64,000 nucleotides of DNA, from NCBI GenBank assembly GCA_009782475.1, contig WRIZ01000003.1, positions 58,945-122,944 on the forward strand, in the 5' to 3' direction. Both the position numbers and the translations under genes were made by a program. The notes under the pieces are model-generated. The model did not search any database. It saw only the letters and a program-made list of their open reading frames with translations, and had not been told where the DNA came from. Position 1 is the stretch's first letter. Every line of letters starts with the position of its first letter. Shown in pieces: positions 1 to 64,000 of this stretch. This stretch comes from Oscillospiraceae bacterium. Its GTDB lineage: Bacteria; Bacillota; Clostridia; Oscillospirales; UBA929.

Positions 1-21
1 TAGAAAGGACGGATAGTCTGT

Positions 22-1779
22 ATGGCTGATATAATCAAACTGAAAATCAACGGAATCGAGGTCGAGGCTCCGCAGGGCGCGACCATCCTCGAAGCCGCCC
101 GGCTGGCCGGCATCGAGATCCCCACCCTCTGCTATATGAAGGAGATCAACGCCATCGGCTCCTGCCGCATCTGCGTGGTTGAGGTCAAGGGCGGGCGCGG
201 CTTGGCCGCCGCCTGCGTCTTCCCGGCCGCCGACGGCATGGAGGTGTTTACCAACACCGAAGCCGTTGCCGATTCCCGGCGCGGGACGCTGGAACTGATG
301 CTCTCCAACCACCGGATGGACTGCCTCACCTGCCTGCGCAGCCAAAGCTGCGAGCTTCAGAACCTGTCGAAAACCCTCGGCGTGGACAAAGTGCGGTATC
401 CGCTCGACAACCAAGAACCCGAGCTGGAAACCTCGGCTCCGCATCTGACCCGCGACAACTCCAAGTGCATCCTCTGCCGCCGCTGCGTGGCCGTCTGCAA
501 GAAGAATCAGGACGTCGCCGTCATCGGCCCCAACGACCGCGGTTTTGCCACCCATATCGGCTGTGCTTTTGACCGCGACCTGGCCGAATCACCCTGCGTC
601 TCCTGCGGTCAGTGTATCGTCGCCTGCCCCACCGGGGCTTTGACCGAACGCGACCAAACGCAAGAGGTTTGGGACGCATTGGCCGACCCGGACAAACACG
701 TTGTCGTCGGGGCCGCTCCGTCGGTTCGCGTCACGCTGGGCGAATGCTTCGGGATGCCGGTCGGTGAGAACACCGAAGGGAAGATGTTCGCCGCCCTCCG
801 CCGCCTCGGATTCGATAAAGTCTTCGACGTCGACACGACCGCCGACCTCACCATCATGGAAGAGGCCAACGAGTTTATCGAGCGGGTTCAAAACAAAGGG
901 AAGCTGCCGCTGATCACCTCCTGTTCGCCCGGCTGGGTGAGCTACTGCGAACGGTATTATCCCGAGTTTTTGGATAACCTTTCGACCTGCAAATCCCCGC
1001 AGCAGATGTTCGGGGCGATGGTCAAAACCTATTACGCGCAAAAAGCGGGCATTGACCCCAAAAACGTTTTCGTCGTCACCATCATGCCCTGCACGGCCAA
1101 GAAATACGAAATCCTCCACCGCGACTCCGCTATCAAAGGATTGCCCGACGTCGACGTCGCCCTGACCACCCGCGAACTCGGCCGCATGATCGAGCGCGCC
1201 GGATTGATGTATGCCGATCTGCCCGATGAGAAGCCCGACCCTGCCTTCAGCGAATATACCGGCGCGGGTGTCATCTTCGGCGCGACAGGCGGCGTGATGG
1301 AAGCGGCTCTGCGCACCGCCGCCGACACCCTGACCGGGCAGGAGCTGAAGAGCGTTGATTACAACGGCGTGCGCGGGCTGGAAGGCGTTAAGGAAGCGAG
1401 TGTAGACGTTGCGGGACTGAAAGTCAACGTCGCCGTCGCGTCCGGCACAGCCAACGCCAAAAAACTGCTCGACATGGTCAAGAGCGGCGAGAAAGACATC
1501 CATTTCATCGAGATCATGGGCTGCCCCGGCGGCTGCGTCAACGGCGGCGGCCAGCCTGTCCAGCCGATGGGGTTGAAAAACTTCACCGACGTCCGCGCCG
1601 CCCGCGCCAAATCCCTCTACGATATGGACAAAGGCAATCCGCTGCGCAAAAGCCATGACAGCCCGCTGATGAAGACGGTTTACAAAGACTTTCTAGGCGA
1701 GCCGGGCAGCCGCAAGGCGCACGACGTCCTGCACACCCATTATCACAAAACGGAGAAATACCCGGGCGTGAAGGTCTAA
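22..1779 (+). CDS. [FeFe]-hydrogenase catalytic subunit (HndD/HydA type, with N-terminal 2Fe-2S and ferredoxin domains)
   Basis: H-cluster motifs TSCSPGW, MPCTAKK and EIMGCPGGCVNGGGQP; N-terminal 2Fe-2S motif (CYMKEINAIGSCRIC) and 4Fe-4S motifs CILCRRC / CVSCGQC. Confidence 0.95.
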   Translation: MADIIKLKINGIEVEAPQGATILEAARLAGIEIPTLCYMKEINAIGSCRICVVEVKGGRGLAAACVFPAADGMEVFTNTEAVADSRRGTLELMLSNHRMDCLTCLRSQSCELQNLSKTLGVDKVRYPLDNQEPELETSAPHLTRDNSKCILCRRCVAVCKKNQDVAVIGPNDRGFATHIGCAFDRDLAESPCVSCGQCIVACPTGALTERDQTQEVWDALADPDKHVVVGAAPSVRVTLGECFGMPVGENTEGKMFAALRRLGFDKVFDVDTTADLTIMEEANEFIERVQNKGKLPLITSCSPGWVSYCERYYPEFLDNLSTCKSPQQMFGAMVKTYYAQKAGIDPKNVFVVTIMPCTAKKYEILHRDSAIKGLPDVDVALTTRELGRMIERAGLMYADLPDEKPDPAFSEYTGAGVIFGATGGVMEAALRTAADTLTGQELKSVDYNGVRGLEGVKEASVDVAGLKVNVAVASGTANAKKLLDMVKSGEKDIHFIEIMGCPGGCVNGGGQPVQPMGLKNFTDVRAARAKSLYDMDKGNPLRKSHDSPLMKTVYKDFLGEPGSRKAHDVLHTHYHKTEKYPGVKV

Positions 1780-1780
1780 T

Positions 1781-3190
1781 ATGTCAGTATCCAGGCTGTT
1801 CAACCGGTCTTACCGCGATCATATCCGCGACAGCGAGACCCTCAGGCTGTTGAATATCATCATACTATCGGTGGCGGTGGGCATGTTTATGTTCACCGCC
1901 ATTGGCGGCGCGGCGTTCACCGGGTATGCCTCGGCTCTCGGGGCGGGGGAGTTTACCTTCGGGCTGATCTCCGCCCTCCCGGTTTTGGCCAGCCTGCTCC
2001 AGCTTCCTGTCTCCTTCCTTGTCCAGCGGAACGGGAGATTCAAACAGTTTTTCATGGTTGGCGGCGTTGTTCAGCGTTGTTCATGGATTCTTGCGGCGTT
2101 TATCCCGGTGTTCTTCCCGATTGGGGATTCAAGGCTTTGGATGCTGATCGTTCTGGTTACATTGGCGGCGATGGGCGGCGCGTTTGTGTCTATCTCCCAT
2201 ATGTCGCTGATGGCTTCGGTCGTGCCGATCGACATCCGCGGGCGGTATATCACGACGAGGCAGCGGGTCTCGACCGCCAGCTCGCTGGTGGCCGGGCTGG
2301 GCATCGCGTTTGTGTTAGACCACGCCCCGGGTTTTATGGGGTATACCATCGTCTTTGCGGTGGGCGGCGTCTGCGGATTGATCGACATCCTAATGTACGC
2401 GCCCTATAAGTTCGATAAAATCCCGAAGGCGGTGGAGGGTTCTTCGTTCAGCAAAGGGCTGAAAGCCTGTTTCACCACGGCAAAATCCCGCAACTGGCTG
2501 CTCTTTTGGGTGTTTTGGAGTTTCACCGTCAACCTCAGCGCGCCCTTCTTCGGCAAATACGCCATTGATAAACTCTCTCTCTCCTACATAAGCATCATCC
2601 TCGCCGGGCAGATTGTGGCCAACTCGCTCACCCTGCTCGTCGTCTCCCGCTGGGGCGTCTTCCTCGACCGCTACGGCGGCACGGCAACCATGATGATCTC
2701 GGCCACCATGTCAACCATCTTCATCGGGGTATGGCTCTTTGCCGTCCCGGGCAGCATATGGCCGCTCTTCCTCTTCAACTTTTTCGGCGGCTTCTTTTGG
2801 TGCGCCAACGAGGCCTGTATGGTCAACATGCAGTTCTCGCACACACCCGAGAACGGACGCCCGATCGCCATCGCCGTCTACGCCGTCCTCACCTCAGTGG
2901 CGACGGCGGCGGCCTTTATCTGCGGCGGAGCTTTGCTGGAGGCGTTGGCTCCGTTGATGGAGAATGCCGGGCGGGTTTTCGCCGGGACGCCGTTTGACCA
3001 TTATAAGCTGGTGTTCAGCGGCACGATGGTCTTGCGGCTGATCGTCATTGCCGTCTTTCTGCCCCGCGTTTGGAACGAAAAGGGGCTGACCCTCCGCGCC
3101 GCCTATGTCAAAGCGTTCAAACACGCCCACTCCAAGTGGTCGATAGAGATTTCCCGCCTGCGCATCTTCCACCGCAAACCAAAACGTTGA
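1781..3190 (+). CDS. MFS-type multi-TM transporter
   Basis: 469 aa, about 12 hydrophobic segments, MFS-like loop motifs. Confidence 0.75.
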   Translation: MSVSRLFNRSYRDHIRDSETLRLLNIIILSVAVGMFMFTAIGGAAFTGYASALGAGEFTFGLISALPVLASLLQLPVSFLVQRNGRFKQFFMVGGVVQRCSWILAAFIPVFFPIGDSRLWMLIVLVTLAAMGGAFVSISHMSLMASVVPIDIRGRYITTRQRVSTASSLVAGLGIAFVLDHAPGFMGYTIVFAVGGVCGLIDILMYAPYKFDKIPKAVEGSSFSKGLKACFTTAKSRNWLLFWVFWSFTVNLSAPFFGKYAIDKLSLSYISIILAGQIVANSLTLLVVSRWGVFLDRYGGTATMMISATMSTIFIGVWLFAVPGSIWPLFLFNFFGGFFWCANEACMVNMQFSHTPENGRPIAIAVYAVLTSVATAAAFICGGALLEALAPLMENAGRVFAGTPFDHYKLVFSGTMVLRLIVIAVFLPRVWNEKGLTLRAAYVKAFKHAHSKWSIEISRLRIFHRKPKR

Positions 3191-3204
3191 CAGGGTGTGA
3201 TACA

Positions 3205-3675
3205 ATGGATTTCCGAAAAGCCAACAGCAGCGACGTCCCCGCTCTCATGCAATTCCGCAAGCAGCAACTGCTTGAAGAAGGACTGCCGCCCGGTACCGAT
3301 CCTGCCGTTACGATAGACGGGGAACTGACGGAGTATTTCACTTCCGGCTTGGCCGACGGTTCGTTTATTGCGTGGCTTGCCGCCGATCAAGAAGCCGTCA
3401 TTGCGTCAAGCGGCCTCTGCTTTTATCAGCTCCCGCCGACATTCCATAACCCGACTGGGAAGGTTGCCTATATCACCAATATGTATACCCTTCCGGCGTA
3501 TCGAAAGCAAGGCATAGCGTCACGGTTGTTTGAGCTTCTGCTCGACGAGGCAAGGGCGCGGGAGTATAGTATCGTCAGGCTTCACGCTTCCAAAGACGGA
3601 AGAAATATTTACGCCAAAGCGGGCTTTACCGATTCAGATGGGTATATGACCATGAGGCTGAAAGGCAACAGATGA
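3205..3675 (+). CDS. GNAT family N-acetyltransferase
   Basis: MDFRKANSSDVPALMQFRK...YITNMYTLPAYRKQGIASRLFELLLDEA; ATG at 3205 preferred over the ORF-track start. Confidence 0.85.
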   Translation: MDFRKANSSDVPALMQFRKQQLLEEGLPPGTDPAVTIDGELTEYFTSGLADGSFIAWLAADQEAVIASSGLCFYQLPPTFHNPTGKVAYITNMYTLPAYRKQGIASRLFELLLDEARAREYSIVRLHASKDGRNIYAKAGFTDSDGYMTMRLKGNR

Positions 3676-3733
3676 TATGATCTATGTATCCGGCATTGAT
3701 TATAGAGGAAACATATATTAGGAGGGTATCATT

Positions 3734-3955
3734 ATGATTACGGAACGCAGCATGATTCATGATGTGGTGGATTTAATCCCTGAAGCTGATCTTACGAAGA
3801 TTTACGCGATCATAAACGCTTATCTGACATCGGATTATCAAGAGGAATTAACGGATGACGAAGAAAAGTGGGCAGACGAAGGGTTTGCTCAAATCGAACG
3901 CGGTGAGTGTATCACGGCAGACGATTACATGAAAAAACGCGGATTGACCAATTAA
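3734..3955 (+). CDS. small acidic protein, antitoxin-like (orphan)
   Basis: 73 aa, good RBS (aggagg), C-terminus GECITADDYMKKRG resembles RelB-type antitoxin tails; no toxin ORF adjacent. Confidence 0.45.
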   Translation: MITERSMIHDVVDLIPEADLTKIYAIINAYLTSDYQEELTDDEEKWADEGFAQIERGECITADDYMKKRGLTN

Positions 3956-3978
3956 CCCCCACAAAGGAGGATGACCCC

Positions 3979-5151
3979 ATGACGCCGCAAGAAGTGTTTG
4001 ACGTCATCAAACGGGACGCCATAGATATATACAACGAGGAGGAATTTCTCAAATTATTACAATCCGGCAAGCCGCTGACCGTCAAATTCGGTGCTGACCC
4101 TTCACGCCCGGACTTGCATTTGGGGCATTCGGTGCCGCTGAAAAAACTGCGCCTGTTACAGGACGCGGGGCACCGCATCGTCTTCCTGATCGGCGATTTC
4201 ACCGGGATGATCGGCGACCCGTCCGGGCGCAGCAAGACGCGCGTCCCGCTCACCTTTGAGCAGGTGCGTGAAAACGCCAAGTCCTATATCGAGCAAGTCT
4301 CCAAATTCCTCGACCCGGAGAAAGCGGACATTGTCTACAACTCCGATTGGCTGGGCAAAATGTCGTTCACCGAGGTCTTGCGGCTCTGCGGCAAAACGAC
4401 GCTGGCGCGCGTTCTGGAGCGGGACGATTTTCAAAAGCGTTATCATGGTAATCAGCCCATCGGCTTGCACGAGCTGCTCTACCCGATGATGCAGGGGTAT
4501 GATTCGGTCGCGCTGAACGCCGATATTGAGGTCGGCGGCACCGATCAAACCTTCAACCTGCTGATGGGGCGCAACCTGCAAAAAGACTACGGCCAAAAGC
4601 CGCAGGTCGTCCTCACCTTCCCCCTGCTCCCGGGTTTGGACGGGGTGGAGAAGATGAGCAAATCTTTGGACAACTACATCGGCGTGGACGAACTGCCCGA
4701 CGTTATGTTCGAGAAGTGTATGCGTGTCCCCGACGCCCTGCTGGACGATTATTTCCGCCTGACCACCGACGTAGAGCCCGAAACATTCCGCCCGCTGATG
4801 CAAAACGACGTCCGCGCGGCGCACTTTATGTATGCCGAAGCGGTTGTGACCATGTATCACAACGCCGATGCCGCGTCACACGGGCGTGACCGTTACAACG
4901 CCGTGGCGGCGGGCGGCGCGCCGGACGCGGTCGCGGAAGTCTCCCTGCCCAAAGGTGAGTACCCCCTGTGGAAACTGGTGGCCGACGCCGGGCTGGCCGT
5001 CAGCGGCAGCGAAGCGCGGCGGCTCTGCAAAGAAGGCGGGATCATGGTCAACAACGAGCGCAAAACCGACCCGAACGAGGTCTTTGCCGGAGCGGAACCA
5101 TTGCTGATCAAGCGCGGCAAGGGCAAATTCGCCCGGGTGGTGTTTGATTAG
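3979..5151 (+). CDS. tyrS: tyrosyl-tRNA synthetase
   Basis: HLGHS and KMSKS motifs, C-terminal S4-like domain; RBS aaaggagg before ATG 3979. Confidence 0.95.
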   Translation: MTPQEVFDVIKRDAIDIYNEEEFLKLLQSGKPLTVKFGADPSRPDLHLGHSVPLKKLRLLQDAGHRIVFLIGDFTGMIGDPSGRSKTRVPLTFEQVRENAKSYIEQVSKFLDPEKADIVYNSDWLGKMSFTEVLRLCGKTTLARVLERDDFQKRYHGNQPIGLHELLYPMMQGYDSVALNADIEVGGTDQTFNLLMGRNLQKDYGQKPQVVLTFPLLPGLDGVEKMSKSLDNYIGVDELPDVMFEKCMRVPDALLDDYFRLTTDVEPETFRPLMQNDVRAAHFMYAEAVVTMYHNADAASHGRDRYNAVAAGGAPDAVAEVSLPKGEYPLWKLVADAGLAVSGSEARRLCKEGGIMVNNERKTDPNEVFAGAEPLLIKRGKGKFARVVFD

Positions 5152-5651
5152 TATAAGGTGAATTCAAAAAAGTACGCCACTTTTTCCTTTACACTTCTTC
5201 CGTCTTCCTCAACTCCGATATATTCCTCCTCAACTTTTACGAATCGGTATTTTCCGGCATCCAATGGTTTTTTTAGTCTGTTAAAGTCAAACGTAAGGAG
5301 TGTGGATTGATTGGGGGGAGTGTATAAAAGAACCGCGCCGAAATATCCGCCTGTCTGTGTGAATTCTAAAAATACCCAAATATCAACATCCCATTTTTGC
5401 ACGAAAAATTCCGGGCTATACCCTATTTCACTATCTGTCAGATTTTCAATAATATAATTGATTTTCTCTGAACCAACCGGGTATTCGGGTTTCTCGGCAT
5501 ATATCCTCATGTCTTTCCCCATCTTTTCGGGAATCTCTGTTGGCGCGGGGAATTTATTTGCTTCCCAGTTGGTGCATGACTGGCAAAATAAAGCAAGGGT
5601 AAGGCATATGCTATATGCTTTTACCCGCTTCATAGTGTCTGATAACGTCAT
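5148..5651 (-). CDS. putative lipoprotein of unknown function
   Basis: signal peptide with lipobox-like LALFCQSC. Confidence 0.5.
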   Translation of the reverse strand: MTLSDTMKRVKAYSICLTLALFCQSCTNWEANKFPAPTEIPEKMGKDMRIYAEKPEYPVGSEKINYIIENLTDSEIGYSPEFFVQKWDVDIWVFLEFTQTGGYFGAVLLYTPPNQSTLLTFDFNRLKKPLDAGKYRFVKVEEEYIGVEEDGRSVKEKVAYFFEFTLY

Positions 5652-6607
5652 CTATATGTACTTAATATTGCTGCTAAAAGCGGAGTAATCCTGCATCCAT
5701 TATTTTCACCCGTATCACGGGCAGAAATAGCAACTGCTTGAAAGCCATTACCATGAATATAAAAAGGGCCTCCGCTGCCGCCATTATCTGTACTTGTATT
5801 GTTAGAACTAACTTTACCGGTTGTTAACCCAGTGATACTGCCACTGCTTGTATATTGCTTATAAGTTTGCCTGTTATTTACAATTACTTTTGGATAGCCT
5901 GTAATTCTTATTGGTGTCCCTACCGACATATTCGTTGTCCATCCGAAAAGCCCTGTTTGATTTGTCAGACTTGTGTCTATCTCGAGAATGGCAAAATCAT
6001 TGCTTTCTGTATGGTTTCCATTAAGCCACTCTTGTGAAGCAAGGGCTTTTGTCGCCATAATCGTACCAAATGGGTATGAGCTTCCATCTCTTGAAGGGCG
6101 GATTTCGATGGATACAATAGGATAACCAAGATCAAGAACATGTGCAGCAGTTAATAATGCTTTATCCGCAAAAACAAAAGCAGACCCCTCACTTACCTGG
6201 CTTGTTCCTTGAAAATTTACACGGATATGTGCAACACCATATACGTAAGGGTTGCTCTCGACCAACAGACCGCCGTATAATCCAAATGGCGTTACAGTTC
6301 CTCCGCCCATACCGGATATAGACGCTTCATATCCGGGCGGCATATATCCGGGAGCGTCAAGAACGGTACCGTTCATCACTTCCCGCTCACTCAGCGGGTT
6401 CATTATCGTGACCTCTTCCCGTTCTCCGGTTAATAGATCAAAGCTAACCATTGTGATCTCGGATTGATACGTTTCCCGTATAAATCCGTCATTCATAAAA
6501 TCAGCATTTTCCCCCATCGCCAAACCACTAAAGGAGTTTGTGTATATAAGGACTAATGATAGAACGCAGCACAGAAACAGAGCTTTTACTTTATTTGCTT
6601 TTAACAT
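5648..6607 (-). CDS. secreted trypsin/V8-like serine protease
   Basis: LLTAAHV (His), NDFAILEI (Asp), GGSGGP (Ser) triad motifs; signal peptide. Confidence 0.85.
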   Translation of the reverse strand: MLKANKVKALFLCCVLSLVLIYTNSFSGLAMGENADFMNDGFIRETYQSEITMVSFDLLTGEREEVTIMNPLSEREVMNGTVLDAPGYMPPGYEASISGMGGGTVTPFGLYGGLLVESNPYVYGVAHIRVNFQGTSQVSEGSAFVFADKALLTAAHVLDLGYPIVSIEIRPSRDGSSYPFGTIMATKALASQEWLNGNHTESNDFAILEIDTSLTNQTGLFGWTTNMSVGTPIRITGYPKVIVNNRQTYKQYTSSGSITGLTTGKVSSNNTSTDNGGSGGPFYIHGNGFQAVAISARDTGENNGCRITPLLAAILSTYR

Positions 6608-6890
6608 TTAAATACCTCATTTCGTTTTTGTTGAATTTATTTGACGCGTTTCCTAATCCCCTTAAGCATATCACCTCATTTCTTATGTACTTGTACTTTG
6701 CTATATTATCATGCTCTCACCACCTTTATTGGTATTAACAACAGTCTATCATGTGTCTGCTATGTTTGCAATACATTGTTTCATAATAATTTTGTCGAAT
6801 AATGCTTCTAATGCTCATCCCTTTTCCCCTTTACTTTGCTGTACATTCGTATTATAATGAGGAAACAAGAAAAGCACAGGAGGCAATCCC

Positions 6891-8039
6891 ATGAAAAAGC
6901 GGCGCGTATTTATCTTTACATTATCCGTCCTGCTGGCGTTGAATTTCATCACGGCGGGGTTGATTTCCGTTGTGCTGCAATCGTCCGGCATTGCTTTCGT
7001 CCGTTTCCCCGACGGAACCGTCATGTTGGGAGATCAGACGCGGGCGGCGGAAACCCGCCCTTCGATCCAGCCGCCTATCACCGTCCCTGTCGGCAATCCC
7101 CCTTCTCAAAAACCTGACCCGGACGGAGCTCTGACTTTTGCCGGGATTTATAAAAAAGCCGTGCCGTCGGTCACCGCTATCATTTCAGAGGGCGCGTATG
7201 CCAGCGGTTCCGGCACAGGCATCATCATAACCGAAGACGGTTATATCCTCACCAACAACCATGTGGTGGAGGGCGCGCGCGGCATCAAGGTGATCCTGCA
7301 CGACGGCGGCGAATATTCTGCCGACCTGATTGGAAACGACCGTCTCTCCGACCTCGCCGTGATCAAAATCAAAGCGTCCGGCTTAACGCCCGCCGAGTTC
7401 GGCGATTCCGACGCCATGGAACACGGAGACCCGGTGGCCGCCATCGGCAACCCGCTGGGCATCGAACTGCGCAACACCATCACCGCCGGCATCATCTCCG
7501 GCGTCAACCGCGACATCACTCTCGAAGATTCGGGCGGCGACATCACCATGACGGTTTTGCAAACCAATTGCGCCGTCAACCCCGGCAACTCCGGCGGGCC
7601 GCTTCTCAATGAGTACGGGCAGGTGATCGGCATCATCAGCAGTAAGATCATGGGCAGCGCGTCCAGCACCGTCGAAGGGCTGGGTTTTGCCATCCCGAGC
7701 AATACCGCCGCGCCGTTGGTGACCCAGTTGATCGAATACGGTTATATCAGAGGCCGCCCCGCGCTGGGGATCACCATCGAACTCACTTACAGGCCGACCG
7801 CTTTCATGCCGCCCGGCGTCTGCGTCGATACCGTCAACGAACGGTCGGACGCTTATACCAAACTCCAAAAAGATGATATTATTACCCATGTCAACGGAAC
7901 CGCCGTTTCGAGCGTCAGCGACATCAACGAAATCAAAAACAAACACAAAGCGGGAGATTCGCTCAAGCTGACCATTTGGCGTTACGGCGACATACTGACC
8001 GTAGACGTGCGGCTGATGGAAGAAGGAGACACGAAATAG
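6891..8039 (+). CDS. HtrA/DegP-like serine protease with PDZ domain
   Basis: ILTNNHVV, SDLAVIKI, NPGNSGGPL; C-terminal PDZ; N-terminal TM anchor. Confidence 0.93.
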   Translation: MKKRRVFIFTLSVLLALNFITAGLISVVLQSSGIAFVRFPDGTVMLGDQTRAAETRPSIQPPITVPVGNPPSQKPDPDGALTFAGIYKKAVPSVTAIISEGAYASGSGTGIIITEDGYILTNNHVVEGARGIKVILHDGGEYSADLIGNDRLSDLAVIKIKASGLTPAEFGDSDAMEHGDPVAAIGNPLGIELRNTITAGIISGVNRDITLEDSGGDITMTVLQTNCAVNPGNSGGPLLNEYGQVIGIISSKIMGSASSTVEGLGFAIPSNTAAPLVTQLIEYGYIRGRPALGITIELTYRPTAFMPPGVCVDTVNERSDAYTKLQKDDIITHVNGTAVSSVSDINEIKNKHKAGDSLKLTIWRYGDILTVDVRLMEEGDTK

Positions 8040-9077
8040 ATGAAACTTGGGTTTGTAGGGCTGCCCGGTTCCGGGAAGACGACCATTTTCAACGCGCTGA
8101 CCGGGGCGGGCGTGCAGGGATACAATGAAGCCAACCTTGCCGCCGTTTCGGTGCCGGACGGACGGCTGGAGCGGCTGGCGGCCATGTATGATCCTAAGAA
8201 GGTCACACCCGCCACGGTTAATATTGTGGACATTGCGGGGCTGGCCAAAGGTTCGGGGCTGGGCAACCGTTTCTTGGCGCACATCCGGGAGGCCGACGCC
8301 ATTCTCATGGTGCTTCAATGTTTTGACGGCGGCGGCGATCCTTTGGGCGACCGGGAAGCCATCAACATAGAGCTGTGCATGGCCGACATCGAGCTGGTGG
8401 AGAAACGCATCGCCCGGGCGGCGAAGATGGCCAAAGGGGACAAGTCCCTTTTGCATGAAGTTGAATTGTTCACCGCCCTCAAAGCGCATTTGGACAACGG
8501 TCTGTGCGCAAGGGTGTTCGATGGCAGCGACGACGACAAAGCCCTCATCGCCGATTGCCCGCTGCTGACCAATAAGCCAGTGCTTTACTGCGCCAATCTC
8601 TCCGAGGAGTTTTTCCGCGCGCGCGATACAGTTCAGCCGTACTTAGACTTGGAAAAGGCCGCCCGGGAAGAGGGCTCGGCCGTTTTCCCCATCTGCGCGG
8701 CACTGGAAGCCGAGATCATCGAGATGGAGCCGGACGACCGCGCCGCCTTCCTCGAAGACTTAGGTTTGACCCAGCCGGGGCGCGACCGTTTGATCCAAAT
8801 CTCCTATGATTTACTGGGGTTGATGTCGTTTTTAACGGCGGGCGCGCCCGAAGTCCGGGCATGGACGATCGCCAAAGGGACGAAAGCCCCCGCCGCCGCC
8901 GGAAAAATCCACAAAGACATCCAGCGCGGCTTTATCCGCGCCGAAGTCGTTTCGTTCGACGCGCTGATGGAGTGCGGCTCGATGGCGGCGGCCAAAGAGA
9001 AAGGGCTTGTGCGGCTGGAAGGCAAGGAATATGTGATGAAAGACGGCGACGTGGTGTTGTTCCGGTTTAACGTATAG
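8040..9077 (+). CDS. ychF: YchF/OLA1-family P-loop NTPase
   Basis: GLPGSGKTTIFNALT, DIAGLAKGSGLGNRFLAHIREADAI; C-terminal TGS-like domain. Confidence 0.93.
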   Translation: MKLGFVGLPGSGKTTIFNALTGAGVQGYNEANLAAVSVPDGRLERLAAMYDPKKVTPATVNIVDIAGLAKGSGLGNRFLAHIREADAILMVLQCFDGGGDPLGDREAINIELCMADIELVEKRIARAAKMAKGDKSLLHEVELFTALKAHLDNGLCARVFDGSDDDKALIADCPLLTNKPVLYCANLSEEFFRARDTVQPYLDLEKAAREEGSAVFPICAALEAEIIEMEPDDRAAFLEDLGLTQPGRDRLIQISYDLLGLMSFLTAGAPEVRAWTIAKGTKAPAAAGKIHKDIQRGFIRAEVVSFDALMECGSMAAAKEKGLVRLEGKEYVMKDGDVVLFRFNV

Positions 9078-9138
9078 TTGACATTTGCCGTTACATGTGA
9101 TACGATGACGGCAGATGATAACAAAACGAGGTGTTTTT

Positions 9139-9441
9139 ATGTCAGTCCAAGTTTCCACCCGTATAGACGAGGCGACCAAAAAGCAATTTGATCGGATATG
9201 CGAAGCAATCGGGATTTCACCATCCAATGCAATCAGTATGTTTATCAAGGGCGTTATCAATCATAACGGGATTCCTTTCAGTCCTGTTATTTCCGAAAAA
9301 GCAGTCAGACCGCCGTTTGAATTTGGCATATTGCCGGAGAAAATGCCGAGAGAGGCTGTGTTCGGCTGTATGCGCGGACAATTTGCGATGGCGGATGATT
9401 TTGACGCGCCGTTGGAGGATTTTAGGGAGTATATGGAATGA
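9139..9441 (+). CDS. RelB/DinJ-family antitoxin
   Basis: MSVQVSTRIDEATKKQFDRICEAIGISPSNAISMFIKGVI; overlaps the PIN toxin by 4 bp. Confidence 0.85.
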   Translation: MSVQVSTRIDEATKKQFDRICEAIGISPSNAISMFIKGVINHNGIPFSPVISEKAVRPPFEFGILPEKMPREAVFGCMRGQFAMADDFDAPLEDFREYME

Positions 9442-9824
9442 AACTGCTTCTTGATACGCACACAGCCCTTTGGTGGGTCAACGAGCACGAAAAACTGTCG
9501 TCTGATGCGAAAAATATGCTATTGGATGATACTCATACGTTATATATCAGTATTGTTTCAGCATGGGAAATCGCTATTAAAGCAAGCCTCGGAAAGCTGC
9601 CCGGATTTGACGGCGGCGCGAGCCGTTTTCTAACGAAGGTGACCGAAATGCCGGTTCTCTTGCTTCCGGTTGAACCGCACCATATAGAACAGGTCGAACC
9701 CCTTCCCTACATCCACCGCGATCCCTTTGACCGCCTGCTGATCGCAACGGCTAAATCGGAAGGCATGACCATCTTGACAGCGGACAAAAACATTCATCAG
9801 TATGATGTACCGACGGTGTGGTAG
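9438..9824 (+). CDS. PIN-domain toxin (VapC-like)
   Basis: MKLLLDTHTALWWV...SIVSAWEIAIK...DPFDRLLIATAKSEGMTILTAD. Confidence 0.9.
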   Translation: MKLLLDTHTALWWVNEHEKLSSDAKNMLLDDTHTLYISIVSAWEIAIKASLGKLPGFDGGASRFLTKVTEMPVLLLPVEPHHIEQVEPLPYIHRDPFDRLLIATAKSEGMTILTADKNIHQYDVPTVW

Positions 9825-9838
9825 GGAAGGAGAAATAC

Positions 9839-10822
9839 ATGGCTCTACCGTATGCTCATGGAAGAAAAGTCAACTCAATTTTTCAGTTTTTTGGAAAACA
9901 TGAAAACGGCATTACAAACGCATTTGTATGGGTACTGGCAAAATGTCCAAGACTTGCACAAAACTTTGTCAACGATATATTAGGGCCTAATATATATGGC
10001 TTTAATGATTACATAACATCCACTCAAGACTATACTTCTAAAGATGGTATTACAGACATTGAAATGACTGATAATAAAAATTTTTACTTAATCGTTGAAG
10101 CGAAATATGGATGGAATCTTCCGGGAATCGACCAGTTGGAACTATACACACGCAGGGAGAAATTTATTAGTAGCCCGGCAAGGCATAAAGCGATCGTAAC
10201 GATGTCAGAATGTAGTCAGGAGTATGCCGTCCTTATTCTTCCTCCCGAAATAAATGAGGTTCAAATCAAGCACATCTCTTGGAAAGAAATATATCACATA
10301 ACAAAGAAAAGCATAGTTGATTCTACACACAAGCAAAAGTGGTTATTAATTGAGTTTGAACATTTTATGGAGGTGCTTACAACAATGCAAAAGCAAGAAT
10401 CGAATTGGGTATATGTTGTTTCATTGAGTGATGATATGCCTGAGGGTTGGGGTATCAGTTGGATAGATATTGTAAAATCACGCGGCCTTTATTTCCATCC
10501 AATAGGAAACAGCTGGCCGTCAGAACCTCCCAATTACATAGCTTTTCGATATGGTGGGAGGCTTCAATCTATCCATCATATAGAAAGTTATGATGTATTT
10601 ACCGATCCGCATTCAAAAATAACGGAAATACCGAGTCTATCTTGGAACCCCCATTTCCTGTATACGCTAGGAAAAGCTATCGAGCCAATAAAAGAAGTTA
10701 GAACTGACGGTAAAAGGATACCTCGGGCTATGCGGGTTTGGGCTATGCTAGATACGCTTTTAACATCAGATACTATTGCGGAAGCCCGTGATATATCTAA
10801 AGCAAGGCAAGAATCACCCTAA
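9839..10822 (+). CDS. putative PD-(D/E)XK nuclease-fold protein
   Basis: GITDIEMTDNKNFYLIVEAKYG (D...ExK) followed by a QL motif; rest unrecognised. Confidence 0.6.
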   Translation: MALPYAHGRKVNSIFQFFGKHENGITNAFVWVLAKCPRLAQNFVNDILGPNIYGFNDYITSTQDYTSKDGITDIEMTDNKNFYLIVEAKYGWNLPGIDQLELYTRREKFISSPARHKAIVTMSECSQEYAVLILPPEINEVQIKHISWKEIYHITKKSIVDSTHKQKWLLIEFEHFMEVLTTMQKQESNWVYVVSLSDDMPEGWGISWIDIVKSRGLYFHPIGNSWPSEPPNYIAFRYGGRLQSIHHIESYDVFTDPHSKITEIPSLSWNPHFLYTLGKAIEPIKEVRTDGKRIPRAMRVWAMLDTLLTSDTIAEARDISKARQESP

Positions 10823-10859
10823 GAATCCTTTGATATATTAAAAACGGACGGTACCCCTC

Positions 10860-11708
10860 ATGCAAGACAAAACAAGCAGCCGCATCCAGCTCCTCGACGC
10901 CCTGCGGGGGTTTTGCATCATCCTCGTCGTCGCTTTCCATATCGCCTACAATCTCGTCGATTGGGACATCGTCCCGTCCGGTTTGGTGTACAATCCGGTG
11001 TTAAACGTCTTGCAGCCGTTTTTCGCCGGGGTGTTTATCGTGCTGGCTGGGATTTCGTCCCGTTTTTCGCGCAGCAATCTCAAACGGGGGCTTCAACTGA
11101 CCGCCTGCGCCGCTTTGGTGACGGTTGCCAGTTTATTGGTGCTGCCCGCCCCGTTTCTATCATTCAAGGCTCTGTTTGGGATTTCGCCGACGGGAGCGGA
11201 GATCGGCGCGTTGATCGAATCGGGAAAGATCACCCTGCATAAAAACATCTTAGCGCAAGCCGCGGCTGGCGGGATGACAACGCCGGGAGAACTGGGAACG
11301 CTTGCCCTCGCTTCGTATCAAACCCCTTACCCATTGCTGGGGGTTCCGATCACTTTCGGCATTCTCCATTTGCTCGCGGTTTGCGTTTTGCTTTACACCC
11401 TGCTCCATAAATGTAAGATCATCATCCCCGTTTCGGCTTTGGGCGCGGCCTATCTGTTGTCCAATGGAATCACGCAATGGCCGGACACCCCTTCGGCCGA
11501 CTACTTCCCATTGGTTCCGTGGTTTTTTGTTTTCTTGTTCGGCGTTTGGCTGGGCGGCTCAATCCGGGAAGGGAAGTTCCCAAAGTGGTTTTACGAGGTA
11601 AAAATCCCCCTATTTCCGGCCATCGGGCGGAAGACCCTGCTCATTTACCTGTTACACCAGCCTGTATTATATGGAACACTATGGATTTTTGAAGCCGTCT
11701 CCGATTAG
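10860..11708 (+). CDS. DUF1624/heparan-alpha-glucosaminide N-acetyltransferase-like membrane protein
   Basis: RIQLLDALRGFCIILVVAFHIAYN; multiple TMs; LLIYLLHQPVLYG. Confidence 0.8.
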   Translation: MQDKTSSRIQLLDALRGFCIILVVAFHIAYNLVDWDIVPSGLVYNPVLNVLQPFFAGVFIVLAGISSRFSRSNLKRGLQLTACAALVTVASLLVLPAPFLSFKALFGISPTGAEIGALIESGKITLHKNILAQAAAGGMTTPGELGTLALASYQTPYPLLGVPITFGILHLLAVCVLLYTLLHKCKIIIPVSALGAAYLLSNGITQWPDTPSADYFPLVPWFFVFLFGVWLGGSIREGKFPKWFYEVKIPLFPAIGRKTLLIYLLHQPVLYGTLWIFEAVSD

Positions 11709-11763
11709 ATTTCGGCTAAACAGCGCATAATAACGCCATACATTAACGAAAAGGGTGGTTTTT

Positions 11764-12195
11764 ATGCGCGTATCCGAATTGATGAACGCCAACGTCGTCT
11801 CCATTACGCCGGACGAGCCGGCATTGCTCGCGGCAAGGCTGTTATCGCGCCACAACATCGGTTCCCTGCCGGTCTGCTCGCTCGACGGCAAACTGCGCGG
11901 GATGCTGACCGACCGCGACATCGTGCTGCGCTGCGTCGCCACCGAAAGCGACCCGCAGACAACCCGTGTGCGCGAGATCATGACGCGCGGTGTTGTGTCC
12001 GTCACGCCCGAAGATGACGTCCGCGAAGCGGCACACAAAATGTCGCATGAGCAGATACGCCGCCTCCCGGTGGTCAACGCCACAGGTTCGGTCGTGGGGA
12101 TGCTCTCGCTGGGTGACATGGCAAAAAGCCGCGCCATGGACATGGAAGCGGCCAACGCTTTGAGCGAAATCAGCGTGAATGTGAAGAAGGTCTGA
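11764..12195 (+). CDS. tandem CBS-domain protein
   Basis: two CBS repeats (MNANVVSITPDEPALLAARLL..., MTRGVVSVTPEDDVREAAHKM...). Confidence 0.92.
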   Translation: MRVSELMNANVVSITPDEPALLAARLLSRHNIGSLPVCSLDGKLRGMLTDRDIVLRCVATESDPQTTRVREIMTRGVVSVTPEDDVREAAHKMSHEQIRRLPVVNATGSVVGMLSLGDMAKSRAMDMEAANALSEISVNVKKV

Positions 12196-12223
12196 GGGCG
12201 GCGTCCGCCGCCTTTACATATGC

Positions 12224-12385
12224 CTATTCACCTTTATCCTCATCCCCTTTCCGTTCCGGCAGGGAGTTGAGAAAGATAAAAATTGCCGCTATGAAGGCGA
12301 TCATCAAAACCGCGGCAATGATGCTTCCAACTCTCCCGTATTTCTGATAAATCCACACCGCTAACTCAAAACCATCGAGTTCCAT
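12224..12385 (-). CDS. small single-TM protein, repeat copy 1 (53 aa)
   Basis: hand translation MELDGFELAVWIYQKYGRVGSIIAAVLMIAFIAAIFIFLNSLPERKGDEDKGE; RBS AAAGGAG; homologous to copies at 13865 and 14762 with many synonymous differences. Confidence 0.75.
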   Translation of the reverse strand: MELDGFELAVWIYQKYGRVGSIIAAVLMIAFIAAIFIFLNSLPERKGDEDKGE

Positions 12386-12458
12386 TGTATATACTCCTTT
12401 ACAACCGTTGTCGAACCTTTTATGGTTATATCAAATTATAACCGATAACGGTTATAAT

Positions 12459-12485
12459 AGCAATATCAAATGAGGTGATATTGCT
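12459..12485 (+). promoter_or_regulatory. perfect 10-bp inverted repeat AGCAATATCA-aatgagg-TGATATTGCT with the Shine-Dalgarno in the loop
   Basis: direct reading; ATG of the RHH gene follows immediately at 12486. Confidence 0.8.
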
Positions 12486-12662
12486 ATGTTTACCGTAGAT
12501 ACTCAGTTTTCTAACGCGAATGTCCCGAGGACAATACGATTTACAGACAAGATATTTAGTGAGCTCAACGAAGCGGCGGAAGCAAATGACATTTCATTCA
12601 ATATGTTGGTTTTACAGTGTTGCCGCTATGCGCTTGACCACATGGAGGAAACAGAGCAATAA
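12486..12662 (+). CDS. 58-aa ribbon-helix-helix-like DNA-binding protein
   Basis: MFTVDTQFSNANVPRTIRFTDKIFSELNEAAEANDISFNMLVLQCCRYALDHMEETEQ. Confidence 0.65.
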   Translation: MFTVDTQFSNANVPRTIRFTDKIFSELNEAAEANDISFNMLVLQCCRYALDHMEETEQ

Positions 12663-12688
12663 AAGGAGCGGCTATGACCGCTCCTTTT
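12661..12688 (+). terminator. intrinsic terminator AAAAGGAGCGG-ctatga-CCGCTCCTTTT
   Basis: 11-bp perfect stem; near-identical hairpin after hicA (15773-15797). Confidence 0.85.
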
Positions 12689-12758
12689 ATAGTTGCAAAT
12701 AGTAGACCTTGACAAACGCTTCTATGTGTATTATTATGTGTATCAGGAGGTGTATATT

Positions 12759-12959
12759 ATGCGCACCAATATCGTTATTGATGACAGCCTCATGCAAAAG
12801 GCCATGAGTGTTTCGCAAAGCAAGACAAAAAAAGAAGTCATCGAAAAAGCGTTGCTGGAGTTTATTGCCGCGAACACCCGAAGGGATTTGCTGGATTTAC
12901 AGGGAAATATTTTATTTGCGGACGACTATGATTATAAGGCATTACGGGAGGGTCGTTAG
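12759..12959 (+). CDS. VapB-type antitoxin
   Basis: MRTNIVIDDSLMQKAMSVSQSKTKKEVIEKALLEFI; RBS aggagg; abuts the PIN toxin. Confidence 0.88.
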   Translation: MRTNIVIDDSLMQKAMSVSQSKTKKEVIEKALLEFIAANTRRDLLDLQGNILFADDYDYKALREGR

Positions 12960-13373
12960 TTGATATTGGTGGATACATCGGTCATCATCGATTTTCTAAA
13001 GGGTCATCACAATGCAAAAACAGAGCTTTTTGAATCTGTATTGAAGCAAAAAGCCCCGTACGGGCTTGCGTCATATACCTACCAAGAGGTTTTGCAGGGG
13101 GCAAGGGACGAACGGGAATACAAAAGGTTAAAGGATTATTTGTCCACCCAAAGAATCTGCTTTCTGCCCGAGACAATCGAGTTATACGAAAAAGCGGCTC
13201 TGCTGTTTTTCAATTTGAGGCGTCAAGGGTTTACACCAAGAAGCACGATTGACATTCTAATCGCGTTAACGGCAATGGAAAATGATCTGTTCTTATTGCA
13301 TAACGACAGGGATTTTGACATGATTGCCTCCAAAACCGCCGATTTGAAAATATTGAATCGGCTGTATGAGTAA
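12960..13373 (+). CDS. VapC-type PIN toxin
   Basis: MILVDTSVIIDFLKG...STIDILIALTAMENDLFLLHNDRDFD. Confidence 0.92.
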   Translation: MILVDTSVIIDFLKGHHNAKTELFESVLKQKAPYGLASYTYQEVLQGARDEREYKRLKDYLSTQRICFLPETIELYEKAALLFFNLRRQGFTPRSTIDILIALTAMENDLFLLHNDRDFDMIASKTADLKILNRLYE

Positions 13374-13378
13374 ACAGC

Positions 13379-13443
13379 CTATTCACCGTTATCCTCATCC
13401 CCTTTCCGCTCCGGCAGGGAGTTGAGAAAGATAAAAATTGCCG
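13379..13443 (-). pseudogene. truncated small-TM protein, repeat copy 2 (C-terminal fragment)
   Basis: AAIFIFLNSLPERKGDEDNGE* matches the C-termini of copies 1, 3 and 4; homology stops abruptly at 13443. Confidence 0.75.
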
Positions 13444-13457
13444 CATATTCTTTATGC

Positions 13458-13486
13458 TTGACATACTCTATAGCTACGGTTATAAT
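13458..13486 (+). promoter_or_regulatory. consensus sigma-A promoter TTGACA-17-TATAAT
   Basis: direct reading. Confidence 0.75.
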
Positions 13487-13491
13487 AAAGG

Positions 13492-13604
13492 TGTGGAAAC
13501 CTAGACGGTTGCCACAAGTCGATACTTACCGTTACATTAGGCTATAAGCCTCAAGCAATCGGTGAGCCATCTGTTAGAGGCAGACGGCTCACTACTTCTT
13601 TTTA
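13492..13604 (+). ncRNA. candidate antitoxin RNA of type I locus A
   Basis: starts after the promoter; ends at hairpin GTGAGCCATCTG-ttagagg-CAGACGGCTCAC plus T-rich tail; 3' end antisense to the small minus-strand ORF. Confidence 0.5.
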
Positions 13605-13726
13605 TCAGAGCGTACATGGTCAACTACCGCAATGACAGTCAACACAATCGTACAGATGCCCACAATAATTTCTGAAGTAATATGTACCAGCCTCCTTTCG
13701 AGAATTACTTCCCGCGAGGGCTGCAT
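13592..13726 (-). CDS. candidate type I toxin peptide, locus A (44 aa)
   Basis: MQPSREVILERRLVHITSEIIVGICTIVLTVIAVVDHVRSDKKK; GGAGG RBS before ATG 13726; alternative start near 13681 behind AGGAGG. Confidence 0.5.
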   Translation of the reverse strand: MQPSREVILERRLVHITSEIIVGICTIVLTVIAVVDHVRSDKKK

Positions 13727-13821
13727 ACACGCCTCCATTCCGCTCTCACGGGATGACAGGCAACCATCTCTTTACCATCACCGTCTACAAGAAACAGTAG
13801 CCGGTAGGTTTCCACAACGGC

Positions 13822-13850
13822 ATAATACAGCATTATCTTTCTATTGTCAA
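13822..13850 (-). promoter_or_regulatory. sigma-A promoter TTGACA-17-TATTAT (minus strand)
   Basis: direct reading of the reverse complement. Confidence 0.7.
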
Positions 13851-13864
13851 ATTATAGATGGATG

Positions 13865-14032
13865 TCATTCCTTTTTATCTCCCTCCTCATCCCCTTTCCG
13901 CTCCGGCAGGGAGTTGAGAAAGATAAAAATTGCCGCAATGAAAGCGATCATTAAAATCGCGGCAACCACAGAGCCAACCCGCCCGTATTTCTGATAAATC
14001 CATACCGCTAACTCAAAACCACCGTGTTCCAT
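13865..14032 (-). CDS. small single-TM protein, repeat copy 3 (55 aa)
   Basis: MEHGGFELAVWIYQKYGRVGSVVAAILMIAFIAAIFIFLNSLPERKGDEEGDKKE; RBS GGGAGG. Confidence 0.78.
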   Translation of the reverse strand: MEHGGFELAVWIYQKYGRVGSVVAAILMIAFIAAIFIFLNSLPERKGDEEGDKKE

Positions 14033-14133
14033 GATGTACCTCCCTTATTGCAGCCAATCTATAATGCAACCGATTAGTAGCATTTCTATCCCTACTATGC
14101 CACAAAATAGTAGCATAGTCAAGGGGTGCAAAA

Positions 14134-14346
14134 ATGGTATTTCAAAGACTGGAAGATTTACGAGTGGACAAAGATATGACACAGCAGAAAGTTGCAGACT
14201 TATTAAATTGTAAACGGGAAGTATACCGCAGATATGAAAGGGGCATCAGAGAAATCCCGATTTGGGCACTTATAAAGCTGGCGGATTTCTATCATGTGAG
14301 CATTGACTATATTCTCGGGCGGACAGATAACCCGAAATCATTCTGA
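14134..14346 (+). CDS. XRE-family HTH regulator
   Basis: MTQQKVADLLNCKREVYRRYERGIREIPIWALIKLADFYHVSIDYILGRTD. Confidence 0.85.
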   Translation: MVFQRLEDLRVDKDMTQQKVADLLNCKREVYRRYERGIREIPIWALIKLADFYHVSIDYILGRTDNPKSF

Positions 14347-14380
14347 TATATTGCTATTTTCAATGCTTTTGAGTATAATG
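14343..14380 (+). promoter_or_regulatory. repeated 38-bp promoter element, copy 1 (TTGCTA-17-TATAAT)
   Basis: 36/38 identical to 15308-15345. Confidence 0.75.
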
Positions 14381-14382
14381 AA

Positions 14383-14514
14383 CTGGCCGGGGCAACCCGG
14401 CCGGAAAACGCCAAGCGTACGCTAGGCGAAGGGTAAAATTGAAAACGGCGCAAGCCGGACGGTTACGCCCCCCTAATCCCTTAGCAAAGTCCACAGGAAA
14501 GGGGGGAGCGCGTG
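14383..14514 (+). ncRNA. structured leader of candidate type I toxin mRNA, locus B
   Basis: GGCCGGG-GCAA-CCCGGCC and CGGC-GCAA-GCCG hairpins; CCCCCCT (14468-14474) can pair with the AGGGGGG Shine-Dalgarno (14500-14506). Confidence 0.5.
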
Positions 14515-14595
14515 ATGGAAGTGGCATACATAGTTTCTATGGCGGTGATCGCTGTGGTCGCTATCGTAGTAAACAACCGTAATACGAAAAAATAA
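14515..14595 (+). CDS. candidate type I toxin peptide, locus B (26 aa)
   Basis: MEVAYIVSMAVIAVVAIVVNNRNTKK; RBS ggggggag; terminator overlaps the stop codon. Confidence 0.55.
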   Translation: MEVAYIVSMAVIAVVAIVVNNRNTKK

Positions 14596-14626
14596 CCCAT
14601 CCCGGTCAAGGCAAGGGTTATTTTTT
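14587..14626. terminator. bidirectional intrinsic terminator AAAAAATAACCC-16 nt-GGGTTATTTTTT
   Basis: 12-bp perfect stem flanked by A and T tracts. Confidence 0.8.
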
Positions 14627-14669
14627 TCCTAAACCTTGGGCGTAACCGTTGAAGGTTTTGCCCTTTTCT
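14587..14669 (-). ncRNA. candidate convergent antisense RNA, locus B
   Basis: lies between consensus minus-strand promoter 14676-14704 and the shared terminator; overlaps the 3' end of the toxin mRNA. Confidence 0.5.
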
Positions 14670-14675
14670 GCGTTC

Positions 14676-14704
14676 ATTATACTCCCGCGTCACCATATTG
14701 TCAA
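14676..14704 (-). promoter_or_regulatory. consensus sigma-A promoter TTGACA-17-TATAAT (minus strand)
   Basis: direct reading of the reverse complement. Confidence 0.78.
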
Positions 14705-14715
14705 GTCCTTTTCCA

Positions 14716-14763
14716 TGCCGCGAACACCTAGAGGGATTTGCTTGATTTACAGGGAATTATTCT
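14716..14763 (+). pseudogene. remnant of a vapB 3' end
   Basis: TGCCGCGAACACC..AGGGATTTGCT.GATTTACAGGGA matches 12866-12913; in-frame stop (AANT*RDLLDLQG). Confidence 0.7.
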
Positions 14764-14923
14764 ATTCATCTTTTTCCTTATCCCCTTTCCGCTCCGGCAG
14801 GGAATTGAGAAAGATAAAAATTGCCGCAATGAAAGCGATCATTAAAATCGCGGCAACCACAGAGCCAACCCGCCCGTATTTCTGATAAATCCATACCGCT
14901 AACTCAAAACCGCCGTGTTCCAT
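14762..14923 (-). CDS. small single-TM protein, repeat copy 4 (53 aa)
   Basis: MEHGGFELAVWIYQKYGRVGSVVAAILMIAFIAAIFIFLNSLPERKGDKEKDE. Confidence 0.78.
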   Translation of the reverse strand: MEHGGFELAVWIYQKYGRVGSVVAAILMIAFIAAIFIFLNSLPERKGDKEKDE

Positions 14924-14932
14924 GATGTACCC

Positions 14933-14962
14933 CCATTATTATCGTTATACCGATAATAATGG
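14933..14962. promoter_or_regulatory. operator-like inverted repeat CCATTATTATCG-ttatac-CGATAATAATGG
   Basis: 12-bp perfect arms between divergent copy 4 and the XRE gene; related half-sites at about 14981-14997. Confidence 0.75.
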
Positions 14963-15051
14963 ATTTTTTCTTTCTTGTCAATCGGTATTCCGATAACGTT
15001 TTCTATCAAAGCTGATACACTTAACGCAATACCAATATGCGAGGGTGTATT

Positions 15052-15294
15052 ATGGGAATTTCGCAGGCAGTTATCGAAAGAATCAATGAGCTTAGGGCGG
15101 CGAAAGAGCTGTCTATCAATAGGCTCTGTACGTTGTCTGCCGTGCCGCAATCAACCATAAGTGAGTTTATGAGCGGAAAGATCAAGAGTTTAGGGATCGT
15201 GAATCTGAAAATGCTTTGCGACGGGCTTGATATTTCGATTGCAGATTTCTTTGACACAGAGGAATTCAGAAATATGGAGCAAGAGATAAAATAA
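15052..15294 (+). CDS. XRE-family HTH regulator
   Basis: INELRAAKELSINRLCTLSAVPQSTISEFMSGKIKSLGIVNLKMLCDGLDISIADFF; RBS gaggg before ATG 15052. Confidence 0.88.
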   Translation: MGISQAVIERINELRAAKELSINRLCTLSAVPQSTISEFMSGKIKSLGIVNLKMLCDGLDISIADFFDTEEFRNMEQEIK

Positions 15295-15307
15295 GCAAAC
15301 ACCCTCT

Positions 15308-15345
15308 CTGATATATTGCTATTTTCAATAATTTTGAGTATAATG
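15308..15345 (+). promoter_or_regulatory. repeated 38-bp promoter element, copy 2, upstream of hicB
   Basis: CTGATATATTGCTATTTTCAATNNTTTTGAGTATAATG shared with 14343-14380. Confidence 0.78.
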
Positions 15346-15362
15346 GGTTCAGGAGGGATGTT

Positions 15363-15566
15363 ATGAGCAGGGTTTTCACAGCTGTGATTCAGCAGGAGGA
15401 TGACTGGTATGTCGCCGGATGCGTGGAAAACAATGTGGCTTCACAGGGAAAGTCGATAGATGAAGCGTTGTCCAATCTGCGTGAGGCATTAGAACTATAT
15501 TATGAAGACAAACCGGTTCCGGCTTTCCACCCCGCATTTGTAACAACATTAGAGGTTGCCATATAA
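15363..15566 (+). CDS. hicB: HicB-family antitoxin
   Basis: FTAVIQQEDDWYVAGCVENNVASQGKSIDEALSNLREALELYYED. Confidence 0.9.
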   Translation: MSRVFTAVIQQEDDWYVAGCVENNVASQGKSIDEALSNLREALELYYEDKPVPAFHPAFVTTLEVAI

Positions 15567-15769
15567 TGCCGCCAGTCACAAAACCGGAGCAAATCATCAA
15601 CGGGTTGGAGCGCAATGGGTTTCGGTTTATCAGACAAAGAGGAAGTCATCGAAAATATAGAAAAGAAGGAAAGACCGTCATTGTGCCGATGCACTATGAA
15701 CTTACCAAGGGTATATTGCAGTCGATTATCAAGCAATCAGGGCTTATGTATGAAGAGTTGATAAAATAG
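15566..15769 (+). CDS. hicA: HicA-family mRNA interferase toxin
   Basis: GFRFIRQRGSHRKYRKEGKTVIVPMHYELTKGILQSIIKQSGL. Confidence 0.92.
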   Translation: MPPVTKPEQIINGLERNGFRFIRQRGSHRKYRKEGKTVIVPMHYELTKGILQSIIKQSGLMYEELIK

Positions 15770-15772
15770 AAG

Positions 15773-15797
15773 AAAGGAGCGGCATAACCGCTCCTTT
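15773..15797 (+). terminator. intrinsic terminator AAAGGAGCGG-cataa-CCGCTCCTTT
   Basis: same hairpin as at 12661-12688. Confidence 0.85.
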
Positions 15798-15809
15798 TCA
15801 CGTTGCGAT

Positions 15810-16838
15810 TTACCCAACTTGGTTTGAGCTTGTTTCCCAAATGATTGATTCAACCCGCTCCAGCGCGGCGGATTTGATGCGTTTGGGCTGTGTGCTGAAA
15901 AACTCAATGACAGGCTCTTTCTTCTTCACGTTCCAAATCCCGGCGACTTGCCCGTTGACGGCAATGGTCGGGAGGCAGATGCCGGACTTCAGGACAACCT
16001 TGCTTTTAACCTCCTGCGGCAGGATCAAGCGGTTTTCGGGGATGTACGACGCGATGATCGGGTCAAAGCCGGAGAGCAGGGTCAGTTCCGGGATGTCGGC
16101 GGTGTCGGCGTCGCTGAAAAAGTAGGTTTTCCTGTCAACCTCAAAATTGCTCAAATCATCAAGGGGGCAATCGGGCAGTTTTTTGGCGTCTTCTTTGCTG
16201 ATGCCGAAGAACCAAGCCGCATCGGCCCATGTCGCGGGGCCGTATGCGGTAAAATACCTGCGGAGCAACCCGGGCAGGACGTCGGCGAAGCTCTGCGACG
16301 GCTCGGCACTGATGAGGTCGAAGTCCCGGCTTGCCATGTCCCGGAACGCGACTTTGCCGAGCTGTGCCAAATAGACGAAAATGCCGCCCCACGGCGAGAA
16401 GATATGGCCGATGACTTCAGGGTCATACCGTTCGGCGAAGATTTGCCGGAACTCCGCGCGCGAGTAGACGCCGTCTTCCATCAGACGGATGACCTCATCG
16501 GCAATATCTTGGAGCATATCCGCGCCATATATGCTGGTAAGCCATGAATAATAGCCGTCTTTTTGCTCCCCCGCACTGATGGCCAGCAGTTCGGGCAAAT
16601 CCTCCGGCAGCACGCCATGCAGCGTCCCGCGATAGAGCCACGTTTTGGTCAGCGCGGTTTTCCAGCCCCAAATGTCCGCGCCGCGGATCGCCGCGGAAAA
16701 CGGCACATTGCGGTAAAACCAGCTGTGCAGACCGAGCAGTTCATGCGCCAGCGTTTCCAAACCGTCGCACCGGCGCGATAAATAAAGCCCGTGCATCCGG
16801 CGGCGGTTGATGTTTTCGATCGCTGCTTGATTGGTCAT
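15810..16838 (-). CDS. winged-helix DNA-binding protein (HTH_42/AlkZ-like family)
   Basis: NRRRMHGLYLS...KTALTKTWLYRGTLHGVLPEDLPELLA. Confidence 0.75.
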   Translation of the reverse strand: MTNQAAIENINRRRMHGLYLSRRCDGLETLAHELLGLHSWFYRNVPFSAAIRGADIWGWKTALTKTWLYRGTLHGVLPEDLPELLAISAGEQKDGYYSWLTSIYGADMLQDIADEVIRLMEDGVYSRAEFRQIFAERYDPEVIGHIFSPWGGIFVYLAQLGKVAFRDMASRDFDLISAEPSQSFADVLPGLLRRYFTAYGPATWADAAWFFGISKEDAKKLPDCPLDDLSNFEVDRKTYFFSDADTADIPELTLLSGFDPIIASYIPENRLILPQEVKSKVVLKSGICLPTIAVNGQVAGIWNVKKKEPVIEFFSTQPKRIKSAALERVESIIWETSSNQVG

Positions 16839-16935
16839 AGGTCACGTTTCCTGTCATCATTTGGTTGCGCGAAGCAATTTCATTATAACACAGGAAGACG
16901 CGCCTTGCCACAAAATCTATTCTAGGCGGAACGCT

Positions 16936-17844
16936 TCAACTCAAAAACCCCTGCACATCGTCCACATCCATTTCGGGATGCAGGGCGATGGACACCGCGT
17001 AGCCGATGACGCGAGCCAGCGTCTCCACTTGGGTGTCGATCTCTTTGGGCGTGACCATCAGCCCGCCGGAGAATTTGGAGATTTCGCTCCAGTCGGGTTC
17101 GGGCTGCCCGGCCTGTTCCATCAGGTCGCTCATCAGCGTCACCGCGTCCACCACCGTCGGCACGCCCACCGATATGACCGGGATGCCCAGCGTTTTTTGA
17201 TTCAGAGCCGCCCGGGCATTGCCGACGCCCGAACCGGGAACGATGCCGCTGTCGGAAATCTGCACCGTTGAGCAAAGGCGGGAGAGGCGGCGTGAGGTCA
17301 GCGCGTCGATGATGACGACCGCGCCGGGGCGGACATGCTGCAAAGCACCCTGGATCAGTTCGGCGCTCTCCATGCCGGTCGTCCCCAAGACGCCCGGGGA
17401 GATGGCGGCCACCGGGCGCATATGCCCGAACTCCTCCGGCATTTTATCCACCAAATGCCGGGTCACCATACAGTTCTGCATGGCCAGCGGCCCGATGGCG
17501 TCCGGCGTGATGTCGCGGTTGCCCAGACCGGCCAGCAAGACGCCGTACATCCCGCCGACCGGGAGGAGGGGAGCCAGCTCATCGGCAACGGCCTGCACCG
17601 AACGCTTGAAAGAATCCTCCTCATGGCGCATCAGCCCCCGCATCTCAACGGTGACGTAATTCCCAACCGGTTTGCCGAGGGCGCGCGCGCCGTCTTCATT
17701 GAGAATTTCCACTTTTGTCACCGGGCAGCCATGCCGTGTATATTCCCTTGCGGCAACGCCTTCGATCTCGGTCGTTTCCTTCGCGCTTTCCTGTATCATT
17801 TCCCGCGCTTCCAGCGCGAGGTCGGTGCGGATCGAACCAGCCAT
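16936..17844 (-). CDS. gpr: GPR endopeptidase (spore germination protease)
   Basis: AGSIRTDLALEARE, full-length family architecture; RBS GGGGGA before ATG 17844. Confidence 0.92.
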   Translation of the reverse strand: MAGSIRTDLALEAREMIQESAKETTEIEGVAAREYTRHGCPVTKVEILNEDGARALGKPVGNYVTVEMRGLMRHEEDSFKRSVQAVADELAPLLPVGGMYGVLLAGLGNRDITPDAIGPLAMQNCMVTRHLVDKMPEEFGHMRPVAAISPGVLGTTGMESAELIQGALQHVRPGAVVIIDALTSRRLSRLCSTVQISDSGIVPGSGVGNARAALNQKTLGIPVISVGVPTVVDAVTLMSDLMEQAGQPEPDWSEISKFSGGLMVTPKEIDTQVETLARVIGYAVSIALHPEMDVDDVQGFLS

Positions 17845-17862
17845 ACCATTTCCCCCAAATGT

Positions 17863-17894
17863 AAAATAGGACACGATGTATCGTGTCCTATTTT
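17863..17894 (-). terminator. intrinsic terminator AAAATAGGACACGA-4 nt-TCGTGTCCTATTTT
   Basis: 14-bp perfect stem between the M23 gene and gpr. Confidence 0.85.
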
Positions 17895-17915
17895 GGTTGC
17901 TTCATACCTAACCGC

Positions 17916-19412
17916 TTACTTGCCGAGATAATTCATCGGGTTTTTCTGTACGCCGTTGACCTGCACCTCGAAGTGGACATGCGGCCCGGTGGAACGCCCG
18001 GTGTTGCCGATGTTGGCGATCTTCTCGCCCTGCCCTACCTTGTCGCCCGCTTTGACGAAGACTTTGGAACAGTGGGCGTAGACTGTTTTATATCCGTTTT
18101 GATGGTCAATAAAGACGCACAGGCCGTATCCCGGCTTGGTTCCGGCAAACTCAACGGTACCGCCGTCGGCGGCGACAATGGGTTCGCCGATCGGCCCCGC
18201 GAAGTCAACGCCGTAGTGCATACTGTAAGAGCCGAATATCTTCCGCATCCCGAACGAGGAGGAGAGACGCCCGTAATAGGGGCGGATAAAGGTTCCGGTG
18301 GCCAGCCGTGTGCGGGTTCCTGTGGCGATGACTTCGGTCACCGGTTCGGAAACCATCAGGCGGCCGGTTTCGTCGATGGCAGGGTCGCCGCCGTCGATCG
18401 ACGTCCGCTCCGCCATCACAAGGGCTTCCCCGTTGACGCCTTGTGTGCGGACGACGACTTCGCCTGTCCATACGGCGGGGTCTTCGACATATTCGGTCTC
18501 AAACGGCACGACCTGGGTATAGGAAATCTGCTCAACGGTTTTCACCGAAAGGAGGGCGTTCCCGCTCCGCGCCGAACCGATCAGGATCGAGAGAAGCTCG
18601 TCCTCGCCGCGGAGGAGCGAAATGGGGGCAAGCCGGCTTTGGATGGAGGTATCCTGTAAAAAGGACGCCTGCCCGGCGGACGAATAGCCGGATATAAACG
18701 CGTCCAGCACGTTGTGCAGTTCCCCGGGCGACCGCGCCGCGCCGATCGGGACGCCGTCAATGGTCAGGACGCACAGCCTGTCGATGTCGGGGATGGAGCC
18801 GAGCAAACCGGCCTCAACGCCCGCGCTGTCGAAGATTTTATTCTTGTTGACGATGGTGAAGCGGTATTCTATATTGGGCACAACGGTGAACGGACGCCCC
18901 AAAATCTCACCCGCCTGCGCGGAAACGGCGGACAAGGAGTTTTCCACAATGCTCTGATTGCTGACATACCCGATGCTCTCCCCGTCGAGGATGACTTCCA
19001 GCCCCACCCTGTATATGGAGGCGGCAAAGAGCAATACGCCCGCGGCCATAAACGCCAAAGCCGTGTTGGCGCGGCGAAGGTTTTGCTTTTTGCGCGCGGC
19101 CGCCCCGGACGCTTCTAAACTAAAACTGGCTCCCCGGCTGGCGTACCTGACCCGCTCGGCGCACCCGGCCGCGATGTAGACAAAGGCGGACGCAATGAAG
19201 CGGAAAGGAACGGCAAGGCGGGATAACCCGGAGAACAGCGCGCTGAACAAGCGAACCAGCCGGGCGGCAACCTGCTCCAGCCCGGCGCGGCGGTAAGCCG
19301 TTTTATACCTGCGCGCCGTCAGGCGCGAGGCTTCGCGGCATATTGTATTTACTGAGTAACCGGGTTGGGCGAACGTCCTTGAAGGCGTTCTCCCCAATAC
19401 GGTTTGAGCCAT
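17916..19412 (-). CDS. G5-domain plus M23-family peptidoglycan endopeptidase
   Basis: G5-like region (VPFETEYVEDPAVWTGEVVVRTQGVNGEA) and M23 motifs HYGVDFAG...GPHVHFEV. Confidence 0.9.
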   Translation of the reverse strand: MAQTVLGRTPSRTFAQPGYSVNTICREASRLTARRYKTAYRRAGLEQVAARLVRLFSALFSGLSRLAVPFRFIASAFVYIAAGCAERVRYASRGASFSLEASGAAARKKQNLRRANTALAFMAAGVLLFAASIYRVGLEVILDGESIGYVSNQSIVENSLSAVSAQAGEILGRPFTVVPNIEYRFTIVNKNKIFDSAGVEAGLLGSIPDIDRLCVLTIDGVPIGAARSPGELHNVLDAFISGYSSAGQASFLQDTSIQSRLAPISLLRGEDELLSILIGSARSGNALLSVKTVEQISYTQVVPFETEYVEDPAVWTGEVVVRTQGVNGEALVMAERTSIDGGDPAIDETGRLMVSEPVTEVIATGTRTRLATGTFIRPYYGRLSSSFGMRKIFGSYSMHYGVDFAGPIGEPIVAADGGTVEFAGTKPGYGLCVFIDHQNGYKTVYAHCSKVFVKAGDKVGQGEKIANIGNTGRSTGPHVHFEVQVNGVQKNPMNYLGK

Positions 19413-19714
19413 GGGTAAACACTCCATACGTCGATTTGGTTACAAAAAGTTACAACTACTTGTATCATACTATCATTCGGTTTGTTCGTCAAGTGATTTT
19501 TCTCAATTTGCCCAAAAATTTCTCGATTATCCAAAAAAAGAGCAGTTTGCACAAAGAAAGGTTGACATAATTCTACATATGGTATACCGTATAGTCGCTT
19601 GCCCGATATCTTGCCCGCCGATTTATGCAAAATTTCCATAACGGGCAAATACATCTTTCAAATCGGATGGATTTGTTGTATAATGGTGGACGGAAACCGG
19701 GAAGGGGGGAACCT

Positions 19715-20425
19715 ATGATTACGCCGAAATACAAGAGGGTGCTGATCAAAATCAGCGGGGAAGCCATCGCGGGCAAAGGAAACGCGCTGGGCTTCGACGT
19801 CATCGGCCGCATCTGCGACGTGCTGAAACGCTGTCTCGACGCCGGGGTGCAGATCGGGATCGTGGTCGGCGGCGGCAACATTTGGCGCGGAGCCAAAGAC
19901 GGCGCCGACAAAATGGATCGTTCGCGCGCCGACCATATGGGAATGCTGGCCACCGCCATCAACGCCTTGGCCATTGCCGACGTTTTGGAGTCGCGCGGAG
20001 CCGAGGTGCGGGTGCAGACGGCCATCGAAATGCGCGCCTTCGCCGAACCCTATGTGCGCCTGCGCGCCATCAGCCACCTCGACAAAGGACGGGTCGTCAT
20101 CTTCGGCTGCGGGACGGGCAACCCGTTTTTCTCGACCGACACCGCCGCCGTGCTGCGCGGAGCCGAGATTGACGCCGACATCGTCCTGCTGGCCAAAAAC
20201 GTGGACGGCGTGTACACCGACGATCCGAACAAAAACCCGCTGGCGACCAAATACGAGGAACTCACCCCCGGCGATTTTCTGCGCGACAATTTGGCGGCTA
20301 TGGACGCGGCGGCGGCCAGTTTATCCCGCGACAACCAAATCCCGGTATTGCTCTTCGCGCTGAAAGACCCCGAAAATATTTTCCGCGCCGTCATGGGCGA
20401 AAAAGTAGGAACGTTGGTCAGATAA
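19715..20425 (+). CDS. pyrH: UMP kinase
   Basis: [40 protein letters not shown]. Confidence 0.96.
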
Positions 20426-20432
20426 GGAAAGG

Positions 20433-20993
20433 ATGGTCACAATGGACAGTTATCCCGAAATAGAGGGCAAAATCGCAAAAACGCTGGAGGTCTTGGGGCA
20501 TAGCTATGCCACCATCCGCGCCGGGAGAGCCAACGCCGCCGTGCTCGACCGGGTCATGGTCGATTACTACGGAACGCCCACGCCGGTGCAGCAGATCGCG
20601 TCGATCTCGGCGCCCGAGCCCCGCATCCTGGTCATCCAGCCGTGGGACGCCACCGCGCTGAAAAGCATTGAGAAAGCCATACAGTCTTCCGACCTCGGCA
20701 TCAACCCGACCAACGACGGCAAGGTCATCCGCCTCGCCTTCCCGCAGCTCACCGAAGAACGCCGCAAGGAGCTGACCAAGCTGGTGCATAAATACGGTGA
20801 AGAGGCCAAAGTGGCGGTGCGCAACGTCCGGCGCGACGCCATAGAAGGCTTCAAAAAGCAGCAGAAAAAGAGTGAGATCACCGAAGACGACCTGCGCGAA
20901 ACCGAAAAGGACTTGCAGGAACTGACCGACAAAGCCGTCAAAGACATTGACGCGCTGGCCGCGAAGAAGGAAAAGGAGCTAATGGAGGTTTGA
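20433..20993 (+). CDS. frr: ribosome recycling factor
   Basis: [31 protein letters not shown]. Confidence 0.97.
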
Positions 20994-21703
20994 AAATAAA
21001 ACTGCCGGAGACACTGCCCGAGCATATCGCCATCATCATGGACGGAAACGGGCGATGGGCGCGGAAGCGCGGGATGCCGCGCAAGATGGGGCATAAGGCC
21101 GGGGCGGAAACCTTCCGCACGTTGGCCACCTTCTGCCGCGACATCGGCATCAAGCATCTCACCGTTTACGCCCTCTCGACCGAAAACAGAACCTCCCGCC
21201 CGCCCGAAGAGGTGGACGAGGTTTACGACCTCCTGCGCCGGTATATCAACGAATCGCTGGAAACGATGGAGCGCGACCGGGTGCGGCTGAAGTTTTTGGG
21301 GCACATCGCCGCCCTGCCGGAGGACATTCAAGCCCTGATCAGCCAAGCCGAGGAGACGTCCAGCAAGTACGAAGGCTGCCAATGCAATATATGCGTCAAC
21401 TACGGCGGGCGTGACGAAATGGTGCGGGCGGCGCGCGAACTGATGGGGCTTTCGTCGGGGATCAAGCTCGATGACGTTGACGCCGACGTCTTCGCCCGGC
21501 ATTTGGACACCGCCTTCCTCCCCGATCCCGCTATCTGCATCCGCACCGGCGGCGAAAAACGCCTGAGCAACTTCTTGCTTTGGCAGCTCGCCTATTCCGA
21601 GCTGGTTTTCACCGATACGCTGTGGCCGGACTTCAATCAAAAGGAACTGGCCTCCATCCTGACGGAGTGCTCCAAGAGAAAGAGAAGATTCGGGGGTCTG
21701 TAA
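20990..21703 (+). CDS. uppS: isoprenyl transferase (undecaprenyl-PP synthase family), TTG start
   Basis: [17 protein letters not shown]; conserved C-terminus. Confidence 0.96.
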
Positions 21704-21706
21704 ACA

Positions 21707-22627
21707 TTGCTTACACGCATTGTCGTGGGTCTGCTGCTGCTGCCGCTGCTTCTGATCCCCTTTTTCGCCCCGGACTGGGCAATGGCGGCGGCCGTTTCGG
21801 TCATCTCCGCCGTTTCGGTATGGGAACTGCTGCATAACACGGGGTTTTCGCCCAAGAAGAGACTGACGGCCTATGCCGTTGTTTTTGCCGCGCTTGTTCC
21901 GCTGTGGCTATATTTGAATATGCCGTACAACTTACCTGTGTCATACTTCTGGTCATATATAGCAGATCACAGCGCATTGCCAACCATATGGGACTACATC
22001 GGAGGCTTTCGTCTTTGGCCTTACCAAAGCGGGCAAGCAGTTTGGTTCCTTGTCATATTGATTTTTGTTCTGATATTGTTTGCCGAAGGGGTGGCCGACC
22101 ATGAGAAGGTACGCTTCAAAAACATTGCCATCATCTTTACGGCGGCGTTTATCATTCCCTGTTGCTTTTCGTCGCTGATTTATTTAGGGAAATACTTTAT
22201 ATTGCTGCCCCTGATCGCCGCCCTTTTTAATGATATATGCGCTTATTTCACAGGTGTGAAATTCGGAAAGCATAAACTCACCCCGGTCAGCCCAAAAAAG
22301 ACGGTCGAGGGTTCGATTGGCGGTTTGGTTGGGGTAGCTGTCGGGATGTTTGTTTACGGTACGATTTTACAGACAGGATTTGATTTAACGGTCAACTTTC
22401 CTTTACTGCTCCTCTACGGCTTGATCGGCGGAGTTGCCGGACAGCTGGGTGATCTTTCCATGAGCTTGATCAAGCGGGAAGCGGGGATCAAGGATTTTGG
22501 AAAAATCCTTCCCGGACACGGCGGGATGCTGGACAGGTTTGACAGCGTTTTGTTCGCCGCTCCGGTGATACTAGGTTTGATGATGCTCTGGCCCGCAATA
22601 GAACCTCCCTTGCCATCGTGGTTATGA
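21707..22627 (+). CDS. cdsA: phosphatidate cytidylyltransferase
   Basis: SPKKTVEGSIGGLVG...KDFGKILPGHGGMLDRFDS. Confidence 0.95.
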   Translation: MLTRIVVGLLLLPLLLIPFFAPDWAMAAAVSVISAVSVWELLHNTGFSPKKRLTAYAVVFAALVPLWLYLNMPYNLPVSYFWSYIADHSALPTIWDYIGGFRLWPYQSGQAVWFLVILIFVLILFAEGVADHEKVRFKNIAIIFTAAFIIPCCFSSLIYLGKYFILLPLIAALFNDICAYFTGVKFGKHKLTPVSPKKTVEGSIGGLVGVAVGMFVYGTILQTGFDLTVNFPLLLLYGLIGGVAGQLGDLSMSLIKREAGIKDFGKILPGHGGMLDRFDSVLFAAPVILGLMMLWPAIEPPLPSWL

Positions 22628-23838
22628 TGACCCTTTCCCTATTAGGCTCGACCGGCTCAATCGGGCGGCAGACGCTGGAGGTCATGGAGGGACTCGGGAT
22701 GCGCCCGGCGGCGCTGGCGGCGGGGCGGAACGCCGCCTTGCTGGAAGAACAGGCGCGGCGGTTTACCCCCGAACTGGTCTGCGTCGCTGACGAGAACGCG
22801 GGGCGAACGTTGAAAACGGCTTTGGCCGATACATCGGTCAAGGTGCTTTATGGCGAAGAGAGCATCCTCGAAGCGGCAAGTCATCCCGGCGCGGACGCCG
22901 TGCTCAACGCCCTGTCGGGCGTTGGCGGGCTGCGCCCCACGCTGGCCGCGCTGGAAGCGGATAAACGGTTGCTTTTGGCGAATAAAGAGAGCTTGGTCTG
23001 CGGCGGGGAATTGGTAACAAAGGCCGCCAAACGGGGTATAATCCCGGTGGACTCGGAGCACAGCGCGATTTTTCAGTGTCTCTCCACTCCCTCCGCCCCC
23101 TTCGGGGGCACCTCCCTCTCAGAGGGAGGCAAGTTCCCGGCTCCCTCTCAGAGGGAGCTGTCGCCAAAAGCGACTGAGGGAGTATCCCTCAGGCGGCGGG
23201 AGGAGATTCAACGCGTCCTCCTCACCGCATCCGGCGGTGCCTTCCGCGGTTTCACCCGCGAAAAACTCCGCGACGTCACGCCGGAAATGGCGTTGGCGCA
23301 TCCCACATGGCAGATGGGGCTGAAGGTGACCATCGATTCGGCGACATTGCTGAATAAGGGGTTGGAAGTCATCGAGGCGATGCACCTCTTCGGCTTGCCT
23401 TTGGAAAAAATAGACGTTCTTTTGCACCCGGAGAGTATCATCCATTCTTTGGTGGAATATACTGACGGAGCGGTACTAGCCCAGCTTGCCCCGCCCGATA
23501 TGCGCCTTCCCATCCAGTACGCGCTGACCTATCCCGAACGCAAACCCTGCCCTGCGGAGCGGCTCGACCTCGCTAAATTGGGTTCCCTCACCTTTGCGCA
23601 TCCCGACCGGGAAACCTTTCGGTGCCTTCCTTTGGCCGAACGCGCGGCCAAAGCGGGCGGCAATATGGGAGCCGTGCTGTGCGGCGCGGGCGAAGCGGCG
23701 GTTGAGGCGTTTATCCGAAGGGAATGCGGCTTTCTAGACATCGCCGGACGAATCGAACGGGCGATGGACGATGCTCCGTATATCCAAAATCCTTCTGTCG
23801 AAGACATACTCCAAACTGTTGAACAATGTAGGTGGTAA
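22618..23838 (+). CDS. dxr: 1-deoxy-D-xylulose 5-phosphate reductoisomerase with in-frame repeat insertion
   Basis: LLGSTGSIGRQTLEV, VDSEHSAIFQCL, LLTASGGAFRG. Confidence 0.95.
   Translation: MVMMTLSLLGSTGSIGRQTLEVMEGLGMRPAALAAGRNAALLEEQARRFTPELVCVADENAGRTLKTALADTSVKVLYGEESILEAASHPGADAVLNALSGVGGLRPTLAALEADKRLLLANKESLVCGGELVTKAAKRGIIPVDSEHSAIFQCLSTPSAPFGGTSLSEGGKFPAPSQRELSPKATEGVSLRRREEIQRVLLTASGGAFRGFTREKLRDVTPEMALAHPTWQMGLKVTIDSATLLNKGLEVIEAMHLFGLPLEKIDVLLHPESIIHSLVEYTDGAVLAQLAPPDMRLPIQYALTYPERKPCPAERLDLAKLGSLTFAHPDRETFRCLPLAERAAKAGGNMGAVLCGAGEAAVEAFIRRECGFLDIAGRIERAMDDAPYIQNPSVEDILQTVEQCRW
23082..23202 (+). repeat. palindromic repeat element inserted in frame in dxr
   Basis: CTCCCTCTCAGAGGGAG hairpins and AGGCGGCGGGAGGAG core shared with 34613-34627 and about 47629-47643. 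Confidence 0.75.
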
Positions 23839-23839
23839 T

Positions 23840-24919
23840 TTGTCAGGTTTCATTTCCGCGCTCATCATCATTCTTGTCCTCGGTCTGCTCATTACGGTGC
23901 ATGAGCTGGGGCATTTTATCGCGGCGCGGCTGAGCGGTATGCGCGTCCGCGAGTTTGCCATCGGCATGGGGCCGGCTTTCTTCAAACGGCAGAAAATCGG
24001 CAAAAACGGCGAGCCGGACGGCACAAAGTTCTCCCTCCGCGTCTTCCCCATCGGCGGATTCTGCGATTTGGGCGAGGACGAGGAGAATGACGACCCGTCG
24101 CATTTCCGCAACAAGAGCATTTGGAAGAAGATTTTCGTGCTGGTTTCCGGCTCGGTGATGAACTTTGTTTTGGGGTTCATCTTCTTTCTCATTCTCAATC
24201 TGTCGCTGCCCTCCATCGCCATGCCGCAAATCGTTGATCTGCACCCCGATTTTCCGTACGCCGGGCAGTTTGAGGTAGGCGACCGTTTCCACTCGATCAA
24301 CGGGCACCGTGTTTTCAATTTCACCGACTATGAGCTTTTCCTGAACCGGGATATGGATAAACCCTACACCTTTGTAATGGAACGGGACGGGCAGAAATTC
24401 ACCGTTGAGGGCGTCACACGGCAGCTTGCCGAAGGGAAACAGTTCGGTTTCGGTTATCACTACAACCCCATCGTCTACGACGACATGACCTTTTTCCGCT
24501 CGTTCAGGCACGCCTCCACCTCCACCATCGGGTTTGTGAGGCTGGTGTGGATCAGTTTGGGCGACCTCATCAGCGGCAAAGCCGACACCGGCGATTTGGT
24601 AGGGCCTGTGGGGCTTGGCGGGGTGGTCAACGACATCATCACCGACGAGAAGATCAACAAGAGCAATATGCTCCGCGTCCTGCTGCAATTATCCGGGCTG
24701 GTGGCGGTCAACCTCGCCGTTGTCAACCTCCTCCCTATTCCCGCTCTCGACGGCGGACGCATCATCTTCCTGTTTATCTCACGGTTTTTGGTGCTGGTGC
24801 GGAAAAAGCCGCTCAACAGCAAAGTCGAGGGCTATATCCACGGCGTGACCATGGTTCTGCTCTTCGCGCTGATGATCTTTATCTTCTTCAACGACATCCG
24901 AAGGCTGGTCGGCTTTTGA
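23840..24919 (+). CDS. rseP: site-2 (RIP) metalloprotease, RseP family
   Basis: HELGH motif, LLPIPALDGGR motif; TTG start at 23840 preferred over the long overlap with dxr. Confidence 0.93.
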   Translation: MSGFISALIIILVLGLLITVHELGHFIAARLSGMRVREFAIGMGPAFFKRQKIGKNGEPDGTKFSLRVFPIGGFCDLGEDEENDDPSHFRNKSIWKKIFVLVSGSVMNFVLGFIFFLILNLSLPSIAMPQIVDLHPDFPYAGQFEVGDRFHSINGHRVFNFTDYELFLNRDMDKPYTFVMERDGQKFTVEGVTRQLAEGKQFGFGYHYNPIVYDDMTFFRSFRHASTSTIGFVRLVWISLGDLISGKADTGDLVGPVGLGGVVNDIITDEKINKSNMLRVLLQLSGLVAVNLAVVNLLPIPALDGGRIIFLFISRFLVLVRKKPLNSKVEGYIHGVTMVLLFALMIFIFFNDIRRLVGF

Positions 24920-25986
24920 CCCGGCAGATCAATGTAGGCGGCGTTTTGATCGGCGGGGGCGCCCCGGTGACGGTGCAGTCGATGTGCGATACCGACACCC
25001 GGGACGTTGAAGCAACACTAGCGCAGATCAAGCGTTTACACGCCGCCGGGTGCGAGATCGTCCGCGTCGCCGTGCCGGATACAGAGGCTGCGGAGGCGTT
25101 GGCGCGCATCGTCAAAGGCAGCCCCCTCCCGGTGGTCGCCGACGTTCATTTTGACCATAAGCTCGCCGTCCGCGCCGCCGAAAACGGCGCGGCCAAAGTG
25201 CGGGTCAACCCGGGAAATATCGGCTCGAAGGAACGGGTACGCGAGGTTGTGAAAACCTGTTCCGAACGCAAAATCCCCATCCGCATCGGCGTCAACGGCG
25301 GCTCGGTTAAACGCGGGCTGATTGAAAAGCACGGCTTGCGCGAGGCCATGCTGCTCTCGGGGCTGGAACAGGCCGCCACATTGGAAGACATGGGCTTCAC
25401 CGACATCTGCCTATCGTTCAAAGCCTCTAACGTCCCCGACACCGTCGCCGTCAACCGCCTAGCCGCCGCAAAAACAGACATCCCTTTACATATAGGGGTC
25501 ACCGAAACCGGGACAAGCTATCAGGGGATTATCAAATCTTCCGCCGGGATCGGCGCGCTGCTGCTCGGCGGCGTCGGCGATACCATCCGCGTCTCGTTAA
25601 CCGCCCCGCCGGAAGAGGAAGTCCGCGCCGCCCTCGCGCTCTTAAAAGCCGTCGGTCTGCGCAAAGGCGGCATTGAGGTCATCTCCTGCCCCACCTGCGC
25701 CCGGAAAGGCTTTGATGTTTATACCGTCGCCAACCAAGTGGAAAAACGCCTCTCTCAACTGTCAACTGTCAATTGTCAACTGTCAACTGTCAAAGTTGCT
25801 ATCATGGGCTGCGCCGTCAACGGCCCGGGCGAGGCGCGGGAAGCCGACGTCGGCGTCGCCCCCGACGGGAACGGCCAAGCGGTATTGTTCCGCAAAGGCG
25901 AGGTTATGGGAAGCGTTAACGAAGCGGAAATTGTTGATGTGCTGGTCGGGGAAACGCGGAAGCTGATGGAGGGCCTTACAACATGA
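24916..25986 (+). CDS. ispG: 4-hydroxy-3-methylbut-2-enyl-diphosphate synthase
   Basis: VTVQSMCDTDTRD, SCPTCAR, IMGCAVNGPGEA; TTG start overlapping the rseP stop. Confidence 0.95.
   Translation: MTRQINVGGVLIGGGAPVTVQSMCDTDTRDVEATLAQIKRLHAAGCEIVRVAVPDTEAAEALARIVKGSPLPVVADVHFDHKLAVRAAENGAAKVRVNPGNIGSKERVREVVKTCSERKIPIRIGVNGGSVKRGLIEKHGLREAMLLSGLEQAATLEDMGFTDICLSFKASNVPDTVAVNRLAAAKTDIPLHIGVTETGTSYQGIIKSSAGIGALLLGGVGDTIRVSLTAPPEEEVRAALALLKAVGLRKGGIEVISCPTCARKGFDVYTVANQVEKRLSQLSTVNCQLSTVKVAIMGCAVNGPGEAREADVGVAPDGNGQAVLFRKGEVMGSVNEAEIVDVLVGETRKLMEGLTT
25756..25792 (+). repeat. CAACTGT/CAATTGT tandem repeat in frame in ispG
   Basis: caactgtcaactgtcaattgtcaactgtcaactgtca; encodes SQLSTVNCQLSTVK. 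Confidence 0.8.
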
Positions 25987-26546
25987 GCATTCTCTGTCAA
26001 AACGGTGCCATAGCCATCCGCAGGATGAAAGACTGCCCGGAGGATTATACCCTCCTGTCAAACTGGCTCACAAACCCCGCCGTATTGGAATATTACGAAG
26101 GGCGGGACAAGCCGGTCAGCCTTCAAGAAGCCATTGATAAATACCGTCCCCGGATACGCGGGGAGGAAGATGTAACCCCCTGCATCATCGAGTTGGAAGG
26201 GGAAGCCATCGGCTATCTCCAATACTATCTAACGGATATGGAAAATCTGCTTGCCGGCGGGTCAACGTATCAAAATCCGTACGGATTGGACTTATTTATC
26301 GGGGAGACTGAATATTGGAACAGGGGGATAGGAACGAAGATCATACAGCTGTTTATATCCTATCTGTTTGAAACAGAACACGCCGATATTGTAATCATCG
26401 ACCCGCAAACGCGGAACAAAAGAGCTATCAGATGCTATGAAAAATGCGGATTCCAGCCCATCACCGTTTTAGAGAAGAACGAATTGCACGAAGGCGAATA
26501 CCGGGATAATCTAGTCATGGCTATTACAAAGGAGACACTGACTTGA
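25983..26546 (+). CDS. GNAT acetyltransferase resembling AAC(6')-type enzymes
   Basis: GLDLFIGETEYWNRGIGTKIIQLFISYLF...IIDPQTRNKRAIRCYEKCGF. Confidence 0.8.
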   Translation: MSILCQNGAIAIRRMKDCPEDYTLLSNWLTNPAVLEYYEGRDKPVSLQEAIDKYRPRIRGEEDVTPCIIELEGEAIGYLQYYLTDMENLLAGGSTYQNPYGLDLFIGETEYWNRGIGTKIIQLFISYLFETEHADIVIIDPQTRNKRAIRCYEKCGFQPITVLEKNELHEGEYRDNLVMAITKETLT

Positions 26547-29500
26547 CCACGAAAACATTCTCCGAGATATTTCCGTCCTGTCTGCCCGCGGGTGACGGCC
26601 ACCCTAACGGGGCGTTTGACCCTGTCATCAAGTCGCTCTGTCCCAACCGGGAGGAGAACAGCCTGACGGTTGAGCTGGAAGGGGTTCCGCCGTCGCCGCA
26701 ATGGGCGGCAGACGCCGGACGGCGTATCCAAGAAACGATGGGGCTTAGCGAAGCGGCGGTGGTGTTTGCTACTCCCTCACCCGCCTCCGGCGGGAAGACC
26801 ACCTCCCCGCCTGCGGGCGGTACTCCTCCACAGGAGGAGAATAGGGTTGGAGGGCGTCCTAATTCCCCTCCGGGGAGGGGTGGACGCGGAGCGGACGGGG
26901 TGGTTTCCCCCCGCAGGGGTACCCGTGGAGCGGACGGGGTGGTTTCTCCCCGCAGGGGTACCCGCGGAGCGGACGGGGTGGTTTTCGGCAAACCCTCCCG
27001 CTTGAAACCCACCGATATAGACGTCCTGCCGCAGGAGAAGGCCAAAGCCTGCGTTCGCGGGCGTGTTTTCGCGCTTGGGGAGACGCGTGAGCGGCGCGCG
27101 CGCATTGGAAACCGTTGGTGCGAGGCGGTGACGGTTGAGTTTTTCGTCACCGACGGCACAGGTTCGGTCTGTGTGCGGTGCGTTTTTGAAAAGGGCAAGA
27201 TTCCGCCGGGGCTGGAGAAAACCCTCAAAGACATTTATAAGGGCAAAGGGCATGTCACCGTTACCGGGGAAACGGCGTCTTACACCGTCATGGAGAAGGA
27301 GGAGTGGTTCTTGGCGGCGTCCTGCGTTGAGAAAGCGGACACCCCGCTCCGGCAGGACAACGCGGGGCAAAAACGGGTCGAGCTGCATTTACATACACAA
27401 ATGAGCGACAAAGACGCCGTGACCAATGTTTCCGAAGCCATCGAAACCGCGGCGCGCTGGGGTCACCCGGCCGTCGCCGTTACCGACCACGGAGTCTGCC
27501 ACGCTTTTCCCGAAGCGATGGCCGCCGGAAAAAAGCACGGGATCAAGGTGCTTTACGGCTGCGAGGGCTATCTTTCCCCGCCGGAAGGACGGAAACGGGC
27601 GTATCATATCATCCTGATCGCCCGCAATCAAACCGGGCTGAAAAATCTTTACCGTCTGATTTCGATTGCCCATATCGAACATTTTAAGTCCCGCCCCCGC
27701 CTGCCGAAAGACGTGATCGAGCAATACCGCGAAGGGCTGATCATCGGCGCGGCGTGTGAGCGCGGGGAGGTTTTCACCGCCGTCAAGGATAACCTTCCTT
27801 GGGAAGAAACGCTGCGCATTGCCTCTTTTTATGACTTTTTGGAGATACAGCCCCTCTGCAACAACCGCTTCCTGATCGGCGACGGTGTGGCTCGGGACGA
27901 GGAACATCTGCGCGACTGGAACCGCGCCGTCGTGCGGCTGGGCAAGGAGCTGGATAAGCCGGTCTGCGCCACCGGGGACGTTCATTTTCTCGACCCGGAG
28001 GATGAGGTTTACCGCGACATCCTGCTTGCCAACATGAACATGTCTGGGCGCGACCCCCTCCCGCTCTATTTCAAAACAACCGATGAAATGCTGGAGGAAT
28101 TTTCCTATCTCGGTGAAAAAGGTGCTTTGGAGGTCGTCGTCACCGGGCCGCAAACCGTCGCCGGATGGGCGGAGGACATCCGCCCGGTTCCAAAGGGTGA
28201 GTTTTTCCCCAAGCTGGCGGGCAGCGCGGATGAACTGCGCGGTTCGGTCTATGAACGCGCCCACAGCCTATACGGAGACGATCTTCCGCCGCTGATCCAG
28301 CAACAGCTGGAAAAAGAGCTTGGCTCCATCATCGGCAAGGGTTATGACACCGTTTACACCGTTTCGCAGAAGCTGGTGCGCCGGAGCATGGAAAACGGGT
28401 ATTTGGTCGGTTCGCGCGGCTCGATCGGTTCGAGCATCGTGGCTTTTTTCGCGGGCATCACCGAAGTCAACGCCCTCCCGCCCCACTACCGCTGCGGGGT
28501 GTGTAAGTACAGTGAGTTTATGCCGCCGGAGGGAGCGTCCTGCGGCGTTGACTTGCCGGACAAAAACTGCCCCGAATGCGGCGCGGCAATGGATAAAGAC
28601 GGGTTTGACATCCCCTTTGCCACCTTTTTCGGGTTTGACGCCGACAAAACCCCCGATATAGACCTCAACTTTTCGAGCGACTACCACGAGCGCGCCGGGG
28701 CACATGTTACCGAACTGTTCGGCGCGGACAACGTTTACCGTTCGGGGACGATCTCGACGATCGGCGGCAAAAACGCGGTCGGGTACACATTAAAATACTT
28801 GGAAGCCGCCGGAAAAACCGTCACCGACGCCGAACTCAAGCGGCTGGCCAAAGGCTGCGAAGGGGTCAAACTCACCACAGGGCAGCATCCGGGCGGGATG
28901 ATCATCGTCCCGGAAGGCAAAGAGATTGCCGATTTCTGCCCCATCCACCGGGCGGCCAACAAAGCCGACGGCAAGATATGCACCCATTTCGATTACCATG
29001 CCATCGAGGAAAATCTCTTAAAGCTCGACATCCTCGGGCATGACTGCCCGACCTTCCTCCGCCGTTTTGAAGAGCTGACCGGGGAAGCGAATGTGCCGCT
29101 GAATGACCCCGACGCCATGAGCTTGTTTTCCTCCACCAAAGCACTGGGGTTTGAAAACGACGACCTCATCGGCCCGATCGGCACGGCGGGCATCCCTGAA
29201 TACGGCACCCGTTTTGTGCGGGGGATGCTGCAAAAAACGCAGCCCTCCACCTTTGACGAACTGATCCGCATCTCCGGCTTATCCCACGGAACCGACGTTT
29301 GGCGCGGCAACGCCGAAACGCTGATTGACAGCGGCAAGGCTACGTTGAGCGAGGTCATCTGCGCCCGCGACGACATAACGCTGTATCTCGTTTCCAAGGG
29401 ATTGCCCGATAAAATGAGCTTTACCCTTTCCGAAAACGTTCGGAAAGGAAGGGGGCTGAAACCCGAATGGGAGGGCGAACTGCGCGCCGCCGGCGTGCCG

Positions 29501-30076
29501 GACTGGTATATCAATTCGTGCAAGATGATCAAATACCTCTTCCCCAAAGCCCACGCCGTCGCGTATGCCATGATGAGCGCGCGCGTCGCCTGGTTTAAGG
29601 CGCACAAGCCGGAAGCCTTTTACGCCGTGTATTTCACCTTGAAAATAGACAGTTTCCCGTATGACATATGTTCCAAAGACACACACGCCATCAAGCTCGC
29701 CATCAAGAAAACCGGGCAGGACAAAGCCGCGTCAAAGACCGATCAGGACAAAGCGGTCGTGATGGAAGTCGTGTATGAAATGCTGCGGAGGGGCATATCC
29801 TTTGAACCGATGGACGTCCATACCGCCGAACCAAAGCAGTTTATCCCGGCGGGGCCGGGGCGGATCGCCGTGCCGCTGATGGCGGTGCCGGGGCTGGGAG
29901 AAGCGGCGGCCGACAGCATCGCCGAAGCCCGGAAGAAAGGCTCTTTCCTCGCCGAGGACAACATTTTAACACGCTGCCGCTCGGTGACCAAGGCGCATAT
30001 CGAGGGGCTGCGCAACGCCGGAGCGTTGGGCGGGATGCCGGAGACGGCACAGACGACGTTATTCTCCATATCGTAG
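26543..30076 (+). CDS. polC: DNA polymerase III alpha subunit, PolC type, apparently lacking the exonuclease domain
   Basis: OB domain, PHP (ELHLHTQMSDKDAVTNV), PDIDLNFS catalytic motif, TTGQHPGGMIIVP, C-terminal QTTLF clamp motif; no DVETTG motif. Confidence 0.93.
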   Translation: MTTKTFSEIFPSCLPAGDGHPNGAFDPVIKSLCPNREENSLTVELEGVPPSPQWAADAGRRIQETMGLSEAAVVFATPSPASGGKTTSPPAGGTPPQEENRVGGRPNSPPGRGGRGADGVVSPRRGTRGADGVVSPRRGTRGADGVVFGKPSRLKPTDIDVLPQEKAKACVRGRVFALGETRERRARIGNRWCEAVTVEFFVTDGTGSVCVRCVFEKGKIPPGLEKTLKDIYKGKGHVTVTGETASYTVMEKEEWFLAASCVEKADTPLRQDNAGQKRVELHLHTQMSDKDAVTNVSEAIETAARWGHPAVAVTDHGVCHAFPEAMAAGKKHGIKVLYGCEGYLSPPEGRKRAYHIILIARNQTGLKNLYRLISIAHIEHFKSRPRLPKDVIEQYREGLIIGAACERGEVFTAVKDNLPWEETLRIASFYDFLEIQPLCNNRFLIGDGVARDEEHLRDWNRAVVRLGKELDKPVCATGDVHFLDPEDEVYRDILLANMNMSGRDPLPLYFKTTDEMLEEFSYLGEKGALEVVVTGPQTVAGWAEDIRPVPKGEFFPKLAGSADELRGSVYERAHSLYGDDLPPLIQQQLEKELGSIIGKGYDTVYTVSQKLVRRSMENGYLVGSRGSIGSSIVAFFAGITEVNALPPHYRCGVCKYSEFMPPEGASCGVDLPDKNCPECGAAMDKDGFDIPFATFFGFDADKTPDIDLNFSSDYHERAGAHVTELFGADNVYRSGTISTIGGKNAVGYTLKYLEAAGKTVTDAELKRLAKGCEGVKLTTGQHPGGMIIVPEGKEIADFCPIHRAANKADGKICTHFDYHAIEENLLKLDILGHDCPTFLRRFEELTGEANVPLNDPDAMSLFSSTKALGFENDDLIGPIGTAGIPEYGTRFVRGMLQKTQPSTFDELIRISGLSHGTDVWRGNAETLIDSGKATLSEVICARDDITLYLVSKGLPDKMSFTLSENVRKGRGLKPEWEGELRAAGVPDWYINSCKMIKYLFPKAHAVAYAMMSARVAWFKAHKPEAFYAVYFTLKIDSFPYDICSKDTHAIKLAIKKTGQDKAASKTDQDKAVVMEVVYEMLRRGISFEPMDVHTAEPKQFIPAGPGRIAVPLMAVPGLGEAAADSIAEARKKGSFLAEDNILTRCRSVTKAHIEGLRNAGALGGMPETAQTTLFSIS
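26770..26985 (+). repeat. GC-rich repeat insertion in the polC N-terminus including a 39-bp tandem repeat
   Basis: GCGGAGCGGACGGGGTGGTTT-type units at 26886, 26925 and 26964; encodes RGADGVVSPRRGT repeats. Confidence 0.88.
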
Positions 30077-30152
30077 ACAATTTCATCGTCTTGTGGGTGG
30101 TTTTCGCCCTCTCCGCGGGGGAGAATAGCCTTTGAAAGGATGTGGCTCCCCC

Positions 30153-31379
30153 ATGGATAAGAAAACCATCGGAAACTTTTTAGCCGCCCTGCGGAAAACC
30201 CACGGCTTGACACAGCAGGAGGTCGCCGACAAGCTCAATGTCTCCAACAAAACCGTCAGCAAATGGGAACGGGACGAATCCGCCCCCGACCTCGGGCTGA
30301 TTCCTGTCATCGCTGAAATATACGGCGTTACCTGCGACGAGATCCTGCTCGGGGAGCGGCGGGCAGACGGCGAATGGCCGCAGGGCAAATCCGCAAAGAT
30401 CGGGAAACAGACAAGGCGGCTGGCCGCGAACACGGCCGTCTCCTTCCGCAATATGGCTCTGCTCGCCGTGCTGATCGCGGTGGTGGGGTATATCGTGCTG
30501 CTCTCCGTTTCATACGCGTTTGTCATGCCCGGATTGGGGTTTGGGCTGTGCATGGCCTTCCTGGCCGCCGGGGCGGCCGTCTTAGTGATGCAGCTTTACA
30601 ATACCCTCCGCCGTTTGGACACAGGCGATGACGGGGAATTGGACACAGCCGTCCTCGATAAGGCGCGGGCGGGGATATGGGGGATTGTTTTCGGTACGGT
30701 GATGGTCTTGATTTTCATTGTGTTGATCGCCCTTCCGCTTTCCGTCGGCTCTAAGACATACCTGGATACTTTTGAATTGCAAATGGGCTGGGATCATATA
30801 GATTTTCAAGTCATTCCGTGGAACCAATACCTATCCTTTTTCCCGCCGATGATGCTGGTTTGCTTTGCGCTCGCTTTGCCTGTTTATCTCCTCCTGCGCC
30901 GGAAATTAAGGGGTTTATGGCTGTTCAGCCCTGTTGAGAATGGATTGAAGATGAGTTTTTATCAAGCAATTCTAATCGGCTGTTCTGTTATATTCCCCTA
31001 TCAGAAAAAGAGTTTTATCGGGGATTATGCCGTCACCCTTTTTTTCGTAAGCCTTACCCTTGCCGCCGCCGTCTCTGTTCTATATGCCGTAAAAACCAAA
31101 GGCTGCCGCGCTTTGCTGCTGGCGATGGGCGGGCGTAATCTGCTGCTTGTGTTCGCGGTTTCGGGGTTGGTTGAGTTTATCAGCAGAATAAGATTGTTTG
31201 GCTCCCTGTATCTCGGGCATAGGAATGATATGAATGATACGATATGGAGATATGCTCAATATGGCTATCACGAGTTTCGTTACATTCCGGTCTTCACCGC
31301 AGCTGTTTTGTTCGGCTACGCGGCGGTGAAACGAAAATATATCAAAAAGATGGAACTAAAGGAAAATGCTAACGTCTAA
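30153..31379 (+). CDS. XRE regulator fused to multi-TM domain
   Basis: N-terminal HTH (LTQQEVADKLNVSNKTVSKWERDESAPD) then several TM segments. Confidence 0.88.
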   Translation: MDKKTIGNFLAALRKTHGLTQQEVADKLNVSNKTVSKWERDESAPDLGLIPVIAEIYGVTCDEILLGERRADGEWPQGKSAKIGKQTRRLAANTAVSFRNMALLAVLIAVVGYIVLLSVSYAFVMPGLGFGLCMAFLAAGAAVLVMQLYNTLRRLDTGDDGELDTAVLDKARAGIWGIVFGTVMVLIFIVLIALPLSVGSKTYLDTFELQMGWDHIDFQVIPWNQYLSFFPPMMLVCFALALPVYLLLRRKLRGLWLFSPVENGLKMSFYQAILIGCSVIFPYQKKSFIGDYAVTLFFVSLTLAAAVSVLYAVKTKGCRALLLAMGGRNLLLVFAVSGLVEFISRIRLFGSLYLGHRNDMNDTIWRYAQYGYHEFRYIPVFTAAVLFGYAAVKRKYIKKMELKENANV

Positions 31380-31533
31380 AGAAAAGACAGGCAGTCTGCT
31401 CATGCGTAAAAGCGATTTTTTTGTAAGAAATTGTTAAGAAAATGTTTACAAATTGCTGTTGCCCTGACCATAAAAAACCTGTATACTAAAATTTATGTAA
31501 ACCTTGTTCCGCCATTAGAGAAGGGAGAAACCT

Positions 31534-33858
31534 ATGGAGAGCACAACTTTTACAACACCGCAGGAAATCGCGAACAGGCCGCAAGGCTCCGAACCCCCTC
31601 GGGTTCCGGGATCGCCGCAAGGAATGCCGCAAAGGCGGAACCGCCCGGGGCAGAAAAAGAAGATCGTTAAAAGGGTTGTTTTCTTAACGATCGGTCTGGC
31701 CATCGCGGCCGGGATGGTATGGCTTACATATTATGTCTTTTTCGCGCCCGAGAAGATGTATGACCATAAAGAGAAAATAGAAGTGTGGGACGGAACCGAC
31801 CCCGACAAGCCCACCTTTATCAAACGCAGCATCAACGGATACGGTTACCTTGAGCCGGAACAGCGGAAAGACATTATGATCCACAGCGAAGGCTCGGTTC
31901 TGATGAGCAATGTTTGGCAGGGAGCCCAGGTCTTTGAAGGCGACGTCCTTGTTGTGCTGGATTCCACCTCGATCGACAGGGCGGTCGCCGACCTTTACAA
32001 GCTGATCGAAACAGCCGGGAACGACATTGCCGGCATCGAAGGCGAGATCGGCAAGGTTCAAACCCGCATCGGCAAAGCCTATGACGATTACCGCAAGGCC
32101 AACGGCGAACTGATCGCCAAACAGGAGGCGACGCGCCTGTACGCGCCGTTTTCCGGGCGTTTTGTGCAAAACCGGGGCATGGACGCCCCGCCGCTCAGCC
32201 CCGGCACCTTGATCGATGAACGCGACACCTTCGGAGTCCTGATCGACGATTCGCAGATGGTTTTGACCCTTTTGTTCTCCTACGGATACGAGAACGACAT
32301 CTATATCGGTCAAAAGTGCGAGGTTTCCATCCCCGGCGCCATGTCGGTCGTTCCGGGGGCTGTGACAAACATCGAAAAGGTGCGCAGCATCGGGGATGAC
32401 GGCACGGTATCCTTTGAGGTCGAGATCACGGTGACCAATCCGGGCGCGCTGAAGGCCGGCGAGCCGGCAACGGCCTCGATGACGACCGCAAGCGGCGAAG
32501 TGATCCTGCCGGTGGCAAGAGGCAATTTGGAGAACGTCCGCGAAGCCGAACTCTTTGTGAAATCCTACGGAAGGCTGAAACAAACCAATCTCCGCAACAA
32601 CTACTCGTATTACGAAGGCGACCTTCTGCTCGAGCTTGACTTCGTGCCGACGCCGGAAGAAGCGCAGCTGGAAGAGAATTTCAGAAGCGTCATTTCGGGC
32701 TATGAAGCTGAAATCGCGGCGTATGAAGACGCGATCGAAGCCAAAGGCGACCTGATCAATTCGTATTTTGAAGCCATTGAGCAGGAACAGGAGAAGATGG
32801 ATGATTTAACCATCCGCGCTCCCATTTCCGGCGTCATCACAAGCTGGGAAGCCATCTATCCGGGCATGTCCCTCAGCAATCCGGTCAATGTCACCATCGC
32901 GCAGATGGAAACCCTGACCATGCGCGGCACCATCTACCAAAGCGACATCCAAAAGGTGGAAGTCGGGATGGCGGTCGATGTGGAAGCCTATGTTTGGGGG
33001 GAGATCACCTCGATACAGGGAACCTTGGTCAGCATTGACAAAAACTCCAACCCCACCGAAGCGGGCGGGTATTTCCCCGTTGTCATCGCGGTGGACAACT
33101 CGATGGGGCAGCTGATGGAAGGGACGCAAGGCCAGTTTTCCATCACCCTTGAAATGTCTGAAAACCCCATCGTCGTCCCCATTCAGGCGGTGCAGCGGCA
33201 CGCGGGCGGCAGCTATGTTTTCGTTAGTCCTCCCGACGGAAAGCCTCCGGCCGGGGCGGTTGAGCTGCCCGACTGGGTGTACATACCGTCCGGTTACTAT
33301 GCCGTGCGGGTGACCTTAGGCCTGAACACCCCGCGGTATATCGAGATCACCGAAGGGTTGAGCGTTGACTGGCGGGGCTGGGACGTCTTTACCAAACGCC
33401 ACAACGCCGAACAGGACGATACGCCTGATTTCTCCGAGTGGTATGAAAAAGGATATGAACAGGGCAAGGAAGACCAAAAGAACGCCTCCCCCGAACCGGA
33501 AGAGCCCTCCGATTACTTCGGCGACCCGTATGAACCCGGTTTCCCCGATCCATGGGATCCCGGTATCGTTGATCCGTGGGAGCCGGGCAAAGAAGACCCG
33601 TGGAACCCTGAGCCGTGGGAACCGGGACGGCCGGACGGCGGTTTGGAATGGCCTGTTGACGATTGGGGTACTGACGGCGGAGACGACGGCGGGGATGACG
33701 GCGGGGATGACGGGTTTGATGCGGACAGCGGTATCACATGGGACGACCCGCCCGCCCAAGATGACGGCATTGTCATTGACAAAGATATAATCTACGGCGA
33801 CGACAAGGTCATAGACGGCGGCGTCATCAGCAGGCCGATGCCCATGCCGGGCAGGTGA
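31534..33858 (+). CDS. membrane-fusion/periplasmic-adaptor protein (MacA/HlyD-like) with D/P/W/G-rich C-terminus
   Basis: TM anchor, biotinyl-lipoyl-like segments, beta-barrel region; first gene of MFP-ATPase-permease operon. Confidence 0.82.
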   Translation: MESTTFTTPQEIANRPQGSEPPRVPGSPQGMPQRRNRPGQKKKIVKRVVFLTIGLAIAAGMVWLTYYVFFAPEKMYDHKEKIEVWDGTDPDKPTFIKRSINGYGYLEPEQRKDIMIHSEGSVLMSNVWQGAQVFEGDVLVVLDSTSIDRAVADLYKLIETAGNDIAGIEGEIGKVQTRIGKAYDDYRKANGELIAKQEATRLYAPFSGRFVQNRGMDAPPLSPGTLIDERDTFGVLIDDSQMVLTLLFSYGYENDIYIGQKCEVSIPGAMSVVPGAVTNIEKVRSIGDDGTVSFEVEITVTNPGALKAGEPATASMTTASGEVILPVARGNLENVREAELFVKSYGRLKQTNLRNNYSYYEGDLLLELDFVPTPEEAQLEENFRSVISGYEAEIAAYEDAIEAKGDLINSYFEAIEQEQEKMDDLTIRAPISGVITSWEAIYPGMSLSNPVNVTIAQMETLTMRGTIYQSDIQKVEVGMAVDVEAYVWGEITSIQGTLVSIDKNSNPTEAGGYFPVVIAVDNSMGQLMEGTQGQFSITLEMSENPIVVPIQAVQRHAGGSYVFVSPPDGKPPAGAVELPDWVYIPSGYYAVRVTLGLNTPRYIEITEGLSVDWRGWDVFTKRHNAEQDDTPDFSEWYEKGYEQGKEDQKNASPEPEEPSDYFGDPYEPGFPDPWDPGIVDPWEPGKEDPWNPEPWEPGRPDGGLEWPVDDWGTDGGDDGGDDGGDDGFDADSGITWDDPPAQDDGIVIDKDIIYGDDKVIDGGVISRPMPMPGR

Positions 33859-34637
33859 GCGGGATGGTCTATACAGGCGGCGCGCTGATCGAGATTTTCA
33901 ATGTTTATAAAATATACAACGAAGGGCATGAGAGCGAGGTGCGCGCCCTCGACGGGGTTTCGCTGTCGGTGTCGCAGGGCGAGTATATCGCCATCATCGG
34001 CGCGTCCGGCTCGGGGAAATCCACCCTGATGAACATTTTGGGCTGCCTCGACATCCCCACCTATGGGGAATACATCCTCAACGGAGAGAATGTCTGCCAC
34101 CTCTATGACTTTGAACTGGCGCGCGTCCGCAACAAACAGATCGGCTTTATCTTTCAGGGATTCAACCTTCTGAGCGGGCTGACGGCCATCGAGAATGTGG
34201 AGCTTCCGCTCATCTATCAAGGCGTCCACGGTGCCAAACGCCATCAAATGGCGATGGACGCGCTCGACCGTGTGGGGTTGTTTGACCGCATGGATCACAA
34301 GCCCGGGCAGATGTCGGGCGGGCAGCAGCAGCGCGTTGCCATCGCGCGCGCTTTGGCAACCAACCCGAACATCATTTTGGCCGACGAGCCGACCGGCAAC
34401 CTTGATTCCCGCACCGGGGAACATGTCATCCAAATCCTCGACCAGCTCAACAACCAGGGAACCACCATCGTGCTGATCACGCACGACCCGTCTGTCGCGC
34501 AGATGGCTAAGCGCAGGGTGCGGATCAAAGACGGGCGGATCGTGGAGGATACGGGACTGATTGGGGAACCCTCCCCAAAGGATGCCCTCCTCCCCGAGGA
34601 GGGTGCCGCCGAAGGCGGCGGGAGGAGTGACCTATGA
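33855..34637 (+). CDS. ABC transporter ATP-binding protein (MacB/LolD-like)
   Basis: GASGSGKSTLMN, MSGGQQQRVAIARAL, ILADEPTGNLDS. Confidence 0.96.
   Translation: MSGMVYTGGALIEIFNVYKIYNEGHESEVRALDGVSLSVSQGEYIAIIGASGSGKSTLMNILGCLDIPTYGEYILNGENVCHLYDFELARVRNKQIGFIFQGFNLLSGLTAIENVELPLIYQGVHGAKRHQMAMDALDRVGLFDRMDHKPGQMSGGQQQRVAIARALATNPNIILADEPTGNLDSRTGEHVIQILDQLNNQGTTIVLITHDPSVAQMAKRRVRIKDGRIVEDTGLIGEPSPKDALLPEEGAAEGGGRSDL
34567..34633 (+). repeat. palindromic repeat element encoding the last ~20 aa of the ATPase
   Basis: CCTCCTCCCCGAGGAGG and GCCGCCgaaGGCGGC hairpins; near identical to 47592-47643. Confidence 0.78.
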
Positions 34638-35923
34638 AATTATGGCAGTCGATCCGCATGGCGTTTCAAACGCTGCTGTCGAAGAAGGGGCGCACCTTCC
34701 TCACCATGCTGGGCACCACCATCGGCGTCACGGCGGTCATCGCGCTGGTCAGCGTCACCAAGGCGCAGAACGAGGCGAATAAAGACCTTTGGCGCAAGAT
34801 GAGCGAAAACATGGTGTTTGTGAGTTTTTACAGCTACGAATGGAAAGCGGGAGCCACCCCCAACGCGGTGATCGCGCGCGATCTCAGGGATTATATCAAC
34901 AACGACCTGACCGAGCTGGCCGTGGGCATCACCACCAACCAGCAGGAATGGGGGTCGTCTGTGCGCTGGAAGGATATGATCGTCCAGGCGCGCGCCCTCT
35001 TTTACGGCAGCGAGCAGTTTTCCGACGTCAACCGATACGAGATCAAATACGGGCGCGACATCTCGGTCGTGGACATTGAGCGAACAAACCCCGTCGCCGT
35101 TCTCGGGTCTCTGATGTGCGATAAAATCTTCTCCTTCCAAGACCCCATCGGGGAAACCATCTATATCAATGAGGTGCCGTTTACCATCGTCGGCGTCTAT
35201 CATCAGCGCGATAAAGACAAACCCGAATGGTATACCGAAGAACAGTGGTACGACTACTCTGAGGACAACCTCATCGTCCTCCCCTACACGGCTTCCCGCC
35301 TGATCAACCCCAATGTCATTATTCAGGATTATAAGATCAAAGTGGAGGAACCCGACGCCGCCCTCGAACTGGTCTCCCTGCTGAATGATTTCTTCTCCAC
35401 CGTGATCACCCGGATCGAATGGGACAAGATCGACTGGGAAGCGGGCATTTACCCCGACTGGGACAGCGAGACAGGCTATTACAACGCTTGGACTAATTTC
35501 CAGTGGTTTGAGGAAATGGACGAAGCCGAGGCGGCGCAGACGCGGTTTCTCACCCTGATTGCCGCCATCTCCCTCTTTGTCGGCGGTATCGGCATCATGA
35601 ACATCATGCTGGTGACGGTGACTGAGCGCACCCGTGAGATCGGCGTGCGCAAAGCCATCGGCGCGCCGCGCCGCACCATTGTTACGCAATTCTTGATCGA
35701 GGCGTCGGTGTTGTCGGGCGCGGGAGGTTTGCTCGGCGTCATTTTGGGCTTCACCGTCACGCTGTATTGGGGCAAACTGCAATACGACTTGATTGCCCAA
35801 CCCGATCTGCCGATCACCTTCATCGCGTTTGCCGGGTCGCTGGCCATGGGGATCATCTTCGGCATTTACCCGGCCATCAAAGCCGCGTCATTGCAGCCTG
35901 TCGACGCTTTACGCACCGAATAG
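34634..35923 (+). CDS. ABC transporter permease (MacB/FtsX type)
   Basis: N-terminal TM plus MacB_PCD region; three C-terminal TMs with TERTREIGVRKAIGA. Confidence 0.94.
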   Translation: MKLWQSIRMAFQTLLSKKGRTFLTMLGTTIGVTAVIALVSVTKAQNEANKDLWRKMSENMVFVSFYSYEWKAGATPNAVIARDLRDYINNDLTELAVGITTNQQEWGSSVRWKDMIVQARALFYGSEQFSDVNRYEIKYGRDISVVDIERTNPVAVLGSLMCDKIFSFQDPIGETIYINEVPFTIVGVYHQRDKDKPEWYTEEQWYDYSEDNLIVLPYTASRLINPNVIIQDYKIKVEEPDAALELVSLLNDFFSTVITRIEWDKIDWEAGIYPDWDSETGYYNAWTNFQWFEEMDEAEAAQTRFLTLIAAISLFVGGIGIMNIMLVTVTERTREIGVRKAIGAPRRTIVTQFLIEASVLSGAGGLLGVILGFTVTLYWGKLQYDLIAQPDLPITFIAFAGSLAMGIIFGIYPAIKAASLQPVDALRTE

Positions 35924-35972
35924 AGGAGGGTTTCCACTGACGCAGATTGAATCAAATAGGAGGATTTCACAT

Positions 35973-38900
35973 ATGAAACGTATCGTTAGCCTATTGCTTA
36001 TTCTCACCTTGCTTCCGATCACCGGGAGCTTCATAAGCGCGGAAGCGGCCGTGGTGTTTACCGACATCCCCGACGCCGAAACGCAAACCGCGGCGGATTT
36101 TCTGTACCGCCTCGGCATTGTGAAAGGAACAGGCGGAACCAACTATTCGCCGGGCAGCCACTTCAGCCGTGCCGAGCTGGCCGTCATCGGGACGCGCCTG
36201 ACCGGATTGTTTGACGTTTCCACCTATGGCGGGGTGGTGCGCTTCCCTGATGTGCGCGCCAACCATTGGGCGCATCGCTGGGTCAACGCCGCAAGCTCGC
36301 CGCGCGATGAGCAGCCGGCTGTCATGTCGGGCAGCACCGACGGAAACTTCTACCCGGAAGACCCGATGCTGTACGGGCATCTGATCACGGTATTGATGAA
36401 GCTGCTGGGGTACAGCGACGAAGAGGTGGGATTCAACTGGCCGCACAGCTATATCGCCAAAGCCGAAGCATTGGGGATCAGCAGCGGCATGAGCTTCACC
36501 GCCGACCAAATCGTCACCCGCGGCGAAGCGGCAAGGCTGATTTATCATTTCCTCTTTGTGCCGCGATACAGGCAGACCGACCCTTATATGGTGTCAAAAT
36601 TCGGCGTTATTCCTCAGCCTGCCGTCCGGCAAGGCGAACTGGTAACCCTGCTGCTTGACAAAAACGGGAACATTTTGGCCGCCGAACCCGATAAGGCCGT
36701 TGCTTACCGCACGGTCAACGTCGCCAAAGCGTATGCCGACAGACTGGTGCTGACCGATAACTCGGTCATCACCGGGGTGATCGGAGCGACACTGTGGGAC
36801 GGGGAGGAATCCGGCGTTTACAGTCCGTCGGCATTCAACGCGGACGGGGAAACGGTCACGCTGATTACCCGGGACGGTAAACTGGAACATATTTTACGCG
36901 GCATTTCCGGCAATAAAAAGCAGATCGTCCTCTCCTTTGAAACGGTTAACGGGGTCACCACCATTTTGGACGGGCCGGACAACGGGTATATTTATAACGG
37001 CGCCCTTCCCGCTTCCCATCAGGGAAAACTGGCCTCCCTTACCGTCAACAGCGACGGGTACGTTACCGCCGTTGACCTGGACAACACCGTTAGCTATAAA
37101 TCCGTGACGGTATCGTCCGCCCTTGCCTCTTGGCTGTCTTTGACAGACGGGTCGATCATCACCGGCGTGAACGGCGCGGATATGATCGGCGTTTGGGATT
37201 GGGACGGTTCGGTCGACACCTACGCCAAACGGCGCGGATCGTTTTGGGCGGAAGAGGATGTGACCCTTGTTTACCGGGGGAATACCCTGCTCTATATCCT
37301 GCGCGACAGTCAGGAACGCAAATCCGGGGGCAGCAGCATCATAACCATTTTACGAACGAATGTCATCAACGGCATTCTCTATGCTTTGACCGACGACGGC
37401 GAATACCCGGTGAAAGACGGGGTTGACGCCTCTCTTCGCGGGCGGACGGGCAAACTCCTGATCGACAAAGAGGGAATCTATGCCGTCGGGTTTACCGTGA
37501 CGAATGAGTATACCTATCAAACCGTCACCGTTTCCGGCCTGCCGCAAGCCGGAGGATTTCAAAGCGACAGCGGCTATATCACCGTTCCGGCCAATACGGA
37601 GGTATGGGATACCCTCGGTTATGAATCCTACCGCGATGATCTTTTTGGGGGTATTTGGACATATATCCGCCCGGGTGAAGAACTCCTGCTGGCCAGGGAT
37701 CAACTGGGGAGACTGAAATATATCTATCGGCTGGCGGCGAGAGGGAGCGGCGAGTATCAGTTATCGGTGTTGGAAAAGCAGCCGGAAAAGGGAAGCGATC
37801 CGCTGACGGCAGCGTTTGGGAGGGCGGCCGCCGGGGCCGCCCTCTATAAAAACGGGTTTCCGGCAACCCTTGACATGCTTGACCGATGGGACGTCCTGCT
37901 CTTCTATGAAGGCGCGGGCGTCGTGGAAGCGTATAACGTACGCATCTCGGGGGTCGCGGAAATCGGCTACCCATTGGGGTTTGAATCGGCCATCAAACTT
38001 TTTGGCGAATCCTTTACCATGCTGAAGGAAGCGCAGGCAAAAATCGGGCAATACAACGCTTCGCAGCGGTTGACCTATCTTCTGTCGTATGACGGCCTCA
38101 CAAAAAAATGGCAAATCGCCGACGTCCGCCCCTCGGGAGAGGTTTCCGGCACGACATCCGGTTTGGTCTCCGGGGAGGGGGATGCGGTTTCTGCCGGGTC
38201 TCTGCCGTCTTTAGCGGGAATCATGCCTTCAACGGTCAGAGGCCGTGTGGGGACGTTTTACAGTTCGGCAGGCAAGCAGATATTCTTTACCCCTTTTGTG
38301 ATGCAATCGGGCGGCAGGGGCGAGCTTGACTTGGCCGCGAAAACGCTTGGCTCCTCGCCGATCGCGCCGTGGTGCGCCGTCTACGATCAAGCGGGCGTCA
38401 ACGGGCGCGCCGTGAGGGTCTCCGACATCCCGTCCGGCAAGATTCCCGCCGCAAAGGTGCTCTATGCCGAAACCAGCCCGTCCGGCTATGTCACCACCCT
38501 CGTTCTCGACAACATAACCGGGGACGCCTATCAATACGGATACGCTTACAACGGAATAAAACCTTTGGAGAGCTTGGACGGCACCCCGAACAACGCAAAT
38601 GTGATGATCGTGTCGCCTGAAAGGCAGCATCAATCTGTATCCGAAGGGTTCCTGATCAACAACGCTTCCCTTTCCCTCCCCAGCAACGGGGCGGCTGTGG
38701 GCATCGCCGCGGGGAACCTCTCCGACCCCGATTTCTACGGTATCGTAAATGAAATCGTCAACTGCGTCAGATATGACGGGTTTTCGCGGTTTGACTTCAA
38801 CGGCAGCGAATCGCTGGCCATCAACGGGAAGAATGTGCCGATCGCCGCCGGGGCGGGTGTTTACATCCCTTCTATGAGAGCAACGTACACTCTCGAACAA

Positions 38901-38981
38901 TCCCGCGCCCTGTGCACAAGTTTTGAGGTTTACACCGACCCGTGGGGGCATAAGGTGCGGCTGATCATCGGCATTGTTTAG
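35973..38981 (+). CDS. secreted S-layer-homology domain protein
   Basis: signal peptide; SLH-like repeats (TAADFLYRLGIVKGTGGTNYSPGSHFSRAELAVI). Confidence 0.8.
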   Translation: MKRIVSLLLILTLLPITGSFISAEAAVVFTDIPDAETQTAADFLYRLGIVKGTGGTNYSPGSHFSRAELAVIGTRLTGLFDVSTYGGVVRFPDVRANHWAHRWVNAASSPRDEQPAVMSGSTDGNFYPEDPMLYGHLITVLMKLLGYSDEEVGFNWPHSYIAKAEALGISSGMSFTADQIVTRGEAARLIYHFLFVPRYRQTDPYMVSKFGVIPQPAVRQGELVTLLLDKNGNILAAEPDKAVAYRTVNVAKAYADRLVLTDNSVITGVIGATLWDGEESGVYSPSAFNADGETVTLITRDGKLEHILRGISGNKKQIVLSFETVNGVTTILDGPDNGYIYNGALPASHQGKLASLTVNSDGYVTAVDLDNTVSYKSVTVSSALASWLSLTDGSIITGVNGADMIGVWDWDGSVDTYAKRRGSFWAEEDVTLVYRGNTLLYILRDSQERKSGGSSIITILRTNVINGILYALTDDGEYPVKDGVDASLRGRTGKLLIDKEGIYAVGFTVTNEYTYQTVTVSGLPQAGGFQSDSGYITVPANTEVWDTLGYESYRDDLFGGIWTYIRPGEELLLARDQLGRLKYIYRLAARGSGEYQLSVLEKQPEKGSDPLTAAFGRAAAGAALYKNGFPATLDMLDRWDVLLFYEGAGVVEAYNVRISGVAEIGYPLGFESAIKLFGESFTMLKEAQAKIGQYNASQRLTYLLSYDGLTKKWQIADVRPSGEVSGTTSGLVSGEGDAVSAGSLPSLAGIMPSTVRGRVGTFYSSAGKQIFFTPFVMQSGGRGELDLAAKTLGSSPIAPWCAVYDQAGVNGRAVRVSDIPSGKIPAAKVLYAETSPSGYVTTLVLDNITGDAYQYGYAYNGIKPLESLDGTPNNANVMIVSPERQHQSVSEGFLINNASLSLPSNGAAVGIAAGNLSDPDFYGIVNEIVNCVRYDGFSRFDFNGSESLAINGKNVPIAAGAGVYIPSMRATYTLEQSRALCTSFEVYTDPWGHKVRLIIGIV

Positions 38982-40822
38982 GAAGCCTGCCGGAGGTCGG
39001 TGACGTATTCGTTGTTGTAGCAATCGACCAGCATAAACCCGTAAATCCCGTCAACAGGCGCAAACTCAAATTTGAGCGGTTCCTCAACGGTGAACGACGG
39101 CCCTCGCGCAAATTCCTCCTCATGCCCCGGGCGGCGGGTGTCGATTTTCGGATAGAGCAGGGTGACGGCGTCGCCGGGGTCGATCGGAAGGTATATCGGC
39201 AACGGTATCCGCCCGTCTTTGGCTTCGGGGATGGCTCCCAAAAAGGTGAAGTCCCCGTTGCGGCACGAAACAGCTAAGTCAACTTTGCGCCCGTCCAACT
39301 CGGCCAAAATAGAATATACTTTGATGTCTTCAGCCCCGTCTTCGCAAACCGCGAAGGCGGGGTTTCCGTTGACCGTCAGCCATCCGCTAGGCGGGGTTCC
39401 TGTTGCCTGCCCCGCCTCTTCATCGTAACCGGCTTCGGTATCCATCCCCACCAAAAGATAGACGCCATAACCGTGCCGTCTGGCCAAAACGCCGCGGGCT
39501 TCAAAGATGCGCCATTCTTCGGGTATGTCGGCGGCATAGCCCTTGCCGCTCTTTCGCGGGGTAAGCCCCACCATATAGAGTGACGCGTCGCCCTGGGTGA
39601 GAAGGGTTGTAAAGTCCCGCACAAACTCGAGATACGGCTGAGAAAACTCCGATTGCAGATAGACGTCAAGATGATGTTTGAACACCCCTTCGTTTTCATA
39701 GGGAAAATAGATGGATAACCCGTTGGAGTTGGGGGAGGCGGCGGTATGGCGGTTGATCAGGACGCAATCCTTCACCGCCCGGGTCAGCCGCTCGGCCTTT
39801 TCAGGGGCGTCGCCTTTCAGCCGGGAAGCGAGATGGGCAAGGTCGATCATATCGACGCTTTGGTTGGCTCCGCCGTAATACTTGACCCTTGACCGGATCC
39901 GTGATACGCGCAGAAAACCTTCTTCATCCATCAGCCGGCTGATCTCTTCGGCCATTGCCCCCACCGCCTCGATCACAGGCTCGATCTTCCGCAGATCGGT
40001 GACCGACAGCGTCAGCGTCTCCCCGGCGTTTTTCCGGGCGGCAAAGTAGCCGTTGACGATGACCCGGCCGATCTCTTTGGCGTCGGTTTCCGGGTTGTCC
40101 CCCAGCGATTGCATCAGCGGGGCGTAATCCCAGCCGCCAAACGGCTCCAGCTCCTCCGAAGCGATCAGGACGTCGGCATACGGCGCGCAGGCCGCCGCCA
40201 CCTCAACGGTGGCCATCAGGCAGGCGTCAAACCCGATGAAAGCCAGCCGTTTGCCGCCCAATCCTTGCTCCAGCCCTTCGGCGAGGGCGATCATATCCAT
40301 ATAACGCGGTTCGCGCAGCTCATCGTAGCCAAAACCGATCGGCACCCCGCTGCCGTGATCCCAAAAGATCAAACCGTAGCGGTCGGCGGGAGCCTTCTCG
40401 AAACCGACTTGTAAAAACGAAGCCAGCGTCTCCGGCTGGGCGATGCTGCCTTCGGACAGCACAGAGCCGTGCGTCAGCCCTTGATGGTTGATCAGATGGA
40501 CTTGATTGAACGCTTCGGAAAACCCTTCGGTCTTCCAATCCCGCGTCCCGCCCGTGAAAAGCACCACTTGAAACCGATCATCCGGCGGGAGGCGGGAGAG
40601 CATTTCCCGCAGATTTTCGGTAAACGCCCCGCCCGCGTCGTTGGCTCCGCCCGATTCCAAATCGCTTCCGTTGACATACCAAAAGAGGGTAAATGTCCCC
40701 GGGCGGGCGGGCTCTTCCGACACCACGACTACCGGCCTTGGCGGCCGGTCGGGCGGAAAGGTCACCGCGGCGCAGGACGACAAAATAACAAAAACAAGGC
40801 ATAAACAGCAACTTCTTTTCAT
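38978..40822 (-). CDS. clostripain-family (C11) cysteine protease, lipoprotein
   Basis: lipobox LSSCAA; YGLIFWDHGSG (His) and IGFDACLMATVE (Cys). Confidence 0.9.
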   Translation of the reverse strand: MKRSCCLCLVFVILSSCAAVTFPPDRPPRPVVVVSEEPARPGTFTLFWYVNGSDLESGGANDAGGAFTENLREMLSRLPPDDRFQVVLFTGGTRDWKTEGFSEAFNQVHLINHQGLTHGSVLSEGSIAQPETLASFLQVGFEKAPADRYGLIFWDHGSGVPIGFGYDELREPRYMDMIALAEGLEQGLGGKRLAFIGFDACLMATVEVAAACAPYADVLIASEELEPFGGWDYAPLMQSLGDNPETDAKEIGRVIVNGYFAARKNAGETLTLSVTDLRKIEPVIEAVGAMAEEISRLMDEEGFLRVSRIRSRVKYYGGANQSVDMIDLAHLASRLKGDAPEKAERLTRAVKDCVLINRHTAASPNSNGLSIYFPYENEGVFKHHLDVYLQSEFSQPYLEFVRDFTTLLTQGDASLYMVGLTPRKSGKGYAADIPEEWRIFEARGVLARRHGYGVYLLVGMDTEAGYDEEAGQATGTPPSGWLTVNGNPAFAVCEDGAEDIKVYSILAELDGRKVDLAVSCRNGDFTFLGAIPEAKDGRIPLPIYLPIDPGDAVTLLYPKIDTRRPGHEEEFARGPSFTVEEPLKFEFAPVDGIYGFMLVDCYNNEYVTDLRQAS

Positions 40823-40953
40823 TGGACAACCCCCCTATGTTTAGGCGATTATTGTTTCCAAAAAGGATAAATGATACACAAAAGAGCCCATGATGGAATA
40901 AGATGGGGAAAAAGCCCGGCGTACGCTGAGCGGGAAAAGGAGAGAGCAGCGGT

Positions 40954-43032
40954 ATGGGAATGGGAACCATCATGATCGAAACAAGAGCGGCCGATGAAGG
41001 GTTACCGATCAGCGGCGCAGACGTTGTCATCCGAAGCAACGGCAGGGTGCTGGCCGAACTGAAGACAGACGGCAGCGGCCAAACAGAGAAAGTCTCCGTG
41101 GAGGCACCGGACAAAGAGAATACCCTCAGTCCAAACGCTCCCGGGCCGCACTACGGCACCGTGGAAGTCACGGTCAGCAAACCGGGGTTCGCAACGGTCG
41201 TCATCAGCAATGTTCAGATATTTGACGGCATTGACGCCTATCTGCCGGTGCATATGCACCCGGCCGCCGAGGGCTGGCAAGAGCCGGAACGCACCGTGAT
41301 ACCGCCGCCCGCCGTGGAGGGCGCGGAGGAGCGCGTGATACAGGCCGCGGCTACCCTGCGCGACCCGCCATCCGGCTCATTGGAGCCGTTTGCCCTAAGG
41401 GACGTCATCGTTCCCGACTATATCACCGTTCATCTCGGCAAACCCAACGACTACGCGCGGAACATACGCGTCCCGTTTGCCGAGTATATCAAGAATGTGA
41501 CGAGCAGCGAAATCTATCCGACTTGGCCGCAAAACTCGCTGCTGGCCAATATCCATGCCATCGTTTCCTTTACCCTCAACCGCGTTTACACCGAATGGTA
41601 CCGTTCCCGGGGGTTCCCGTTTGACATCACCAATTCCACCCAGTTTGACATGGCTTTTGTGGAAAACCGTGATATATTTACCAACATCAGCCAGCTTGTG
41701 GATATGTATTTCAACACCTACGCCAGGCGTACCGGCCACCGCAATCCGTTTTTCACCGAGTTCTGCAACGGGACGACGGCCACCTGCCCCGGTATGTCGC
41801 AGTGGGGGACGGTCGCGCTGGCCAATCAAGGGCTGACGCCCATCCAGATCCTGCGCCGTTATTATCCGAACGATTTGGAGTTGGTGACGACCAACAACAT
41901 TCAATCCATCACCGAATCCTATCCCGGCGTGGCTCTCCGTGAAGGAAGCAGCGGTGCCGATGTGAAGCGGATGCAGGATTTCCTCAACCGTATACGGGTC
42001 AATTACCCGCTTATTCCGCAGATCACCAACCCAAACGGCACTTTCGGCCCCGATACGGCCGCCGCTGTCCAAACTTTCCAGCGTACCTTCAACATGATCC
42101 CCGACGGGATCATCGGCCGGGCGACATGGAACAGGATTTCTTACATTTGGGTCGCCGTCACCAAATTGGCCGAGCTGACCGGCGAAGGCGAACGCATCGG
42201 TATCGGCCTCACCCCGCCGACGTCGGTTTTGCGGCTGGGCTCGCGCGGCGCGGATGTGTTGGAATTGCAGTATTTACTCAATTTCATCTCGCAGTATTAC
42301 GCCACCATTCCCTCGGTCATTCAAGACAGCCTGTTCGGCACAAGCACGCGGGACGCCGTGATGGAGTTTCAGCGTCAGTTCGGCTTGAACGCCGACGGCA
42401 TCGTCGGGCCGGCCACATGGAACAGATTGTATTCGGTCTACAGGAGCATCAACACTGAGGCTCCCATCCCCCCCGGCCCCACTCCCCCGCCCGTTCCCAC
42501 CATTCCGCCCTTCCCGGGATTCCTCATCCGCAACGGCTCGCGGGGCGAAGCGGTGCGTACCGTTCAGGAAGCTCTCAACACGCTGGCCGCAACCATTCCC
42601 AGCATCCCGCGCCTGACGGTTGACGGTATTTTCGGCAACAAGACACAGAATGCCGTTACCGCTTTCCAACGCTATTTCGGATTGAACGCCGACGGCATTG
42701 TCGGTCCCATCACATGGAACCGCTTGATGAATGAGGCGGCTTCCGTTCACCCCGGCCCGACGCCGCCGCCACCGCCGCCTTCGGAACTCCCGCCTTTCCC
42801 CGGCTTCTTCATCGCGCTGGGATCGGTCGGCAATCATGTATTGACCATCCAGCAAGCCATTAACAGGGTATCGGCAAGAATCCCGGCCATCCCTTCGGTT
42901 ACGGCGGACAGCATCTTCGGCACCGGCACGCGAAACGCGGTCATCGCCTTCCAAAACCGATTTGGCCTGACGCCGGACGGCATTGTCGGCCAGCAGACAT
43001 GGGACAGATTGATGCGGGAAGCCGCCGTATAA
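40954..43032 (+). CDS. multi-repeat peptidoglycan-binding protein (three or more PG_binding_1 repeats)
   Basis: repeats GSxGxxVxxxQxxLN...FGxxTxxAVxxFQxxFGLxxDGIVGxxTWxRL separated by Pro-rich linkers. Confidence 0.9.
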   Translation: MGMGTIMIETRAADEGLPISGADVVIRSNGRVLAELKTDGSGQTEKVSVEAPDKENTLSPNAPGPHYGTVEVTVSKPGFATVVISNVQIFDGIDAYLPVHMHPAAEGWQEPERTVIPPPAVEGAEERVIQAAATLRDPPSGSLEPFALRDVIVPDYITVHLGKPNDYARNIRVPFAEYIKNVTSSEIYPTWPQNSLLANIHAIVSFTLNRVYTEWYRSRGFPFDITNSTQFDMAFVENRDIFTNISQLVDMYFNTYARRTGHRNPFFTEFCNGTTATCPGMSQWGTVALANQGLTPIQILRRYYPNDLELVTTNNIQSITESYPGVALREGSSGADVKRMQDFLNRIRVNYPLIPQITNPNGTFGPDTAAAVQTFQRTFNMIPDGIIGRATWNRISYIWVAVTKLAELTGEGERIGIGLTPPTSVLRLGSRGADVLELQYLLNFISQYYATIPSVIQDSLFGTSTRDAVMEFQRQFGLNADGIVGPATWNRLYSVYRSINTEAPIPPGPTPPPVPTIPPFPGFLIRNGSRGEAVRTVQEALNTLAATIPSIPRLTVDGIFGNKTQNAVTAFQRYFGLNADGIVGPITWNRLMNEAASVHPGPTPPPPPPSELPPFPGFFIALGSVGNHVLTIQQAINRVSARIPAIPSVTADSIFGTGTRNAVIAFQNRFGLTPDGIVGQQTWDRLMREAAV

Positions 43033-43054
43033 TAAGCCATATAAAAGAGAAAAT

Positions 43055-43078
43055 ACCCCCAATAGAAATATTGGGGGT
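43055..43078 (+). terminator. hairpin ACCCCCAATA-GAAA-TATTGGGGGT
   Basis: 10-bp stem with GAAA tetraloop just before spoVAC. Confidence 0.75.
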
Positions 43079-43084
43079 TTGGTT

Positions 43085-43531
43085 ATGATTAACATGACAA
43101 AAAAAGAATATGCCGATTATATCAAGAAAAAAGCACCGCCCAGCCGTCATTTGCGCGGCATCATTATGGCCTGGCTGGTTGGCGGGCTGATCTGCGTGGC
43201 GGGGCAAGGATTGATCGATTGGGCGAAGACGTTTGGCGTAAGCAAGGAGATCGCGCCCACCGTCGCGGCTATGACGCTGATTGCCGTTGCCGCCGTTTTA
43301 ACGGCCTGCCGTATCTACGACAACATCGCCAAATGGGCGGGCGCGGGAACCCTCGTGCCGATCACCGGGTTTGCCAACGCCATGGTCGCCCCGGCTATGG
43401 AGTTTAAGACCGAAGGGCATGTGGCGGGGCTGGCGTCGAAAATGTTCGTCATCGCCGGGCCGGTGCTGGTCTACGGCGTCCTCGCCTCGGCTATCTACGG
43501 CGTTGTGCTGTGGGTGATGAAGATGGTTTGA
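43085..43531 (+). CDS. spoVAC: stage V sporulation protein AC
   Basis: family-typical GTLVPITGFANAMVAPAMEFKTEGHVAGLASKMF. Confidence 0.92.
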   Translation: MINMTKKEYADYIKKKAPPSRHLRGIIMAWLVGGLICVAGQGLIDWAKTFGVSKEIAPTVAAMTLIAVAAVLTACRIYDNIAKWAGAGTLVPITGFANAMVAPAMEFKTEGHVAGLASKMFVIAGPVLVYGVLASAIYGVVLWVMKMV

Positions 43532-43557
43532 GGGAGCGGGGTTGGGTCACTTGTCCA

Positions 43558-44550
43558 TTAGTTGAAAATGGTATTTTCTTTGAAAAAATATAAATAATCT
43601 TCTGTATTCTGAAAGCCAAGCCTTCGCAGCATGTCAACAGTTTCTTCTTTATATTTTTTGCATGACACGACAATATAATATTTGTCTTTGTGAATCAAGG
43701 AAAGTTCATCAACGATAATCTCCTTTGGCAGTTTGTCGTAATGCGCCTTTTTACGGTCAAAGACAACAAAATCATTCCATCCGCATTGCCTAAAGCAATG
43801 TTCTAAAATAGGAAATTCATCAGCCAGTCCCCAAATCAAAAGTTTCCTTGATTGTATATTCTCTTTGATCATCTGTATTCTTTCATGGTGCATAGGCGGA
43901 AGCAGAGCGGGGTTTTTCAATTCGCAAAAGCTATGTAATAGATTCTTCCAGTTCTGAAAATGGCCTGTAAAATTCTCTATCTTCAATAAATTATCAGAAT
44001 CGCAATCCATAGTTGCGAGGAAAACATCATCCTGTATTTGCTTGATCAAAACCGGCTCATTTTTTGCATGTTTAACGCCAAGAATGACGCATTTCCCCGG
44101 GAATCGCTGCGATAACGACTTGCTTAAATGAAGCAGGTCATCCTGCTTTTTCATTCTTCTGATCAACAATGTTTTGTTCCCGTTTTGAATATAGTCAAAA
44201 AACCTGTTTACCCGCCTGCGGAATTTCGCATTCAATTCGTTCAGGCCATCGGTTATACTTGCACCGAATTTGGGAACATCGTGAATGGATTTGATCCCTG
44301 TTATCGTATCAATAACCGTGTAATAGTCGATTTCATCGTTCTGCTGCTCATCCATAACCATATTTTCCGGCAAAAGGAATTTTGAAAATGAATTTTCAAG
44401 GTTATCCGCAATGATTGACAGATCATCCACGCCAATCCAGTCAAACGGCCCGCTTGTTGTTCGTAAATTGTTTTCCCTTAACTGATAAGCCGCGGAACAG
44501 TTATATCCCAAGCTAAAAATATTGTCATATGCCTGTTTGAATGATTTCAT
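43558..44550 (-). CDS. DUF1796-like putative papain-fold protein
   Basis: NIFSLGYNCSAAYQLRENNLRTTSGPFDWI. Confidence 0.65.
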   Translation of the reverse strand: MKSFKQAYDNIFSLGYNCSAAYQLRENNLRTTSGPFDWIGVDDLSIIADNLENSFSKFLLPENMVMDEQQNDEIDYYTVIDTITGIKSIHDVPKFGASITDGLNELNAKFRRRVNRFFDYIQNGNKTLLIRRMKKQDDLLHLSKSLSQRFPGKCVILGVKHAKNEPVLIKQIQDDVFLATMDCDSDNLLKIENFTGHFQNWKNLLHSFCELKNPALLPPMHHERIQMIKENIQSRKLLIWGLADEFPILEHCFRQCGWNDFVVFDRKKAHYDKLPKEIIVDELSLIHKDKYYIVVSCKKYKEETVDMLRRLGFQNTEDYLYFFKENTIFN

Positions 44551-44568
44551 GATACCCTCCTCACGAAA

Positions 44569-45222
44569 CTAATCGTGATGATTATAAGCGTTGACGAGTG
44601 TATCCATGTCAAAAGACTTAAAATAGTCCCGTTCGATCAAGTCCGTTATGATCGGGATGATTTGCGGGTCAAACTGCGCGCCTGAACAGCGCGTAAATTC
44701 TTCTATAATGACCTCTTTGGGGAGTGCTTTCCGATATGGGCGGTCTTCCGACATCGCGTCATATGTATCGGCAACCGCAATGATCCTCGCTTCAAGCGAT
44801 ATGTCTTCACCGGAAATCCCCTGACCGTAGCCTTTCCCGTCCCAGCGTTCGTGATGCTCCGAAGCCCCGGCAGTGAGGTTTCTGATAAATGTCACATCTT
44901 CCAAAAGCTCTTTGCCCACGCTTGTATGCTTCTTCATGATTGCGTATTCATCGTCTGTCAGTTTGGCGGGTTTATTGATGATTTCATTCGGAACGATCAC
45001 CTTGCCCACATCATGCAGCAGCCCGATGTAAAAAAGATTCTCCAAAAAACCGTCGTCCAGCCCCATATGCCGCGCGATTTCATGCGCGCAAGCCGCGACC
45101 CGCGCCGAGTGACCGCTTGTGAAAGAATCTCTTTTGTCTATCAAGTTTCTGATAATGGTCAGCATTTGCGAAATGATTACACGGGAATCAATCCGCGTTT
45201 GATTTTCGTACGTTTTCATCAT
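44569..45222 (-). CDS. HD-GYP-domain protein
   Basis: GLLHDVGK, HHERWDGKGYGQG, ADTYDAM. Confidence 0.9.
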   Translation of the reverse strand: MMKTYENQTRIDSRVIISQMLTIIRNLIDKRDSFTSGHSARVAACAHEIARHMGLDDGFLENLFYIGLLHDVGKVIVPNEIINKPAKLTDDEYAIMKKHTSVGKELLEDVTFIRNLTAGASEHHERWDGKGYGQGISGEDISLEARIIAVADTYDAMSEDRPYRKALPKEVIIEEFTRCSGAQFDPQIIPIITDLIERDYFKSFDMDTLVNAYNHHD

Positions 45223-45386
45223 GGTTTTCTCCTATTTGAGCGTGCATACTTATACGCTTTATCTATGATAAATATACCACACCCGCTGCGGATAAGTCAA
45301 CCCTTTCTGAAGCGGCAGGAACGCAAAACGGCGGCGTATCCATAGGACGCGCCGCCGTTTCCATCACGTAGAGATACCGCCAATGG

Positions 45387-45836
45387 TTAACGATGTTCAG
45401 TATTGCGGCGTTTTTTCAAACTGAACACAATCGACTCGAACATGACAACAATCAGAAACAAGCCGTAAAGCGGCATTGTTAGTATTGTGGCAAGCGCGTG
45501 TCTGAGCATTTGAGGTGTTTCTACATTGCTGAAAGTAATTGCCGCGCAGATGATAACGCCAATTCCTGACGCTATGGCGGTTGTTTTGGACAGTAAGCGG
45601 AACAATGACGCCGCCTGTCCGCGCAAGTCCTCCGATAGACTTTCTTTTGGCCGGATCACCGCTTTTAGTCCGCCCCAAAAAACACGATAGCTTCTTGTGG
45701 CGGTGAGTACCGTCAGCAGCGATACCAAAATCAAAAACAACATCGGTGGGTCTAAGAACAGTCCTATCTCGCCACCATTCCAAATGATAAAAAGCGCGCC
45801 GCCTGCTAGGAAAATTGCGATACCAAGGATAAACAT
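45387..45836 (-). CDS. small membrane protein, weakly MotA-like
   Basis: four hydrophobic segments, MPLYGLF near the C-terminus. Confidence 0.4.
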   Translation of the reverse strand: MFILGIAIFLAGGALFIIWNGGEIGLFLDPPMLFLILVSLLTVLTATRSYRVFWGGLKAVIRPKESLSEDLRGQAASLFRLLSKTTAIASGIGVIICAAITFSNVETPQMLRHALATILTMPLYGLFLIVVMFESIVFSLKKRRNTEHR

Positions 45837-46059
45837 TTTAATGCTCCTTCATTTTTATAAAATAAGCACACAACCGAGACCTATGCGCTCAAGCCGTCCG
45901 GTAGTCGCGCGGACGCGCAAAAGCAAGCATACGAATCATTGTGCGGAAACATGGTCAAGTATATATGCCGTGAATTTTCGTAAAGTAAGCGCAGTACGAA
46001 AACTCAACACCTTAATTTTATCATGCTCGGAATGTTTTGTCAATGCGTCTTGTCTCCCC

Positions 46060-47235
46060 TCACCCTCTCCCCCGCCGCCATAATCTTGCCCCCGTAATCA
46101 GCAGCAGCAGCAGCCCCAGGGCGATGACCGTTGTCACCGTCACGCTCAGCGTATCCCAAAATTGCAGGCGCGCCATATCTTCCATCTGTTCAGCCATCGT
46201 TTCGGTGAAGGGCAGCTCCAGCCCGGTCAGGCCGGTCAGCAGGAAGGCGTAAACAGCGGAGATACAGGCGTGGAGCACTTTGCCCCATATGTAGGTGCGC
46301 GACGAAAGCCCGCTTTGACCGATGAACGAAAGCACTTGACAATGAACCGAAAGCCCTGCCCATCCCAAGATAAACGCCGCCATCGCCATCCGCCCGGCCA
46401 GCTGGCTTGCCGCGCCGCCTTGCAAGGTAAACAATCCGCTCGTCAGCTCGATCAGCCCAGTCAGAATGTTTTGCGCCCCCTCTTGCGTGACGCCCAGCGG
46501 CGAGAGCAGCCAAGAGATGGCGTCCGCCGCCGCCGGAAGGGCTCCGCTCGTATACAGCAGGCGGACGGCGGCGGTGAAGAAGATGACAAAAGAGGAGATA
46601 TAAAACACTGAGGCGAACGAAGACTTGACCGATTTTACGAAGGCTTCGGAAAAGGGGACGATCCCGACCGCCTTTTCCCGCACGGCCGGTTGGGCCGTTT
46701 TTTTGTATTTATAAAAGCGGAAGAGCAGCCCCACCGTGATCGAAGCCGCCGTGTGCGTTAAATAGAGAACCCAGCCCGCCCGGCTGGAGCCGAGGATGCC
46801 GACGCCCGCCGCGCCCAAGATGAACGCCGGCCCCGAGTTGTTGCAGAAGGCCAGCAGCCGTTCGGCCTCTTCTTTGGAGCACTGCCCTTTTTCATAGAGC
46901 GAGATGGCGCACTTCGCCCCCACCGGGTAACCGCCCACAAAGCCCAAAACAACCGCGGCCGCGCAAGACCCGCCGACACGGAAGAGCGGGCGCATGGCTG
47001 GTTCGAGGGCTTTGCCGATATACCGCGTCAGTCCCAGCTCCACCGTCAGGGTGCTGATGACGAAAAAGGGGAAAAGCGACGGGATGAGGATGTCAATGCA
47101 AATATATAAACCCTCGCGGGCGGCTTCGGCGGTTGTTTTGGGCGCGAAAACCAAACCCAGCGCGGCGATTGCCAGCATTAGGCCGATGATCAGGTCGGTT
47201 ACCCAGCGATTCTTTAGAATACGGGTCATAGACAT
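46060..47235 (-). CDS. ylbJ: YlbJ-like sporulation integral membrane protein
   Basis: IPSLFPFFVIS, GFVGGYPVGAK, CNNSGPAFILGAAG. Confidence 0.88.
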   Translation of the reverse strand: MSMTRILKNRWVTDLIIGLMLAIAALGLVFAPKTTAEAAREGLYICIDILIPSLFPFFVISTLTVELGLTRYIGKALEPAMRPLFRVGGSCAAAVVLGFVGGYPVGAKCAISLYEKGQCSKEEAERLLAFCNNSGPAFILGAAGVGILGSSRAGWVLYLTHTAASITVGLLFRFYKYKKTAQPAVREKAVGIVPFSEAFVKSVKSSFASVFYISSFVIFFTAAVRLLYTSGALPAAADAISWLLSPLGVTQEGAQNILTGLIELTSGLFTLQGGAASQLAGRMAMAAFILGWAGLSVHCQVLSFIGQSGLSSRTYIWGKVLHACISAVYAFLLTGLTGLELPFTETMAEQMEDMARLQFWDTLSVTVTTVIALGLLLLLITGARLWRRGRG

Positions 47236-47272
47236 CCCCCCTTTTCAATAGTATGTACGGGGGGATGAGCCC

Positions 47273-47542
47273 ATGAAAGAAACATTCCTTGAGCGCGCGG
47301 CGCGCAAATTGGATGTCCCGGCCGAGCTGACGGCAAATGTCCCGAAAATCATCATCCACGGCTACCGCGAAATCTATATAGAAAACCATCAAGGCCTCTT
47401 GGAATACGGCACCCGCGAAGTCCACATCAACGGCGGCGAAGCCGTGCTGAAACTCAGCGGCGAGGGGTTTCACATCCGCGCCATGACAGCCAACGAACTG
47501 CGCCTCGAAGGGCTGATTTTTAAGGTGGAATTTATTTTTTAG
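47273..47542 (+). CDS. yqfC: sporulation protein YqfC
   Basis: 89 aa, family pattern, immediately upstream of yqfD. Confidence 0.88.
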   Translation: MKETFLERAARKLDVPAELTANVPKIIIHGYREIYIENHQGLLEYGTREVHINGGEAVLKLSGEGFHIRAMTANELRLEGLIFKVEFIF

Positions 47543-47544
47543 CA

Positions 47545-47660
47545 CTCCTTCCGGCTCTGCGGAGCCACCTCCCTCTAAGAGGGAGGCAGGGACTTGCCCT
47601 CCTCTCAGAGGAGGGTGCCGCCAACAGGCGGCGGGAGGAGCTCATTAGTGACGGAGGGAG
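47545..47660 (+). repeat. palindromic repeat element (intergenic copy)
   Basis: CCTCCTCTCAGAGGAGG, GCCGCCaacaGGCGGC, GGGAGGAG core. Confidence 0.78.
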
Positions 47661-47669
47661 AACATTTTT

Positions 47670-48869
47670 ATGCAAAAAACGGTCAATCTGCTGCGCGGGT
47701 TTGTGCGCGTGGCGGTGGAATGCCCCTTCCCCGAGCGGTTTATCAATCTCTGCGCCCACAACGGCGTCGCCTTTTGGAATGCCGAACGGGTCGATGAGGT
47801 GCGTTTGGAAGTCACCATCTCCGCCAAGCATAGCAAGAAAGCGGAAGAATTTGCCGCGAGGCTGGGCGGGACGCTGACGCCGCTGAATCAGCGCGGCGTC
47901 ACCTTTTTTCTCGGGCGTTTTCACAAACGATACGCGCTGATCGCCGGGCTATTTTTCTGCTTCGTTGCTCTCTTTATGTCCAACCGCTACATATGGGAGT
48001 TCACGGTCGAAGGCAACGAAAGGCTGTCGGACGAAGAGATTTTGCAGGCTCTGCGTGAAATCGGCGTTTCCACCGGCGCGCGTTCCAACTCGGTGGACAT
48101 CGAAACCGTCCGCAACCAAATGCTGCTCAAACTGGATCAGCTGATATGGCTCACCGTCAATGTCACGGGAAGCCGCGCTTCGGTGGTGGTGCGCGAAGTG
48201 GATGAGAAGCCGGACATCCATTCCCGCAAGACGCCCGTTAACATCATAGCGGAAAAGGCCGGCCTGATCACCCGGATCGACACCCTCTCCGGCTCGGCGC
48301 AAGTTTTTCCGGGAGACACCGTTCAGCAAGGGGAACTGCTGGTGAGCGGGCTGATCGATTCGGCGCAGATGGGGATCCGGCTGGTCAATGCCCGCGCCGA
48401 TGTGACCGCCCGCACATGGACCGAACTGCGCGCCGTTGTTCCCATCGGAGCCGTCGGGAAACGGTACACAGGCCGCTCCGAGACACGTTACGCCCTCCTT
48501 TTTGGCACCAACAGGGTAAATTTACACCGAAACGCTAGCCAACCGTATGCCATGTGTGATAAAATGAGCGAAACATCCACGTTACGCGCCCCGCGGAACA
48601 TGACCTTTCCCATCGCGCTGGTGAAAGAGACCTACACCGAATACGAGCCGGTCTCTTACCAAATGGATGAAGCTGTTGCCGAAGGCATCCTGCGTCAGGC
48701 TTTGGGCGAGACACTGCGCAACAGCATCACGCGCGGGGAAATCCTCACCGAAACATTCCTCTTCAGCCCGGACACGGGGCTGGCGTCAGGCGTCCTGATC
48801 GCGGAGTGTTTGGAACGGATCGACGTATCACGGAAAATCGACTTGGCCGAGGCCATGGGGATGGGGTAA
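47670..48869 (+). CDS. yqfD: sporulation protein YqfD
   Basis: family-typical N-terminus, TM and RYIWEFTVEGNERLSDEEILQAL region. Confidence 0.9.
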   Translation: MQKTVNLLRGFVRVAVECPFPERFINLCAHNGVAFWNAERVDEVRLEVTISAKHSKKAEEFAARLGGTLTPLNQRGVTFFLGRFHKRYALIAGLFFCFVALFMSNRYIWEFTVEGNERLSDEEILQALREIGVSTGARSNSVDIETVRNQMLLKLDQLIWLTVNVTGSRASVVVREVDEKPDIHSRKTPVNIIAEKAGLITRIDTLSGSAQVFPGDTVQQGELLVSGLIDSAQMGIRLVNARADVTARTWTELRAVVPIGAVGKRYTGRSETRYALLFGTNRVNLHRNASQPYAMCDKMSETSTLRAPRNMTFPIALVKETYTEYEPVSYQMDEAVAEGILRQALGETLRNSITRGEILTETFLFSPDTGLASGVLIAECLERIDVSRKIDLAEAMGMG

Positions 48870-48888
48870 ATACAAAGGAGATGAAAAA

Positions 48889-49746
48889 GTGTTCGCGGAA
48901 TTAGTTGAGCAAATTACAAAGGGTACTAAAAACGATTCGGATCGGTTGATCCAATATGTTGATACTGCAAAAGACTTCATAGGTATTCTTAAGCAGATCG
49001 GAACGATCCCCGAATCCATCAGGCAAAATTCTACTTCGGAAAAATTGTTTGCAAAAGTTTCGGATGCCGTATTGTCAAGAGCGTTCCGTGAGATCGGATT
49101 AAAATCAACTCCTATTAAAAAACGCGCGAATTCCGCAGATGTACAAGCTGAATCAATATATCACGACTATTCCTTGGTAGCCGATGCTAAGGTGTTCAGA
49201 ATGAGCCGAACAGCGAAAAATCAAAAAGACTTCAAAATCGCTTCGTTATCCGGGTGGAAAAAAGGTGCGAATTTTTCCGTCCTGTGCGCTCCGTTCTTTC
49301 ATTATCCAAAATCACAAAGTCAAATATACTCCCAAGCGATTGAATATAATGTTTGTTTGCTAAGCTGGGAAAATTTAATATTTCTGATTACGCATGGATT
49401 TCGTGAGAGTCCAAACGTAAATCTTTCAAAACTATGGAATTACAGCGGGGGATTAAAACATACAGTCTTGATGGCCGACAGTGAAAAATGCTTCCTTAAC
49501 TTATATAAGGATATGTTTTTATCATTTTTAAGGTGTCAAGAAAACGAATATGCAAAAATGATCGAAGAGCAGATTCTTTTAATCAATCAGCAAGGGCTGC
49601 TCGGGAAAACATATTGGGAGGGCGAAAAAGCTAAAATAATATCCTACACAAAAGAAAAAGCCATCAAAGAATTGATCAAAGCCAGTAAAATTGATGAAAA
49701 GATCAATCATATAAATCAATTCACAAGAGGGATCCGTCATGATTGA
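48889..49746 (+). CDS. HindIII-family type II restriction endonuclease
   Basis: DYSLVADAKVFRMSRTAKNQKDFKI...CAPFFHYPKSQSQIYSQAI closely follows R.HindIII as recalled. Confidence 0.9.
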   Translation: MFAELVEQITKGTKNDSDRLIQYVDTAKDFIGILKQIGTIPESIRQNSTSEKLFAKVSDAVLSRAFREIGLKSTPIKKRANSADVQAESIYHDYSLVADAKVFRMSRTAKNQKDFKIASLSGWKKGANFSVLCAPFFHYPKSQSQIYSQAIEYNVCLLSWENLIFLITHGFRESPNVNLSKLWNYSGGLKHTVLMADSEKCFLNLYKDMFLSFLRCQENEYAKMIEEQILLINQQGLLGKTYWEGEKAKIISYTKEKAIKELIKASKIDEKINHINQFTRGIRHD

Positions 49747-50704
49747 TCAAGTAGTCTTGGGTGATTCTGTACAAGAAATAAAATCCATTCCTGATTGCTA
49801 TATTCATGCGATTATTTCCGATATACCGTACGGCATTTGTTATGATAAATGGGACGTCATTCATCACAATACCAACACAGCTTTAGGAGGGGCGTCGTCC
49901 GCACAAATCGAAGCCGGCAGCGTTTTCAAACGCAGAGGGAAACCGCTCAACGGATGGAGCAGTGCCGATAAAAGGATCCCGGAAGAATATCAAGCGTGGT
50001 GCGCTTCTTGGGCTTCGGATTGGCTGCGTGTATTGAAGCCGGGAGGCTCCTGTATTATTTTTGCCGGACGGCGTTACGCCCACAGATGTATTGTGGCTTT
50101 GGAGGATGCGGGGTTTACATTCAAGGATATGCTTGCGTGGGAAAAAGCGATAGCTCCGCATAGGGCGCAGAGGGTATCGGAGATTTATAAGAGAAGAGGG
50201 GTTGAAACCGAAACGCGCCGCTGGGCGGGTTGGCGAGTCGCAAATTTGCGTCCTTTATTTGAACCCATCTTATGGTTTCAAAAACCGTATAAAACAGGCG
50301 GAACTTTGGCAGATAACATTCTCGAGCACAGTGTAGGAGCATGGAATGAATCAGCATTGGAGAAATATAACACATCATCTGTAACGAAAGATACAATGGC
50401 TTCAAATATACTCCGAATATCGGCCGATAAACTTGATCATGGTTATCACGAAGCGCAAAAGCCGTTGAAGTTAATGGAATGTTTGGTATCGCTTGTTACT
50501 ACTGAGGACGCTATTGTCTTAGACCCTTTCGCGGGTTCGGGAACCACTTGCGTCGCGGCTCAAAATCTCGGGCGTCATTTCATAGGGTTTGATATAGAAA
50601 AAAAATATGTAGATATAGCCAAAAAGAGATTATCTGCGGAGAGATCGGTAAAGGAAACAGTGAGTCAGCATCAACAGGTGATCAACACTTCATTATTTGA
50701 CTAA
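49739..50704 (+). CDS. DNA adenine methyltransferase partner of the HindIII-like enzyme
   Basis: SDIPYGI catalytic motif and DPFAGSGTTCVAA SAM motif; 8-bp overlap with the endonuclease. Confidence 0.92.
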   Translation: MIDQVVLGDSVQEIKSIPDCYIHAIISDIPYGICYDKWDVIHHNTNTALGGASSAQIEAGSVFKRRGKPLNGWSSADKRIPEEYQAWCASWASDWLRVLKPGGSCIIFAGRRYAHRCIVALEDAGFTFKDMLAWEKAIAPHRAQRVSEIYKRRGVETETRRWAGWRVANLRPLFEPILWFQKPYKTGGTLADNILEHSVGAWNESALEKYNTSSVTKDTMASNILRISADKLDHGYHEAQKPLKLMECLVSLVTTEDAIVLDPFAGSGTTCVAAQNLGRHFIGFDIEKKYVDIAKKRLSAERSVKETVSQHQQVINTSLFD

Positions 50705-50721
50705 CACAAAGGAGAACACAT

Positions 50722-51759
50722 ATGACAGAGCAAACCATCAATGTCGAACGCCTAGAGCAGGTCATCGCGCTGTTCGGGTCGTTCGACCACAACATCAAAC
50801 TCATCGAGCAGACCATAGGCGTCAAGGTCATCAACCGTGACACCGAGCTGAAAATCTTAGGGGAGGCCGAGAACGTCTACCGCGCCGTCAAGGTGGTGGA
50901 GGGGCTTCTCTCGGTTGCCGCGCGCGGGGAAATCATCTCCGACCAAAATATCCATTATATTTTGGGGCTGGTGGAGGAAGGAGCCGAGGACAAGCTCTCC
51001 CAGCTCGGCAAAGACGTCGTCTGCGTCACCGCCAAAGGGAAGCCGGTCAAGGCCAAGACGCTGGGGCAGAAAAAATACCTCGACGCCATTGAGGGCAACA
51101 CCGTCACCATCGGCGTAGGCCCCGCCGGGACAGGCAAGACCTACCTCGCCGTCGCCAAAGCCGTCACAGCCTTCCGTCAAAAGGAAGTCAGCCGCATCAT
51201 CCTCACCCGACCCGCCGTCGAGGCCGGGGAAAAACTCGGCTTCCTGCCCGGCGATCTGCAAAGCAAGGTCGACCCCTACCTCCGTCCGCTCTATGACGCA
51301 TTGTTCGACATGCTGGGTGCGGAAACCTATCATAAATTTGTCGAGCGCGGCTCCATCGAGATCGCGCCGCTGGCCTATATGCGGGGGCGGACGCTGGACG
51401 ATTCCTTCATCATCCTCGACGAAGCGCAGAACACCACCCGCGAGCAGATGAAAATGTTCCTCACCCGCATGGGGTTCGGTTCCCGCGTCGTCATCACGGG
51501 CGACATCACCCAAATCGACCTGCCGGGCGACCGGGTGAGCGGGCTGAAAGAGGCGGTGCGCGTCCTGCGCAACGTGGACGACATCGCCATCTGCGAACTG
51601 ACCGCCCGTGACGTCGTCCGCCATGTGCTGGTGCAGAAGATCGTCAAGGCTTATGAGGTATATGAAGAGCGGAGCAAGCCCGCAGGGAAGGCTAAATTCA
51701 CTTTAGCCGACCGGCCGCGGGCGCAGCGGAACTTGACACGGAAGGATGACCACTCATGA
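50722..51759 (+). CDS. phoH: PhoH-family ATPase
   Basis: GPAGTGKTYLAVAKAV, RTLDDSFIILDEAQNTT. Confidence 0.96.
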   Translation: MTEQTINVERLEQVIALFGSFDHNIKLIEQTIGVKVINRDTELKILGEAENVYRAVKVVEGLLSVAARGEIISDQNIHYILGLVEEGAEDKLSQLGKDVVCVTAKGKPVKAKTLGQKKYLDAIEGNTVTIGVGPAGTGKTYLAVAKAVTAFRQKEVSRIILTRPAVEAGEKLGFLPGDLQSKVDPYLRPLYDALFDMLGAETYHKFVERGSIEIAPLAYMRGRTLDDSFIILDEAQNTTREQMKMFLTRMGFGSRVVITGDITQIDLPGDRVSGLKEAVRVLRNVDDIAICELTARDVVRHVLVQKIVKAYEVYEERSKPAGKAKFTLADRPRAQRNLTRKDDHS

Positions 51760-52211
51760 CCCGGTGCCGTGTGAGATCATACGCCCCCGAGCAGTACGCG
51801 CCGCTATTGCGCCGCGCCGCGCGGCTGGCTGTGAAGGGCGGGCGGCTGCCCTACCCCTGCATGGTTGAGGTTTCTGTTATCTCCAACGAAAAAATACGGC
51901 AAATCAACAAAGAGCGGCGCGGGATTGACAAGGTCACCGACGTCCTCTCCTTCCCTGCGTTGGAGCATGGGGAAATCCCTGCCCCCGACCCGGACACCGG
52001 GCGGGTCTTTTTGGGCGAAATACTGATTGCCTACAGTCAAACCATAACGCAAGCCCTGAAGTATAAACACAGCCCGGAGCGGGAATTTGCCTACCTCGCC
52101 GCGCACGGAGCCTTGCATCTGCTGGGGTACGACCATGAATCGGAATGGGACAGAGCCGTCATGCGGCAAAAAGAGGAGGCCGTGATGGAAAGACTGGGGT
52201 TGACTCGATGA
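51756..52211 (+). CDS. ybeY: rRNA maturation endoribonuclease YbeY
   Basis: H-G-x-L-H-L-x-G-Y-D-H motif (HGALHLLGYDHE). Confidence 0.95.
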   Translation: MTRCRVRSYAPEQYAPLLRRAARLAVKGGRLPYPCMVEVSVISNEKIRQINKERRGIDKVTDVLSFPALEHGEIPAPDPDTGRVFLGEILIAYSQTITQALKYKHSPEREFAYLAAHGALHLLGYDHESEWDRAVMRQKEEAVMERLGLTR

Positions 52212-52657
52212 AGATGTTTGCCCACGCCTTTCGCGGGATATGGACGGCCGTCAAAACCGAGCGCAATGTGCGCATCCACCTCGCCGCGGTGTTTTATGTG
52301 GTTATTTGCGGTTTATCACTTGAGTTCATCTCGCTTGATTGGGCACTTGCCGGACTGGCCTGCGGCCTTGTTATCGGTGCCGAACTGTTTAACGCCGCCA
52401 TTGAGCGTTTGTGCGACGTCGTCGAGCCGGAAAAGTCGCCCGCTATCAAGGCGATCAAAGACATCGCCGCCGGGGCGGTGCTGGTCTGCGCCATCGCCGC
52501 CATCGCTGTAGCAGGTCACGTATTCTTAGGGCGAATCCTATATATGGGATTCCCCCTCCAAATGAACTGGCTTGTGTTTTGGATTGGTGTAGCCGCTCTG
52601 CCGTTTTGGGTTTGGTTTGTCTTTTGGTTTGGCAGGAAGAAGGGGGAGAACACATGA
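52208..52657 (+). CDS. dgkA: diacylglycerol/undecaprenol kinase
   Basis: ERNVRIHLAAV...GAELFNAAIERLCDVVEPEKSPAIKAIKD. Confidence 0.92.
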   Translation: MKMFAHAFRGIWTAVKTERNVRIHLAAVFYVVICGLSLEFISLDWALAGLACGLVIGAELFNAAIERLCDVVEPEKSPAIKAIKDIAAGAVLVCAIAAIAVAGHVFLGRILYMGFPLQMNWLVFWIGVAALPFWVWFVFWFGRKKGENT

Positions 52658-53724
52658 TAAACGGCCAGTTTTACGCGCCGGAGGGTAAGCCCGCCCCGGT
52701 CGTTGAACCCGGCGAGTTTGTCTTCTCGGTCATCGGGCTTGACCACGGGCATATTGTCGGGATGTGCAACGGCCTGACCGAGGCCGGGGCGGTGCTGAAA
52801 AGCGTCTACGACCCCGACCCGGCAAAAGTGGACGCTTTCTGTAAAGCATACCCTCATGTCAAACGGGCGGCAAACGAAGAGGAACTTCTCTCCGACCCCG
52901 AAACCCTGCTGATCGCGGGCGCGGCGGTCACCAGCGAGCGGTGCGCGCTGGGGCTGCGGGTGATGGCGGCGGGCAAGGATTATTTCACCGACAAAGCCCC
53001 GCTGACAACGTTGGAGCAGCTCGCCGCCGCCAAAGAGGCGGTAAAGCAAGCCGGGAAAAAGTATATGGTTTACTATTCCGAGCGCATCCATGCGGAAACA
53101 GCCGTCTTCGCCGGACAGCTGATCGAACAGGGAGCCATTGGCAAGGTGATACAGGTTTTAGGGCTTGGCCCCCACCGTTTGTCGGCGGAGACGCGGCCTG
53201 AGTGGTTTTTCCAAAAGGAACAATACGGCGGCATCCTCTGCGACATCGGTTCCCATCAAATTGAGCAGATTTTATTCTACACCGGAGCCAAAGACGCGAC
53301 GGTGACCCATAGCCAAATCGGCAACTTCAACCACCCGGAGTTTCCCGAACTGGACGATTTCGGCGACGCGTCGCTGCTGACCGATACCGGGGCGGCCGGG
53401 TATTTCCGGGTGGACTGGTTCACCCCGGACGGCTTGCAAACGTGGGGCGACGGGCGGAGCTTCATCCTCGGCACGGAAGGGTTTATCGAACAGCGTAAAT
53501 ATATGAATCTTGGGACTCCCGGCGGGGAAGGGCATCTATTTTTGGCGAACGGCAAAGAAGAGACCCATTATAACGTCAGCGGCAAGGTGGGTTTCCCCTT
53601 CTTCGGGCAGTTGATTCTAGACTGCCTCAACCGAACCGAAAACGCCATGACGCAGGAGCACGCCTTCAAAGCGGCCGAGCTTTGCGTCAAGGCGCAACTT
53701 CAAGCGGAGGTGATCGCGCCGTGA
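52654..53724 (+). CDS. Gfo/Idh/MocA-family oxidoreductase
   Basis: Rossmann start and KDYFTDKAPLTT / CDIGSHQIEQILFYTGA. Confidence 0.85.
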   Translation: MINGQFYAPEGKPAPVVEPGEFVFSVIGLDHGHIVGMCNGLTEAGAVLKSVYDPDPAKVDAFCKAYPHVKRAANEEELLSDPETLLIAGAAVTSERCALGLRVMAAGKDYFTDKAPLTTLEQLAAAKEAVKQAGKKYMVYYSERIHAETAVFAGQLIEQGAIGKVIQVLGLGPHRLSAETRPEWFFQKEQYGGILCDIGSHQIEQILFYTGAKDATVTHSQIGNFNHPEFPELDDFGDASLLTDTGAAGYFRVDWFTPDGLQTWGDGRSFILGTEGFIEQRKYMNLGTPGGEGHLFLANGKEETHYNVSGKVGFPFFGQLILDCLNRTENAMTQEHAFKAAELCVKAQLQAEVIAP

Positions 53725-54866
53725 ACAAACTCGCGCTGGTCAACGGGATCGTCTACACCGGGAACGCCATCCTGCACGGGCAGGCTATCATGATCGAAAG
53801 CGGAAAGATCACAGGGCTTTCCGCCGTCAATCATGTGCCGAAAGGCAGGCAGATGATCGATCTCGGCGGACGTATCGCCGCGCCCGGTTTCATCGACGTA
53901 CAGGTCAACGGCGGCGGCGGCGCGCTGTTCACTGCCGACCCCACGCCCGAAGCGTTGAACACCATCGCCAAAGCCCACGAGCGGTTTGGAACCCTGCATT
54001 GGTGCCCGACGGTACTCTCTTCGGATACGGAGACGACCGAACAATGTCTCAACGCCGTCAGAACCGTCATGGATCAACATATCGGCGTCCTGGGCGCGCA
54101 TTTGGAAGGCCCATTCCTCTCCCGTGAGAAACGGGGCACCCATGACGAACGGTTTATCCGCTCCGCCGGCGAAAACGACGTCACACGGCTGCTCGAAGCA
54201 GGCAAGGGAGTTCTGTCGCTGGTCACACTCGCGCCGGAAGCGGCAGGCGAGGCGCACATTTTCCGCTTTACCGAGGCGGGGGCGCGTGTCTTCATCGGTC
54301 ACTCCAACGCCCCGTGCTCTATCGCCGAAGCGGCGTTTGAGTCGGGCGTGTGCGGGGTGACCCATCTATACAACGCTATGAGCCAGCTCACAGGCCGGGA
54401 GCCGGGCGTTGCCGGGGCGGCGTTGGCCGCAAAGGACATTTGGGCCGGGATCATCGCCGACGGCGTGCATACCGATTGGCGTTCGGTCAAGATCGCAAAG
54501 GAAATCAAGAAAAACCGCCTCTTTTTGGTCACCGACGCCATGCCCCCGGTGGGCAAGCCGGACGCGGTTTGCATGGTTGGCGGCAAAACGGTCACCTGTA
54601 AAGGCGGACGCTGCGAAACCGAAGACGGCGTCCTGGCCGGTTCGGCATTGGATATGGCGTCGGCTGTGCGGAACTGCGTGACCCATTGCGGCATCGCGCT
54701 GGACGAAGCGTTGCGCATGGCTTCATTATACCCGGCCGAGATGCTGGGTATTGCTGACCGTTTGGGAATGATCAAACCGGGGGCTCAAGCCGATTTGGTC
54801 TTTTTGGACAACGGCTTGAACGTCACCGGGATCATGCGCGGCGGGGAGATGAAAGGGTTTCATTGA
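53721..54866 (+). CDS. nagA: N-acetylglucosamine-6-phosphate deacetylase
   Basis: GAHLEGPFLS, THLYNAMSQLTGREPGVAGAAL, LVTDAMPP. Confidence 0.95.
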   Translation: MNKLALVNGIVYTGNAILHGQAIMIESGKITGLSAVNHVPKGRQMIDLGGRIAAPGFIDVQVNGGGGALFTADPTPEALNTIAKAHERFGTLHWCPTVLSSDTETTEQCLNAVRTVMDQHIGVLGAHLEGPFLSREKRGTHDERFIRSAGENDVTRLLEAGKGVLSLVTLAPEAAGEAHIFRFTEAGARVFIGHSNAPCSIAEAAFESGVCGVTHLYNAMSQLTGREPGVAGAALAAKDIWAGIIADGVHTDWRSVKIAKEIKKNRLFLVTDAMPPVGKPDAVCMVGGKTVTCKGGRCETEDGVLAGSALDMASAVRNCVTHCGIALDEALRMASLYPAEMLGIADRLGMIKPGAQADLVFLDNGLNVTGIMRGGEMKGFH

Positions 54867-54870
54867 TTCA

Positions 54871-55557
54871 TTATTTCACCGGATAAAACTTTGTTAATAC
54901 ATCCATGTAATCAAGCAGTTTTTCCTCCGTTGGATTCCAAAACTCAAAGACAACGCCGCTGCATTTTTCAATTTGCCTACCGTCAACGGTATACGCTTTT
55001 CTCATGCGGCAGTTTTCCTTTTTAGGATTACAGCCGCAGTTGCCATGATTGCCCGCAAACACACCCTTGATATGCTCCGGCGTGTTTTCTATGTAGGTTC
55101 TGTGTTTATTGATATTGTTCAAAAAGAGCCTCAATACTATGCCGTTCTCTCTGATATAAATACGGGCGGCGACCTTTTTGCTTTTCACCCCGGTTTTAGC
55201 GTAAACGATCATATATTTCCCCCAGCAATAACCATCGCCAATACCGCCGCCGAAGTCATATCCTAATGCTTTGATTTTCTCGTCAAAGGCCGTTATAAAA
55301 GCCTTATCAGGGTTAGAAATAATATGGAATCGTTCTTCGATCAACAAATCTTTCATGGGTTTACGTTCTGATTCCATACAATATACCGCAATGGCTTCTT
55401 TCAGCGTTTTCCCGGACTGCATGTTCAGCCAAGGCTGAAATTCACAACCCGGCAGTGTTTTGCCCGTTGCTTCTTCAAAATACGCATGGAATTTCGCTAA
55501 CGGTATAGATTTACCAACTTTAATCACGGTATCTTCTGAAAGATTGATTTTGTTCAT
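54871..55557 (-). CDS. hypothetical protein
   Basis: 228-aa ORF with own RBS; no recognised family. Confidence 0.5.
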   Translation of the reverse strand: MNKINLSEDTVIKVGKSIPLAKFHAYFEEATGKTLPGCEFQPWLNMQSGKTLKEAIAVYCMESERKPMKDLLIEERFHIISNPDKAFITAFDEKIKALGYDFGGGIGDGYCWGKYMIVYAKTGVKSKKVAARIYIRENGIVLRLFLNNINKHRTYIENTPEHIKGVFAGNHGNCGCNPKKENCRMRKAYTVDGRQIEKCSGVVFEFWNPTEEKLLDYMDVLTKFYPVK

Positions 55558-55588
55558 GGTATTCTCCTTTGTACTATACTTGGTTTGC

Positions 55589-56368
55589 CTACCCTTCCAC
55601 CCGTATCCTCTCCACCCCTGTGCATTTCCCCGTTGATTCGTCGATGGAAAAGACCGCGCCTTCCATCACCGCTTCGCCGTCGGCGGCTTCATACCGCACC
55701 GGGACATTGCCCAAAAATCCGCCGACCGATTGCTCGATCTTCACGCCCAGCACCGAGTGCCGCGGCCCGGTCATGCCGATGTCGGTGATGAAGCCGGTAC
55801 TGCCGGGGAGGACGCGCTCGTCGGAGGTTTGGACATGGGTATGCGTCCCGAACACCGCCGCGACCTGCCCATCGAAATGATGCGCCAAAGCGCATTTCTC
55901 GCTGGTGGCTTCGGCGTGGAAATCCACGGCGACTATATCTTCGGGATACTCTTTTAGCAACCCTTCCAAAACCCGGAAAGGACTGTCGGCGTTCCATTCG
56001 CAATTGAGCCTTCCTACGAGGGCGACCACCGTAAGCCAACGTCCCGATTGGGTTTGCAAGCGTGTAAATCCCTCCCCGGGCGTTTGGGAAGCGAGATTAA
56101 GCGGGCGGATGAGATATTTATTCTCTTTAAGTTCGCTGATGATTTTGGGGCGGTGCCACACATGATTGCCCAGCGTTACAACATCGGCTCCCGCGTCAAA
56201 AAGCCGCCGCGCCTGTTCGGGCTGGATGCCGATCACATCGGCGTTCTCGCCGTTGACGATGCAGAAGTCGGCGCCGTAGTATTTTTTGACCGTGCGGAGC
56301 TTCTCCGAAACGATGCGCAGTCCCGCTTCCCCGCACACATCGCCGAATGCCAACAGGTTCATGTGCAA
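55589..56368 (-). CDS. ymdB: YmdB-family metallophosphoesterase
   Basis: NLLAFGDVCGEAG...VNGENAD...TLGNHVW. Confidence 0.93.
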   Translation of the reverse strand: MHMNLLAFGDVCGEAGLRIVSEKLRTVKKYYGADFCIVNGENADVIGIQPEQARRLFDAGADVVTLGNHVWHRPKIISELKENKYLIRPLNLASQTPGEGFTRLQTQSGRWLTVVALVGRLNCEWNADSPFRVLEGLLKEYPEDIVAVDFHAEATSEKCALAHHFDGQVAAVFGTHTHVQTSDERVLPGSTGFITDIGMTGPRHSVLGVKIEQSVGGFLGNVPVRYEAADGEAVMEGAVFSIDESTGKCTGVERIRVEG

Positions 56369-56682
56369 CCCTCTTGCTCTTCTTGCCCGTTCAACACTGC
56401 CGGAATATCCAATGAGCCCCGCAATATGCGATAGATTTGAACGGCTTTACTTTCTTCATTAACTGTGTATAGCATTATGTAATCCCCTATGACTGCCCTG
56501 CGGTATCTTTTGTCACGCTCATATTTTGGATACATGAAAGGATTCTCTTTGATGTTTGATCGCGTTTTTTGCAAACGAACCTTAAAGCGGAGCGGTGTAC
56601 CCGGATAAAACTGGCTAAGATAGGATACGGCATTTTTTATGTCCACCTTTGCGTCATCTGATAGATTCGTGTAATACTTCAT
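56359..56682 (-). CDS. RelE/ParE-superfamily toxin
   Basis: DAKVDIKNAVSYLSQFYPGTPLRFK...YRRAVIGDYIMLYTVNEESKAVQIYRILRG. Confidence 0.88.
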   Translation of the reverse strand: MKYYTNLSDDAKVDIKNAVSYLSQFYPGTPLRFKVRLQKTRSNIKENPFMYPKYERDKRYRRAVIGDYIMLYTVNEESKAVQIYRILRGSLDIPAVLNGQEEQEGCT

Positions 56683-56972
56683 AGAGACTTATTTTCCAAA
56701 GCCGTTATATATTCATCCAGTTCTGCATCAAAATCTTCCCACGGCGTCCACGTTGCCGGGTTGTCCGCTTTAACCTCAACTTCAGCTAATTTTTCACGGA
56801 CATACAACGCATGGAGATGCTCTTTATACGTTTCGTATTCGTTTCCGCCGATGATAACGGCTTCAACATGACCATTATCGGTAAAAACCGCATGGCCGTG
56901 ATTTTTAACGATACGTTCCATTCCCGTGAAAGTATCCCATAAGTCGTGTGACGGATAACTGTGTACCTGCAT
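56679..56972 (-). CDS. Phd/YefM-like antitoxin
   Basis: HGHAVFTDNGHVEAVIIGGNEYETYKE; 4-bp overlap with the toxin. Confidence 0.82.
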   Translation of the reverse strand: MQVHSYPSHDLWDTFTGMERIVKNHGHAVFTDNGHVEAVIIGGNEYETYKEHLHALYVREKLAEVEVKADNPATWTPWEDFDAELDEYITALENKSL

Positions 56973-57055
56973 CTCAACTCACCTCTTTTACTCATTTTAC
57001 CACAAAGGGTCTATATAATGCAAGCATCCCCCGCCTCGCGGCGGGGGATGCGGTT

Positions 57056-58612
57056 TTATTTCGCGTATTCGATGTGCCGTGTCTCGCGGATGAGATGAAC
57101 CTTGATCTGCCCGGGGTATTCCAAGTCGCTTTCGATCTTCTTGGCCAAATCCCGCGCCAGCAGGATCATATGGTCGTCGTCGATGGCTTCCGGCCTGACC
57201 ATAATCCGTATTTCGCGCCCGGCTTGAATGGCGAAGGATTTATCCACGCCTTCAAACGAGCAGGCCAGCTCTTCCAGTTTCTCCAGCCGTTTGATATAGT
57301 TCTCAAGGTTCTCACGCCGCGCGCCGGGGCGGGCGGCCGAGATGGCGTCGGCGGCCTGAACCAGGCTTGCGATGACGGTTTTGGCCTCAACGTCGCCGTG
57401 GTGGGCTTGTATGGCATGGAGGATGTCGTTGTGTTCCTTGTATTTACGGGCAAGATCGACGCCGATGGCGACGTGGCTCCCCTCAACCTCATGGTCAACC
57501 GCTTTGCCGAGGTCGTGCAGCAGCCCGGCGCGCTTGGCCTGCATGGGGTCAAGCCCCAATTCGGCCGCCATGGCTCCCGCCAGCAAGGATACCTCAATGG
57601 AATGCTGGAGGACGTTTTGGCCGTAACTGGTACGGTATTTCATCCGCCCCAGCAGTTTGACCAGTTCGGGATGGATGCCGTGGACGCCTGTTTCAAAGGT
57701 GGCGCGGTCGCCTTCGCTGCGGATGATGGCTTCGATCTCTCTTCTTGATTTCTCCACCACTTCCTCGATACGCGCCGGATGGATACGCCCGTCTATGATC
57801 AGCTTTTCAAGGCTGAGGCGAGCCGTTTCGCGGCGTACCGGGTCGAAGCTGCTGAGAGTGATGGCTTCGGGGGTATCGTCTATGATGAGGTCAACGCCGG
57901 TGAGGGTTTCGAGGGTGCGGATGTTGCGCCCTTCACGCCCTATAATGCGGCCTTTCATTTCGTCGTTGGGCAGATGAACCACCGAAACGGTCGCCTCGGT
58001 GACATGGTCGCTCGCCACTTTCTGTATGGCCATCGACACGATTTCCCGGGCTTTCAAATCAGCTTCGTCCTTAAATCGGTCTTCGATGTCTTTGATTTTC
58101 ATGGCCATCTCGTGGGTGACTTCGCTCTCCACGTTCTTGATTAAGTAGACCTTGGCTTCCTCGGTCGAGAACCCGGACAGCTTCTCCAGCATTTCCATCT
58201 GGCTGCGTTTAACGAGAGCGATCTCCTCTTTGGCCTCGTCGGCCGCGCGGTGTTTTTGTTGCAGCTGTTCTTCTTTTTTCTCGATGCCTTCCAGCTTTTT
58301 GTCGTAATTCTCTTCTTTTTGCTGCAATCGCCGTTCCTGTTTTTGCAATTCGATCCGCCGGTCTTTGATTTCGCGTTCGGATTCCTGACGGCTGCGGTGG
58401 ATTTCCTCTTTTGCCTCCAGCAATGCTTCGCGTTTTTTGCTTTCACTTGCCTTAATGGCCTCGTTGACGATACGGCGGGCTTCTTCTTCAGCCCCTGAAA
58501 TCTCTCTTTCCGCGACATTTTTACGGTACCGTATACCAAGCGGGAAGGCTACGGCTAACCCTGCAATAAGCGCGCCAATCGCCGGAAGGATGGTTTGCAG
58601 AAAAAACTGCAC
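57056..58612 (-). CDS. rny: ribonuclease Y
   Basis: N-terminal TM, long coiled coil, KH ([15 protein letters not shown]), HD ([13 protein letters not shown]); GTG start at 58612 behind GGAGG. Confidence 0.95.
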
Positions 58613-58679
58613 GGGTACACCTCCGTTGTATTCAGTTGTATGAGACAGTGTATAGAAGAGCTTCATCGGTTCATAAGGA

Positions 58680-58759
58680 GGATAAGGTGCGGAAGCGTTT
58701 GCCAAACCGAAGGAGGGGCAAAGCCCCGGATGTTTGGCATAAGCGTTAGCGGCTTATCC
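58680..58759. repeat. 80-nt fold-back element (GGATAAG...CTTATCC; GCCAAAC...GTTTGGC; GGGGCaaaGCCCC)
   Basis: nested inverted repeats read directly. Confidence 0.65.
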
Positions 58760-58857
58760 GACTGGCTATGAGCCGCGCATGAAGCATGACAACATACAAT
58801 GCGTTCATCCCATCTATTCTATAGAAGCAGGAGGACATTGTCAAGATAAATCTTCAT

Positions 58858-58915
58858 CGCCCGCAATAAATTTACCAAATTTATTTTCAAATTTATTTTC
58901 GCCCGCAATAAATTT
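58858..58915. repeat. 16-bp direct repeats CGCCCGCAATAAATTT flanking AT-rich spacer
   Basis: copies at 58858-58873 and 58900-58915. Confidence 0.75.
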
Positions 58916-58942
58916 GTAAAATCGTGAGGCATATGGTAAAAT

Positions 58943-58974
58943 AATGTCGGCTTGCTAGAAAGCAAGCCGACATT
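58943..58974 (+). promoter_or_regulatory. 14-bp perfect hairpin AATGTCGGCTTGCT-agaa-AGCAAGCCGACATT upstream of the TPR-MBL gene
   Basis: direct reading; RBS taaggag follows. Confidence 0.8.
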
Positions 58975-58995
58975 ACGATGTAAGGAGCGACGGAT

Positions 58996-61098
58996 ATGGA
59001 TGAGCGCATTCAGGAATTGACACAAAAGATAGAGGATGATGCAACGGCGGATTTATATTGGCGAAGAGCGGTGCAATATCATAAAATAGGAGATTTTGAA
59101 TCGGCGGTTCGAGATTGCAATGAAGGGCTTATTCTTAACGAAAAGCATAGAAATTGTTATTGCAGACGTATTGATTCTTTAACGAGATTAAAGCGTTTTG
59201 AAGAAGCCTTAGATTTATGCAATGAATCCATACAAAACGATGAAGCATTTGCCCCGGCATATTGGGGCAGAGGTCTTATCTATTCGAGAATGGGAGAAAA
59301 CAGCAAAGCGGTTGAGGAATATACCGCGGCAATCGACATAGACCCTGATTGGGCTGACCCGTATAATAGCCGAGGGGAAGTTCATCGCAGAGAAAAACGC
59401 GACGATGATGCTATGGAAGATTATGCTATGGCTATAAAGCTTAACCCCGACTTCGCGTTTCCGTATAGCAATCGCGGATTGCTATACAAACGAAAGGGCG
59501 AGAACGATAAAGCTCTAGCGGATTTTGAAGAAGCGATAAGGATTGATCCTTCATTCGCAACCCCATTTTATGCCCGCGGATTGATCAACGACAGCAAAGA
59601 AAGCGATGAAAAGGTTCTTGCGGATTTTACAAGAGCGTTCGAGCTTTGGGAAAAAAACGATGATTACTTAGCAAGCAAGGCAAAAGTCAAAAAAGAAGAA
59701 ATAGAGGTCAGGATTCAAAACAGGAAAAAGCGGAATGGCAAAGCGGGAAAAATCATTGACGAAACCGAAGAGTTTTTCAAAGCAATCGAAGATGCCAAAG
59801 AACATCAGGCCAAGTTCACAAGCCATACGCATGAGGTCGAACCTATTGATACTTTGGAATTTACAGTCTTGCGAAAATGGAATTCCTACACGCCGATCAT
59901 CGCCAGCAAAGGCGGGGGCTATTTTCTAAAAATCGGCAAAAAAGGCATTGTCATTGACCCCGGGTTTAATTTCATTGAGAATTTCATGGCGGAAAAGCAT
60001 AAATTCAATGAAATAGACGCAATTTTGATCACGCACGCCCACAACGACCATACCGCCGACCTCGACTCGCTGCTCACGCTTTTACATAAATACAACAACG
60101 ACCTTCTAGGCGGTGATCTAAACGACCCTAATGATAAATATAAAGAGGATAGTTTGATCGATTCTGCATTGAAGTATTTTAAGCATTTGGAAGGGACAAT
60201 CCATAGCAACCCGCAGAAAATGAAAGAAGTGAAGAAAAAGGTTGATAAGGATTTTAAGAAGGCTAAGAAGGTCATTACATTCTACATAACCAGCGGGACA
60301 TTTAAGAAATATGCCGGATTCTTCAACTTAATGAAGAAGAGCAACTATAAAATCGTATGTGTGGACATGGATACTGTGTTTGAACACGAAGACACCGACG
60401 GATTGAGAATTCGCCCGATAAAGGCAAAACACGATGACGTCATATCAGACGCCACTGCGGTTGGCTTCTGCTTTGAAAAAGACGATTTTGTCTTGATATA
60501 CACAGGGGATACGGGCTTTTGGGGAATGGACAAGTATTATGAGGATTTGACAGCGGAGTATCAAGGGAAACGCATTGTCTTGATTGCCAATTTAGGGGGC
60601 TTTAAGCGTTCTGAAAACTCCTATTCAAGAGAGGATGAAGATAGCCCTGATGAAGAGGTTGTTGAGAAAGCGGGGAAACGGTATTATAAAAACCATCTAG
60701 GAAGGCTGGGGGTTGCAAGACTTGCCGAGATCGTCAAGCCGGAGCTTTGCATCCTGTCGGAGTTCGGCGAGGAATTTGACGGGTACCGGATCAAACTCGC
60801 CGAGATATTCGACGACGTCTTTCAAAGCACAGATAAAAAAGTCAGGCAAAAAACAAAATTTCTGCCCGCCGATGTCGGTTTATGCGTAAACGGAAAGCTG
60901 AAGGTGCGTGCCATCGTCGGCATGGATACGGATGACCACGGGACGGCGTTTAAGTATGACTTTATTGACCCTGATAGAGTGCTTGCCGGCGAAGTGGAGC
61001 AAGCAAAAGCCCTGTATTATTATGAAGACAGCAAAACCCTTGACCCAATCGCCCTTGCCAAGCGAAAAGTCGCGGAATTTTACGAAAGCCTGAGATAA
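58996..61098 (+). CDS. TPR-repeat protein fused to metallo-beta-lactamase-fold hydrolase
   Basis: about five TPRs, then ILITHAHNDHTADL and YTGDTG. Confidence 0.85.
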   Translation: MDERIQELTQKIEDDATADLYWRRAVQYHKIGDFESAVRDCNEGLILNEKHRNCYCRRIDSLTRLKRFEEALDLCNESIQNDEAFAPAYWGRGLIYSRMGENSKAVEEYTAAIDIDPDWADPYNSRGEVHRREKRDDDAMEDYAMAIKLNPDFAFPYSNRGLLYKRKGENDKALADFEEAIRIDPSFATPFYARGLINDSKESDEKVLADFTRAFELWEKNDDYLASKAKVKKEEIEVRIQNRKKRNGKAGKIIDETEEFFKAIEDAKEHQAKFTSHTHEVEPIDTLEFTVLRKWNSYTPIIASKGGGYFLKIGKKGIVIDPGFNFIENFMAEKHKFNEIDAILITHAHNDHTADLDSLLTLLHKYNNDLLGGDLNDPNDKYKEDSLIDSALKYFKHLEGTIHSNPQKMKEVKKKVDKDFKKAKKVITFYITSGTFKKYAGFFNLMKKSNYKIVCVDMDTVFEHEDTDGLRIRPIKAKHDDVISDATAVGFCFEKDDFVLIYTGDTGFWGMDKYYEDLTAEYQGKRIVLIANLGGFKRSENSYSREDEDSPDEEVVEKAGKRYYKNHLGRLGVARLAEIVKPELCILSEFGEEFDGYRIKLAEIFDDVFQSTDKKVRQKTKFLPADVGLCVNGKLKVRAIVGMDTDDHGTAFKYDFIDPDRVLAGEVEQAKALYYYEDSKTLDPIALAKRKVAEFYESLR

Positions 61099-61104
61099 AC
61101 CGTC

Positions 61105-62463
61105 TCAGGTTTTCTTGCCGCTCGTAAACCGCCACAAGTCCCATCCGCACAATGCCGTTCCCATCACTCCCCCGGCGATATAGGCCAGCACGAAGCCGCC
61201 CAGCCGAAGCTCGGGCAGGGCAACCAGCCACCATGTTAAAATCAGCTGCACCGCTCCGGCGAAGATAAAATTGGCGGCGGTGTTGTGCTGCTTGCCCAGC
61301 GCGTTTAGAAATGTCCCCAGCAGCGATTCAAAACAAACAAACACGGTGGCGATGGCGAGCGGAGCCATAAACTGCCCTGCTCCCGGATTTTTGAACAGCA
61401 CGCGCGCGATGCCCGCGCCGTAAGGAATGAGGATGGCCGTACAGGCCGCCACCGAGACGAGGGCGGCCAGCAGAGAGGTTTTCAGCCGCCGCCGTATGGC
61501 TCGGAAATCGTTCACCGCCGCGCTCTCGGCCAAGCGGGGCAGCATCACGATGCCGATCGAGCCGGAGAAGACCAGCGGCAACGCCAACAGAGGCATGGTC
61601 ATGCCGAAGGCGATGCCGAACGCGCTCAGAGCTTCGGAGGAATCGACGCCCGAAGCGATCAGCCGCCCCGGGATGATGATGGAGTTGGCCGAGCCGATGA
61701 GGTTTGTCAACAGGTTGGCCGCCGCCACCGGGACGGCGATTTTGCGTATCGCGCCCCGGATGTTTTTCTCAGGCATGTCGATGTGCGCAGGGCCGGGAAA
61801 CCGGGTGCGTTTGTCACGATTGTAAAGAATAGTCAAAAGCCCCGCGCTGAAAATTTCACTGATGACCAATCCCAATATGATCAGCCCCACCTGCGTCTCC
61901 TCATAGGCGGGGGAGAAAACCAGCAGCAAACCGAGAATGGAGCCGACGCGCACCGTTTGTTCCAGCACTTCGGAGAGCGACGGCGGGAAGACGTTTTTCC
62001 TCCCGAAAAAATAGTTTTTATGCACATTCTCCCAGCCGGTCAGGATGATGCACGGCAGCAATATCAACAGCCCCAAACGGGTGCGGGCGTCCCCCAGCAG
62101 ATGAACGGAAATGCCGTCGGAAAACGGCACGATGAGGGCGGACGCGCCCAGCACCATGACCAAATACCCGACCCGCGCCGCATTGACGACCTGTTTGATG
62201 GCGCGTGTACGCCCCAAAGCGGCGTAAGACGCCGTCAGGCGGCTCACCGCCACGGTAAACCCGGAGACGCACAGGCTCATCACAATGGAATAGGCGGGGA
62301 TGACAAGCTGATAAAGCCCGATGGCTTCGGCGGAGATCAGCCGCGCCAGCCAAACGCGGTAAAAAAAGTTCAGCACCTGAGAAAAGAGGCTGACCCCTGT
62401 CAGTATCAACGCGCCGCGCCAGGCGGCATCTTTCACCTTCAATCGAAAAACCCCCTGTCCCAA
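61105..62463 (-). CDS. spoVB: polysaccharide/lipid II flippase family, SpoVB-like
   Basis: GLYQLVIPAYSIVMSLCVSGFTVAVSRLTA; multi-TM. Confidence 0.82.
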   Translation of the reverse strand: MGQGVFRLKVKDAAWRGALILTGVSLFSQVLNFFYRVWLARLISAEAIGLYQLVIPAYSIVMSLCVSGFTVAVSRLTASYAALGRTRAIKQVVNAARVGYLVMVLGASALIVPFSDGISVHLLGDARTRLGLLILLPCIILTGWENVHKNYFFGRKNVFPPSLSEVLEQTVRVGSILGLLLVFSPAYEETQVGLIILGLVISEIFSAGLLTILYNRDKRTRFPGPAHIDMPEKNIRGAIRKIAVPVAAANLLTNLIGSANSIIIPGRLIASGVDSSEALSAFGIAFGMTMPLLALPLVFSGSIGIVMLPRLAESAAVNDFRAIRRRLKTSLLAALVSVAACTAILIPYGAGIARVLFKNPGAGQFMAPLAIATVFVCFESLLGTFLNALGKQHNTAANFIFAGAVQLILTWWLVALPELRLGGFVLAYIAGGVMGTALCGWDLWRFTSGKKT

Positions 62464-62499
62464 ACCTATTCGGGACAGAGGGCGTTGAGAACGGAAGGG

Positions 62500-63579
62500 T
62501 TAAACGGTATAGACCTTTGAGATGGTTACATTCAGCAGGTTTGGGTCATCTTTAAGGTCAATAAATTCCACTTTAGGCGTCCGCCCCTCAATGGGCAGCA
62601 ATTTGATCTTCGGACGGGTCATAAAGTCGGGGTTGTTCTTAAACACAATGCCGCGCAAGCCGTTGCTGAGCAGAACCTCGGCTCCTTCGGGGAAGGGGGC
62701 GATCTTTTTGATGAAAACGCCGGCCACATCGGGATCGAAATGCTGGCCGGAGTTGCCCATGATGTATTCATGCGCCTCGCTGGGCAGGACGGGTTCGTGG
62801 TAGGGACGGAGGGAGGTGATGGCGTCGTAAACGTCGGCGACGGCGATGATGCGCGCGAAGATATGGATGTCCGACCCCGATCGCCCGTGCGGATAGCCGG
62901 AGCCGTTGAAACGCTCATGGTGCTGGAGGACGCCTATGTAGATGGCCGAAGAGTAATAACAGTTACGCCGCAGGTAATCGCATCCCATCTCGGGGTGCTT
63001 CTTGATAATGGCAAACTCCTCGCCCGTCAGGCGGCCCGGTTTGTTGAGCAGCTCTTTATCGATGAAGAACTTGCCGATGTCGTGTAAAATAGCCGCCATA
63101 CCCAAATTGAAGAGCTGGGCGCGGTCAAGCCCCATGGCGACGCCGATGACCGAGCTGAGGACGCACACATTGACGCTGTGCTGATATGTATACTGGTCAA
63201 ATATCTTCAAATCCACCAAATTGACGATGGTGTCCTTGTTGCTCATCACGCTTTCGATGATGTCGTCGATAAATCCGGCGAACGCTTCGATCTGCGAACC
63301 GAACCCCCGGGAAGACCCCGACCCCATATCGGCCTCCAGCCGCATGACCGCCGAAACGGCTTCGTGGCGCAAATCCTCAGAGATGATGTCCTCCACCTCA
63401 ATGTCGGCGGAAAACTCATCTTGGATATAGAGGCCGGAGTAGCGAAGCCGTTTGATGGAATCAATGAACGATTCCTTCAAAACGGTTCCGGCGGTCAGAA
63501 GGATCTCGCCTTTGCGGCTCCGCAGGGGCCGTCCGACGATCATACCTTCCTGAGCGTGTTCTATGCTGATAAAACGCAC
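62500..63579 (-). CDS. HD-GYP-domain phosphodiesterase
   Basis: AAILHDIGK, HHERFNGSGYPHG. Confidence 0.92.
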   Translation of the reverse strand: MRFISIEHAQEGMIVGRPLRSRKGEILLTAGTVLKESFIDSIKRLRYSGLYIQDEFSADIEVEDIISEDLRHEAVSAVMRLEADMGSGSSRGFGSQIEAFAGFIDDIIESVMSNKDTIVNLVDLKIFDQYTYQHSVNVCVLSSVIGVAMGLDRAQLFNLGMAAILHDIGKFFIDKELLNKPGRLTGEEFAIIKKHPEMGCDYLRRNCYYSSAIYIGVLQHHERFNGSGYPHGRSGSDIHIFARIIAVADVYDAITSLRPYHEPVLPSEAHEYIMGNSGQHFDPDVAGVFIKKIAPFPEGAEVLLSNGLRGIVFKNNPDFMTRPKIKLLPIEGRTPKVEFIDLKDDPNLLNVTISKVYTV

Positions 63580-63585
63580 GGGACT

Positions 63586-64000
63586 TTACCCCCCAATCGT
63601 GTCAAAGCCCGTATATGGGCGTAAAACTTCCGGGATGGTGATACTTCCGTCTTCGTTCTGATATGTCTCCAGCAGCGGGATAAGGACGCGCGGGGAAGCG
63701 ATGGCGGTGTTGTTGAGGGTGAAAACGTGCCGCAGTTCCCCGTCGGCCGCGCGGTAACGGATGTTGCCGCGCCGGGCTTGAAAATCCCCCATGGTTGAGC
63801 AGGAGTGGGTTTCGCTGTATGCCTCGCGGCTGGGCATCCATGTCTCGATCTCGTGTTTGCGGATTTGGCCGATGCCGATCTCGCCTGTACAAGCCAGGCA
63901 GACGCGGTAGGGCAATTCAAGAGCTTGCATGACCGCTTCGGCGTTGCCGAGGATTTCATAGTGCAGTGCTTCGGCTTTCTGATGATCGGCTTCGCAGAAG
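63586..64000 (-). CDS. serS: seryl-tRNA synthetase, C-terminal part (truncated by window edge)
   Basis: FTLNNTAIASPRVLIPLLETYQNEDGSITIPEVLRPY. Confidence 0.93.
   Translation of the reverse strand, partial: FCEADHQKAEALHYEILGNAEAVMQALELPYRVCLACTGEIGIGQIRKHEIETWMPSREAYSETHSCSTMGDFQARRGNIRYRAADGELRHVFTLNNTAIASPRVLIPLLETYQNEDGSITIPEVLRPYTGFDTIGG

Follow-up and report, generated by a model that had tools for sequence, protein, structure and literature searches.

The nearest described counterpart of the locus analysed here is bsrG/SR4 of the Bacillus subtilis prophage SPbeta, in which the mRNA of a short hydrophobic toxin is overlapped at its 3′ end by a convergent antisense RNA. According to reviews of the probing work, the 3′ portion of helix P1 in bsrG is contacted by loop L3 of SR4, and SR4 binding lengthens the stem that closes the Shine-Dalgarno (SD) sequence of bsrG from 4 to 8 bp (PMC6562991, PMC7430163, PMC4147584). 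The par locus of pAD1 (Fst–RNAII) features convergent promoters, a bidirectional terminator and an SD-closing stem-loop (PMC7472228). In txpA/RatA, where the antisense RNA overlaps the 3′ side, RNase III-dependent silencing has been described (PMC3531473).

The present locus occupies positions 14351–14704 of the window, the whole 64,000-nucleotide stretch of DNA that was analysed. It shares with bsrG/SR4 the short hydrophobic peptide and a predicted convergent antisense RNA over the mRNA 3′ end and also, as predicted features, a closed SD, the potential for pairing between the leader and the 3′ region, and an antisense RNA that carries a same-sense copy of the leader. The two differ in the length of the peptide (26 residues here, 38 in bsrG), and no family model connects the two sequences. 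Their RNAs also overlap to a different extent, ~45 nt in the window, or ~85 nt if the mRNA includes the stretch T described below, compared with ~120 nt in bsrG/SR4; and in bsrG a terminator of its own follows T, whereas here T lies beyond the shared bidirectional terminator. The elements listed for par are likewise present in the window, but the par repeats are direct in the DNA, making the RNAs complementary at their 5′ ends, while those in the window are inverted, making the RNAs alike. The toxin and RNAs of txpA/RatA are larger, and the window locus has no Rfam family. The Hol-Tox loci (PF16935) of Clostridia and Bacilli show the gene plan and the leader/antisense mimicry of the window, although the window peptide and its scanned homologues fall below the PF16935 cut-off.

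That the convergent RNA mimics the leader in the same sense points to an mRNA of the bsrG/SR4 type, closed between its 5′ and 3′ parts. The locus is very probably a type I toxin-antitoxin locus, composed of a putative membrane peptide and a candidate silencing RNA, and we put the probability that it is a chromosomal locus of bsrG/SR4 architecture at about 0.68. The kind is known; the peptide subfamily is unnamed and absent from Pfam and NCBIfam.

Architecture of the locus

The promoter scan placed a near-consensus promoter for the toxin mRNA (TTGCTA-17-TATAAT) at 14351–14379 on the + strand and a perfect one (TTGACA-17-TATAAT) for the antisense RNA at 14704–14676 on the − strand, as a preliminary description had proposed; the locus has two promoter-like sites, where shuffled sequences average 0.5 (sd 0.6). 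An ORF at 14515–14595 (+) encodes the 26-aa hydrophobic peptide MEVAYIVSMAVIAVVAIVVNNRNTKK, a putative membrane toxin. The bidirectional terminator common to both converging RNAs (14587–14626, both strands) was also recovered, with arms at 14587–14603 and 14610–14626 that are 88% complementary; a simple terminator scan, whose pattern admits loops of 3–8 only, did not flag it. The antisense RNA, a putative antitoxin, is predicted to extend from about 14669 to 14585 (−); its length of ~85 nt, for which the start is assumed to lie near 14669, agrees with the earlier estimate. It is predicted to fold into a 5′ hairpin, GGGC-AA-AACC...GGUU-AC-GCCC, followed by the terminator.

The leader had been described as heavily structured, and the predicted fold of 14383–14523 (−61.9 kcal/mol, z = −4.0; equally low in 0 of 200 shuffles) contains both GCAA hairpins that had been named. 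The first of these, the 5′-terminal GC hairpin GGCCGGG-GCAA-CCCGGCC (14385–14402), has a counterpart with changed stem letters in the homologous loci L002 and L003, and is followed by a middle hairpin, GCCAAGCGUACGCUAGGC (14409–14428), which is found in the window copy only. Next comes the leader element, whose 5′ arm AAGGGUAAAAUU (14429–14440) and 3′ arm ACGGUUACGCCC (14459–14470) are separated by the inserted hairpin CGGC-GCAA-GCCG (14446–14457), so that the element reads AAGGGUAAAAUU, a GAAAA-hairpin insertion, and ACGGUUACGCCC. The counterpart of the inserted hairpin has the loop AAAUA in L030 and is absent from L037. Sequestration of the SD (AGGGGGG, 14500–14506) is likewise borne out in the predicted fold, with CCCCCC at 14468–14473 paired to GGGGGG at 14501–14506, and it recurs in the predicted folds of the homologous leaders through letters that differ yet remain self-complementary.

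Absent from the preliminary description is the same-sense copy of the leader element with which the convergent RNA starts. The 5′ start of this RNA, AAGGGCAAAACCUUCAACGGUUACGCCC, is matched by the two leader arms, and the toxin-strand stretch complementary to it, denoted T (14638–14665, +), can also pair with these arms through G-U wobbles in a predicted 5′–3′ helix comparable to bsrG P1, the 3′ arm pairing with T at 14638–14649. When the window mRNA is folded without T, the 3′ arm is predicted to pair in part with the start-codon region, besides the SD; with T included this pairing is lost. Across 14 loci, the addition of T opened the computed SD region in 10 and closed it in 1, and the mean unpaired fraction rose from 0.35 to 0.38. 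The calculated effect of T on SD accessibility is small and mostly in the SR4-like direction.

Peptide and homologous loci

Four homologous loci were found, one in the same genome (L002, peptide 76% identical), a second in the same genus (L003, 84%) and two, detected with a peptide profile, in a single genome of another family of the same class (L030 and L037). Together with the window, all five possess the leader element, the predicted closed SD, the peptide, the shared terminator and the convergent promoter. The three closest peptides give dN of 0.09–0.17 and dS of 1.5–2.1 (dN/dS ~0.06–0.08), and the small hydrophobic ORF is under purifying selection. With these four complete homologues, all of which keep both the peptide and the convergent promoter, with the recurring sequestration of the SD, and with the covarying leader-3′ helix described below, the candidate type I reading put forward earlier is supported.

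The peptide subfamily is rare, since the order, class and phylum samples contained no further copies. Neither the window peptide nor its homologues received an above-cut-off assignment in Pfam or NCBIfam; the Hol-Tox profile did not match the window peptide and gave at best 7.6 bits (L037) against a cut-off of 23.3. DNA and peptide searches of plasmids and phages with the window locus returned no matches, pattern scans of viral contigs gave nothing or chance matches within coding genes, and a scan of the genome collection found only the same-genus MAG, plus chance matches in unrelated phyla. Five weak peptide matches (L031, L032, L033, L036 and L038) were rejected as chance, their surroundings lacking such a locus. 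Rfam gave no credible match for the window locus at gathering or relaxed thresholds, RatA included. On the type I reading, the type I toxins would gain a so far unnamed peptide subfamily.

At native levels, many small membrane peptides do no harm, and the product of this putative toxin gene might instead be a regulated small membrane peptide, other than a toxin, under antisense control. The dense toxin-antitoxin gene neighbourhood and the architecture held in common with Hol-Tox and bsrG loci argue against this, and we regard it as unlikely.

Mimicry of the leader by the antisense RNA

Among 20 Clostridia loci, the same-sense similarity of antisense RNA and leader was 12.4 for cognate and 7.0 for non-cognate pairs (0 of 20000 permutations), while complementarity was not enriched (6.43 vs 6.12; 1969 of 20000); as the loci are related, such permutation counts are not independent probabilities. 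The same result was obtained with a second, independent set, 15 Hol-Tox loci from Bacilli plasmids and phages, in which same-sense similarity was 9.41 vs 7.36 (0 of 20000) and complementarity was again not enriched. Throughout the order, Hol-Tox loci follow this design in different letters, as does the adjacent locus A. In the bsrG/SR4 pair itself, same-sense similarity exceeds that of shuffles only moderately (8 of 500), and the bsrG mRNA of phage SPBc2 is predicted to form the same 5′–3′ helix as the leader and T.

Because leader and antisense RNA are alike, both are able to pair with T. The differences between them are directional: from antisense to mRNA, the changes C→U and A→G number 72 in the wobble-compatible direction and 9 in the reverse, a count based on element pairs whose alignment was partly manual, and the bias persists (31:5) at positions that are unpaired in the antisense hairpin. 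Wobble pairing to T predicts just such a bias, and the leader thus appears to retain such pairing with T, just past the terminator. When the mRNA was folded through T, 23.6 leader bases were predicted to pair with the cognate T, compared with 11.2 for a non-cognate and 10.7 for a shuffled T, and cognate pairing exceeded both controls in 19 of the 20 loci. In the five closest loci, the leader-T helix comprises 24 pairs in an alignment trimmed by hand, with 95.8% of cells paired and four two-sided changes, and a one-base loss in the L037 leader is mirrored by a one-base loss in its T.

A similar hairpin (GG...ACC/GGU...CC) is present in both RNAs of many loci, in some cases together with its loop and flanks, as would be expected if the shared 5′ element bound a common factor, such as a protein, an RNase or a ligand, with the antisense RNA acting partly as a decoy. 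The match is locus-specific, even among several loci of one genome, and the differences fit wobble pairing to T, a requirement that a common factor would not impose; we therefore consider this explanation improbable. The mimicry could also be purely mutational and without function, arising from template switching or gene conversion between inverted repeats 200 bp apart; the locus would then still be a type I pair. Inverted repeats at short spacing are prone to homogenisation, and the matching of some loops and flanks (L044, L051) fits such events. Homogenisation alone, however, would yield neither the 72:9 bias nor extra hairpins kept only in the mRNA copy, and this reading seems less probable still. 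Least credible is a par/Fst-like locus, in which the 5′ part of the antisense RNA pairs directly with the leader (direct repeats in the DNA) and blocks the start site: its gross plan is the same (PMC7472228), but complementarity in the 20 Clostridia loci is at background, whereas six Fst-family loci, the positive control of the comparison, show the reverse pattern, with enriched complementarity (17.8 vs 6.75) and no same-sense similarity.

Direct antisense-leader pairing was dropped also because cognate pairs showed no advantage over non-cognate ones in duplex or cofold energy. Two further candidates were dropped: a riboswitch, because the element copies are locus-specific; and an invertible cassette, which the short repeats, interrupted in the mRNA copy, make implausible.

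In the preferred, bsrG/SR4-like reading, the + strand mRNA would be translated into a short membrane peptide, probably harmful if overproduced, and the leader helix, predicted and conserved, would close its SD. The predicted ~85-nt convergent RNA is a perfect complement of the mRNA 3′ end and would probably trigger duplex formation and decay by RNase III, a step proposed by analogy with bsrG/SR4 and txpA/RatA. In an mRNA that contains T, leader and T, with wobbles, would form the 5′–3′ helix. The 5′ half of the antisense RNA is a perfect complement of T and consequently resembles a same-sense leader copy; by taking T, it could free the leader to lengthen the SD-blocking helix. What the sequences show is the anatomy of the locus, its conservation, the locus-specific mimicry, the directional wobble bias and the covariation; the transcripts, the toxicity, the order of binding and the arrival of some toxin mRNA at T are what we infer. 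In the toxin direction the U-tract of the window terminator is strong, so that most of the toxin mRNA may stop before T; the terminators of several relatives, e.g. L042 and L054, are weak in that direction. The inclusion of T decides the P1 step only, not the toxin-antitoxin reading.

More tentatively, leader mimicry could be a general signature of 5′–3′ closed toxin mRNAs in Hol-Tox and related Bacillota type I loci, mirroring Fst/par, with the closing strand of the Clostridia version placed past the shared terminator; read-through would there give the mRNA in two forms, and the efficiency of the terminator would contribute to the switch. No earlier description of this signature was found in the open-licence papers searched. 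Whether the antisense 5′ half is same-sense or complementary is a simple sequence criterion that separates two antisense logics among Bacillota toxin-antitoxin loci, and from it a closed mRNA of the bsrG type is predicted for many loci with apparently unprobed RNAs. Set against its relatives, the locus suggests that toxin messages of this kind are closed by folding according to a general rule.

Several Bacilli plasmid Hol-Tox leaders (L061, L062, L068) contain a short upstream ORF that ends near the toxin SD, which suggests translational coupling. When read on the toxin strand, the first hairpin of the antisense RNA in these loci resembles an additional intrinsic terminator downstream of T.

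The surrounding toxin-antitoxin island

The locus lies in an island (12693–15769) that contains genes for VapB and a PIN-domain protein (to 13373), two loci of type I-like organisation, two pairs of a helix-turn-helix (HTH) gene and a hydrophobic ORF, and a hicA pair, in which the HicA gene has a DUF7387 partner (15363–15769). The second type I-like locus, locus A (13440–13870, −), encodes a different small hydrophobic peptide (...HITSEIIVGICTIVLTVIAVVDHVRSDKK), for which no homologue was found among 96 other genomes; both of its RNAs start with a common element (GUGGAAACCUA...GGUUGCC).

A 39-nt promoter block, 95% identical between copies, precedes the type I locus (14342–14380) and the hicA pair (15307–15345), each time directly after an HTH gene. 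The same block following an HTH gene ahead of two different loci suggests that modules were duplicated and their cargo exchanged. Another block, of 179 nt and 94% identical between copies, also occurs twice (13865–14346 and 14762–15294) and carries the same ~54-aa hydrophobic ORF (MEHGGFELAVWIYQKYGRVGSV...), which has no Pfam match; each copy of the ORF is divergent from a different small HTH gene. A partial third copy of the 179-nt block is located at 13380–13445.
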